Of a DNA stretch of 40,042 bases, positions 1 to 40,042 are shown in pieces. Numbering within the stretch: the first letter of the stretch is position 1; the number at the start of each line of letters is the position of its first letter. The notes beneath the pieces are model-generated. The model was not told the DNA's origin and searched no databases. It worked only from the letters and a program-made list of their open reading frames with translations. Made by a program: the position numbers and the translations under genes. Source of the stretch: an uncultured bacterium (GTDB lineage Bacteria; Cyanobacteriota; Vampirovibrionia; Gastranaerophilales; Gastranaerophilaceae); NCBI GenBank assembly GCA_949294395.1, contig CASFGU010000067.1, positions 1-40,042 of the forward strand, written 5' to 3'.

Positions 1-219
1 AGCCTGAGAAAGTACAGACAGAGCTTTTTTGTAAGCTGTTTTGTACTGAGCGCCGTTTGTTGAGTTCATCAATGTAGGCATTGTCATGGCAGCTACAACA
101 CCGATGATACCTAATGTGATTAATACTTCTGCCAAAGTAAATGCGCTCTTACGAGCACCTGCAGACAAGTCTGCGTGCGCAGCACCTTCTGCCAAAGCAA
201 AACCGAATCTTTTTGTCAT
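1..219 (-). CDS. Pilin-like protein, 5' part only (runs off the window)
   Basis: The first 73 residues of a type IV pilin/pseudopilin-like protein are visible; the rest lies before base 1. The start ATG (219-217) follows a good AGAAAGG ribosome site. Residues 26-50 hold the class III signal and N-terminal helix: A26, then F27-T-L-A-E31 and a hydrophobic stretch ending in MTMPTL. Prepilin peptidase would normally cut after Gly; here the -1 residue is Ala. The leader is long (26 residues) and contains a second perfect-looking motif at residues 6-11 (G then FALAE) that is not followed by a hydrophobic helix. The same helix appears in the gene at 22993-23736, so the genome probably holds a family of these. 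Substrate or pilus role cannot be told from the fragment. Confidence 0.85.
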   Translation of the reverse strand, partial: MTKRFGFALAEGAAHADLSAGARKSAFTLAEVLITLGIIGVVAAMTMPTLMNSTNGAQYKTAYKKALSVLSQA

Positions 220-342
220 AATCAAATAAACCTTTCTTTTTTTTAATACTCTTTGTTATAATCTCTATTTTATAATTATTCCCTGCAACTAATTCTTTAT
301 AACTATTTGTAAAGAAAAATTAATTCTTTAGGATTAGTTTTT

Positions 343-657
343 TTAATTCAGTTTACGTTTTTCTTCGTCTTTAATAAAGCTGCATAGCCCTTCCAGACGT
401 TTATCTTCCATAGCATTAATCAATTCTTCGATATTTGAAAATTTATTAAGTGCAAAGCCGGTTTCAGCAATAAGCACACAGTCATTACAGAGCCTGTAGC
501 CTTCATATTCAATAGAGCCGGCAAGACATTTTTGCTGCCCGCAGCAGTCGCATTCAAAGTTTTCATCCACAATATCAGGGTTGTCCTCAATATCATCCAG
601 CCGCATTTGTTCAACAACAGCCTGCATTTCTTCCACAATCTCTTTTTCCGACTTCAT
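343..657 (-). CDS. Small Cys-rich hypothetical protein (possible zinc knuckle)
   Basis: A 104-residue soluble protein of unknown function. The N-terminal third is very acidic. A cluster C-x-C-C-x4-C at about residues 36-43, followed by C-x2-C at about 57-60, could bind one zinc ion, much like the zinc ribbons of small regulatory or RNA-associated proteins. The C-terminal half is charged and probably helical. The start has a clear AAGGAA ribosome site. It lies 9 nt after the pdxJ stop and is probably the last gene of a murT-pdxJ operon. I do not recognise the family; the zinc site is inferred from cysteine spacing alone. Confidence 0.7.
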   Translation of the reverse strand: MKSEKEIVEEMQAVVEQMRLDDIEDNPDIVDENFECDCCGQQKCLAGSIEYEGYRLCNDCVLIAETGFALNKFSNIEELINAMEDKRLEGLCSFIKDEEKRKLN

Positions 658-666
658 AAAAATTCC

Positions 667-1377
667 TTATTTAATTAATTCAACCATTTTGCTTACAGCC
701 TCCGGCAGACCGGTAAATACTGCACGGGAAATTATACTGTGCCCGATATTAAGTTCAACAAGCCCCTCTATTTCGTGCATCCGGTGAACATTTACGTAAT
801 TAAGCCCGTGACCCGCGTTTACATTTAAACCGATTTGTTGTGCGAGCTGTGCAGCCTGTTTCAACTTTTGAAACTCGGCTTCTTCATTTTTTTTACCGTA
901 GGCTTCCGCATAAGCACCGGTGTGCATTTCGATAAACTGTGCCCCTGTCTTTTTAGAGGCTTCAACCTGTTCTTTAGCAGGGTCAATAAAGAGGCTTACG
1001 ATGATTCCGGCGTCAAGAAGCGGCTTTATAAACTCACTAACCTTTTCAAGCTGCCCTGCCACATCAAGACCGCCTTCTGTTGTGATTTCCTGTCTTTTTT
1101 CCGGAACAAGGCAGATAGAATACGGTTTAATCTCAAGTGCTATTTTTTGAATATCCTCTGCCATAGCCATTTCAAGGTTAAGCTTTGTTGTCAGCGTACG
1201 TGTCAGAGTGTAAACATCTCTGTCTTTTATATGCCGCCTGTCCTCTCTAAGGTGTGTTGTAATTGAGGCTGCGCCGTTTTGTTCGCATACAGCTGCCGCT
1301 TTTACAGGATCAGGCTCAACTCCGCCCCTTGCATTTCTTAATGTAGCCACGTGATCTATATTTACGCCTAAAAGCAT
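667..1377 (-). CDS. pdxJ: Pyridoxine 5'-phosphate synthase PdxJ
   Basis: PdxJ condenses 1-deoxy-D-xylulose 5-phosphate with 3-amino-2-oxopropyl phosphate to give pyridoxine 5'-phosphate, the last step of the DXP-dependent vitamin B6 pathway. The protein has the family's usual length (236 residues) and TIM-barrel signatures: the N-terminal GVNIDHVATLRNARGG, a THLREDRRHI loop near residue 42, an EMHTGAYA segment near 150, NAGHGLNY near 192 and a terminal ELNIGHSIISRAV. These conserved His, Glu and Arg residues are all present, so it should be active. It lies 17 nt downstream of murT and 9 nt before a small Cys-rich gene, so co-transcription is likely. Confidence 0.96.
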   Translation of the reverse strand: MLLGVNIDHVATLRNARGGVEPDPVKAAAVCEQNGAASITTHLREDRRHIKDRDVYTLTRTLTTKLNLEMAMAEDIQKIALEIKPYSICLVPEKRQEITTEGGLDVAGQLEKVSEFIKPLLDAGIIVSLFIDPAKEQVEASKKTGAQFIEMHTGAYAEAYGKKNEEAEFQKLKQAAQLAQQIGLNVNAGHGLNYVNVHRMHEIEGLVELNIGHSIISRAVFTGLPEAVSKMVELIK

Positions 1378-1394
1378 CTTATTACCTTCTTTCT

Positions 1395-2735
1395 CTACTT
1401 GAAATTTTCCTTATTAATCTTCAACAAAGCTGTATAGGACGGCAAAATAGTAACCGGCACCTTGCTATCCTCAGATGCACAGGCAAGATTTACCGCTTCT
1501 TTTATTGAAGGAACAACTTTTATCTTTTCCTGCGAAATTCCTGCGTACTTTAGCCGCGTTGCCATATCGTAAGCGCGTATACCGGATGCTATAATCTGGT
1601 TTCGGGCGCCCTTAAGCTGTTCAAAGTCGCTGTCCCACAGCCATGAAATGTCCCTGCCGTCCGCGTAATTGTCATTAATCGCAATAACAATATTTGAATT
1701 TAAATCAACAGTCTTTAGAACCTCGCTTGCGCCGGTCGGATTTTTGATAAGCTGGATTAGCGCCGGATGCCCGTTAATCGTTCTTTTTTCGGTTCTGCCG
1801 AAAATTGACTGGTAACTGTCAAGCGCATTTTGTACCTCCGCAGCAGAAAATCCGTTTTCAAAAGCAAGCGCAATTGCGGCAAGTGCGTTATAAGCGTTAT
1901 ATAAGCCCGTCAGGTTAACCCTAAACTCAAACTCTGCCCCGCGGCAATTCAGCTTTATAACAGAATAATCATTAAACACTTTAACTTCAGCAGGGTAATC
2001 ACATTCAGGACGCTTATACCCGCATTTCGGACAAAAATAATGTCCTTGCTGCGCAAAAAACCTTTGCGAATATCTTAACGGCTCTCCACAAATACAGTTA
2101 AAGACCTCTGACGGTGCATTTGAGGAATGCTGGTAATTACAATCGTATTCAACTTTCTCAAAGCCGTAATATACTGCATATTTTGTCCGGTTAAATGCTG
2201 CAACCATAGGATCATCAGCATTTAATACCAGCTTTAAATCGGGATTTTTGACAATGGCTTTTTTAATAAATTCTGCTGTTGTTGCAAGTTCTCCGTACCT
2301 GTCAAGCTGGTCGCGGAAAAGGTTTGTTACAACAAGATAATCTGACGGTAAAAAGTCATAAAGTTTATGCAAATACGCTTCATCCGATTCAATCACAGCG
2401 TAATCAAACCGCCTGAACGGCGCAAGGTTAAGCGCAAACACATTTGCAGCGCCGGTGAGCATATTTGCCCCCTTAACATTATGAATAACGCTATGTCCTG
2501 CATTTTCAAGTATATGGGAAATTATACCGGATGTAGTGGTTTTGCCGTTTGTACCGGTAACGGTTATAACATTATTTTTAATATAACTCCTGCATCTGCC
2601 CAAAAATTCAGGATAAAACTTAAGCACAATCTTTCCGGCAAAAGAGGTTCCGGATGATTTGTAAAAAGTCTTTACCGCGAAGTATGCCGCTCTTGCAAGT
2701 ATTAATGATAAGTAAAACCGTATGCTGTCTATCAT
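1395..2735 (-). CDS. murT: MurT-type Mur ligase (lipid II isoglutaminyl synthase subunit)
   Basis: MurT activates the alpha-carboxylate of D-Glu in lipid II; its partner GatD supplies ammonia, giving D-isoglutamine in the stem peptide. Seen here: a Mur-ligase P-loop (TGTNGKTTT), an inserted four-cysteine zinc ribbon (C-x-C pair, then C-x2-C about 22 residues on), and the C-terminal DUF1727 region with N-D-N-x-A-D-G-R-D-x-S-W-L-W-D, whose Asp completes the GatD triad in characterised MurT. An ATG at 2735 with an AAAGGA site 8 nt upstream is preferred over an in-frame TTG 27 nt earlier; the protein is then 446 residues. No gatD gene lies next to it or elsewhere in the window. Confidence 0.9.
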   Translation of the reverse strand: MIDSIRFYLSLILARAAYFAVKTFYKSSGTSFAGKIVLKFYPEFLGRCRSYIKNNVITVTGTNGKTTTSGIISHILENAGHSVIHNVKGANMLTGAANVFALNLAPFRRFDYAVIESDEAYLHKLYDFLPSDYLVVTNLFRDQLDRYGELATTAEFIKKAIVKNPDLKLVLNADDPMVAAFNRTKYAVYYGFEKVEYDCNYQHSSNAPSEVFNCICGEPLRYSQRFFAQQGHYFCPKCGYKRPECDYPAEVKVFNDYSVIKLNCRGAEFEFRVNLTGLYNAYNALAAIALAFENGFSAAEVQNALDSYQSIFGRTEKRTINGHPALIQLIKNPTGASEVLKTVDLNSNIVIAINDNYADGRDISWLWDSDFEQLKGARNQIIASGIRAYDMATRLKYAGISQEKIKVVPSIKEAVNLACASEDSKVPVTILPSYTALLKINKENFK

Positions 2736-2818
2736 ATAAATAGTCCTTTGGACGTATTCCAATTATCTTTTTCTTATTTTATACTTCAAATGATAATACA
2801 AAAGTTAAGAAAATAAAA

Positions 2819-3178
2819 ATGTATTTATTTATTGCAATAATTTTTATAGCTGAACTAATCATTGCCGGCAACATCATAAACGGCATAATGAAAGCCGACA
2901 GAAAAGTATGCGCTCTGAATTTGAAGGTTAATGAACTTAAACCGGAAATTCACAATGCAATTATCCAGACCAGAGAATGCGTTTCCTGCCTGAAAACAGG
3001 TGTTAATGCGGTTATATCTTTCGTAAAACGCAAGCATCAGGAAGTTATGCACCGTATAACAAGAACTATTCTTATTTATCTTATATTAATTCTAATAAAG
3101 AACAAATACAAAAAACTTGCCACCTTCTGTCAGTATGCCGTACTGGCAAAAGACTACTGGGACGGGCTTCCTGCCTGA
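2819..3178 (+). CDS. Hypothetical small membrane protein
   Basis: A 119-residue protein with an N-terminal membrane helix (residues 2-24, rich in I, L, F, A), a polar helical middle with three cysteines, and a second hydrophobic stretch at about residues 82-96 (TILIYLILILI). Ends in a short polar tail. Start ATG has only a weak A-rich upstream region and no strong ribosome site. It is divergent from murT and is followed by the YtxH/DUF948 cassette, 63 nt downstream, so it may act with those envelope proteins; that is inference. I do not recognise a family. Confidence 0.6.
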   Translation: MYLFIAIIFIAELIIAGNIINGIMKADRKVCALNLKVNELKPEIHNAIIQTRECVSCLKTGVNAVISFVKRKHQEVMHRITRTILIYLILILIKNKYKKLATFCQYAVLAKDYWDGLPA

Positions 3179-3183
3179 TTTAC

Positions 3184-3211
3184 TTGTAATTTTTAAAAAA
3201 TATGCTATAAT
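3184..3211 (+). promoter_or_regulatory. Promoter of the YtxH cassette
   Basis: TTGTAA (3184-3189), 16-nt spacer, TATAAT (3206-3211) with a TGC extended -10. It lies 30 nt before the YtxH start codon, directly after the stop of the upstream gene. Confidence 0.6.
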
Positions 3212-3241
3212 CAAAATCACAAACGAAAGAAGAGGTTAATT

Positions 3242-3559
3242 ATGAGCAAAAATAAATCACTAGCATTTGGAATGGGGCTCCTTGCCGGCGTAATCGGCGG
3301 TGTTGTGGCAGGTGTTCTTTTTGCACCGAAACCGGGCGAAGAATCCAGACGCCAGATAAAAGAAGCAGCCTGCGAACTTTATGAAAAAAATTCACCTGCA
3401 ATTGCCGAAGCTAAAAAACAGGCACTGGAAAATGTTGACCTGATGAGATATAAGCTGGAAAGGCAATTCAGAAAATTCAATAACATGATAAAATCAAAGA
3501 AACTGTTAAAAGCAAAAGAACTTGAAGCTGCTGATGACGGTTTTGATTACGAATACTAA
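3242..3559 (+). CDS. YtxH-domain protein
   Basis: A 105-residue protein with one Gly/Ala/Val-rich membrane helix at residues 8-28 directly followed by L-F-A-P-K-P-G-E-E-S-R-R, the diagnostic YtxH motif, then a long charged helix. YtxH proteins are small membrane-anchored helical proteins linked to stress in Firmicutes; their biochemical role is unknown. A GAGG ribosome site precedes the ATG. A DUF948 gene and a second YtxH gene follow, an order also known from Bacillus (ytxG/ytxH), which supports a shared membrane complex. Confidence 0.85.
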   Translation: MSKNKSLAFGMGLLAGVIGGVVAGVLFAPKPGEESRRQIKEAACELYEKNSPAIAEAKKQALENVDLMRYKLERQFRKFNNMIKSKKLLKAKELEAADDGFDYEY

Positions 3560-3568
3560 GAAAAGTGA

Positions 3569-3674
3569 CGGGTAAATCTATCAGGAAGGAGTTTCCGCCG
3601 GATTTAACCCGCGCCCTAAAAAAGAACACTGTTTTCCCTGAATAAAACAGGAGAACAGCGAATTTACCGGTAAA
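3569..3674 (+). promoter_or_regulatory. Hairpin-rich leader between the YtxH and DUF948 genes
   Basis: Three structures fit into this gap. A compound hairpin pairs CGGGTAAATC (3569-3578) with GATTTAACCCG (3601-3611) and encloses GGAA/TTCC. A second hairpin pairs 3629-3640 with 3648-3658 (11 bp, one bulge, A/T-rich loop). A perfect palindrome TTTACCGGTAAA (3663-3674) sits just before the AAAGGA ribosome site. None is followed by a U-tract, so they are not classical terminators. GGTAAAT of the first hairpin can alternatively pair with ATTTACC of the palindrome. Confidence 0.5.
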
Positions 3675-3692
3675 AGTAAAGGATAACAAAAA

Positions 3693-4052
3693 ATGGACTT
3701 ATCTCAGGCAGCATTAAATAACGGATTAACATTTCTTGCATGGGCATCAGGTATTGTAATACTTGTTGTCGCAGGATTTCTTGTTAAACTGCTTATAGAT
3801 TTATCAGCGTTAGCCAAAAACGTTAACGAAACAGCTATACTTTTGAACACTGAACTCAAACCAACTTTGAAAGAATTGAATGATACACTGCATTCCATCA
3901 ATGCAATTGTAAAAAACACAGATGAAGGAGTTGACAGTTTCAAAAGCGCAGTAGAAAAAACACTCGGTAAAACCAAGGCAATATCAGAATCTATCCTGGG
4001 CGGTATTATCAAAGGGTTTACCACAGTGTTCAAAATGTTTGTAAAAAAATAG
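3693..4052 (+). CDS. DUF948-domain membrane protein
   Basis: A 119-residue protein with one membrane helix (about residues 14-34, ending in a lysine) and a long amphipathic, coiled-coil-like helix rich in N, L, T and K, the layout of DUF948 (PF06103) proteins such as Bacillus YtxG. A second hydrophobic, Gly/Phe-rich segment sits near residues 104-116. The start has an AAAGGA ribosome site. It lies between two YtxH genes on the same strand. The function of DUF948 is not established; an envelope stress or cell-division link is only suggested by the neighbours. Confidence 0.75.
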   Translation: MDLSQAALNNGLTFLAWASGIVILVVAGFLVKLLIDLSALAKNVNETAILLNTELKPTLKELNDTLHSINAIVKNTDEGVDSFKSAVEKTLGKTKAISESILGGIIKGFTTVFKMFVKK

Positions 4053-4122
4053 TTATTTCCGGTAATTATTTTTTACAGACACCCTGATAGAATAAAATCA
4101 AAAGAAAAGGAGTGAAATAATT

Positions 4123-4392
4123 ATGTCAGCAACTAAATTTTTAGCAGGTTTTATAGTAGGCGGTGCAATCGGCGCAATCACAGGCATACTTCTGGCACCT
4201 AAATCAGGCGAAGAAACTAGAGCTCTTATCGCCCAGACAACTAAAGATGCCGTAAAACGTGCAGATGAAACAGTTAAAGAAATTCAGTCTAAAGCAGACG
4301 ACGTTGTGTCGGATATGCAGAAAAAAGGTGATGAAATTAAAGAAAAACTTCAAAACCTTATCAATCAGCAAAAAGAAGCTAAAGCTGAATAA
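4123..4392 (+). CDS. YtxH-domain protein (second copy)
   Basis: An 89-residue paralogue of the gene at 3242: a Gly-rich membrane helix at residues 7-26, then L-L-A-P-K-S-G-E-E-T-R, then a charged helix rich in K, D, E and Q that should form a coiled coil. A strong AAAAGGAG ribosome site precedes the ATG. It ends the cassette, being followed 25 nt later by a strong terminator. The molecular role of YtxH proteins is unknown. Confidence 0.85.
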   Translation: MSATKFLAGFIVGGAIGAITGILLAPKSGEETRALIAQTTKDAVKRADETVKEIQSKADDVVSDMQKKGDEIKEKLQNLINQQKEAKAE

Positions 4393-4417
4393 ATTATTCA
4401 GATACTATTAAAACACC

Positions 4418-4453
4418 AAAGACACCGGAAAATAAATTTTCCGGTGTCTTTTT
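4418..4453 (+). terminator. Rho-independent terminator of the YtxH cassette
   Basis: AAAGACACCGGAAAA, a TAAA loop, and the exact complement ending in five T residues. The stem is perfect over 15 bp. It lies between convergent genes and could also stop minus-strand transcripts weakly. Confidence 0.92.
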
Positions 4454-4541
4454 ATGGTATTTGAGCGGTCAATCCTGCCGTTTAACAGCCTTTTGAAACT
4501 CATCTTTACAAATATTTTCAAATACAAAATTTCGTAACAAC

Positions 4542-4916
4542 TTATCTATTTAAAGCATCTCTTAATGCTTTTTCTAAAACCTGAACTTTTGCCTCCAGAA
4601 CCTTTACCTGCGACGAACTTGAATCTGTTTTTACAGAACTTCTTTCAAGTTCACGTTTATAAATTTTTAATTTTTCTTCCATTGCAAAGTAGAACGGGCT
4701 GAACATTCCAACCCCTGCAGCAAGCCCGATTACAAGAATCCCTATTGTATAAACCGCAATATTAATATCCTTTGTGTAATGATAAACCTCCTGAGTGCCG
4801 GCAATAACTTTCGGCCCCCACACCTGAAGGGTTACCGCATCATGAGAATTCAATATCGCAAAATATATTACGGCAAGTATCCCGAAATATGCTAAAATCT
4901 GTACAAGTGTTTTCAT
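4542..4916 (-). CDS. LapA/DUF1049-like membrane protein
   Basis: A 124-residue protein with two membrane helices (residues 6-22 and about 52-76), a short periplasmic loop between them, and a cytoplasmic coiled coil (residues 80-124) rich in K, E, L and V. F-A-I-L-N-S near residue 20 and the two-helix-plus-coil layout match the LapA domain (PF06305), which in Proteobacteria takes part in LPS assembly control. The ATG abuts the stop of the pseudouridine synthase gene, so translation is probably coupled. Family assignment is tentative because this domain is short and poorly conserved. Confidence 0.6.
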   Translation of the reverse strand: MKTLVQILAYFGILAVIYFAILNSHDAVTLQVWGPKVIAGTQEVYHYTKDINIAVYTIGILVIGLAAGVGMFSPFYFAMEEKLKIYKRELERSSVKTDSSSSQVKVLEAKVQVLEKALRDALNR

Positions 4917-5825
4917 CTATTGCCTGCTTTCAAAATAATTTAGTACCTTTTTATATTTTTCATCCGGAGGAATCTCCAATTCTATTATCTCATCAGAAAA
5001 CGGTTTTGTAAACCTCAGAAAGAATGATTGCAGAACCTGTTCTTCCGTAAAAACTTTCCCCCTGCCTGCGCCATAAAGAGTATCATTGTAGACAGGGTGA
5101 TTGATAGAGCTTAAATGTACTCTTATCTGATGGGTTCTGCCTGTCACAAGGGTAAGTTCAACTGCCGTTGCTTCTTTAAAACGCCTTAGCACTTTAACAA
5201 TAGTTAAACTATCTTTTCCGTCCTCTCGAACCATCATCTTGTGAGGCTGTTTAGGGTTTCTGCCAATAGGAGCGTTGATAGTAATTTCATCATCCTCCAA
5301 CACGCCTTTCACAATCGCCCTGTATTTTTTGGTAACCGTGTGATTTTTAATCTGTTCCGCCAGAAACAAATGTGTCCTGTCGTTTTTTGCAATCATCAAA
5401 AGTCCTGATGTATTTCTATCAAGCCTGTGCAGGATTCCGCGCCTGAATTCTCCGTTTACTCCGGAAAGATTTTCTCCGTATTTATATAAAAGTGCATTCA
5501 CAAGAGTATTTTCCCGCTCTTGCACCGTCGGGTGAGTAAGCATACCGGAGGGTTTGTTCACCACAAGCATATTTTCATCTTCATAAACTATATCAAGCGG
5601 AATATTCTGCGGCACAATTTTTAAAGAACTTTCTTCCGGAATATTAATTTCAATCCTGTCACCCTCTTTTAATTGATAAGAAGGCTTTTTTGAGGCACCG
5701 TCAACAAGTATAGCCGAACTTTTAATAAAATTCTGGATTTTTGAACGCGAAAAATCCGGCAGAATTCCCGCAAGATAGGCGTCTAGCCTGATATTTTCAT
5801 CATTTTCGCCGGCTGTAAGAAGCAT
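4917..5825 (-). CDS. RluA/RluD-family pseudouridine synthase
   Basis: Converts specific uridines of rRNA (or tRNA) to pseudouridine. An N-terminal S4 RNA-binding domain (about residues 11-70) precedes the catalytic domain with the signature HRLDRNTSGL near residue 133, whose Asp is the nucleophile, followed by a typical KKYRAIV strand, G-R-T-H-Q-I-R-V-H-L near residue 227, and HPVYNDTLYG. Length (302) fits RluD, but the family members are hard to tell apart, so the exact target uridines are not assigned. It starts 3 nt after the lspA stop and its own stop touches the next start, as part of a four-gene minus-strand operon. Confidence 0.92.
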   Translation of the reverse strand: MLLTAGENDENIRLDAYLAGILPDFSRSKIQNFIKSSAILVDGASKKPSYQLKEGDRIEINIPEESSLKIVPQNIPLDIVYEDENMLVVNKPSGMLTHPTVQERENTLVNALLYKYGENLSGVNGEFRRGILHRLDRNTSGLLMIAKNDRTHLFLAEQIKNHTVTKKYRAIVKGVLEDDEITINAPIGRNPKQPHKMMVREDGKDSLTIVKVLRRFKEATAVELTLVTGRTHQIRVHLSSINHPVYNDTLYGAGRGKVFTEEQVLQSFFLRFTKPFSDEIIELEIPPDEKYKKVLNYFESRQ

Positions 5826-5828
5826 AAT

Positions 5829-6293
5829 TTACCTTGTCTTTTTCAGTAAGATTAATATAATAAGTGCGATTACCCCGATATTTATGAATATGTCAGAAAT
5901 ATTAAAGACCGGGAAATTTACAAAGGTAAGTTCAAAGAAATCCCGAACATAACCAAATACAATCCGCTCGTGAAGGTTTCCGGCAATCCCAGCTGACAGA
6001 AGCGATATAAAGAAAATACTCTTCATTGAGATTGCTTTCAGATGTTTAAAGACATATAAAAATAAAAGAACAATCGCAACGCAGGAAAGTATTATAAGGA
6101 ATTCTCTGGAATCTCTTAAAAGGCTGAATGCGGCACCGGTATTTTTTACATAATTGAGAGCAAAAACCTGATTATTTATACTGAGTCCGCTGTTAATTTC
6201 TCTCACAAGAATATCTGAAAGATACAGGTCTGAAAAAAGAAAAAACACGAAACAGACTATCAGATAAATAATTTTACTCAGATTTCTGTGCAT
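5829..6293 (-). CDS. lspA: Lipoprotein signal peptidase II
   Basis: An aspartyl protease of the inner membrane that removes signal peptides from prolipoproteins. Four membrane helices are visible. Conserved boxes are present: N-Y-V-K-N-T-G-A-A-F-S, G-N-L-H-E-R, a G-Y-V-R-D-F box with the first catalytic Asp, and F-P-V-F-N-I-S-D with the second. In most LspA the third box is N-L-x-D-R; here the Asp is Glu, while both catalytic aspartates are kept. ATG at 6293 with a GAGGA site 5 nt upstream is preferred over a TTG 12 nt earlier. The start overlaps the end of the preceding gene by 20 nt. Confidence 0.93.
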   Translation of the reverse strand: MHRNLSKIIYLIVCFVFFLFSDLYLSDILVREINSGLSINNQVFALNYVKNTGAAFSLLRDSREFLIILSCVAIVLLFLYVFKHLKAISMKSIFFISLLSAGIAGNLHERIVFGYVRDFFELTFVNFPVFNISDIFINIGVIALIILILLKKTR

Positions 6294-7188
6294 CTTTGTC
6301 CTCAAACTTTATAAAATTATTCACCGGCACAACGTTAACCCTTGTCATAATAAACGCAAGCCCGTTCATATAAACACGTACTTTTGTGTTGTCAACCGGT
6401 TCGGTTTTTGTAACCCCGACCGATGCGATATTATATTCATTAACGTTATCCTTGTTTGCCGCAAACATTCTCTCTAAAATTTGATCTTCCGGCAGCCGTC
6501 TGAAAGCGTCCTCTGATTTTGATGCCGGCTGCACCATCTTCTCTCTGTTAATTGAGGCAATAACAATATCTTCCTCCGGCAAATCTATTTTCAATTCGGA
6601 AGTGTATTCCTGACCGGCATTAACAAAAGACGGCGCACTCAAGTCCATTTTTATGAAACGTGCATCGCCGTATTTTAATGCGGATTTTTCCTCAAGAATA
6701 TTCTCGCCCGCTATGACCCAGCTGTTATTAATCTTTTTGAGGTGGTAAACACAGCTTGCATAAGCCTGCAGTTCCCCGCGGGCTGAAATAAACTCGGAAT
6801 CTTCTGTTGTGGTTGCAAATGCCGCTTCCTCTGTCTGCACTGTTGCGTAGTCAGAATAAACCTTTATGTCCTTTATTTTTGTTTCATAAGTAATATCAGG
6901 GTAGGTTTCCCAGGTTTCTTTTATTAGTTTAAAGTAAACTTTTTTATTATAACCGTCGTTATTTATAAAATCATCGGAATAAATCTTATAAAGACCTTCA
7001 AAATCGTATTTATTTGTCAGTTCAGTCTGATATTCAAAAAGCGCTTTAATATCCTTTTCCGCATCAGAATATATTTTATTTTTTTCTATCCTTGCTTTAT
7101 AGGAAGAAAGAAAACCGGCCTCGACAGGTTCAACGAAATTTGCACTGATTGCAAAACATAAAATTAATGGAATAATTATCTTTTTCAT
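6274..7188 (-). CDS. Secreted NTF2-like protein
   Basis: A 304-residue exported protein: a signal peptide at residues 1-24 (lysines, hydrophobic core, then V-E-A-G) and a mature part beginning with a helical charged segment. Residues of roughly 45-165 look like an NTF2/SnoaL-like cone domain (Y-D-F-E-G-L-Y-K-I-Y-S-D-D-F, then W-x2-Y-P-D-I and a terminal V-I-A-G-E). The C-terminal third is an all-beta region without a family I recognise. No lipobox is seen although lspA follows and overlaps. There is no ribosome site before the only plausible ATG, and a TATAAT box ends 7 nt upstream. Substrate and role are unknown. Confidence 0.7.
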   Translation of the reverse strand: MKKIIIPLILCFAISANFVEPVEAGFLSSYKARIEKNKIYSDAEKDIKALFEYQTELTNKYDFEGLYKIYSDDFINNDGYNKKVYFKLIKETWETYPDITYETKIKDIKVYSDYATVQTEEAAFATTTEDSEFISARGELQAYASCVYHLKKINNSWVIAGENILEEKSALKYGDARFIKMDLSAPSFVNAGQEYTSELKIDLPEEDIVIASINREKMVQPASKSEDAFRRLPEDQILERMFAANKDNVNEYNIASVGVTKTEPVDNTKVRVYMNGLAFIMTRVNVVPVNNFIKFEDKDAQKSE

Positions 7189-7315
7189 AATAAGGATTAT
7201 ACAGGAAAATTTTCAAAAGCGTAATAGTATAAATACAGTATTTATTTAATTTGGCACACAATTTTCAACTGCCCGTATTTGTATTACGAGCTTCAGACAC
7301 CGGCGGGAAACAGCT

Positions 7316-7345
7316 AAAAGAGTACAGAAAATACTGTACTCCTTT
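7316..7345 (-). terminator. Terminator of the GH13 operon
   Basis: On the minus strand GGAGTACAG and CTGTACTC pair around a TATTTT loop, followed by TTTT. It begins 25 nt after the GH13 stop codon. Confidence 0.75.
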
Positions 7346-7369
7346 CTAATGTTTATTTAATGTATGCCA

Positions 7370-9139
7370 TTAGTGCTGTCTGTAAACTTTATTTGTATAA
7401 TCTTCAATATTAGGTGTATCAATTTCAAAAACGTGAACCCTTGCCGGCCCTATATCAACACGTAGTTCGCCATCAACCGGCTGGAATATACTTTCCTTAC
7501 CGTAAGACGGCAGAAGATTTAAAAGCTGCTGGCTTTCTTTTAATGTCGGAATTTTAATTTTACAGGCAACAGCTCTGTCAATATTTTTGTTAGCAACACA
7601 AAGAAGAGTTTTACCGTGATAATGACGAGCAAATGCTATAATCTGGTCGTTTTTATCACCCTCTTTATCAAGTTCAATAAAGGTGCCTTTACGCCCGAGA
7701 AGATCAGGATTATCTGCCCTTAATTTATTTGCGGCGCGCATAAATGTTCTTATAGTTTCATCATTCCCGCCCGGCTTTCTTGAAAGATTAAATATATCAA
7801 GTTTACCGTGGTGAACGGTCATTTCATGAGAATCAGTCTGGGTCACAGGATTATATTTATCAGCCCATGGATACAAATAATAGTCACCTGTCTGGAACCC
7901 GTCTACCTGATACATATTCAGCATCGGTAGCATTGCCTGAAGCCCGACAGTCATCTTGCAATAATCAGCCCCGCCGTGGAACATCGGAGAAATATCGTCG
8001 TGTGTTGCGAAAGACCCGATAAGAGCTTTGCCGGGATCAAGCCTGTAAGACATATCAAGGTTTTCTTTTACATAATTCATCAAAGTTGTTGCATCCGGCC
8101 ATTCATGGAAAATATGATACTGCCCGTACATCAGGTCAAATCCTGAACGAAGAGAATCTTCCGGTCTGTCATACGGCATGTTTGCCTGAGGAGAAGCGTC
8201 CTCGTAAGTATAGGTTTCAGCAAGCCATGCAAACTGAGGGTCGCGCATTCTGGAATAAGGAATTAATATATCCCAGAACTCTACAGGTTTTGCTCTGGCA
8301 ACATCCGCCCTGATTCCGTCAATGCCTAAATCTATACACATATCTATAAATTGTTTGTGAAGTTCAAGAAGTTTCGGGTTCAAAGTACGTTTACCTTCAT
8401 CTTCCCACGGCTGGAACATTCTAATATCGTTCCATCCCTGCGGAGTTTTTGCTAAACCGTCGCGCTCCATTGCCATCCACTCGGGATGTTTCAGGAACAT
8501 TTCATAAGAAGCACAGCTCGGCAAGTCCAGCATTACCTTAATATCACGCTTATGACATTCATCAATAAACGCTTTAAACTGGTCTTTCGCGCTTCTAGGA
8601 TCGTTTTTGTCGATAAGCATAGGATCGAGCTCCAGCAGATCAAGAGGAGCATAAACAGAACCGGCTGTTCCCATGGCTTTAACCTTCCCCGGAGTGTTCA
8701 CAGGAAGCACATGCAATGTGTTAAATCCGTCAGCCTTAACCTCATCAAGTCTTTCTATAGCATTCAGGAATGTTCCGTTTTCTTCTCCGTTATCAATGTA
8801 ACCATTGCCATTCAAGTCTTTTGCATTAAAAGTACGTGGAACAATAGCCAGAATATTGGCTTCATTATTCTGCATCATTGTACGGAGATTATTTTTATAG
8901 ATGATATGTTTAACTTCCTTGCTTTCCTGAACAGGAGTTGATGGCTGTGCCTGCTGTGTTTGAGAAGTTTTTACCGCAGGTTTGTTGATTGCGGCAAGAC
9001 TTGTAAGATATGCCGCAATTAAATTGGAACCGTGTTTTTTGTGTTTCGGGGTTTCGTCAAACTGCTCCGCCTCAGGATAAGACACAAGCTTATGTTTGAT
9101 ATTATTCAAATGTTGAGTCAATAAATTTGTATTAATCAT
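7370..9139 (-). CDS. GH13 alpha-amylase family enzyme, GlgE-like, with EF-hand loop
   Basis: A 589-residue alpha-glucan-active enzyme. Residues 1-85 are polar and Q/T/P-rich without a signal peptide. Barrel motifs follow: the nucleophile in GIRADVARAKP (D279), acid/base in L-A-E-T-Y (E308) and the transition-state Asp in F-A-T-H-D-D (D381). KPxxFW after the nucleophile and a K-H-P-E-W after beta-3 resemble GlgE (GH13_3) maltosyltransferases. The usual N-H of region I is lost. Residues 108-119 (DLNGNGYIDNGE) form a perfect 12-residue EF-hand loop, so calcium binding is likely. Substrate (maltose 1-phosphate, glycogen or dietary glucan) is not known. It ends an operon with two membrane proteins of unknown role. 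Confidence 0.85.
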   Translation of the reverse strand: MINTNLLTQHLNNIKHKLVSYPEAEQFDETPKHKKHGSNLIAAYLTSLAAINKPAVKTSQTQQAQPSTPVQESKEVKHIIYKNNLRTMMQNNEANILAIVPRTFNAKDLNGNGYIDNGEENGTFLNAIERLDEVKADGFNTLHVLPVNTPGKVKAMGTAGSVYAPLDLLELDPMLIDKNDPRSAKDQFKAFIDECHKRDIKVMLDLPSCASYEMFLKHPEWMAMERDGLAKTPQGWNDIRMFQPWEDEGKRTLNPKLLELHKQFIDMCIDLGIDGIRADVARAKPVEFWDILIPYSRMRDPQFAWLAETYTYEDASPQANMPYDRPEDSLRSGFDLMYGQYHIFHEWPDATTLMNYVKENLDMSYRLDPGKALIGSFATHDDISPMFHGGADYCKMTVGLQAMLPMLNMYQVDGFQTGDYYLYPWADKYNPVTQTDSHEMTVHHGKLDIFNLSRKPGGNDETIRTFMRAANKLRADNPDLLGRKGTFIELDKEGDKNDQIIAFARHYHGKTLLCVANKNIDRAVACKIKIPTLKESQQLLNLLPSYGKESIFQPVDGELRVDIGPARVHVFEIDTPNIEDYTNKVYRQH

Positions 9140-9144
9140 AATTA

Positions 9145-11718
9145 TTAACCTTTATTTTGTGTCCTTTCCGGTGTTTTCATTCTTCCGAGGAAGAATTGCG
9201 CAAGTACGGTAACACCTAACAATATACCGCCGACTTTTCCGAATGTTTTGAGCCATGTTTTTGTATTAAACTTCTGCTTGCAGGTCTTGTACATCAATTC
9301 ATCCGGTGCGCTGCCGGTTACCCAGAATTTACGTTCAGAAGTTGCATAAGAAGGGGTTCCGTGGAATACATGATACTTCTGCGCAAAGTATTCACTGTCA
9401 CCGACATCATAAGCCATATCATGCCTGTGCTCATCAACCAGTTTTAAAATACCATTGTTTTCAAGTATCTTTCTTGTATCATCGCTGTAAGGACATTCAT
9501 AAACAAGCCCCATTGCCCGTTTAAAGAATTCTTCATCATTTGTGACCTCAACTTTTGCAATTTTCTTATTCTTATTCATCTTCTGGTTCTGAACCTTGCC
9601 GTCTTTTACGATAAGTTCACCCTGTTCCGGATCTGGGGTACTGTTTCTGAGACAGTTTAATTTTGTTTCAAAATCGCATGAATGCCCTTGCATTGTGAAA
9701 GTCTTGCAGTGTTCAACAAGTTCTTCTTTTACTTCAAGCGGAAGATTATTCAGAGAGTCAAGGTGTTTAAGTGTGGCTACCCTTCTGTATAAATCAAGAG
9801 TATTAATCAAACGTGCAAATGAGTTTTTAACACCGGTTAATCTGTTTCTGATATAGGATTTTTGTGCTGCAAGTAAAGATCCGTAATCACTTCCGTTACG
9901 TCCGATAAGAGCTTCGGCAGTGGAGTGCATCCCCATACCGTCAAAAGAAGCTGCCGCAGCCCTGAAGGTAGCATCGGCATGTTCTATGTACTTCGGCGAA
10001 ATCTCTCCGCCCTCCGCAACTCTTTCAATCTGTGCAACCCTGTTTGCAATTGCAGAAAGAACCCGTTTGTAAGCTTTATCATCCGACGCAATATTTTCCA
10101 TTTTAGCCCTGAAAACTCTGTACATAATTTCACGGTCATGTCTTGTGATTTTTAAATCTTTTTCCGTAAATCCGAAAATTTCAGGAAGGTCGTTTGCCAC
10201 ATATCCCCAGTAAGCAGAAAGTCCCATTTCCGGTGCCGCAGCAAATTTTGTATATACATACCGGTTAAGAACTGTTCTTTTTGCATTAAGGTCAGTCATT
10301 ATTCCGGCAACTTTTCTTATAGTTTTCTGTGCATTCATATCAAGAACTGCAGCAGGATTTTTGAATAATATTTTGGTAATAGGGTTTTCTTTTGCTGTTC
10401 CTTTATAAAGCCGGTCAAAAATAATTTCTTGATCCACTTCATCAATTATTGCACTGCCTTTTTGAATTGCAGCAGAGTTATACCTGTTAATATTCCCTCT
10501 GATAATAGAATCTATGGTATCTACAACATCCTGTACCGCTATTTCGCTGCCGTTAGGCGAGTATGATGAAATAACCCTGCCTGTAAAGCCTTTTGAATCA
10601 AAATATTTGATAAATGTATCATCATCAGGTATAATAGCATTTATTATACTTTCGTCTATATGTGCTTTTTCCAGTTCCTTGCGAATCCCGCGTGTAATCA
10701 GCGGTATATTAGTTCGGGTAATTGTATATTTAGGGTTTTCCGAAACAAGAAGTTTATGCAAATCGGCTTCCATCACTTTTGAGGTTTCCGGATCGAATCC
10801 GTAGCCTGCGGTTTTTGTAATTCTATGAAGCAGCTCATCCGTAATAGGTTCGTCCTTATGAAGCTCAATTAAATCGTCAAGAGTTCTGTCAATTATATCG
10901 GATTTAGCTTTTGCTGTTTCTTTAGGAAAATGATTCAAAAGGTTCTCGGCTTTTTTAAGCCTTATTCTATCCTGAATTTTCAAAAGATAAGGTTCAACCT
11001 TGTTGCAGATAAGAGCACTCATTACAGGAGTTGCAAAACCTGCAGTCAGCATCCAGAGAGTATTATTTTGCAGGGCAAGTTTTCTCATCTTTTCTTCAAT
11101 GAAGTCGCGTCTGTTCGGAATATCGCGGGGAACTCTCAACCTGTCGCCGATTTTGTTGATTTCTTTATCAGAATATAAATCCCACGGTATAAACTGAGGA
11201 TCCTGATAGAAAGGCTTTTTACGTCCGAAACTATCTTCATATTCAGGCATTACATTCACGCCGTGAATAAGCTTTGCCGGAAGCTGAATTGCAATCTTAG
11301 GCCACAAAGCCATTGAGGCAAAGAATGAAGCCAGCCCGACAAATTCCATCCCCTTTGTCATAGGAGTTTGTCTTTTTGTATAAAGATAAGAGGCAATAGC
11401 AAGACCGCCGAGCTTCATTCCAAGGTCATTTAATTTGCCGAGCTGGTGGTCGTTTGCATCACCTTTTAAACCGTCATGTAAAGCTTTTACATCATAAATT
11501 GTATCTTTCAAAAATATTGCCGGCGCTGTAAATATATTACTTTTTACAATATGCCCCTGCCCTTTTAACGGTTTAATAAAAGTTCTGTTAGCAAGTTCTC
11601 GGTTAATATCAAAATCCGGTTTCGCCTTTTTAGGGGTAATAACCTTAACCTCCGGCTCCTTATTTTGCTGCCGTGTTTTATACTGATGTATGTAGTTTTG
11701 AATTAAATTTGTTTTCAT
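9145..11718 (-). CDS. Large membrane-associated protein of unknown function
   Basis: An 857-residue protein with no family I recognise. Hydrophobic helices lie at about residues 98-115, 124-145, 218-240 and near the C-terminus (about 828-847, G-G-I-L-L-G-V-T-V-L-A-Q-F-F-L); the region between 250 and 800 is soluble, helical and charged. The first 250 residues align in layout with the neighbouring gene at 11720-12736: a G-L-K-G-x-x-N box before the first helix, P-x-K-L-I-H-G-V-N after the second, then a P-W-D-L-Y box at 178-182 and a third helix. The start is 1 nt after the upstream stop, and the GH13 gene follows 5 nt downstream, so the three genes form one operon. No signal peptide is seen; location in the inner membrane is inferred. 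Confidence 0.75.
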   Translation of the reverse strand: MKTNLIQNYIHQYKTRQQNKEPEVKVITPKKAKPDFDINRELANRTFIKPLKGQGHIVKSNIFTAPAIFLKDTIYDVKALHDGLKGDANDHQLGKLNDLGMKLGGLAIASYLYTKRQTPMTKGMEFVGLASFFASMALWPKIAIQLPAKLIHGVNVMPEYEDSFGRKKPFYQDPQFIPWDLYSDKEINKIGDRLRVPRDIPNRRDFIEEKMRKLALQNNTLWMLTAGFATPVMSALICNKVEPYLLKIQDRIRLKKAENLLNHFPKETAKAKSDIIDRTLDDLIELHKDEPITDELLHRITKTAGYGFDPETSKVMEADLHKLLVSENPKYTITRTNIPLITRGIRKELEKAHIDESIINAIIPDDDTFIKYFDSKGFTGRVISSYSPNGSEIAVQDVVDTIDSIIRGNINRYNSAAIQKGSAIIDEVDQEIIFDRLYKGTAKENPITKILFKNPAAVLDMNAQKTIRKVAGIMTDLNAKRTVLNRYVYTKFAAAPEMGLSAYWGYVANDLPEIFGFTEKDLKITRHDREIMYRVFRAKMENIASDDKAYKRVLSAIANRVAQIERVAEGGEISPKYIEHADATFRAAAASFDGMGMHSTAEALIGRNGSDYGSLLAAQKSYIRNRLTGVKNSFARLINTLDLYRRVATLKHLDSLNNLPLEVKEELVEHCKTFTMQGHSCDFETKLNCLRNSTPDPEQGELIVKDGKVQNQKMNKNKKIAKVEVTNDEEFFKRAMGLVYECPYSDDTRKILENNGILKLVDEHRHDMAYDVGDSEYFAQKYHVFHGTPSYATSERKFWVTGSAPDELMYKTCKQKFNTKTWLKTFGKVGGILLGVTVLAQFFLGRMKTPERTQNKG

Positions 11719-11719
11719 A

Positions 11720-12736
11720 TTAGTTCACCACATACTTTCTGTCTTTTTCTATAATGTCTGCGCTGTCAAGCTTGGACGGTCTATGAGAGCTTGCAACAAC
11801 GTTAACAACACCGAGCATTGATGACAGAGCTGCAGCACCGAAAAGAAGTTTACCGCTGTGTTTACCGAAGAACTGCTTGCCGTCGCCTTTAAAGAAACTT
11901 ATTACGCTGTCGCCGAGGCTTTCAAAGAATTGCGAGGTTGATTTTTTGAAACCTTTTACGTTGAACAATTTATCCCATGGTTCCTGGAATGCCAGCCCGA
12001 CACCCACTGCTGCCCACAGATACGATGATACATTCTTAGCCAGATTTGTTTTTACAACAATCTCTTTTATTCTAGGTTTAACTTCCTGATCTGAATCTTT
12101 TAAGTTTTTACCCATACCGAGTTTTCTTGCGACCCTGTCATAGTATTTATTTCGTTTTTCGCCTTTGGTTTCATCACAGTAAAGCAAATCCCAGCGCGGG
12201 AACTCTACACTTTCAAAAACTTTATGGTATTCAATACTTGTAATATCCGTGTCGTTTACGTTATCAGGAAGTTCATAGATGACCTTTGCGTAAGGCAGTT
12301 CTGTGTCAACACCGGTAATCCAGTTAACCGGACGCGTAACAAATGATTTTGAAACCTCCTTCATAATACCGTAGAACAAAACACCGAGCGCCATCTTCTT
12401 GCCTAACGGAACGGCTGTTTTCTGTGCGGAATGTTCAAATTTTTTGTTTACGGCATTAAAAACAGCCATGAGCATGCCGCTGCCAATGAGATACGGCACC
12501 ATACCCATTGTCAAAAACTCATAAAAGTTAGCATTTTTACTGCCTTTCAACCCTTTTGTAGGATACAGTGTCATGGCGTTTGTAAATTTATCAAAACCGA
12601 TACGCATACGGTTTGAAAATGTATTTTTTAGAACTGTATCATGAGTGTAAGGGAGTTTGTTGTCGTCGTTTTTGTCGTCATTCTCTCCGGCAGAAAAATT
12701 TATGCGGCTGTAGCGGTTTGTAATCGGTAAAATCAT
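11720..12736 (-). CDS. Multipass membrane protein of unknown function, first gene of GH13 operon
   Basis: A 338-residue protein. It starts MILPITNRYSRINFSAGEND: a short tag with an F-S-A motif also seen in other proteins of this window, then an acidic stretch. Hydrophobic helices sit at about 75-95, 112-130, 240-260 and 300-318. Boxes shared with the next gene are G-L-K-G-S-K-N-A-N (62-70), R-P-V-N-W-I-T-G-V (135-143) and P-R-W-D-L-L-Y (180-186). ATG at 12736 with a GGAG site is chosen over an in-frame GTG 15 nt earlier. It is followed by two genes with gaps of 1 and 5 nt. Not recognised; probably a lineage-specific paralogue family. Confidence 0.75.
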   Translation of the reverse strand: MILPITNRYSRINFSAGENDDKNDDNKLPYTHDTVLKNTFSNRMRIGFDKFTNAMTLYPTKGLKGSKNANFYEFLTMGMVPYLIGSGMLMAVFNAVNKKFEHSAQKTAVPLGKKMALGVLFYGIMKEVSKSFVTRPVNWITGVDTELPYAKVIYELPDNVNDTDITSIEYHKVFESVEFPRWDLLYCDETKGEKRNKYYDRVARKLGMGKNLKDSDQEVKPRIKEIVVKTNLAKNVSSYLWAAVGVGLAFQEPWDKLFNVKGFKKSTSQFFESLGDSVISFFKGDGKQFFGKHSGKLLFGAAALSSMLGVVNVVASSHRPSKLDSADIIEKDRKYVVN

Positions 12737-12936
12737 CTTTACTCCACACACGATTGGTCAGTTAATATAACAGGCGTCAAAACTTTTTTTTGCCATTTAG
12801 AATAAGTTACTTTACATTTTTTTACAATAAATAACTTGGATAATATTTAATTTAAATCCCAAAATCTTTACAAAAAAAAAGCAGATTATTGACAGGAAAT
12901 ATTCTAACAAAAACAAAAAAATTTTCAAGAAAAATT

Positions 12937-13182
12937 TTATTTAATTTCTTCATAAAGTGTCGGGGCTTCTTGAATACTAACATTATTAACAGGTATACGC
13001 ATGACTTTTACGGCAACTGTTCTGTTTGCATATTCAATTTTTATTATATCACCTTCTTTTAACTGTTTTCCAGCTTTTGCAGGATTACCGTTAACAGAAA
13101 TTCTGCCGTTATCCGACACTTCATTTGCCACGGTTCGTCTTTTTATCAGCCTTGAAACTTTTAAAAATTTATCCAATCTCAT
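12937..13182 (-). CDS. rqcP: S4-domain RNA-binding protein RqcP
   Basis: An 81-residue single S4 domain beginning MRLDKFLKVSRLIKRRTVA, with N-G-R-I-S-V-N-G-x-P-A-K-A-G and K-E-G-D-I-I-K-I. This is the layout of RqcP (formerly YabO), which binds 23S rRNA helix 69 and tRNA and helps RqcH add alanine tails to stalled nascent chains during ribosome quality control. Length is typical. The gene stands alone on the minus strand, divergent from a metallophosphoesterase gene, and no rqcH is in the window. Hsp15-type proteins share this fold but are longer and more basic at the C-terminus. Confidence 0.85.
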   Translation of the reverse strand: MRLDKFLKVSRLIKRRTVANEVSDNGRISVNGNPAKAGKQLKEGDIIKIEYANRTVAVKVMRIPVNNVSIQEAPTLYEEIK

Positions 13183-13205
13183 AACACGTTCCTTTGTTCA
13201 TATTT

Positions 13206-13234
13206 TAGCATGCAAACTTCATTTGTGTTATAAT
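13206..13234 (+). promoter_or_regulatory. Promoter of the metallophosphoesterase gene
   Basis: TAGCAT (13206-13211), 17-nt spacer, TATAAT (13229-13234), 29 nt before the start codon. One of the clearest cases of the unusual -35 sequence described in the findings. Confidence 0.65.
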
Positions 13235-13263
13235 AATTTCTATCACATAATGGAGTATTTCAG

Positions 13264-14073
13264 ATGAAAAAAAATATAATTATTTCGCTAATATTAATTT
13301 CCCTTGGAATTTTTACTGCGGCTGATGCCGGCGAGATAAGATTTGTACAGGTATCGGATGCTCATTTCACTAAAGAAAATGATTATTCCAGACGTGTACT
13401 TGAGAGTGCGGTGAAAGATATTAACAAACTTGACAATGTGTCGTTTGTGATTTTTTCCGGCGACAACATTAACGACCCTGAACCCGGGGATGTTGCCGCC
13501 TTCACAAGAATTGCAAACAAACTCGATGTCCCTTATTATCTTATCATAGGGAACCATGATGTTTTTAAATCAAACGGACTTTCCAAAGAAAGATATTTTG
13601 AAATAGTAAAACAAAACAATTTTTTATTCAAATACAAAACTCCTAATTATGTGTTCAAAAAGGGTGAATTCGTATTCATTGTAGTTGACGGGGCAAAAGA
13701 GGTAATTCCGGGGACAACAGGATATTTTAAGGCAAACACACTTGAATGGCTTGATAAACAGCTGACAAAATACGCAAAAAAACCTGTTATAATCTGCCAG
13801 CATTTTCCACTGCTTGAGCCGAAGCCTTCTACCTCGCACGGAACATATAAAGCAGAAGAATATCTTGAACTTTTAAAAAAACATTCCAATGTAATTGCCC
13901 TTATTTCCGGTCATTTCCATATGAATTCCGAAAAAATGCAGGATGGGATTTACCACATAAATTCTCCGTCGCTTCTTGCCTTGCCTAACCAGTATAAAAT
14001 CATTGATGTCGTCACCACAAAAGGCTTTTCTCCGATGATTTATACACAACTCAGAGAACTTGATGTCAAATAA
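13264..14073 (+). CDS. Secreted metallophosphoesterase
   Basis: A calcineurin-like phosphoesterase exported by a signal peptide (residues 1-22, ending A-D-A-G). The dinuclear metal site motifs are complete: S-D-A-H near residue 33, F-S-G-D-N-I-N-D near 66, I-G-N-H-D near 97, I-C-Q-H-F near 179 and G-H-F-H near 217. Length is 269 residues. The substrate could be a phosphomonoester or phosphodiester in the periplasm; it cannot be named from sequence. The ATG is preceded by GGAG with a 10-nt gap. It has its own promoter and no partner gene downstream on a tight spacing (78 nt to the next start). Confidence 0.9.
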   Translation: MKKNIIISLILISLGIFTAADAGEIRFVQVSDAHFTKENDYSRRVLESAVKDINKLDNVSFVIFSGDNINDPEPGDVAAFTRIANKLDVPYYLIIGNHDVFKSNGLSKERYFEIVKQNNFLFKYKTPNYVFKKGEFVFIVVDGAKEVIPGTTGYFKANTLEWLDKQLTKYAKKPVIICQHFPLLEPKPSTSHGTYKAEEYLELLKKHSNVIALISGHFHMNSEKMQDGIYHINSPSLLALPNQYKIIDVVTTKGFSPMIYTQLRELDVK

Positions 14074-14080
14074 AATATTA

Positions 14081-14109
14081 TTGATTTTTTTACCGGATAA
14101 TAATATAAT
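14081..14109 (+). promoter_or_regulatory. Promoter of the CNNM/CorC-type gene
   Basis: TTGATT (14081-14086), 17-nt spacer, TATAAT (14104-14109), 42 nt before the start codon. Confidence 0.6.
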
Positions 14110-14151
14110 TAATACAGTACATTTGAATTATTTAAGAGAGATAAAAAATAA

Positions 14152-15516
14152 ATGAGTGAAACGTTTAATATTGGTATCATATTCAATTTAATATTGATTG
14201 TATTTTTACTTCTTTCAAACGGATTTTTTGTATCCTCAGAATTTGCAATGGTAAAGGTGAGAAAAACCCGTATTGAACAGCTTGTAAATGAAGGAAACTT
14301 TAATGCAAAGATTGCGCTTGAAGCATTGAAAGATTTAGATAAATTTATTGCCGCAGTGCAACTGGGTGTTACAATTTCAAGTATCGGCTTAGGCTGGGTA
14401 GGAGAAGGAACCCTTGCTGCAATTATTGAACCGATTTTTGCATTTTTGCCGGGGATAAGCCAGTCTGTTGCAACCCATACAGTTTCAGTTTCTATATCAT
14501 TTGCATTAATTACATTTTTACACGTTGTAATCGGCGAACTTATTCCGAAATCAATTGCGCTTGAATACACAGAATCAACTGCACTTGTTGTGGCAAGACC
14601 GATGCAGTTTATCACATTCATTTTTAATCCGTTTATCTGGCTTTTGAACGGGTTCGGAAACTCTCTTTTAAATATGATGCACATTCCGCATTCTCATAAA
14701 GGTTCTCTTGTTCATTCGACAGAAGAACTCGACATGCTGGTTAACGCAAGCTACAACGGCGGAGTACTTAACGAAACAGAAAAAGACATGCTTCATAATG
14801 TATTTAAGTTTTCGGATTTAACAGCAAAACAGGTAATGATACCGAGAACTGATATGGTATGTATTCCTGAAGATATGTCTTTTGAAGAATTGACTAACCT
14901 TGCTGCCGAAAGCCAGTACACAAGATACCCTGTTTACAGTGACGACATTGACCACATTACAGGATTAATCCATGTTAAGGATTTGTATGCACTTTCAATA
15001 AAAAATCAGGAGCGCCCGATTAAAGAACTTTTGCGTGAAGTTCTTATGGTTCCTGAAACAATTACTATGGACAATCTTGTTCTTGAATTTAAGAAAAGAA
15101 AAGGGCAGATGGCAATTGTTGTAGACGAGTTTGGCGGAACTTCAGGGCTTATTACTCTGGAAGATGTTCTCGAAGAAATTTTTGGCGAAGTGCAGGACGA
15201 ATTTGACGAGGAAGAAGAAGTCGACATAAAAGAACTTGATGAAAATAAATACATTGCAAATGCCATGATGAGAATTGATGAGATGGCAGAGTTTTTTAAC
15301 ATTCCGGAAGAAACCGTTGACGATGAAGATATTGACACAATAGGCGGTCTGGTTGTGAAACTACTTGGCAGACTTGCAGAAGTCGGGGATTCTGTTACAT
15401 TCAGCGATTTGACATTTATTGTAAAAGAAGTTGACGGCGCAAGGGTTACAAAAGTTGAAATTATAAGAACACCTAAAGAAGAAGAAAAGACCGGAGAAGA
15501 AAACGAGAATGATTAA
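14152..15516 (+). CDS. HlyC/CorC family (CNNM) transporter
   Basis: A 454-residue inner membrane protein of the 'hemolysin-related' family, whose better studied members export Mg2+ with Na+. An N-terminal DUF21/CNNM domain holds about four membrane helices (first at residues 8-28, with the S-x-N-G-F-F-V-S-S-E-F-A motif) and G-E-L-I-P-K-S near 127. Two CBS domains occupy roughly 215-335 (V-M-I-P-R-T-D-M then V-D-E-F-G-G-T-S-G-L-I-T-L-E-D), followed by a CorC/HlyC domain to about 440 and an acidic tail. 'Hemolysin' is a historical label and not evidence of toxicity. Its end overlaps the GT8 start by 8 nt. Confidence 0.92.
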   Translation: MSETFNIGIIFNLILIVFLLLSNGFFVSSEFAMVKVRKTRIEQLVNEGNFNAKIALEALKDLDKFIAAVQLGVTISSIGLGWVGEGTLAAIIEPIFAFLPGISQSVATHTVSVSISFALITFLHVVIGELIPKSIALEYTESTALVVARPMQFITFIFNPFIWLLNGFGNSLLNMMHIPHSHKGSLVHSTEELDMLVNASYNGGVLNETEKDMLHNVFKFSDLTAKQVMIPRTDMVCIPEDMSFEELTNLAAESQYTRYPVYSDDIDHITGLIHVKDLYALSIKNQERPIKELLREVLMVPETITMDNLVLEFKKRKGQMAIVVDEFGGTSGLITLEDVLEEIFGEVQDEFDEEEEVDIKELDENKYIANAMMRIDEMAEFFNIPEETVDDEDIDTIGGLVVKLLGRLAEVGDSVTFSDLTFIVKEVDGARVTKVEIIRTPKEEEKTGEENEND

Positions 15517-16474
15517 TATCGCACTTGGCTTCGACAGTAATTTTGCACCTTATGCAGCTGCTGCAATAAAATCAATTCTGCATCACAACAAGGATGTCAA
15601 ATTTTATCTGATGTATGAAAATTTAAAGAAATCAGATATGGCTAAAATTACGGATATGATTGAATCTCTCAGGGGGGGGCAGATATGCTGGATTGATATG
15701 ACAGGAAAGTTCAGCAATCTGTTTACCGGTTTGTGGAAATCATGTGCGGTTTATTTTCCGCTTGCACTTCCTTCAATTTGTCAGGATGAAAGAATTTTAT
15801 TTTTAGATGCCGACACAATGGTGACAGGAGATTTAACACAATTTTATAATCAAAATTTGGACGGATATTACCTTGCAGGGGTTCATGACTACGGGCTAAT
15901 CTCTGACATAAATGCAGGAAACACTGTACCGTTAGGCGACAACAATACTATCATTATAAAAGATTACTTTGAAACCGCAATCGGGTGGAACACCGTAGAA
16001 ATGAAAAAATATATCAACAGCGGAATGCTTTTGATGAATTTGAAACTTATGCGGGACGATAAAATTGAAGAAAAAATATATAAAAGTTTAAAAGAAAGAA
16101 CTTTTGCATTTCCGGATCAGGATTGCATAAACTACGTCTGCCATGACAGAATAAAAATTCTGGAACCAAAATATAATTTCATGGTTCTTCATGATAACAC
16201 ATGGGATAACCTTGCAGACGATGTTAAAAAAGAATTATCCGTATATAAAGAAGAAAAAGAAACACCATTAATTATTCATTTTCTCAAAAAACCATGGCGC
16301 GCTCCGCAGGAAAATCTGCCTTTTGCAAAACTGTATAACGAAATCAGGAAACAAACCCCATACAAAAATCACCGATCAAGACAGGAAATTTTCCAGTTCC
16401 GCTGGGGCAGAAAAGGAAAGTATCTGCGAGTTTTAAATAAAACTGTTTTTGAATTTGGCGGCTGCCGGAGTTAA
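15509..16474 (+). CDS. GT8 family glycosyltransferase
   Basis: A 321-residue retaining glycosyltransferase of the family that includes LPS galactosyl/glucosyltransferases and glycogenin. Visible: the N-terminal I-A-L-G-F-D-S-N-F nucleotide-binding strand, the metal-binding D-x-D in L-F-L-D-A-D-T-M-V near residue 97, Y-I-N-S-G-M-L-L-M-N near 170, F-P-D-Q-D near 205 and the distal I-I-H-F near 250. It likely adds a hexose to LPS or another envelope glycan; the acceptor is unknown. The start overlaps the CorC-type gene, so the two are co-translated. A run of eight G residues (15672-15679) lies inside the frame and keeps it open. Confidence 0.9.
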   Translation: MINIALGFDSNFAPYAAAAIKSILHHNKDVKFYLMYENLKKSDMAKITDMIESLRGGQICWIDMTGKFSNLFTGLWKSCAVYFPLALPSICQDERILFLDADTMVTGDLTQFYNQNLDGYYLAGVHDYGLISDINAGNTVPLGDNNTIIIKDYFETAIGWNTVEMKKYINSGMLLMNLKLMRDDKIEEKIYKSLKERTFAFPDQDCINYVCHDRIKILEPKYNFMVLHDNTWDNLADDVKKELSVYKEEKETPLIIHFLKKPWRAPQENLPFAKLYNEIRKQTPYKNHRSRQEIFQFRWGRKGKYLRVLNKTVFEFGGCRS

Positions 16475-16638
16475 AACCGTAAATTTTAGCGGAGAAGGCA
16501 TTTCTGCACGCCGGAGTATACGCAGGAGAACGAGGCTTAAAAATTCACCTTTGCGTGACAGGTTCAAAATGCCCCGGACAGGCAAACTGATAGCTGCATG
16601 AATTTCAAGCAGCCCGCTTTTGTATTTCAAAGGTTAGC

Positions 16639-17541
16639 TTAAGCTTTTTTCTTGCCGGTCAGAAGCGCAACGCCGGCACCGACTACTGCAAGAGCACCTC
16701 CGCTTATTGCAGCCCACTTTCCTGCAGCTTTTAATTTCGCATTTTTAACAAGTTTATCAATTTTTTTCCCGAAAACTTTTAGTTCATCTTCAGAGAAAAC
16801 TCTTTCAAGATTTTTGCCCGGTTTTCCTTCTTTTTTCGATGCGAGATATTCATTAATTAAATTTTTATGATGATTAATCCCTGAATTAAAACATTCCTGA
16901 GCCTGTTGTTTTTCATCCAGAATAAATTTATTTACTTCGCTGACAGGTTTGCCGTCAACGGCAGCATCAATCGCCTCATCCAGCGACGTATTAGGAAAAT
17001 GGTCATCAAAATCAAACATATCAACATGGGCTTTTAAAGTTTCTTTCATCTTTTCCGGAGCTGTTCCTTCCGCAAATATCAAATCGTCATAAGCATTTAT
17101 AGCCTTTTTCTGATTCACAACAAGTCCCTTTTTTGTATCTTCCAAAACTTTTTTGGAAAGGTCTTCAAAATTATCCACCCCAAATTCTTCAAAACCATCT
17201 TTAACAAATTTGTCAGCCCAAGCCTTTCTTTCTTGACCAGATAGTGCTTTTAAATCAACGTCATCCTCTTCGCCAATTTGCTTAAGCATATCATCAGAAA
17301 TTCCGTCTATTGAACCGGTTTCCCGGAGCTGTTTCAAGCCGGCAAGCAGTTTTTTATGTTCTTCAACCATTTCGTCGATCTCATTATCCATACATTTGTA
17401 TACAAACTCATCTGTAACAGAGTTATCTTTCATATAAGGTTTTGTAAAATACCCTGTGATACCGCCGGCTATAGCTCCAGCGCCAAGTCCTGCTCCTGTG
17501 TATAATGCTGTTCTCTGATTGTTGTTTACCGGTTGAATCAT
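16639..17541 (-). CDS. Hypothetical protein with a membrane helix at each end
   Basis: A 300-residue protein with a Gly/Ala-rich membrane helix at residues 14-33 (followed by K-P-Y-M-K) and another at about 274-293, ending in G-K-K-K-A. The 240 residues between are soluble, acidic and helical. The first residues MIQPVNNN resemble the N-termini of other unknown proteins in this window (MILPI, MRISPV). Both ends would insert into the same membrane, leaving the middle as a cytoplasmic or periplasmic domain. A strong AAGGAG ribosome site precedes the ATG, and a promoter with TAGCAA and TATTAT lies 37 nt upstream. Family not recognised. Confidence 0.7.
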   Translation of the reverse strand: MIQPVNNNQRTALYTGAGLGAGAIAGGITGYFTKPYMKDNSVTDEFVYKCMDNEIDEMVEEHKKLLAGLKQLRETGSIDGISDDMLKQIGEEDDVDLKALSGQERKAWADKFVKDGFEEFGVDNFEDLSKKVLEDTKKGLVVNQKKAINAYDDLIFAEGTAPEKMKETLKAHVDMFDFDDHFPNTSLDEAIDAAVDGKPVSEVNKFILDEKQQAQECFNSGINHHKNLINEYLASKKEGKPGKNLERVFSEDELKVFGKKIDKLVKNAKLKAAGKWAAISGGALAVVGAGVALLTGKKKA

Positions 17542-17577
17542 AATTTCTCCTTAAAGTTTTTACACAAGTTTATTGAT

Positions 17578-17606
17578 ATAATACTTGAACAAAAATTTTT
17601 TTGCTA
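17578..17606 (-). promoter_or_regulatory. Promoter of the gene at 16639-17541
   Basis: On the minus strand: TAGCAA (17606-17601), 17-nt spacer with an A-tract directly after the hexamer, TATTAT (17583-17578). Confidence 0.55.
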
Positions 17607-17722
17607 CTACATCACAAACTTTAGTAATTAAAAAACTTTTCCTCTTTTTAAATGATGTGAGAGCGGGCAGATGGTATAGAATAGTAATGTAAAGAAATGT
17701 TACACAAACTTCGGGTGGATTA

Positions 17723-18550
17723 ATGAATCAAAGTTTTGATTTCACATCTTACAACAATATTAAAAGACTTAGCGAGGATGAATTAATAGCGTTGTGGGAA
17801 AAATATTTTAAAGACAAATCTAACAAGGAAGTTAGAGATACTTTGATTGTGCAGTATATATACTTAATCCGCTATGTAGTAGGACGTGTAAAAGTTACGC
17901 TGCCTGCCACAATTTCAATAGAGGATATTGCAGGCTATGGTGTTGAGGGTTTGATTAACGCAATAGAAAGATACTCACCGCAAAAAAATACCAGATTTGA
18001 AACCTATGCACTAATAAGAATACGCGGTGCAATTTTAGACAAAATTCGCTCGGAAGATTTTCTGCCGAGAAGTGTCAGAAAAAAGATTAAAGATATTAAA
18101 AACGCTCAGGAAACCTTAAAACAGGAACTCGGGCGAATGCCTACCACTACAGAAATTGCGAATTACCTGAATATGGATGCTGAAAAAGTAAACCAGATTA
18201 TGGCAGAAGATACGACAATGACATCCATTTACGAAAAACGCGGCAATACTGACGACAGTGTTGAAATTATTGACACAATTCAAGATACCGGAAAGCTTAC
18301 CCCTCAGGAAAACATGGAAGAAAAAAATATTAAAGAGGAACTTGAAAAAGCTCTCCGCAGACTTCCTGAAAGAGAACGCGTCATAATGGTTCTTTACTAT
18401 CAGGAAAACATGACACTCAAGGAAATAGGTGCGACTATTAACATGTCAGAATCCAGAGTGTGCCAGCTTCACGCACAGGCAATCATGAAGCTTAAAAATA
18501 TCCTCAGCGAAAACAGATCTTCCCGTTTAAGAAAAAGTATTGTTGCCTAA
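17723..18550 (+). CDS. Sigma-70 family factor, FliA/WhiG type
   Basis: A 275-residue sigma factor with regions 2, 3 and 4 and no region 1.1, as in the FliA/WhiG/SigD group. Region 2 covers about residues 40-110 (I-E-D-I-A-G-Y-G-V-E-G-L-I-N-A-I, then F-E-T-Y-A-L-I-R-I-R-G-A-I-L-D), region 3 about 120-175 (L-P-R-S-V-R-K-K, then L-G-R-M-P-T-T-E-I-A), and region 4 about 205-265 with the helix-turn-helix L-K-E-I-G-A-T-I-N-M-S-E-S-R-V. No flagellar, chemotaxis-receptor or anti-sigma FlgM gene is in the window. The start has a GGGTGG ribosome site. Its stop codon overlaps that of the convergent OmpA-like gene by 4 nt. Targets are unknown; it may direct envelope or stress genes instead of motility. 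Confidence 0.9.
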   Translation: MNQSFDFTSYNNIKRLSEDELIALWEKYFKDKSNKEVRDTLIVQYIYLIRYVVGRVKVTLPATISIEDIAGYGVEGLINAIERYSPQKNTRFETYALIRIRGAILDKIRSEDFLPRSVRKKIKDIKNAQETLKQELGRMPTTTEIANYLNMDAEKVNQIMAEDTTMTSIYEKRGNTDDSVEIIDTIQDTGKLTPQENMEEKNIKEELEKALRRLPERERVIMVLYYQENMTLKEIGATINMSESRVCQLHAQAIMKLKNILSENRSSRLRKSIVA

Positions 18551-19113
18551 CGTTCAATACTGTTGTCAAAGATTACAAAATCAACCCGTCTGTCACTGAA
18601 ATTACGGGCTGCAACATTGTCGTTAAAAGGCATAATTTCTCCATAACCAAGAGGGAAAACCCGCCTGTAGGGAAGCTTATTTTTTATTACAAGATAATCA
18701 ACAATTGCGTTAGCCCTCATAATAGTAAGTTCCCAGTCATGTTTCAGCGCTCCCATGCCGGAAACCGGTTCATCTGTATGACTCTCAACAACGCACGGGT
18801 TATCAAATTTTTCAAGAATTACTGCAATCGTATCAAGAAGAAATTTTCCACTTGGCTTGAGGGTAATACTTTCCGGCTCAAAAAACTCGCTTTCCTCTAT
18901 GCTTACTATCAAACCGCGCGGCACCTGCGTATAGGTAATCGTATTTTTTAAGGGAAGCGCCTTTTCAAAATAAGCCTGAACTGAGGGCATGCTTGCATTA
19001 ATTCCAGATTGTGCATAGAGAATTTTGTATTCTCCTGCGTTTACCGGACAGGCAAGAAAGCAAATTAAAATTAACACCACAATGAGTTTCAAGACAATTC
19101 TCCCGGAACTCAT
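18547..19113 (-). CDS. OmpA/MotB-family peptidoglycan-binding protein
   Basis: A 188-residue exported protein with an N-terminal signal peptide or anchor (residues 7-26, ending P-V-N-A-G) and a C-terminal OmpA-like domain from about residue 75. Key motifs: S-H-T-D-E-P near 113, R-A-N-A-I-V-D-Y-L near 134, P-L-G-Y-G-E near 156 and S-D-R-R-V-D-F at the end; the Asp and Arg that hold meso-diaminopimelate are present. It likely tethers the envelope to peptidoglycan. It lacks the long barrel of OmpA and the proton channel of MotB. It follows the M16 gene by 40 nt on the same strand, with an AAGGA ribosome site. Confidence 0.85.
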   Translation of the reverse strand: MSSGRIVLKLIVVLILICFLACPVNAGEYKILYAQSGINASMPSVQAYFEKALPLKNTITYTQVPRGLIVSIEESEFFEPESITLKPSGKFLLDTIAVILEKFDNPCVVESHTDEPVSGMGALKHDWELTIMRANAIVDYLVIKNKLPYRRVFPLGYGEIMPFNDNVAARNFSDRRVDFVIFDNSIER

Positions 19114-19153
19114 TATTCCTTAAATAGTCAAATTCAGCCATTGCCTGATATGG

Positions 19154-20368
19154 TTAAGGTTTCAAAACAGCATAAACATAATTATCAGTAAAATATTTTT
19201 GTGCACACTGCTGAAGCTGTTCCGGCGTAACTCTTTTCACAGCTTCTTTAGTTCTCTCAAGGAAATCAAACCCCAGCCCGTTTATTCCGTAATGGGCAAG
19301 CAAACATGCCTGACTGTTGTTTGTTTCAGTTGAAAATGCCCATTTACCGGCAATGTTGTTTTTGGCGTTTTCCAGTTCTTCCTCACTCACCGGAATTGAT
19401 TTAATTTTTTCAATTTCCTCTCTAAAGCCGGCAAGAGAAACCTCGATATTATTAGGCTCAGTTGCAATGTAAATAGAAAAGTTTCCGCAAAGAGCCATCG
19501 GCTCATACGAACTTCTCACAACATAAGCAAGCCCCTTTTTATCTCTTAATTCCAGAAACAGCCTTGATGATAGTCCGGACGCTCCTAGAATTATATTCAA
19601 AAGCACAAGAGCCGGATAATCAGCATCTTTATAAGAAGGAACAATCCATCCCTTCAAAAGGTGCGCCTGATTGGCGTCCGGTTTTAAAATTTCTTTATTT
19701 TTGCCGGAAGTTAAATGCTCAACAGGCTTAAGCGATTTCTCATCCTTTTCATTTGAGAGATTTCCGAGATTATCGTTCAATTCATGTAAAACTTCCTCAT
19801 AAGGAAGATCTCCGACAAAGGTTATAACTTTTTTGCTGTTATTAATTATAGAATTGTAAGCATCTACCACATCCTGCTTTGTAATATTTTTGATATTTTC
19901 AAGAATTTTTGAATAAGTGTTGCCGTAAGGATGATTTTCAAACATTGTTCTGTAATATCCGTCCGAAACTTTAGCACGCGGAGAATCAAGTTCCGCAGTA
20001 ATCTCGCCTTCCATTTTTGCAAGTTCTTTATCAAATTCTTCAAAGGTCGAATTTTTTATAACGTCTGTCATAATCTCAAGAGCCTTTGAGAAATCTTCAT
20101 TTAAGCAAACAAATCTGCAACGCAAATAATCCTGCTTCAATTCATTAGAAAACTCGATAGCATAAGCATCAAGTTCCTCTGCAAGCTGCTCTGCCGTCCT
20201 GTTTTTTGTGCCCTGCAGCAAAAGTCTCGTCATAAGAACATAACTTCCGGTATTTTTCTCAGGATTATTAATTGAAAAATTCATACACAGCGCAACCCGC
20301 GGTGTATTTTCGTTTCTTTTATAAAAAACTTCAATATTGTTATTCAGATTTGTAATTTTGGTATTCAT
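19154..20368 (-). CDS. M16 peptidase homologue lacking the zinc-binding motif
   Basis: A 404-residue protein with the two-lobed M16 (insulinase/MPP) fold. In active members the first lobe has H-x-x-E-H before L-F-x-G-T; here the matching stretch reads Y-V-L-M-T before R-L-L-L-Q-G-T-K-N-R-T-A-E-Q-L, so neither His nor the Glu is kept. The second lobe retains the substrate-binding R/Y pair (S-S-R-L-F-L-E-L-R-D-K-K-G-L-A-Y). This is the pattern of the non-catalytic subunit of heterodimeric M16B proteases; the catalytic partner is not in the window. The ATG at 20368 with a GGGAG site is preferred over an ATG 30 nt upstream. The OmpA-like gene follows. Confidence 0.88.
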   Translation of the reverse strand: MNTKITNLNNNIEVFYKRNENTPRVALCMNFSINNPEKNTGSYVLMTRLLLQGTKNRTAEQLAEELDAYAIEFSNELKQDYLRCRFVCLNEDFSKALEIMTDVIKNSTFEEFDKELAKMEGEITAELDSPRAKVSDGYYRTMFENHPYGNTYSKILENIKNITKQDVVDAYNSIINNSKKVITFVGDLPYEEVLHELNDNLGNLSNEKDEKSLKPVEHLTSGKNKEILKPDANQAHLLKGWIVPSYKDADYPALVLLNIILGASGLSSRLFLELRDKKGLAYVVRSSYEPMALCGNFSIYIATEPNNIEVSLAGFREEIEKIKSIPVSEEELENAKNNIAGKWAFSTETNNSQACLLAHYGINGLGFDFLERTKEAVKRVTPEQLQQCAQKYFTDNYVYAVLKP

Positions 20369-20388
20369 TTTTCTCTCCCTACAGACAG

Positions 20389-20417
20389 ATTTTAACATAA
20401 TTAATTAAAACAGTAAA
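20389..20417 (-). promoter_or_regulatory. Promoter of the M16 gene
   Basis: On the minus strand TTTACT (20417-20412), 17-nt spacer, TAAAAT (20394-20389) with a TGT extended -10. It lies back to back with the kdsA promoter. Confidence 0.6.
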
Positions 20418-20423
20418 GTTTTC

Positions 20424-20452
20424 TTGCACTATTGAGTTATTTTACATATAAT
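20424..20452 (+). promoter_or_regulatory. Promoter of kdsA
   Basis: TTGCAC (20424-20429), 17-nt spacer, TATAAT (20447-20452). Only six bases separate the -10 box from the ATG, so the transcript would begin at or next to the start codon. Confidence 0.65.
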
Positions 20453-20458
20453 AAGAAT

Positions 20459-21280
20459 ATGGATATTAAGAGAATTAAACTAAGAGATTTTGAAATAGGC
20501 GCGGATAAACTTACAATACTTGCCGGCCCATGCGTAATAGAAAGTCAGGAAATTTTAAACAGAACAGCGGAAAAGTTAAAAGAAATTACTGAAAAACTCG
20601 GGATAAATTTCGTTTTCAAATCTTCTTTTGACAAAGCAAACCGCTCCTCGATAACATCATTCAGAGGGCCCGGAATTGAAAAAGGGCTTGAGATGCTCTT
20701 GAAAGTCAAAAAAGAATTTAATCTTCCGGTAGTAACAGATATTCACACTCCTGATCAGGCTGCACCTGCGGCTGAAGTTGCAGATATTTTACAAATTCCG
20801 GCATTCTTATGCAGGCAAACTGATCTTCTTGTTGCAGCAGCAAAAACCGGCAAAATCGTTAACATAAAAAAGGGCCAATTCTTAGCACCGGAACAGATGG
20901 GGCCGCTGATTAAAAAAGTTGAGGACAGCGGAAATAACAAAATACTAGTAACAGACAGGGGCACCTCTTTCGGTTATAATAACCTTGTGGTGGATTTTCG
21001 CGCAATCCCGATAATGCAGGGCTTCGGATATCCTGTTATATTTGATGCAACACACAGCGTACAGCTTCCCGGGGCAAACGGCTGCTCCTCCGGCGGGGAC
21101 AGAAGGTTTGTGCCTTACCTTGCAAAAGCTGCAATGGCTGCAGGGGCTGATGCTCTGTTTTTTGAGGTTCACCCTGAACCGGACAAAGCTCTCTGTGACG
21201 GGCCTAATATGATAGCTCTGGATAATGCGGAAAAACTTTTTAAAACTTGTAAAGACATATTTGAATTGATAAGGCGGTAA
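20459..21280 (+). CDS. kdsA: 3-deoxy-8-phosphooctulonate synthase
   Basis: Condenses phosphoenolpyruvate with D-arabinose 5-phosphate to Kdo 8-phosphate, the committed step to the Kdo core sugar of LPS; its presence argues for an outer membrane. Signatures: L-A-G-P-C-V-I-E-S near residue 20, [12 protein letters not shown] near 52, D-I-H near 98, N-I-K-K-G-Q-F near 134, D-R-G-T-S-F-G-Y near 165 and D-A-T-H-S-V-Q near 195. Cysteine in G-P-C-V, with the His, Glu and Asp ligands, marks the metal-dependent class (as in Aquifex) rather than the E. coli class, which has Asn there. ATG at 20459 gives 273 residues; an in-frame TTG 27 nt upstream falls inside the promoter and is rejected. Confidence 0.95.
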
Positions 21281-21283
21281 AAA

Positions 21284-21919
21284 ATGATTCTGAATACTTA
21301 TATTGCGGGGCCGTTTGATGCCAACAATTATCTGTTGATGGATAAAGTTTCCAAAGAAGCAGTGCTTATTGATTGCTCCGAATACAAACAACGAATTGTT
21401 GAGGACATAACAAAACTCGGTGCAAAGGTAAAATGTATTCTTTTAACCCACGGACACTTTGATCACGTACTCGGCGTAAATGAAATGATTAAAGCGTTGA
21501 ATGTTGATGCTTATATTAATCAGGCAGATACAATCCTAACTGATAATATAAATAATATGGTTACCAGAATTGCAAACCTTCCTGTTCTTGAAGTTCCGGA
21601 TATTAAAGGACGGATACAGGACTGGCAGGAATTTACTATAGGTGAACACACGATAAAAGCCATTCCGACTCCGGGGCATACAGAAGGCGGAATGTGTTTT
21701 CTTGTCGATGATGAAATGCTGTTCTCCGGAGACACGCTTTTCTGTCAGAACTTTGGCAGAACCGACCTGTTCGGCGGGAACATCAAAAAACTTGTACACA
21801 GTATTAAAGATGTTCTTTTCGAATTAAACGGAGATATTCTTGTCTATCCGGGACACGGGCCTGCTACAACAATTAGAAACGAAAAATTATCCAACGAAAT
21901 TCTTAGATATAACGACTAA
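21284..21919 (+). CDS. MBL-fold hydrolase (glyoxalase II-like)
   Basis: A 211-residue metallo-beta-lactamase-fold enzyme of the short glyoxalase II-like (YcbL) group. The metal site is complete: T-H-G-H-F-D-H near residue 48, the distal P-T-P-G-H-T near 127, S-G-D-T-L-F near 148 and Y-P-G-H-G near 193. It lacks the helical C-terminal domain of true glyoxalase II. Likely a thioester or phosphoester hydrolase; the substrate is unknown. It begins 3 nt after kdsA and ends 12 nt before pheS, so the three genes are co-transcribed. Confidence 0.9.
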   Translation: MILNTYIAGPFDANNYLLMDKVSKEAVLIDCSEYKQRIVEDITKLGAKVKCILLTHGHFDHVLGVNEMIKALNVDAYINQADTILTDNINNMVTRIANLPVLEVPDIKGRIQDWQEFTIGEHTIKAIPTPGHTEGGMCFLVDDEMLFSGDTLFCQNFGRTDLFGGNIKKLVHSIKDVLFELNGDILVYPGHGPATTIRNEKLSNEILRYND

Positions 21920-21931
21920 AAGAGGAATAAA

Positions 21932-22966
21932 ATGAAAGAACAACTGGAAAAAATATATGCAAGTGCCTCTGCTGATTTATCTAAAGCTCAATCAATCAGC
22001 GACATTGATGAAATCAGAACAAAATACCTTAGCAGAAAAGGCGAATTTAACGAAATAAAAAAGAACCTGAAAAATTTATCAGATGAAGATAAAAGGATTG
22101 TCGGTTCGCTTGCAAACGAAATTACCCGTAAACTTGAAGCATCTTTAAGTGAAAAGCACAACGAATTCTATAAAAAAGAACTCGATGCCAGACTTTTGAA
22201 AGAGAGAATTGATGTTACGCTACCGGGAAAATTTATTCCGCGCGGCAAAGTTCACCCGATAACTTCTACAACGAATGAGCTTGTATCAATTTTGCAGAGC
22301 CTCGGTTTTTCAGTTGTTCCGGACAGCCAGTCGCCGGAAGTGGAAACGGATTATTACAACTTTGACGCGCTTAATGTTCCGAAAGACCATCCGGCACGTG
22401 ATGTTCAGGATACATTTTACACTACAATCGCGCAGAATGTAGTATTAAGAAGCCAGACCTCGGGCGCACAGATTCATGCTATGGAAAATGCAAAACCTCC
22501 GATAAGAGTAATTGCGCCGGGCAGAGTTTACAGAAACGAAAACATTAACGCACGCAAAAACAACTTCTTCCATCAGATTGAAGGTTTGTATGTGGATAAA
22601 GATATTACCTTCGGGGATTTGAAGGGTGTATTGAACGAATTTATCAGAATATACTTCGGAGCAAGCCGTCCGACACGCTTCAGAAGCAGTTTCTTCCCGT
22701 TCACAGAACCTTCTGCAGAAGTTGACGTTCAATGTATTATGTGTGAAGGCAAAGGCTGTCGCACCTGCTCCGGTACCGGCTGGCTTGAAGTTCTCGGCTG
22801 CGGAATGGTTGATCCGAATGTTTTAAAAAATGTCGGTATTGATCCGGAAGTATATACAGGCTTTGCTTTCGGAATGGGCGTTGAAAGACTTGCAATGCTC
22901 AAGTATGCTATTGATGATATAAGATTATTCTTCAACGATGATATTAGATTTTTAAAACAATTCTAA
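21932..22966 (+). CDS. pheS: Phenylalanine--tRNA ligase alpha subunit
   Basis: Catalytic alpha chain of the (alpha-beta)2 enzyme that charges tRNA-Phe. The N-terminal coiled coil that binds tRNA (residues 1-85) precedes the class II core: motif 1 around 110-130, motif 2 with R-V-Y-R-N-E-N near 205, and motif 3 with G-M-G-V-E-R-L-A-M near 318. E-P-S-A-E-V-D-V and C-x2-C-x3-G-C-x2-C near 268-277 are typical. The length, 344 residues, is normal. No pheT follows; a strong terminator comes at once, so the beta chain is encoded elsewhere, unlike the usual pheST operon. Confidence 0.96.
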   Translation: MKEQLEKIYASASADLSKAQSISDIDEIRTKYLSRKGEFNEIKKNLKNLSDEDKRIVGSLANEITRKLEASLSEKHNEFYKKELDARLLKERIDVTLPGKFIPRGKVHPITSTTNELVSILQSLGFSVVPDSQSPEVETDYYNFDALNVPKDHPARDVQDTFYTTIAQNVVLRSQTSGAQIHAMENAKPPIRVIAPGRVYRNENINARKNNFFHQIEGLYVDKDITFGDLKGVLNEFIRIYFGASRPTRFRSSFFPFTEPSAEVDVQCIMCEGKGCRTCSGTGWLEVLGCGMVDPNVLKNVGIDPEVYTGFAFGMGVERLAMLKYAIDDIRLFFNDDIRFLKQF

Positions 22967-22996
22967 AAAAAGCGGTCAGTCTGACCGCTTTTTTAT
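22965..22996 (+). terminator. Terminator of the kdsA-pheS operon, shared with convergent gene
   Basis: An A-tract, GCGGTCAG, its complement CTGACCGC and a T-tract form a near-perfect palindrome that should work on both strands. It overlaps the stop codons of pheS and of the convergent pilin-like gene. Confidence 0.93.
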
Positions 22997-23736
22997 TTGC
23001 AGCTGGTTTTTCCGTCCCAATCTAATTTGTCAGGACATTTTAAATAATCCAAATTTTCATTATAAATTACCCACGCAGTACGCCCGTGACCGGTACTGTG
23101 CTTGAAATCATATCGCGTTTCATCCTTTGTTCCGTCAGGAATAAATCCGTATTTTGTAAGATAAAAGCCAAAAACATCCCGCCCCATTGTATTAGGTGCA
23201 TTTTTACCGTTTAAGTCAACAAAGACCCATGCACAGATATTTGACAAATGCTTGCCCGGGCCTCTAGCGTTTGTACAGCTGCCGCTGTTGACAAGTACCA
23301 TAATAGAACTTCCGTCAATCATTGATAATGATGAAATCTGACTGCTAAATGCCCCGACAACAGAACCATTTTCATAATAATACTTATCAGCCAGACCACA
23401 TTCTGCTTTTTTTAAACCTGCATCACATATTTTTATATTTTTTACCTGAGCAAATAATTTATCTTTTACTATCTTTGCATTTTCTGCCTCGTATCCGAGA
23501 TCATCTTCATCCTCAGCACCTTCATCTCTCTGACCAAATCCCCACAAATCAGGCGTTCCGTAATCTTTCACAGCAAACTGGTATGACTGTGATAGTATAC
23601 TGTACATCTTTTTGAGTTTTGTCACGGTAACTTTGTCCTGATTTTTTTGTATAAGTGTTGGCAATGTCATGGCAGCAACAACCCCGATTATTCCAAGTGT
23701 TATGAGAACCTCCGCTAAAGTAAACCCGTTTTTCAT
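22993..23736 (-). CDS. Pilin-like protein (type IV/II pseudopilin family)
   Basis: A 247-residue prepilin. MKNGFTLAEVL gives a perfect class III signal: cleavage after G4, methylated F5, and Glu at +5; the helix continues to about residue 29. The mature domain has K-x-Y-S-I-L-S-Q-S-Y-Q-F-A after the helix, an acidic D/E stretch, six or more cysteines that could form disulfides, and a beta-rich end with D-L-N-G-K-N-x-P-N and D-V-F-G-F-Y. The D-x-N-x-K/N-x-P-N segment is common in pseudopilins and may bind calcium. ATG at 23736 has AAAGGA 6 nt upstream; an ATG 15 nt earlier has no site. It is divergent from an XRE regulator and shares its helix with the protein at 1-219. Confidence 0.9.
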   Translation of the reverse strand: MKNGFTLAEVLITLGIIGVVAAMTLPTLIQKNQDKVTVTKLKKMYSILSQSYQFAVKDYGTPDLWGFGQRDEGAEDEDDLGYEAENAKIVKDKLFAQVKNIKICDAGLKKAECGLADKYYYENGSVVGAFSSQISSLSMIDGSSIMVLVNSGSCTNARGPGKHLSNICAWVFVDLNGKNAPNTMGRDVFGFYLTKYGFIPDGTKDETRYDFKHSTGHGRTAWVIYNENLDYLKCPDKLDWDGKTSCK

Positions 23737-23775
23737 ACAACATCCTTTCATACATCAATATATTTTTATATTCTT

Positions 23776-23804
23776 ATTGTAACACATCAAGTATATTAAT
23801 GCAA
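23776..23804 (-). promoter_or_regulatory. Promoter of the pilin-like gene
   Basis: On the minus strand TTGCAT (23804-23799), 17-nt spacer, TACAAT (23781-23776), 40 nt before the start codon. The -35 box overlaps the first GCAATACAT repeat. Confidence 0.6.
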
Positions 23805-23831
23805 TACATCATATTTATTGACGCAATACAT
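23801..23831. promoter_or_regulatory. Direct repeats between pilin-like gene and XRE gene (candidate operator)
   Basis: GCAATACAT occurs at 23801-23809 and 23823-23831, 22 bp apart, about two helix turns. The first copy covers the -35 box of the pilin-like gene; the second overlaps a TTGACG (23818-23823) that could be the -35 box of the XRE gene. This is where a regulator would block both directions. Confidence 0.45.
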
Positions 23832-23868
23832 TCTTAAATAAATATTTAAATAAAGGTTTAATAAAAAA

Positions 23869-24186
23869 ATGGATATAAAGAAAAAGTTCGGAAAAAGACT
23901 TAGAGAAATACGTACCAGAAAAGAATTAACACAGGAAAAAATGGCAGAAGGAATTGGTATCCAGCCGGAAAATTATTCAAGAATTGAAAACGGATTGTCT
24001 TTTCCGAAACCTGAAAATCTTGTTAAAATAAGTGAGATTTTAAACATTGAAATTTCTGAACTTTTTCAATTTTCACATTTTAACGACTACAACACAATAG
24101 TAAATACAATTATAGAAAAACTGCAGAAGGATCCGGAAACCACACTGATAACTTACAAATTTCTTAAAAGCCTCGGGAAGATTTGA
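23869..24186 (+). CDS. XRE-family transcriptional regulator
   Basis: A 105-residue DNA-binding protein. Residues 7-62 form a helix-turn-helix of the Cro/C1 type: R-L-R-E-I-R-T-R-K-E-L-T-Q-E-K-M-A, then I-Q-P-E-N-Y-S-R-I-E-N-G, then P-x-P-E-N-L-V-K-I-S-E-I-L-N-I. The rest, 40 residues, is helical and probably dimerises. It is divergent from a pilin-like gene and likely controls that gene and itself through the repeats in the 117-nt gap. The ribosome site AAAGG is rather far (14 nt) from the ATG. Confidence 0.9.
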   Translation: MDIKKKFGKRLREIRTRKELTQEKMAEGIGIQPENYSRIENGLSFPKPENLVKISEILNIEISELFQFSHFNDYNTIVNTIIEKLQKDPETTLITYKFLKSLGKI

Positions 24187-24250
24187 AACCCTCTCCCGAA
24201 TTTCTAACGCTCGAACTTTAGTTCGAACATTAGAAATTCGGGAGAGGGTT
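24187..24250. repeat. 64-bp palindrome filling a convergent gap
   Basis: Two perfectly complementary 21-bp arms (24187-24207 and 24230-24250), starting AACCCTCTCCC and ending GGGAGAGGGTT, enclose a second inverted repeat TCGAACT/AGTTCGA. It begins right after the XRE stop and ends 2 bp before the stop of the SIS gene. There is no U-tract. Probably a REP-like element acting as a transcript end or mRNA stabiliser. Confidence 0.85.
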
Positions 24251-24252
24251 CG

Positions 24253-25311
24253 CTACCGCACAACCTTATTAAGCCCGTGAGGTTTGTCGACATTCCGCCC
24301 GAGGCATTTCGCAATCTCGAGCGCAAGAAGTTGAATTATAACAACAACACAGAATATTTTCACAATCTCACTTTCGCATTGTATATTAACATTATAATCA
24401 GCCGCAACTTTTTCATTAGAATTTCCTATAATACACAGTGGCGGGTTGTAATCCTCCTGTATTTTATTAAGATTCTTTATTGCCGTATAACTCAATTCAT
24501 TTACGGAAATATGAATCATTGCAGGACGGTTATTCAACACAGCTACATGACCGTGCATAAACTCGCCCAGAATATTTGAATATACATTTATATAAGAAGT
24601 TTCCTTGATTTTTAAAGAAGCCTCTTTTGCAATTGCGTAAGAAATTCCGTCAGCTGTTATTACAATATTTTTGAACTTAGAGAGGAACTTTGCCATAACT
24701 TTAATCTTTGAATGCAGGTTATAAGTATCCTCAACCGCACCTGAAAGGAATTTTAACTGTTCTATATACACAGAAATATCCTGCCCCTTAAGCGCTGCAT
24801 ATTTCAGCACAAGGAGTGTACAGCATAACATTTGTGAGGTGAGCGATTTTGTCGCGGCAATACTTTTTTCTTCACCTGCGCAGCAGTCTATTTTAAAATC
24901 AGCAGCCTGCCAGATTGTGGAATCTTTCTTGTTTGTAACACAAAGTGTACGCATACCGAGTTCTTTTGCTTTTTTGAGGGCTGAATTTGTATCCGAGGTT
25001 TCGCCTGACTGTGTTATAAAAACATAGAGAATATCATTTTCATGCGGCACTGCAGATTTCAGGAGAAACTCGCTTGAATAAATAGCACGCGCCTCCATGC
25101 CGGCAACATTTCCGAACAAATCCGCGGTAAATCTTGCGCAATGGTAAGAAGAACCGCTTGCGACGATAACAATCTTAGATACATCTGCCGGAATATCAAA
25201 CAGTATGTAATTATTATCATTAATATGGATTTTGAGCAGGTTATCAAGAACTGATGCCTGTTCAAAAATTTCAGTTTCCATACTGGATTTTGTATTCTTT
25301 TTAAAAAACAT
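24253..25311 (-). CDS. SIS-domain sugar isomerase-like protein (GlmS C-terminal type)
   Basis: A 352-residue protein with two SIS domains, like the isomerase half of glucosamine-6-phosphate synthase but without the glutaminase domain. Motifs: A-S-G-S-S-Y-H near residue 51, I-T-Q-S-G-E-T-S-D-T near 99, T-K-S-L-T-S-Q near 152 and the terminal N-V-D-K-P-H-G-L-N-K-V-V-R, comparable to the D-x-P-R-x-L-A-K-S-V-T-V-E end of GlmS. It may act on an aminosugar phosphate. ATG at 25311 with GGTGGA is chosen; a longer frame to 25374 would translate a palindromic repeat (P-S-P-L-R-E-G-R) and overlap gatB. The 64-bp palindrome follows the stop by 2 bp. Confidence 0.82.
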   Translation of the reverse strand: MFFKKNTKSSMETEIFEQASVLDNLLKIHINDNNYILFDIPADVSKIVIVASGSSYHCARFTADLFGNVAGMEARAIYSSEFLLKSAVPHENDILYVFITQSGETSDTNSALKKAKELGMRTLCVTNKKDSTIWQAADFKIDCCAGEEKSIAATKSLTSQMLCCTLLVLKYAALKGQDISVYIEQLKFLSGAVEDTYNLHSKIKVMAKFLSKFKNIVITADGISYAIAKEASLKIKETSYINVYSNILGEFMHGHVAVLNNRPAMIHISVNELSYTAIKNLNKIQEDYNPPLCIIGNSNEKVAADYNVNIQCESEIVKIFCVVVIIQLLALEIAKCLGRNVDKPHGLNKVVR

Positions 25312-25339
25312 AACATTCCACCCTGAAATTAAAAATCTA

Positions 25340-25360
25340 CCCTCCCTCAGGGGGGAGGGG
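25340..25360. repeat. Short palindrome between gatB and the SIS gene
   Basis: CCCTCCC, a TCA loop and a G-rich complement. On the minus strand it follows the gatB stop by 6 nt and is succeeded by GATTTTT, so it may act as a weak terminator. Its CCCTCC core resembles the arms of the 64-bp palindrome at 24187. Confidence 0.6.
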
Positions 25361-25366
25361 AAAAAT

Positions 25367-26809
25367 TTATCCAAGAATTTCTTTCAATAGCTCGTTAACG
25401 GCTTTTGGATTAGCGCGGCCTTTTGTTTCTTTCATAACCTGTCCTACAAAGAAGCCGAGAAGCTGAACTTTTCCTTTTTTGTAAGCTTCAACCTCTTTAG
25501 GATTTGCTGCAACAACTTTTTCACAGACTTCCTTGATTGCGCCTTCATCAGAAATCTGGCTCAATCCGCGTTTTTCAACAATTTCAGAAGCCTTTGTGCC
25601 GTCCTTCATCATATCAACAATAATTTGTTTCCCGATATTATTAGAAATTGTATTTTTTTCAATTAAAGCAATTAATTCTACAAGGTTTTCCGGAGTTAAT
25701 TTAGTTTCGGTGATTTCTTTATGTTCTTCTTTAAGATAAGCCGCAATTTCGCCCATAATGAAGTTTACGGCAATCTTTGGAGTTGCACCTAATTCAAGAA
25801 CCTTATCAAAGAAAAGTGCAAGCCCCATTTGTTCAACGATTACACTTGCATCGTATTCACTTAAGCCTAACCCCATATATCTCTGACGTTTTTGTTCAGG
25901 AAGTTCCGGCATTTTGGAACGGATTTCTTCAACCCATTCTCTGGAAATTTCCAGAGGCATCAAGTCAGGTTCCGGGAAGTATCTGTAGTCATGTGCATCT
26001 TCTTTCCCTCTCATCGAACGGGTTTCGCGTGCATTATCATCCCAGAGGCGTGTTTCCTGAACGACTTTTCCGCCTTCTTCAACAATATCAATTTGTCTGT
26101 CTATTTCGTATTCAATAGCTCTTTGAAGAGCTGAAAAACTATTTACGTTTTTGATTTCTGCACGTGTACCGAAAACTTTTGAACCTTTCGGCATAACAGA
26201 GATATTAGCGTCGCATCTCATTGACCCTTCTTCAAGGTTGCCGTCGCAAACACCTATGTATCTTACTATATTTCTGAGTTCCTCCATATAAGCTCTGGCT
26301 TCGTCAGAACTTCTCATATCAGGTTCTGATACGATTTCCAGTAACGGAGTTCCTGCTCTGTTAAGGTCAACTAAAGAATAGCTTGAGCCTGCAATACCTG
26401 CAGCGCCAGCGTGAACAAGTTTCCCTGCATCTTCTTCTAAGTGCGCACGGGTAATCCCTATTCTTTTACCCTTAATATCAATATGACCGTTTACACAGAT
26501 AGGTTCATCATACTGCGAAATCTGATAGCCTTTCGGCAAATCAGGGTAAAAATACTGTTTTCTGTCAAACTTGCATCTTGCAGGGATTTCACAATTCAGC
26601 GCAAGCCCTGTCAGAATTCCCATATTTACAACTTCTCTGTTTAAAACAGGCAGAACGCCCGGCATCCCTAAAGTAATCGGACTTGTTTCGGAATTAGGTT
26701 CTTTTCCAAATTCAGTTCCGTCCGGAGCAAATATTTTTGATTTAGTTTTCAACTGTGCGTGAACTTCCAGCCCTATAACAACTTCATATTTATCTCTTAA
26801 ACTTTCCAT
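25367..26809 (-). CDS. gatB: Asp-tRNA(Asn)/Glu-tRNA(Gln) amidotransferase subunit B
   Basis: GatB activates Glu-tRNA(Gln) (and Asp-tRNA(Asn)) by ATP-dependent phosphorylation so that GatA-derived ammonia can amidate it. Length (480) is normal. Signatures: V-I-G-L-E-V-H-A-Q-L near residue 11, F-Y-P-D-L-P-K-G-Y-Q-I-S-Q near 87, H-L-E-E-D-A-G-K near 121, D-L-N-R-A-G-T-P-L-L-E-I-V-S-E near 147, D-Y-R-Y-F-P-E-P-D near 275, then the helical domain and a C-terminal YqeY/tail domain ending at the F-F-V-G-Q-V-M-K-E-T-K-G-R-A-N box that contacts tRNA. A strong AAGGAG site precedes the ATG. GatA and GatC are not in the window. Confidence 0.97.
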   Translation of the reverse strand: MESLRDKYEVVIGLEVHAQLKTKSKIFAPDGTEFGKEPNSETSPITLGMPGVLPVLNREVVNMGILTGLALNCEIPARCKFDRKQYFYPDLPKGYQISQYDEPICVNGHIDIKGKRIGITRAHLEEDAGKLVHAGAAGIAGSSYSLVDLNRAGTPLLEIVSEPDMRSSDEARAYMEELRNIVRYIGVCDGNLEEGSMRCDANISVMPKGSKVFGTRAEIKNVNSFSALQRAIEYEIDRQIDIVEEGGKVVQETRLWDDNARETRSMRGKEDAHDYRYFPEPDLMPLEISREWVEEIRSKMPELPEQKRQRYMGLGLSEYDASVIVEQMGLALFFDKVLELGATPKIAVNFIMGEIAAYLKEEHKEITETKLTPENLVELIALIEKNTISNNIGKQIIVDMMKDGTKASEIVEKRGLSQISDEGAIKEVCEKVVAANPKEVEAYKKGKVQLLGFFVGQVMKETKGRANPKAVNELLKEILG

Positions 26810-26863
26810 AGCTTCTCCTTATCGTATCTAAAGCTTAGCACAAACAATCACGCCGCGCAAATT

Positions 26864-27589
26864 CTATTTCTGCTCGACAATAACCCGTGCAGGGTAATTT
26901 TTAATTAAAAGTTCGTTCGCAACATTCATTGCGGTATCTTTCGAGTTATAAGAGCCTACCTGTAATGTATAACCGCTCCCCATTTTTCTGATAAACGGAG
27001 AAACTCCAAGCCCTGCATCCTGTAAAATACCTTTAGCAACTTCCGCCTGCTCTGCAGTAGAATAAAAACCCACAACAACTCTTGCGTTAATTGCAGGGGG
27101 CTGCGCAGCAGTCTGAGGTTCCGGTGCGGCAGGAGCCGGTGCGGGTGTTTCTTGAGTTACAGTCACTGTTTCTGCTTCTTTTTGCTGTACGGACGGAAGC
27201 TCCAGATTAATTGCTTCTTCGTCCTGCGGCAAAGCATTCTCATCTGCTTCCGCGTCATTTGTCTTTGGAATAATAACCTTTCCGCCGTCCTCTACGGCAA
27301 GATCCTCCCCGCCGATTGCATCGAAATTATCTTCCATCTGGATTTCTTTAAGCCTGTGATCTACACCGCCTCTTATTCCGTCCTCATCTTCCTGCATAAC
27401 AGTGGCATCATCCCCGAGATTAATCTCAACATCCGGCGACATAAGCTTTGCAAAGCCTAAAAATACCAGAAGCAGCGTAAAAAATACCGATACAAACAGA
27501 ATAAAACTCTGCCGCGGGTTACGTTTTACCAGCTTTTTGTAATCCTTATAACTTATATGCGTACTCTGTTTCGGTTCATCATCAATCAT
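26864..27589 (-). CDS. SPOR-domain membrane protein
   Basis: A 241-residue type II membrane protein: a 28-residue cytoplasmic start, a membrane helix (about 29-49), a long acidic and A/P/E-rich linker (60-165) and a C-terminal SPOR domain (about 168-241) with V-V-V-G-F-Y-S-T-A-E-Q-A, then Y-T-L-Q-V-G-S-Y-N-S-K-D-T-A. SPOR domains bind denuded septal peptidoglycan, so the protein probably gathers at the division site, like FtsN or DamX. It starts 3 nt after the stop of the DUF366 gene, at the end of a HEAT-queC-DUF366 run. Confidence 0.85.
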   Translation of the reverse strand: MIDDEPKQSTHISYKDYKKLVKRNPRQSFILFVSVFFTLLLVFLGFAKLMSPDVEINLGDDATVMQEDEDGIRGGVDHRLKEIQMEDNFDAIGGEDLAVEDGGKVIIPKTNDAEADENALPQDEEAINLELPSVQQKEAETVTVTQETPAPAPAAPEPQTAAQPPAINARVVVGFYSTAEQAEVAKGILQDAGLGVSPFIRKMGSGYTLQVGSYNSKDTAMNVANELLIKNYPARVIVEQK

Positions 27590-27592
27590 AAA

Positions 27593-28147
27593 TTATACTC
27601 CTCTAACTTTTGTACTTGCGAGAATTATATCATCGATTTCTTCCGAATATTTTTCGAGAATTTCATTTGCGAAAGCATCAATATCGCTTATACCTAAATC
27701 ATTCTCAAGCCCGCAAGCCTTTACAGGGGCACCGTTTGAATCTATATTAATTCCTGTATGAATAAGTATTGAATTTACAGACTTTGTGGCTATTGAAACC
27801 GTAAGTTTTTTATCGTTAAAGAACAAATCATCACCGCTTCTTCTGAGAGAAATCCCCCGTTTCTCAAGCGCTTCTTTAATAATGCAGATAAGCAGTCTTT
27901 GTCTGAAAACACCCTCCACAAGCCCGATATTAAACTGTTCCGAAATAAAACTCAGCATGGATTTGCTGTAAATAGGTTCGTTATTGATAACATCTTCAAT
28001 ATCGACCATTTCATCCAGCTTTACATCGCATTCACCTTTGAATGCAACAATCGCATCCCCCTGAATTTTAAAGTTCTTATAAATCCAGTGCGGCGAAAGC
28101 TGCCAGCCTTCATATTTAATTTCCTGTTCAATTAACTTTGTTTTCAT
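27593..28147 (-). CDS. DUF366-like protein
   Basis: A 184-residue soluble protein, most likely of the DUF366 family (PF04017). Signs: the N-terminal E-I-K-Y-E-G-W-Q-L-S-P-H-W-I-Y, a D-A-I-V-A-F-x-G-x-C-D-V segment, V-D-I-E-D-V, R-Q-R-L-L-I-C-I-I-K-E-A-L near residue 82 and a late S-I-L-I-H-T-G-I-N-I-D. The family's activity is unknown. It follows queC by 15 nt and precedes the SPOR gene by 3 nt. The family call is from memory of the pattern, not a search. Confidence 0.65.
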   Translation of the reverse strand: MKTKLIEQEIKYEGWQLSPHWIYKNFKIQGDAIVAFKGECDVKLDEMVDIEDVINNEPIYSKSMLSFISEQFNIGLVEGVFRQRLLICIIKEALEKRGISLRRSGDDLFFNDKKLTVSIATKSVNSILIHTGINIDSNGAPVKACGLENDLGISDIDAFANEILEKYSEEIDDIILASTKVRGV

Positions 28148-28162
28148 AATTAATACTTTATC

Positions 28163-28828
28163 TTAAAAAAGAAGTTTTATAAAGCGATCAGCATCGTTGT
28201 GAATAAGCGCATTTTTTAGCCTTACACAGGATTCACACACACCGCAATGCTTTTCTCCCCCGCTGTAGCAGCTTCTGACATATTCCAGAGGAATACCATG
28301 CTCTAAAGCCAACCTAACTATATCATTTTTATCGCAATTTATCAAGGGTGAAATGACTTTCGGGCGGATCTGTGTTGAATATTCAAACTCTTTATTCACA
28401 CTGTCAATAAATTCCTGCGTATTGTCCGGGAAAGTCGCGCCCTCCTCTTTATTGGCACCTATTATAATATGAGTAAAGTTTTGAGCGTCCGCAAAACTTC
28501 CTGCAATATTCAAAAAAAGCCCGTTTCTATTCGGTACCCAGACAAGTTTTGCCGACTGTTCGGGATTATCAAGAAGATCTCCTGACGGAACAGCTTTTTC
28601 CGACACAAGAGCCGTCGGGGTAATTCTTTTAAGCCAGTCGAGCGAAATAACCTCATGCCTGATACCGTAGTAAACAGAAATCTTTGCGGAAGCTGTAATC
28701 TCATCTGCGGCGGATTTTTGACCATAATCAAAAGTCAACGCAGTATCAACATTATATTCATCCTTCAAAAGCCCGAGGCTAACAAGAGAATCCAGTCCGC
28801 CGGACAAAAGTACCATTGATTTATTCAT
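28163..28828 (-). CDS. queC: 7-cyano-7-deazaguanine synthase
   Basis: QueC turns 7-carboxy-7-deazaguanine into preQ0 with ATP and ammonia, in queuosine synthesis for tRNA. The PP-loop L-L-S-G-G-L-D-S-L is at residues 7-15, F-D-Y-G-Q near 33, W-V-P-N-R-N-G-L-F near 93, and the zinc site C-x8-C-x2-C-x2-C near 187-202 (C-Y-S-G-G-E-K-H-C-G-V-C-E-S-C). Length is 221. The ATG at 28828 has GAGAGG upstream and overlaps the end of the HEAT gene by 8 nt. Other queuosine genes (queD, queE, queF) are not in the window. Confidence 0.95.
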   Translation of the reverse strand: MNKSMVLLSGGLDSLVSLGLLKDEYNVDTALTFDYGQKSAADEITASAKISVYYGIRHEVISLDWLKRITPTALVSEKAVPSGDLLDNPEQSAKLVWVPNRNGLFLNIAGSFADAQNFTHIIIGANKEEGATFPDNTQEFIDSVNKEFEYSTQIRPKVISPLINCDKNDIVRLALEHGIPLEYVRSCYSGGEKHCGVCESCVRLKNALIHNDADRFIKLLF

Positions 28829-29816
28829 CAAAATCCTCTCTCATTCGACCTGCCATACCGTCATCATCTCCTGTTTCATATTCCTCAAGCAAGGAAACCG
28901 CCTCAACTTTCAAAAAATCAGAATAATCCGGCTCTTTTACAACCTCATCAAGAATCCGGCGTCCGCGCATATTATATAATGCAATAAGGGCATTTTTCTT
29001 AACTTCGTCATCGGTGTCCGTCAGACAGCGTTTTATAACCTCGTAGGCATCAGGATTGTCGCTGTCCATCAGCGCTTCTATTGCGTTAATTCTTATCTGC
29101 GCGGACTCATCCATTAAAGAACTTTTTAAAGCATTAAACACTCTGTCGTTACTATCACAGCGGAGTTTCCCGAGGGCTTCGATAACCCGTTCTTTGAGGA
29201 ATGTAAATTTATCCATAATACCCTGCTTGGTTTCCAGAATACTGACGAGGGGCTCAAGGGCACGCATATCACCAATCATACCCAGAGCAGATGCTGCAGA
29301 TTCTCTTAAATAAACAGAGCGTTCTTCCTCATCTTTCATAACCTCAATCAACGGAGCAACCGCATACCTGTCGCCTATCCGCCCCAGAGCATCCGCACAG
29401 GCAAAACGGACTTTATAGTTTTCATCTTTATTGTTCAGGCAGTATAAGAGCGGGGTTACTGCAGAGGTATCTTTGAGGTTGGCAATCGCTTTAGCGCACA
29501 TTGCCCGTACATTTACGAACTTTTCTTTATCAAGATTATCGTTGTCAATCTTCCACAAAAGAATATCAAGAAGCGGGCTGAGAGAAGATTTATCACGGAA
29601 CCTGTCCTCACAGCGGATAAGATTCATTAACACATCGGGAGATTTGCAGATGGTAAGAAAATAATTATAAATTTTAACAAGATTATCACGCTCGTATGTT
29701 TCATCAAGGGCGTTAATTTTGCGGATAACATCCTCAGGGGCTGAAATATCTTTCCCCGGAAATAGATTGCATTTATTAGCTATAGCTTCCAAATCCAACG
29801 TATTTTTATCGTCCAC
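28821..29816 (-). CDS. HEAT-repeat protein
   Basis: A 331-residue all-helical protein. After an N-terminal 80-residue part, about six HEAT/PBS-lyase-type repeats run from about residue 85 to 300, with the recurring pattern A-x2-A-L-G-x-I-G-D-x-x-A-V-x-P-L. Such proteins are scaffolds; in cyanobacteria similar repeats occur in phycobilin lyases, but no pigment genes are seen here. The start is a GTG with a G-rich site upstream, and a well-formed promoter lies 19 nt before it. The gene overlaps queC by 8 nt, making it the first of the queC operon. Its binding partner is unknown. Confidence 0.85.
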   Translation of the reverse strand: MDDKNTLDLEAIANKCNLFPGKDISAPEDVIRKINALDETYERDNLVKIYNYFLTICKSPDVLMNLIRCEDRFRDKSSLSPLLDILLWKIDNDNLDKEKFVNVRAMCAKAIANLKDTSAVTPLLYCLNNKDENYKVRFACADALGRIGDRYAVAPLIEVMKDEEERSVYLRESAASALGMIGDMRALEPLVSILETKQGIMDKFTFLKERVIEALGKLRCDSNDRVFNALKSSLMDESAQIRINAIEALMDSDNPDAYEVIKRCLTDTDDEVKKNALIALYNMRGRRILDEVVKEPDYSDFLKVEAVSLLEEYETGDDDGMAGRMREDFDE

Positions 29817-29834
29817 TTCTTACCCCTGCTTTAA

Positions 29835-29863
29835 AATATACTACAAACGTATTTTTTTAGCAA
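29835..29863 (-). promoter_or_regulatory. Promoter of the HEAT-queC operon
   Basis: On the minus strand TTGCTA (29863-29858), 17-nt spacer starting with an A-tract, TATATT (29840-29835). Confidence 0.6.
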
Positions 29864-29954
29864 GCAAAGAAACCATTATTATATACACACCGCTTATGCA
29901 GCTAAACACACAGACTGCAAGAGCAAACAGCAACTCACCCTGCCGGAAGCTAAA
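29841..29954 (-). pseudogene. Possible small membrane protein or gene remnant
   Basis: A 37-codon open stretch on the minus strand encodes a strongly hydrophobic segment (about 24 residues from G-E-L-L-F-A-L to M-V-S-L-L-A) ending in K-K-I-R-L, typical of a membrane helix with a positive inside end. There is no ATG at its head and no well-spaced ribosome site. In the preceding frame a further short open stretch (K-P-A-L-I-L-A-A-E-E-D) could be joined by one frameshift. It lies between the CheR-like gene and the HEAT gene and overlaps the HEAT promoter. It may be only chance. Confidence 0.25.
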
Positions 29955-30020
29955 TTATCTTCCTCTGCTGCCAGTATCAAAGCCGGTTTAAAAAATTTTG
30001 ATTATCAGCACCTGTCAGAG

Positions 30021-30764
30021 TTAGTTTTCGTAAACGTGGTTCAGAGGTGTTTTCTTAAATCCGGCAGCTTCAAGCTTCTCACCTATACCCATATCATCTT
30101 CAAGGTCACCGATTATAATCATACAGTTGTCTTTCAGTTTTGTTGTTACTGTATTTATAACACCGTTGCGTTTATCTTCCGGAATATACGGCATGATATT
30201 TCTCAGCATAACAACTGTATCTTTTTCCGGTAACCTGTAAACATCTTTTATAACATCGGCTTTGCTGTATCTGATTTTGCTCTTGGTTTCATAGCTCGGA
30301 TGAACAATCATGGATTCATTTTCCGGAAGCTGGTTATCGATAACAAAATATTTTCCGAGATTATTCTGCGAATAATGAATAACAGCATCTATATCCCTGA
30401 AATACATACGTGTACAACTTGATCTGATTTTATCAAGAATAAAATCGTCGTTATCCTTCGCCATAATCGGGAAGTATTTTCTTGCATTAAATTTGAATCT
30501 TTCATTCAATAAAACAGCCATTGACATTGGTTCAGAACCGTCCGAACAACCGTATGAATAGATATTAACTTTCTCGGAATTTCTGTACTTGTTGTCCATA
30601 TAAGTTGCAAGTTCATTCCAGTGCAAGTCCTGACGAAAAAAACAGGTTGTGTTGCTGTTCTTAATATTACCTTCAGAATCCTTTACGTTACGTATAATAC
30701 TCTGAAAAGCCGGCGCCCGGCGCCCTGTTGTATATGAATTTTGTGATACTGGTGATATTCTCAT
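30021..30764 (-). CDS. CheR-like SAM-dependent methyltransferase, orphan
   Basis: A 247-residue protein with CheR-type motifs: T-C-F-F-R near residue 41 (CheR has T-x-F-F-R), S-Y-G-C-S-D-G-S-E-P-M-S-M-A near 71 (matching S-A-G-C-S-T-G-E-E-P-Y-S), A-K-D-N-D near 103 for the ribose-binding acidic loop, and V-V-M-L-R-N-I-M-P-Y near 190. The N-terminal tetrahelical domain of chemotaxis CheR is absent and is replaced by a 25-residue tag (MRISPVSQNSYTTG, then P-A-F-Q-S). There are no receptors, CheA, CheB or CheW here. The methyl acceptor is unknown. It is divergent from purS over overlapping promoters. Confidence 0.75.
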   Translation of the reverse strand: MRISPVSQNSYTTGRRAPAFQSIIRNVKDSEGNIKNSNTTCFFRQDLHWNELATYMDNKYRNSEKVNIYSYGCSDGSEPMSMAVLLNERFKFNARKYFPIMAKDNDDFILDKIRSSCTRMYFRDIDAVIHYSQNNLGKYFVIDNQLPENESMIVHPSYETKSKIRYSKADVIKDVYRLPEKDTVVMLRNIMPYIPEDKRNGVINTVTTKLKDNCMIIIGDLEDDMGIGEKLEAAGFKKTPLNHVYEN

Positions 30765-30770
30765 ACTATT

Positions 30771-30803
30771 CTAATAGCTCTGAATATTTTTTTTTGCTAT
30801 TAT
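30771..30803. promoter_or_regulatory. Overlapping divergent promoters, CheR-like gene and purS
   Basis: Plus: TAGCTC (30775-30780), 17 nt, TATTAT (30798-30803). Minus: TAGCAA (30799-30794), 17 nt, TATTAG (30776-30771). Each -10 overlaps the other -35, within a perfect 7-bp inverted repeat TAATAGC/GCTATTA around a T-tract. The two promoters cannot be bound at once. Confidence 0.55.
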
Positions 30804-30813
30804 GTAAAGTGTT

Positions 30814-31065
30814 ATGAAGAATTATAAAGCAATTGTAAAAGTTAAATTAAAACCTGAAATCAAAGACATCAAGGCAAAAGCCCTTGAACAGGCTGTTTCA
30901 CACCTTATTGAGGTTAAAAATCTCAACTGCAGAACCGGAAATATTTACATTTTAAATTTTGAAGCGGAAACAAAAGATTGCGCTGAAAAAATAGTAAAAA
31001 CAATTGCTGATGAAATTCTTGCGAACAGTGTTATAGAAGAGTATGAAATTCAATGGGAAGAATAG
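30814..31065 (+). CDS. purS: FGAM synthase subunit PurS
   Basis: An 83-residue PurS, the small dimeric protein that joins PurQ and PurL in the three-part formylglycinamide ribonucleotide amidotransferase of purine synthesis. It shows the typical N-terminal V-K-V-K-L-K-P-E-I-K-D and a ferredoxin-like pattern through E-A-E-T-K-D-C-A-E-K-I-V. The ATG follows closely on an A/T-rich leader with AAGTGTT and no strong ribosome site. PurQ begins 13 nt before its end, so the two are translationally coupled. Confidence 0.92.
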   Translation: MKNYKAIVKVKLKPEIKDIKAKALEQAVSHLIEVKNLNCRTGNIYILNFEAETKDCAEKIVKTIADEILANSVIEEYEIQWEE

Positions 31066-31655
31066 CTGTAAAAGCCGGAATAATTACATTTTTAGGCACA
31101 AATTGTGAATTTGACACAAAAAGAGCATGTGAATTTTTCGGATGGAAAACAGAACTTATAAAACATTCCGAAAAAATTGAAAAACAATATGATATAATAT
31201 TTCTTCCCGGAGGATTCTCATACGGGGATCACATATCAGCCGGAAGGATTGCAAAACTTACTCCTGCCGTGCAGTCGCTTCCTGTAGGGAAAAGCTTAAT
31301 TGTCGGAATTTGCAACGGATTTCAAATTTTAACCGAGGCAAAACTCTTATCAGGCGCTCTGACATTTAATGACAGCTTAAAATTTATTTCAAAAGTTGTT
31401 CCGCTTGAATTTCAGAGGCAGATTATCCATCTTCCTGTTGCGCACCATCAGGGGAATTACACCGGACACGGAAATGAAGAAGTTATTCTGCGCTACTGCG
31501 AAAATGTAAACGGTTCAGATGAAATGATTGCAGGAATTTATGACAGGAAAAATAAAGTTATAGGAATGATGCCGCACCCTGAACGCGCTGTATTTGATGA
31601 ACTCGGGCTGGTGGACGGCAGAAAGGTTTTTGAATTTTTTAATGAAATATTATAA
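31053..31655 (+). CDS. purQ: FGAM synthase glutaminase subunit PurQ
   Basis: A class I glutamine amidotransferase of 200 residues that supplies ammonia to PurL. The oxyanion and catalytic regions are intact: P-G-G-F-S-Y-G-D near residue 51, nucleophile Cys in V-G-I-C-N-G-F-Q near 87 and the His-Glu pair in M-P-H-P-E-R-A near 174. The start overlaps purS by 13 nt, and the end overlaps the purL start by 14 nt. Intact, in contrast to the shortened purL next to it. Confidence 0.95.
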   Translation: MGRIAVKAGIITFLGTNCEFDTKRACEFFGWKTELIKHSEKIEKQYDIIFLPGGFSYGDHISAGRIAKLTPAVQSLPVGKSLIVGICNGFQILTEAKLLSGALTFNDSLKFISKVVPLEFQRQIIHLPVAHHQGNYTGHGNEEVILRYCENVNGSDEMIAGIYDRKNKVIGMMPHPERAVFDELGLVDGRKVFEFFNEIL

Positions 31656-33144
31656 TTACATAAAAGAAAAACTGAATAGAGAACCGGAGGAATTTGAACT
31701 TCATCTATTTAGCGCCACATATTCGGAACACTGCGGGTATTTGCATTCGAGAGAACTTTTAAAACTTCTGCCGCGCAACGGGGCTGTTTTTTATAATGAA
31801 AACGCAGGCGGAATAAAAGTTGGGAAGCACGCAGTTCTTTTCAAAATGGAATCACACAATCACCCGTGCGCTGTCGAACCGTTTAATGGAGCGGCAACAG
31901 GCATCGGCGGAATTGTAAGGGATGTGCTGGCAATGAATGCACGCCCGATTGCGCTCTGTAATTCTTTAAAATTCGGTGATGACAAAGGAATTATCGAAGG
32001 CGTTGTAGACGGAATTTCAAACTACGGAAACTGTATCGGGGTGCCGACTGTTTCAACCGAAGTTTTGTATAACAAAAGGTTTACCGAAAATCCGCTGGTG
32101 AATGTGACAGCAATCGGGATTGCAAAATTTGACGAAATTTTAACATCTTCTAATGCAAAAAACGGACAGTATCTTCTGCTTGCCGGCTCTGCCACAATGA
32201 AAGACGGCATGGGAGGTGCAAGTTTTGCTTCAAAAAAATTAAGCGATGAAAAAAAAGAGAATAAACTTTCGATACAGATAGCAAATCCTTTTATGAAGAA
32301 AAAACTTCTTGAAGCCTGTCTTGAAATTTTCAGCCGTAAACTTGTTGCAGCCTGTCAGGACTGCGGTGCTGCAGGAATTTTATCTTCTACATCCGAAGTT
32401 GCTTTTAAAAGCGGCACAGGTGTAGATATTGATATATCAAAAGTTCACACCGGAGATGCCACAATCAAAGATTTTGAAATAATGCTTTCGGAAACTCAGG
32501 AGAGAATGCTGTTTGTCGTTGATGCACACGCAATAAAGGAAATAGAAAAAATCCTCGACAGTTACGAACTGGAATATTCTGTTATCGGGAAAGTTACAGA
32601 CAGCGGGCACTACCTTGTCAGAAACGGGGAAAAAATACTTGCGGATATTCCTGTCAGTATTCTTGTAACTCCGCCCGCAGTGAACATTGATTTTACGGAA
32701 CTTCCCATCAATGACCCGCCTTTAAAAGACATTAACTCGCCTTACATTTATAATCAATATGATCACACAGTCGGAACCCGCACTCAATATCAACCGGATG
32801 AGTGTCCTCAGTTCAATTCTCTTTACTTATGGGAAGAAAAATGTTCGCTCGGAATTTATACATTTTCGTCAACCGTTAAAGACTGCCGCACATCCATCTT
32901 AAACGCCGGCGAATTCTTAAAACAGAAAGGCTTCACCCCGAAAGGCATCACAAACTGCCTCAACTTCACAAACCCTGAAATTCCTCCGACAATATCGGAA
33001 TTCAGGAAAACAATCTTTGCAATTAAAGAAGCCTGTGAGAAATTACAAATTCCGGTATGCTCCGGAAATGTTTCATTTTATAATGAGAGTTCCTCCTCAA
33101 AAATTATCAATATACCGGCGTTCACAATGCTGGGGATTAGATAA
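31642..33144 (+). CDS. purL: FGAM synthase PurL, C-terminally truncated
   Basis: PurL of the short, Thermotoga-like class: M-K-Y-Y-N-Y-I-K-E-K-L-N-R-E-P starts like the Thermotoga protein, which fixes the ATG at 31642. Catalytic residues are kept (S-E-H-C-G-Y with H30, S-H-N-H-P with H72), as are G-A-A-T-G-I-G-G-I-V-R-D and L-S-E-T-Q-E-R-M. The second half is present up to S-G-N-V-S-F-Y-N-E, but the frame stops soon after at M-L-G-I-R, giving 500 residues against about 600 in the Thermotoga class and about 740 in Bacillus. The last domain (AIRS_C of the second half) is absent, and none of the three frames after the stop shows it. Activity is doubtful unless the missing domain is encoded elsewhere. 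Confidence 0.88.
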   Translation: MKYYNYIKEKLNREPEEFELHLFSATYSEHCGYLHSRELLKLLPRNGAVFYNENAGGIKVGKHAVLFKMESHNHPCAVEPFNGAATGIGGIVRDVLAMNARPIALCNSLKFGDDKGIIEGVVDGISNYGNCIGVPTVSTEVLYNKRFTENPLVNVTAIGIAKFDEILTSSNAKNGQYLLLAGSATMKDGMGGASFASKKLSDEKKENKLSIQIANPFMKKKLLEACLEIFSRKLVAACQDCGAAGILSSTSEVAFKSGTGVDIDISKVHTGDATIKDFEIMLSETQERMLFVVDAHAIKEIEKILDSYELEYSVIGKVTDSGHYLVRNGEKILADIPVSILVTPPAVNIDFTELPINDPPLKDINSPYIYNQYDHTVGTRTQYQPDECPQFNSLYLWEEKCSLGIYTFSSTVKDCRTSILNAGEFLKQKGFTPKGITNCLNFTNPEIPPTISEFRKTIFAIKEACEKLQIPVCSGNVSFYNESSSSKIINIPAFTMLGIR

Positions 33145-33230
33145 ATTCCATCTGACTTACACAGCCAGTGTGACATGATGGACAAATCTATCAGTGTTTC
33201 CCCGCGTACAAAGCCTGTACTTATAAGAAA

Positions 33231-33367
33231 GCCCCCTTAACGGGGCGTCTGTTAACTTTTCATTAATAACCCCTCCTCGAAATCAAAGCTTCGTTGCCTC
33301 TCGCAAAACGATACTTAATCGTTCCCGTTCCCGCCATTTGTGGGGCGGGCGGCAGGGTCTCTAGGGG
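33231..33367. repeat. Cluster of palindromes after purL
   Basis: Four inverted repeats are packed in the 291-nt non-coding stretch: GCCCC/GGGGC (33231-33246), CGAA/TTCG (33278-33293), AACGAT/ATCGTT (33307-33323) and CCCGCC/GGCGGG (33330-33349), framed by CCCCT (33270) and AGGGG (33363). This looks like a mobile REP/MITE-type element or its remains. The first 85 bases after purL hold nothing else that I recognise. Confidence 0.6.
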
Positions 33368-33435
33368 AGCACAAAAATTTTAAAATTTATTACAATAAAA
33401 TACTAGCAATACCTTTAAATGAGGCTTTTATTTGA

Positions 33436-34293
33436 TTACTTTGAAACATTTTCTGCTGCTTCTTTTGCTTTTTTTCTGGCAATTAATTTATCGCCGATTT
33501 TATTTGCAAAAGGGGTAACCGCAACCGGAACTATGTATCTGTATACAAGTGCAAATATCAGCATTGATTTCAGAACACCCATACCGTTTATCTGGCTGAT
33601 AAAATTTTTAATATCGTTTTCTTCAGTCAGGTATTTGTCGAGATTTTGTGCAATGTAGTCTTTTGCTCTTAAAAGGTTTTTACCGGCTTTTTTATTAATT
33701 TTATTGGTATTGATAAATGTTTTTGCAAAGGTGTCATCATTAAATTTTGCGCCGGCGTATTTAACTGTAACTTTATCCCACCAGTTGTTGAGCTTGTTAT
33801 CAAGATAATAAGCACCGGCTGTTGAAACTACAAATGTCAACCCTTGATTGACAGCCAGTGTACGCTTTCTGTCACTGTCTAAATCTTTGTTGGAGAGGGT
33901 CTTTTTCATATACATCCCGCTGGTAATCAATGAACCGATTGCCATAAAATGTTTAAACAGGTTGTCGCTGCCTTTTACTTTGTCGGCAAATTTGTCAACA
34001 TATTTGTTATCAAATAACGGTTTTGTAAAGTGTTCAGCAATGAAATCCGTAAATTTGTTATTTTGTTTCTTAATATAATTTTCTACACGTCTAAAGAATT
34101 TTGAATCTTCAACAATCGGAGTTACAACAGTGCTTTCCTCCTTTGCAGCATCAAACATTCTCCTGCCGATTTTTCTCTCTGCATTATTGAATATTACAGA
34201 GAAGCTGCCGGTGAAGTTTTGCGCCTGAGTACGATTGTTATTGTTATATCTGTTAAAGTTATTTGTGGTATTTGTATTGAGGGTTATGTTCAT
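33436..34293 (-). CDS. Membrane protein of unknown function, second of a pair
   Basis: A 285-residue protein. A polar N/T-rich start (residues 1-25) leads to Q-N-F-T-G-S-F-S, then a charged helical part. Membrane helices lie at about 113-130, 148-166 and 236-258. K-V-K-G-S-D-N (105-111) before the first helix recalls the G-L-K-G-S-K-N box of the protein at 11720-12736. The C-terminus is lysine-rich. The start codon shares one base with the stop of the upstream gene (TAATG), so the pair is translated together. The family is not recognised; it may be specific to this lineage. Confidence 0.72.
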   Translation of the reverse strand: MNITLNTNTTNNFNRYNNNNRTQAQNFTGSFSVIFNNAERKIGRRMFDAAKEESTVVTPIVEDSKFFRRVENYIKKQNNKFTDFIAEHFTKPLFDNKYVDKFADKVKGSDNLFKHFMAIGSLITSGMYMKKTLSNKDLDSDRKRTLAVNQGLTFVVSTAGAYYLDNKLNNWWDKVTVKYAGAKFNDDTFAKTFINTNKINKKAGKNLLRAKDYIAQNLDKYLTEENDIKNFISQINGMGVLKSMLIFALVYRYIVPVAVTPFANKIGDKLIARKKAKEAAENVSK

Positions 34294-35189
34294 TATTTGT
34301 TCCCTCCTTTAAAATCACTGAGTGTTTTTTTCATAAAATCATTCATACCTGCATTATGCACTGCCTGAGTATTCGTTCCTGCAGGAACATTATTTATTAC
34401 AGCAGCCGGCACAGGTTTCTTTTTCTTTTCCAGCCCGAATACATATTTAAGAACCAGAGGTATAAGAGCTATTGTAAGCATTGATCTCGGTACTGCAATA
34501 ATCCATTCCGGAATATTCTTGATAGAAAGTTCCAGAGCACTTATCTGCTGTTTTATAGCTTTCTTTTCGGCTTCTGTTGCGGCATCCGCTGCTTTATTTT
34601 TGAGTTCCGCAAGTCTTAAATACTTTTTGTTTAATATTCCCATATTAAATTTTGTATATTTAGACCTGTCCTCGCCTTCCGGAATACCGCCTTTCGGAAT
34701 AGGGAGTTTCCCTTTAGCATCTTCAAAAATCTTTTTAAGCGCCTGATCAAGAGGGGTTGTAATAACTGTAGAGAAGGCAAAACCGATTATACCTGAAGCT
34801 ATTGAGTGTCCGGAAGCGTAAATTTTATCTTCCTTATCAGTATCTTTTTTACCCGGAAGTGACATAATAGTTGCAGGTCTTACGATACCGGCAAGCAAAA
34901 ATGCCATCAGGGCGCTGCAGCCAATATTGTGCGCATGCGCATATCTTAAGAATTTGTCAAACCATTTTTTATTAAACAGCCCGCCGCCGCTGTTTGCAGA
35001 AGGTACATTAAAACAATTAGCGGCAGCCTCACTCATTCTGGTTAAGCCACCGCTAAATGTCACACTTTTATCCGCGTTATTTTTTTCACACAAACCCGCA
35101 CTCTTCTCTTTAAATATTTGCGGGCCTCGATGAACCGTAAAATATCCCTGTTTTCGGGTAATGTCATATTTAATAGAATTTGTTTTCAT
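34293..35189 (-). CDS. Membrane protein of unknown function, first of a pair
   Basis: A 298-residue protein whose N-terminal 50 residues are polar and contain S-V-T-F-S-G-G, followed by membrane helices at about 86-105, 128-148 and 223-243, with a charged loop (170-215) between the last two. A Pro-rich, polar tail follows the last helix. The spacing of helices and loops matches that of the next gene, suggesting a diverged tandem duplication. A GGTGGGA ribosome site precedes the ATG. A TAGCAA box lies 59 nt upstream with a less clear -10. Not recognised. Confidence 0.72.
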   Translation of the reverse strand: MKTNSIKYDITRKQGYFTVHRGPQIFKEKSAGLCEKNNADKSVTFSGGLTRMSEAAANCFNVPSANSGGGLFNKKWFDKFLRYAHAHNIGCSALMAFLLAGIVRPATIMSLPGKKDTDKEDKIYASGHSIASGIIGFAFSTVITTPLDQALKKIFEDAKGKLPIPKGGIPEGEDRSKYTKFNMGILNKKYLRLAELKNKAADAATEAEKKAIKQQISALELSIKNIPEWIIAVPRSMLTIALIPLVLKYVFGLEKKKKPVPAAVINNVPAGTNTQAVHNAGMNDFMKKTLSDFKGGNK

Positions 35190-35372
35190 GTCCCACCAAA
35201 GTTTTTAATGTCTTGTACATTTATTTTAAATCAAAGAAAAAAAATTTTTGCTAGCATTTTTAAAAATTTTACAAATTTTTTATTAAAAATACCGCAAATA
35301 ATTTATAATACTGAAAAATATCAGCTTTTCAAATCTTAACATTTAGTGTAAAATAAACACTTTATATATCCA

Positions 35373-36203
35373 TTACATATCCAGAGCTAAGTCAAGCGTT
35401 GGAGCCTTGGCAACAATTGCGCTTGATGAAATTATATCAACCCCGCAGGCAGCGATAGCCTCGACGGTAGAAAGATTAACATTTCCGCTGGCTTCAACAA
35501 TTGCCCTGTGATTAATATATTCACATGCCTGTTTCATGGTGTCAAGCTCCATATTATCAAGCATAATAATATCAGCCCCTACAGAAACAGCCTCCTTTAC
35601 CTGCTCAAAAGTATCGCATTCAACTTCTATTTTGTGTGTAAAAGAAATTTTACCGCGGAGTTTGTTTACAGCTTTTGTAATACTTCCGGCAAGACGTATA
35701 TGATTATCCTTAATCATCGCGCAGTCAGAAAGGTTAAACCTGTGGAGATGACCGCCGCCTGTGAATACTGCATACTTTTCAAACGGTCTGAAATTAGGAG
35801 TAGTTTTTCTTGTATCGGCAATTTTTGCAGGGTAAGACCCGATTGCATCCTGATATTTTCTTGTTTCTGTTGCAATCCCGCTCATTCGCTGGGCATAATT
35901 CAGCGCAACACGCTCTCCCATAAGAAGGTACTTTGCCGGGCCTTTCAAATCCGCAATTTTATCTCCTTTTTTAATCTCATCTCCGTCTTGAAAATAGAAT
36001 TTTATTTCAACTTCTGGAGAAAGGATTTTAAAAACAGTTTTAAAAACTTCGCACCCGCAGAGGATTCCATCGCTTCTTGTATTCAATTCAGCAGAAAGAA
36101 TGTCGTCCTCTTCAGCCAGATTTTCAGTTGTAATATCACCGAATCCTATATCTTCTTCCAGGGCTCTTTTTACGTGATCCTCTATATAAAAATTACTTAA
36201 CAA
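35373..36203 (-). CDS. nadC: Quinolinate phosphoribosyltransferase
   Basis: Converts quinolinate and PRPP to nicotinate mononucleotide in de novo NAD synthesis. Motifs: R-A-L-E-E-D-I-G-F-G-D-I-T near residue 10, R-M-S-G-I-A-T near 98, D-T-R-K-T-T-P near 125 and G-G-G-H-L-H-R-F-N-L-S-D-x-x-M-I-K-D-N-H near 148. The length, 276, is usual. I chose a TTG start at 36203: it has AAGGAG 9-10 nt upstream and gives the normal N-terminus, while an ATG at 36254 has no ribosome site and would overlap nadB by 62 nt. It overlaps the nadB end by 11 nt, so both are translated together. Confidence 0.9.
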   Translation of the reverse strand: MLSNFYIEDHVKRALEEDIGFGDITTENLAEEDDILSAELNTRSDGILCGCEVFKTVFKILSPEVEIKFYFQDGDEIKKGDKIADLKGPAKYLLMGERVALNYAQRMSGIATETRKYQDAIGSYPAKIADTRKTTPNFRPFEKYAVFTGGGHLHRFNLSDCAMIKDNHIRLAGSITKAVNKLRGKISFTHKIEVECDTFEQVKEAVSVGADIIMLDNMELDTMKQACEYINHRAIVEASGNVNLSTVEAIAACGVDIISSSAIVAKAPTLDLALDM

Positions 36204-37809
36204 AACAGAGTTCTCCTTCTTTTTTAGTAAAACATGTGTGAACACATTCTTCATTTGTATTCAAATAATCCAGTCTGTAATGAGCCCCGCGGGATTCTTT
36301 CCTCCTCAAGGCTGATATTACAATTAATCTTGCAACGGTGAGCATATTTTTAAACTCATATTCCTGCTTGCTCAGACATTTTTTCTTCCGCGGGAATTTT
36401 TCTTTCAACCCGTCCAGCTTTTCAAGCGCGGTCATTAAAGTTTTCTCGCTTCTCAAAATTCCGACATACTCCCACATGATTGACTGGAGTTCTTTTTTTA
36501 GTTCCGGAATATTCAATTCATCAGAATCTATATCTTCAGAATAAGTGTCAATAAGAGTTTTTATATCAGCATCAATCTGTTTCGGAGCATCCAGATTAGC
36601 GTTCTTAAGAAACTCTGCAGCCTTATAGGCACATACAACGCATTCCAGAATAGAATTGCTGGCAAGCCTGTTCCCGCCGTGGAGCCCTGTAGATGCAGCC
36701 TCACCTATTGCATAAAGTCCTTTTAATGAAGTTCTGCCCTCAACATCTGTTTTAATCCCGCCCATAAAGTAGTGTGCGGCAGGCGCTACCGGTATGAAAT
36801 CGTGTGCTATATCAATTCCGTTTTCAGCACATTTTTTTGTAATATTCGGGAAGCGGTGCTCAAGTGTTTCTTTATCAAGACAGGCAGCATTCAGGTAAAC
36901 GCAATTCGTATGATTTTCAAGCATTTCGTTAAAGTTTGCACGGGTTACAATATCCCGCGGAGCAAGCTCTCTGCGCTCATCATACTTTTGCATAAATTCC
37001 ACCCCGTCAGCATCAACCAGTTTTGCCCCCTCACCCCTGACGGCTTCCGAAATTAAGAACCGGTTTTCCTCGCCGTCAATTGCAAGGGCTGTCGGATGGA
37101 ACTGCACAAATTCCATATCCTGCATAACAGCGCCGGCATTATAAGCAAGCGCAAGCCCGTCACCGGTAGCCCCTGCAGGATTTGTCGTATATTTATAAAG
37201 CTGTCCGATACCGCCTGTTGCAAGGATTATTGCTGAAGCGTATATAGTTTCGTACTCACCTGTCACATCATTATAGACAAGTATCCCTTTACATTCAGAA
37301 TTTGCATTCACAAGAAGTTCTAGAGCCATAGTCTGCTCGTAAATTTCAATGTTGCTGTTTTCAGCAACTTTTTTACATAAAGCCTGCTCAATCATTCTGC
37401 CTGTAGCGTCCCCGCCGGAGTGTAAAATTCTTCTCACACTGTGGGCCGCCTCTCTTGTAAAACACAACTGATTATTTTCATCTCTGTCAAATTCAACACC
37501 GAATTTCAAGAGGTCTTTTACCACTTTGTCAGAATTTTCCGAGATGAATTTAACAGTATTAAAGTCACTAAGACCGGCACCTGCTTTAATTGTATCGCTT
37601 ATGTGAGATTCGGTTGAATCAAGCTTATTTTCTTTCAAAACCGCAACCATGCCGCCCTGCGCATAACGTGAATTACTCTCACCCAGTTTCGATTTTGTCA
37701 GAAGTAAAATACCGTCAGGAAGTTTTGTCTGCTGTTCTATTTTAAGCGCTGCATACAAACCCGCAATACCGCTTCCTACAATTACTGCCGAATATCTTGA
37801 ATATTTCAT
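36193..37809 (-). CDS. nadB: L-aspartate oxidase
   Basis: FAD enzyme that oxidises aspartate to iminoaspartate, which NadA joins with dihydroxyacetone phosphate to make quinolinate. Signatures: V-G-S-G-I-A-G-L-Y-A-A-L near residue 11, S-R-Y-A-Q-G-G near 47, E-A-A-H-S-V-R-R-I-L-H near 115, L-A-T-G-G-I-G near 198, F-V-Q-F-H-P-T near 238, and A-A-H-Y-F-M-G-G near 348, where the active-site residues lie. The C-terminal helical domain is complete (538 residues). AAAGG precedes the ATG. nadC follows by overlap; nadA is not in the window. Confidence 0.96.
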   Translation of the reverse strand: MKYSRYSAVIVGSGIAGLYAALKIEQQTKLPDGILLLTKSKLGESNSRYAQGGMVAVLKENKLDSTESHISDTIKAGAGLSDFNTVKFISENSDKVVKDLLKFGVEFDRDENNQLCFTREAAHSVRRILHSGGDATGRMIEQALCKKVAENSNIEIYEQTMALELLVNANSECKGILVYNDVTGEYETIYASAIILATGGIGQLYKYTTNPAGATGDGLALAYNAGAVMQDMEFVQFHPTALAIDGEENRFLISEAVRGEGAKLVDADGVEFMQKYDERRELAPRDIVTRANFNEMLENHTNCVYLNAACLDKETLEHRFPNITKKCAENGIDIAHDFIPVAPAAHYFMGGIKTDVEGRTSLKGLYAIGEAASTGLHGGNRLASNSILECVVCAYKAAEFLKNANLDAPKQIDADIKTLIDTYSEDIDSDELNIPELKKELQSIMWEYVGILRSEKTLMTALEKLDGLKEKFPRKKKCLSKQEYEFKNMLTVARLIVISALRRKESRGAHYRLDYLNTNEECVHTCFTKKEGELCFVK

Positions 37810-37845
37810 ATAGCGTGCCTTTATCTTTTCTCCCTATCACAGTAT

Positions 37846-37874
37846 ATAATACTCCAAAATAATAAAAATTGCCA
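37846..37874 (-). promoter_or_regulatory. Promoter of nadB-nadC
   Basis: On the minus strand TGGCAA (37874-37869), 17-nt spacer, TATTAT (37851-37846), 37 nt before the ATG. Confidence 0.6.
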
Positions 37875-38038
37875 GCTTATACATTAATTTTTTATTAAGT
37901 TTTTAATTTTAATCCAAATTTTATTTATTAAAGTTAATAAGTTAATATTAGCAGCCGCCGGAGATTTTAAGCCGATTAAAAAGGAGACATAACATTTTAT
38001 AAATATAATAGAAAAACTACAGGCAATAAGGAGAAATT

Positions 38039-38701
38039 ATGGCACAGGTAAGAATATTATTAGTTGAAGACCATAAACTTATGAGAGTCGGACTCAAATC
38101 TTTATTTGAGGAACACAAAGAATTAGAGGTAATCTCAGAAGCACAGAGCGGCAAAGAAGCAATAGAAAATTACAAAATTTCCCATCCGGATGTTGTACTG
38201 ATGGACATAGGGCTTCCGGATATGAGCGGTATTGAAGCCGCAAAGAAAATACTTGAAATAAATAATAACGCAAAAATAATCATGCTTACTTCCCATCTTT
38301 CAGAACAGGAGGTAATGGATTCTCTGCATGCCGGAGCATGCGCTTACGTGATGAAAGATATTAACATAGAAATCTTAAAAATGATTATTAAAACAGTAAA
38401 AGAAGGGGCAATGTGGCTTGATCCGCAGGCAGTTCCTATCTTAAGAGAAAAGAACTGCGGTGTCATTCCGCCACGGCACATGTCACGGGCAATGTTCAAA
38501 GAACAGCACGCAAACCTTACGCAGAGAGAATACGAAGTTCTAAAACTCGTTGTAGACGGGAAATCAAACAACGAAATCGCACAGGAACTTACAATTTCCG
38601 AACATACAGCAAAAGCGCACGTTTGCAATATAATCCAGAAACTTGTTGTAGATGACAGAACTCAGGCTGCAGTAAAAGCCTTAAAAGAAGGACTTGTGTA
38701 G
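38039..38701 (+). CDS. NarL/FixJ-type response regulator, orphan
   Basis: A 220-residue two-domain regulator. The receiver (residues 1-120) has the acidic pair E10-D11, the phospho-acceptor Asp in V-V-L-M-D-I-G-L-P-D near residue 57, Thr in M-L-T-S near 83 and Lys in Y-V-M-K-D near 105. The C-terminal LuxR-type helix-turn-helix (about 158-218) has L-T-Q-R-E-Y-E-V-L-K-L, S-N-N-E-I-A-Q-E-L-T-I-S-E-H-T-A-K-A-H-V. No histidine kinase is adjacent. A TATAAT box ends 29 nt before the ATG without a clear -35; an unused AAAAAGGAG lies 57 nt upstream of the ATG. The real ribosome site is AAGGAG. Confidence 0.93.
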   Translation: MAQVRILLVEDHKLMRVGLKSLFEEHKELEVISEAQSGKEAIENYKISHPDVVLMDIGLPDMSGIEAAKKILEINNNAKIIMLTSHLSEQEVMDSLHAGACAYVMKDINIEILKMIIKTVKEGAMWLDPQAVPILREKNCGVIPPRHMSRAMFKEQHANLTQREYEVLKLVVDGKSNNEIAQELTISEHTAKAHVCNIIQKLVVDDRTQAAVKALKEGLV

Positions 38702-38785
38702 CGTTAAAATTTTCACCTGCTGTAGATTAAATATTTCCACAGCAGGGTTAAAAAATTTTCCTCCTCAAAATCATATATATAACCT

Positions 38786-38814
38786 AAGCAAATTTTGCAT
38801 AAAAATAGTAAAAT
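38786..38814 (+). promoter_or_regulatory. Promoter of the ankyrin gene
   Basis: AAGCAA (38786-38791), 17-nt spacer, TAAAAT (38809-38814), 24 nt before the ATG. Confidence 0.5.
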
Positions 38815-38838
38815 GTTAAAGAATTGAGGAGGAATGTT

Positions 38839-39423
38839 ATGAAAAAAATACTTGCAGCAATATTTATATTATCGGCACTCAGCATAGCAGCCACCGCGGC
38901 AGAACCTTTGAGTACTCAGGAACAGTGTATAAAACAAATTCTTGAGCAGGATGTGAGCTACAGTGCCAGAGGCTTCTTTAGCGCAATAGAGGACGGAAAT
39001 GCCGCACTTGTAAAACTATTTTTAAAATCCGGCATGAGCCCGAATACAACATACTTCAAAGTTCCTGCAATTTATATGGCAATATATTCACACCAGAATG
39101 AAATTGTTGAAATACTGCTTCAAAACGGGGTAAAACCAGACGGGGATTACACAACCGGCATAACCCCTCTTCTTGTTGCCATTAAGAAAAAAGATCCTGT
39201 AATTGTGGATACACTGATAAAATACGGGGCAAATGTCAATCTTCCCGGCGGAAACGGAAACCTGTACCCGCTGAATTATGCAATCAAAAAGAATAATGAA
39301 GCAATTGTAACAAGCCTTCTTAATGCAGGCGCAAAAACGAATGAAGATGCTCTTATTAAAGCCTTAAAAAGCAAGGACGATAATATTAAAAGTCTTGTTC
39401 TGAAAAATTTTAAAAACGAATAA
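38839..39423 (+). CDS. Secreted ankyrin-repeat protein
   Basis: A 194-residue exported protein. The signal peptide is residues 1-20 (M-K-K, hydrophobic core, then A-T-A-A). Four to five ankyrin repeats follow from about residue 45: A-I-E-D-G-N-A-A-L-V-K-L-F-L-K-S-G, then I-V-E-I-L-L-Q-N-G, then I-V-D-T-L-I-K-Y-G-A-N-V-N, then I-V-T-S-L-L-N-A-G-A-K. Such repeats bind proteins; export suggests a periplasmic or secreted role. The start is the ATG at 38839 with a perfect GAGGAGG site; an in-frame TTG 15 nt upstream is inside that site. A terminator is found 42 nt downstream. Confidence 0.85.
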   Translation: MKKILAAIFILSALSIAATAAEPLSTQEQCIKQILEQDVSYSARGFFSAIEDGNAALVKLFLKSGMSPNTTYFKVPAIYMAIYSHQNEIVEILLQNGVKPDGDYTTGITPLLVAIKKKDPVIVDTLIKYGANVNLPGGNGNLYPLNYAIKKNNEAIVTSLLNAGAKTNEDALIKALKSKDDNIKSLVLKNFKNE

Positions 39424-39464
39424 AAAATAAAACCTTGAAAATAAATATTTTTTTGCTAAACTAG

Positions 39465-39489
39465 AAGTTGCGGGAGACCGCAACTTTTT
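39465..39489 (+). terminator. Terminator of the ankyrin gene
   Basis: AAGTTGCGG and its complement around a GAGA tetraloop, followed by TTT. It also separates the ankyrin gene from the tRNA region. Confidence 0.8.
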
Positions 39490-39506
39490 AATAAATAAAA
39501 GGACAG

Positions 39507-39606
39507 GCGTGTGTAGCTCAGTTGGCCACAGTAAGTTCGCAGAACTTACGGAGTTTTAAAATTAAGCTCTATCCAACTGAAACCACAAAAAATTGAATAG
39601 TAGCAA
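39507..39606 (+). repeat. tRNA-derived repeat 1
   Basis: It opens with 19 bases identical to the 5' end of the tRNA-Arg gene at 39708 (acceptor strand, GTAGCTCAGTTGG). The rest does not follow tRNA sequence: it folds as an outer stem TCAGTTGG/CCAACTGA around hairpin GTAAGTTC-GCA-GAACTTAC and hairpin GGAGTTT/AAGCTCT. The 3' arm holds GCTCTATCCAACTGA, the reverse complement of the tRNA D-arm. It ends AGTAGCAA, as does repeat 2. It lacks anticodon and T arms and is not a working tRNA. Confidence 0.9.
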
Positions 39607-39707
39607 GCGTGTGTAGCTCAGTTGGCCATAGTAAGTTCGGAGAACTTACGGAGTTTTAAAAAATAAGCTCTATCCAACTGAAACCACAAAAAATTGAATA
39701 GTAGCAA
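39607..39707 (+). repeat. tRNA-derived repeat 2
   Basis: A 101-bp near copy of the preceding repeat, directly followed by the tRNA-Arg gene. It differs by C to T in the junction, C to G in the first hairpin loop, and a loop-length change in the A-rich loop of the second hairpin; all stems are unchanged. Confidence 0.9.
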
Positions 39708-39781
<74 letters not shown>

Positions 39782-39787
39782 AGGTTT

Positions 39788-39829
39788 AAAAAGTAAGTGT
39801 TTCAAGCCTTTTTGAAACACTTACTTTTT
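39788..39829 (+). terminator. Terminator after tRNA-Arg
   Basis: A perfect 18-bp stem (39788-39805 with 39812-39829), loop GCCTTT, ending in TTTTT. It begins 7 nt after the tRNA. Confidence 0.9.
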
Positions 39830-39850
39830 AGTAAATTATAATAAAAAATT

Positions 39851-40042
39851 CAACTTTAGTTCAACTTTTATATTTGTATTTTTTTGTCCAGTTTGATTTG
39901 TACGGATAGATAGATTATTTTGGTAAAGTTGGCTTTGTGTGGGAGTTTCCGGGTCGGAAAAATTAAGTTTACCCAAAAAATCAAACTGCCGAAATGGACT
40001 TTTTCTGGACTGTACGGATAGATTGAGATTTGCAGAATTTCA
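39851..40042. other. Non-coding repeats downstream of tRNA-Arg, at the window edge
   Basis: No gene is visible. Found here: a tandem TTCAACTTTAG/TTCAACTTTTA; a direct repeat TGTACGGATAGAT at 39899-39911 and 40011-40023 (period 112); an inverted repeat CAGTTTGATT (39889-39898) and AATCAAACTG (39979-39988); and GTCCAG (39886) facing CTGGAC (40005). Such repeats beside a tRNA often mark the edge of an integrated element, but the window ends before any integrase. Confidence 0.55.

Follow-up and report, generated by a model that had tools for sequence, protein, structure and literature searches.

In bacteria, hardly any case is known in which a single tRNA species is controlled through its own leader. 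The tyrT repeats of E. coli (rtT RNA, Rfam family RtT) carry pieces of the tRNA 3′ end, lie downstream of the tRNA and possibly give rise to a stable RNA. Pre-tRNA spacer sponges of the 3′ETS-leuZ type are functional RNAs derived from the spacer of a tRNA precursor. T-boxes and kinetic riboswitches are leaders with mutually exclusive folds that exchange strands during transcription, the output being a terminator or a ribosome site. Pieces of tRNA genes have also been reported in connection with mobile elements and integration: in an archaeon a tRNA 5′ fragment lies upstream of a tRNA by way of a mobile element (PMC3293823), and in prokaryotes partial tRNA genes arise from integration (PMC9897764), the abstracts of both reports making no mention of an antisense segment.

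Here we describe tandem units directly 5′ of a tRNA-Arg(ACG) gene, each of which starts with a copy of the 5′ end of this tRNA and carries the complement of its D-arm. The initial annotation knew of no described RNA of this form, and indeed neither an Rfam family nor an open-access paper describing such a leader was found; a search of open-access papers for such tRNA leaders yielded nothing relevant, and the main text of a survey of candidate structured RNAs in the human microbiome contains no such leader (PMC8040213). With Rfam 15, tRNA was the sole family at the gathering threshold in the window (the whole stretch of DNA analysed, 40,042 nt), the units giving only weak, chance-level matches at E ≤ 10. 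The arrangement of an own-tRNA copy and its complement before a tRNA gene is thus undescribed, and it is possibly regulatory.

The tRNA-Arg(ACG) Locus

The tRNA-Arg(ACG) gene stands at the end of the window. It is directly preceded by two repeats of 100 and 101 nt that both begin with nt 1–19 of the tRNA, as originally annotated and confirmed by sequence. Units of this kind, here and at other loci, are 70–135 nt long and follow one order: a copy of tRNA nt 1 to 12–26 whose first base corresponds to the mature tRNA 5′ end (S′), a hairpin inserted in the D-loop (P2), often a further hairpin (P3), a segment (AS) that is reverse-complementary to the tRNA D-arm and in some cases to the acceptor strand as well, and a linker with an AU-rich box. 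S′ and AS pair to form stem P1. The features of the locus are as follows.

39435–39462, + strand: promoter-like site (TTGAAA-16-TAAACT) of the tRNA-Arg transcription unit, −35 region kept in 12 genus mates
39467–39484, + strand: small hairpin of the leader (GTTGCGG-GAGA-CCGCAAC) close to where the transcript is predicted to start, seen in the sequence; in relatives with and without units, sequence altered
39507–39606, + strand: unit 1 (100 nt), from repeat comparison and folding
39607–39707, + strand: unit 2 (101 nt), adjoining the tRNA, from repeat comparison and folding
39507–39525, + strand: S′ of unit 1, copy of tRNA-Arg nt 1–19, nt 12–19 being the 5′ strand of P1
39607–39625, + strand: S′ of unit 2, copy of tRNA-Arg nt 1–19
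39531–39549, + strand: hairpin I (P2) of unit 1, with a 3-nt loop, from folding
39631–39649, + strand: P2 hairpin of unit 2, from folding
39550–39570, + strand: hairpin II (P3) of unit 1, sharing bases with the 5′ part of AS, from folding
39650–39671, + strand: P3 hairpin of unit 2, from folding
39566–39580, + strand: AS of unit 1, GCTCTATCCAACTGA, perfect reverse complement of the D-arm, last 8 nt forming P1 with S′
39667–39681, + strand: AS of unit 2, GCTCTATCCAACTGA, predicted clamp on tRNA nt 12–26, from complementarity and folding
39587–39599, + strand: AU-rich box AAAAAATTGAATA of unit 1, a motif that recurs before units and tRNAs of the family; in most pattern matches
39688–39700, + strand: AU-rich box of unit 2; in most pattern matches
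39708–39781, + strand: tRNA-Arg(ACG) gene
39719–39733, + strand: tRNA D-arm segment TCAGTTGGATAGAGC, target of AS, from complementarity and folding
39787–39830, + strand: 19-bp inverted repeat 3′ of the tRNA, likely terminator

RNA folding reproduced the structure proposed earlier, with an outer stem of 8 bp, hairpin I of 8 bp with a 3-nt loop and hairpin II of 7 bp with an A-rich loop, and each of the two units folded alone forms a three-way junction. The cores (39518–39581 and 39618–39682) have predicted energies of −23.1 and −23.6 kcal/mol, corresponding to z of about −6.3 with 0 of 200 dinucleotide shuffles equally stable; for the whole unit z is about −3.6, and again no shuffle was equally stable. 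The copies differ at alignment columns 23, 34 and 56–57 and by a gap at column 52, that is, by three substitutions and one indel rather than by three differences as originally counted, all of them in predicted unpaired positions as had been claimed. However, the three-way junction constitutes only one of two predicted, competing folds. What had been overlooked is that AS in both units is the perfect reverse complement of the tRNA-Arg D-arm over 15 nt and so exceeds the junction stem, P1 taking just its last 8 nt, and that many further tRNA genes have units built alike.

The distance from the promoter to the first S′ is 72–77 nt, compared to 62–91 nt from the promoter to the tRNA in unit-free relatives. 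The first S′ hence sits where the tRNA starts in these relatives, which places the units inside the putative tRNA transcription unit. Among 12 genus mates, five have 1–3 units at the Arg locus and seven have none, indicating that the element is dispensable; the flanks are alike with and without units. Near the predicted transcript start most genus mates have a small hairpin followed by T-rich sequence. The stem sequence of this leader hairpin varies between species with the hairpin often retained, and it may protect the 5′ end. Close to the contig end, 39899–39914 and 40011–40026 form a direct repeat of 16 bp, TGTACGGATAGATAGA.

Recurrence Within the Genome and Distribution Over Bacteria

In the genome examined (2.1 Mb, 99.9% complete; tRNAs surveyed by RF00005 searches and at single loci), 12 of 39 tRNA leaders hold an upstream copy of the 5′ end of their own tRNA, which ranks first among all tRNAs, and inspection added two more unit-bearing leaders, bringing the total to about 12–14 of the 39 tRNA genes examined. 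The tRNAs concerned are Arg(ACG), Gly(TCC), Lys(CTT), Val(TAC), Val(GAC), Phe(GAA), two Met(CAT), Ile(GAT), Pro(TGG), Pro(CGG), Leu(TAG), Leu(CAG) and Leu(GAG). The leader of tRNA-Gly(TCC) contains three units, each with the 5′ end of its own tRNA at the start and the reverse complement of its own D-arm, and in some units of this genome (Ile, Leu-TAG, Leu-GAG) the AS to the D-arm is short or missing. At single-unit loci S′ matches tRNA nt 1–7 at 259 of 280 positions. P2 occurs in few recurrent forms common to different tRNAs of the genome, for example ACTCTGCCGA..GAGAGG. An insert of the form ACTCTGCCGA-hairpin-GAGAGG is common to Met, Ile, Pro, Leu and Lys units (L087, L094, L097, L137 and L139 in the genome examined; also L221, L236, L237), which suggests spread between tRNA loci or a shared binding partner. 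A second layout is found before tRNA-Val and tRNA-Phe of other genera (L127–L133), where S′ stops at nt 12–14 and AS covers tRNA nt 7–21, so that the junction stem is built from a different part of the same antisense. The linker box, similar to TGAAAATTGAATA, also stands 5′ of some tRNAs that have no units. More generally, many tRNAs and units of Gastranaerophilales follow an AU-rich box, (T)TGAAAATTGAATA, which is reminiscent of rRNA boxA in its 3′ half and might serve as a signal for antitermination or processing.

How widely are such units distributed? Since P2 is variable and P1 depends on the tRNA, exact patterns were more specific than a covariance model and were preferred for searching; a reversed-pattern control gave 0 matches in all genome scans that used it. 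A strict pattern (AS, 15–45 nt, tRNA D-arm) is present in 41 of 383 genomes and 10 of 41 genera of the family, and a looser pattern, whose matches include second readings of the same palindrome, in 67 of 286 genomes and 18 of 50 genera of the order. As the pattern is palindromic, a few matches (e.g. L195, L060–L063, L127–L133) appear on both strands, and the tRNA side was taken. Within the phylum no pattern match was found outside Gastranaerophilales. A scan of 84,980 species returned 60 stretches, of which Gastranaerophilales, a group of gut bacteria, make up most. The matches in other phyla are single contigs, for which labels of metagenome-assembled genomes can be wrong, and they are labelled Saccharibacteria (L153 Met, L167 Arg-TCT, L186 His), Peregrinibacteria (L157 Arg-GCG, two units), Peribacteria (L164 Gly), Deltaproteobacteria (L162 Val), Bradymonadales (L201 Ile), Bacteriovoracaceae (L195 His), Bacteroidia (L189 Gly-CCC) and Oscillospiraceae (L152 Arg). 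L175, labelled uncultured Acinetobacter, has the tRNA-Gly unit sequence of Gastranaerophilales L057 and, judged by this sequence, is probably mis-binned. The leader survey of a second Gastranaerophilales genome flagged 7 of 31 tRNA leaders, in six of which the copy is near enough for a unit, and one Saccharibacteria genome has two flagged leaders (Arg-GCG, Arg-TCT).

The Antisense Segment Follows Its Own tRNA

The architecture and recurrence of the units, the co-variation of AS with its own tRNA and the predicted fold preference are established by computation. Two positions of AS have no partner in S′ and nevertheless track the tRNA. At the extra nucleotide of the D-loop the combinations of tRNA and AS are absent/absent in 30 cases, A/T in 15, T/A in 3, C/G in 1 and a mismatch in 1, and at the base after TAGAG they are C/G in 27, T/A in 21 and T/G in 2. 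Both positions were left free by the search patterns, and over tRNA nt 20–26, of which nt 21–25 were partly selected by one of the patterns, AS is Watson-Crick complementary to its own tRNA at 94% as opposed to 33% with other tRNA contexts. Moreover, in the genome examined the mean complementarity of leaders to their own tRNA is 18.3, compared to 14.5 (sd 0.54, maximum 16.8) in 10,000 permutations. Between tandem copies AS changed at 11 of 598 nt (1.8%), the rest of the unit at 113 of 2796 nt (4.0%), and pairing is kept in 6 of the 11 AS changes.

The stems provide additional evidence. P1 pairs are invariant because S′ is a tRNA copy, and P1 therefore has no covariation support. At the base of P2, 21 aligned cores show G-C/A-U and C-G/U-A changes on both sides (C-G 11, U-A 9, unpaired 1), flanked by a tandem G.A/A.G in 20–21 of the 21, and from locus to locus the stems differ by compensatory changes (GCC/GGC to GUC/GAC); P2 interiors and linkers are widely diverged. 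Homologues with compensatory changes, which the initial annotation had named as support alongside a stable RNA, thus exist in relatives and at other loci, and with them the proposed selection at the RNA level on a tRNA-derived structured leader is supported. It had been suggested that the repeats are a processed leader, a tRNA mimic or a decoy for a tRNA-binding enzyme. A structured leader is supported, but mimicry of a whole tRNA is ruled out by the missing anticodon arm, and the complementarity of AS points to a bistable leader acting in cis, not to a free-standing decoy. The unit is best explained by a conserved constraint on its 3′ arm, namely complementarity to the tRNA that follows.

Two Predicted, Competing Folds

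When the last unit and the tRNA were folded together, AS was predicted to pair with the tRNA D-arm in 80 of 84 loci and the acceptor copy of S′ to take the tRNA 3′ acceptor strand in 74 of 84. Joint compared with separate folds gave a median of −11.9 kcal/mol over the 84 loci, with the proviso that ViennaRNA energies leave out tRNA tertiary contacts and modifications, both of which favour the cloverleaf. For unit-free tRNA leaders the median is −0.85 kcal/mol (Mann-Whitney p 2e-7 versus leaders with units). When transcripts of increasing length were folded, the predicted optimum shifted from AS:S′ to AS:tRNA once tRNA nt 14–23 are made, in 9 of 9 loci tested. By prediction and covariation, the units share one feature with riboswitch-like leaders, namely two competing folds with conserved partners for both.

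How could such units act on the tRNA? We propose, with a probability of roughly 0.4, that they act in cis as leader elements, each specific for its tRNA, render the pre-tRNA bistable and thereby gate folding and maturation of the tRNA. Briefly, in state A the unit would be closed on itself through P1 and the hairpins P2 and P3, and the tRNA would fold into its cloverleaf, be cut by RNase P and be functional. In state B, AS, the 5′ part of which has extra complementarity to tRNA nt 20–26, would leave S′ for the tRNA D-arm, forming 15–21 bp. The released acceptor copy of S′ would then pair with the tRNA 3′ acceptor strand, and the real tRNA 5′ half would be clamped, so that no maturation occurs. 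Whichever state wins during transcription would set tRNA output, and the structured P2 domain would be the likely site at which a protein, a ligand or transcription speed acts. Such a two-fold switch would explain why S′ retains an acceptor strand little used by the unit and why AS is longer than P1. The part of state B that involves the acceptor copy is not universal, since this copy is lost at L065, L068, L070 and L120. Furthermore, the only tRNA-Phe gene found in the genome has units, so state B cannot be the usual outcome there. Dispensability among close relatives and the lack of a long AS at some loci likewise count against the proposal. Transcription of the leader, real switching, an effect at the tRNA level and any signal involved are inferred.

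Alternative Explanations

It could also be imagined that the units are a mutational by-product, in which the tRNA 5′ half is copied as an inverted repeat, duplicated in tandem by slippage or by recombination between S′ and the tRNA, and persists since it is nearly harmless, with gene conversion keeping S′ identical. The 0–4 copies among close relatives would fit such an origin, as would the liability of S′ and tRNA, being direct repeats, to recombine and the decay of acceptor copies in the first units of some arrays; the loci would then represent a recurrent, unexplained inverted copying of tRNA 5′ halves. We consider it unlikely, as an inverted AS would be hard to keep by conversion with the tRNA, yet AS tracks tRNA changes (C/G versus T/A) despite the wide divergence of P2 interiors and linkers, the P2 base co-varies, and units recur at a dozen tRNA genes of one genome and on single contigs of other phyla. 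The static three-way junction itself might be the functional entity, as an aptamer or protein-binding site, with AS:tRNA pairing a by-product of S′ copying. AS nucleotides that have no partner within the unit would not be expected to follow the tRNA in this case, and they do, which makes the proposal very improbable even though P2 covariation, the conserved tandem G.A/A.G and the stability of the isolated unit agree with it.

A role in trans is distinctly unlikely. Units of about 100 nt might be excised as small RNAs and, in the way reported for spacers of tRNA precursors, act as a decoy or sponge that captures an enzyme which binds tRNA (RNase P, a modification enzyme) or another RNA. The compact unit folds, an S′ that begins precisely where the mature tRNA does, also at loci of other phyla with a single unit, and P2 motifs common to units of different tRNAs in one genome are consistent with this. 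But action in trans needs neither a match to the tRNA downstream nor an AS reaching beyond S′, and the units have neither anticodon arm nor T arm. Alternatively, a minimal or remnant mobile element could integrate in the tRNA D-arm and restore the gene, leaving S′ as an attachment copy. In favour of this, the insert stands inside the tRNA transcription unit and repeats the 5′ end of the tRNA in direct orientation, and an archaeal tRNA 5′ fragment upstream of a tRNA is reported to have arisen through a mobile element (PMC3293823). In the translated open reading frames of the window, read by eye, no integrase was noticed. Units of 70–135 nt are, however, too small for genes, the similar flanks of the Arg locus with and without units speak against integration, and an AS specific for the own tRNA is unexpected for an attachment site, so that very little weight can be given to this explanation.

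Comparison With Known Systems

Several known classes do not accommodate the units. A group I intron is suggested by an IGS-like geometry, but the catalytic core is missing (about 200 nt or more would be expected, the unit having 100 nt) and there is no Rfam hit. The boxes are loosely similar to the R sites of integron attC sites, with stem, order and length misfitting by eye, and for self-cleaving ribozymes (hammerhead and others) the core nucleotides are missing by eye and Rfam gives no hit. A T-box or transcription attenuator is contradicted by a consensus scan of 39380–39880, which found no terminator-like site, and by the lack of an Rfam match.

The nearest analogue is the tyrT/rtT repeat, likewise a tandem repeat in a tRNA transcript with a short tRNA piece in each copy. 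The units before tRNA-Arg(ACG) do not belong to this type, as they copy tRNA nt 1–19, precede the tRNA, carry a D-arm antisense and lack an Rfam match. RNAs of the 3′ETS-leuZ type, unlike the units, are not made of a tRNA copy and its antisense. Archaeal intron-containing, split and fragmented tRNA genes share with the locus a 5′ tRNA fragment upstream of a tRNA gene (PMC3293823; PMC3978253), and state B would resemble a tRNA with a D-loop insert; here, however, the hosts are bacteria, a complete tRNA gene follows, and the fragments form 100-nt tandem units with antisense. Finally, riboswitches and attenuators share with the units mutually exclusive folds and strand exchange, in the units by prediction, but the output here would be the folding of the tRNA itself, the units containing no terminator-like site and matching no Rfam family. 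With less confidence than for the bistable leader as such, and as a tentative proposal more doubtful than probable, we suggest that the units form a hitherto undescribed class of control elements of tRNA genes, which occurs in several bacterial phyla and is frequent in Gastranaerophilales. In each leader a decoy of the own tRNA 5′ half and its antisense would switch the folding of a single tRNA species through exchange of strands while the transcript is being made. Were the bistable reading correct, the units would be a compact, sequence-specific means to gate the maturation of individual tRNAs, employed at as many as a third of the tRNA genes of one genome and seen in unrelated lineages.
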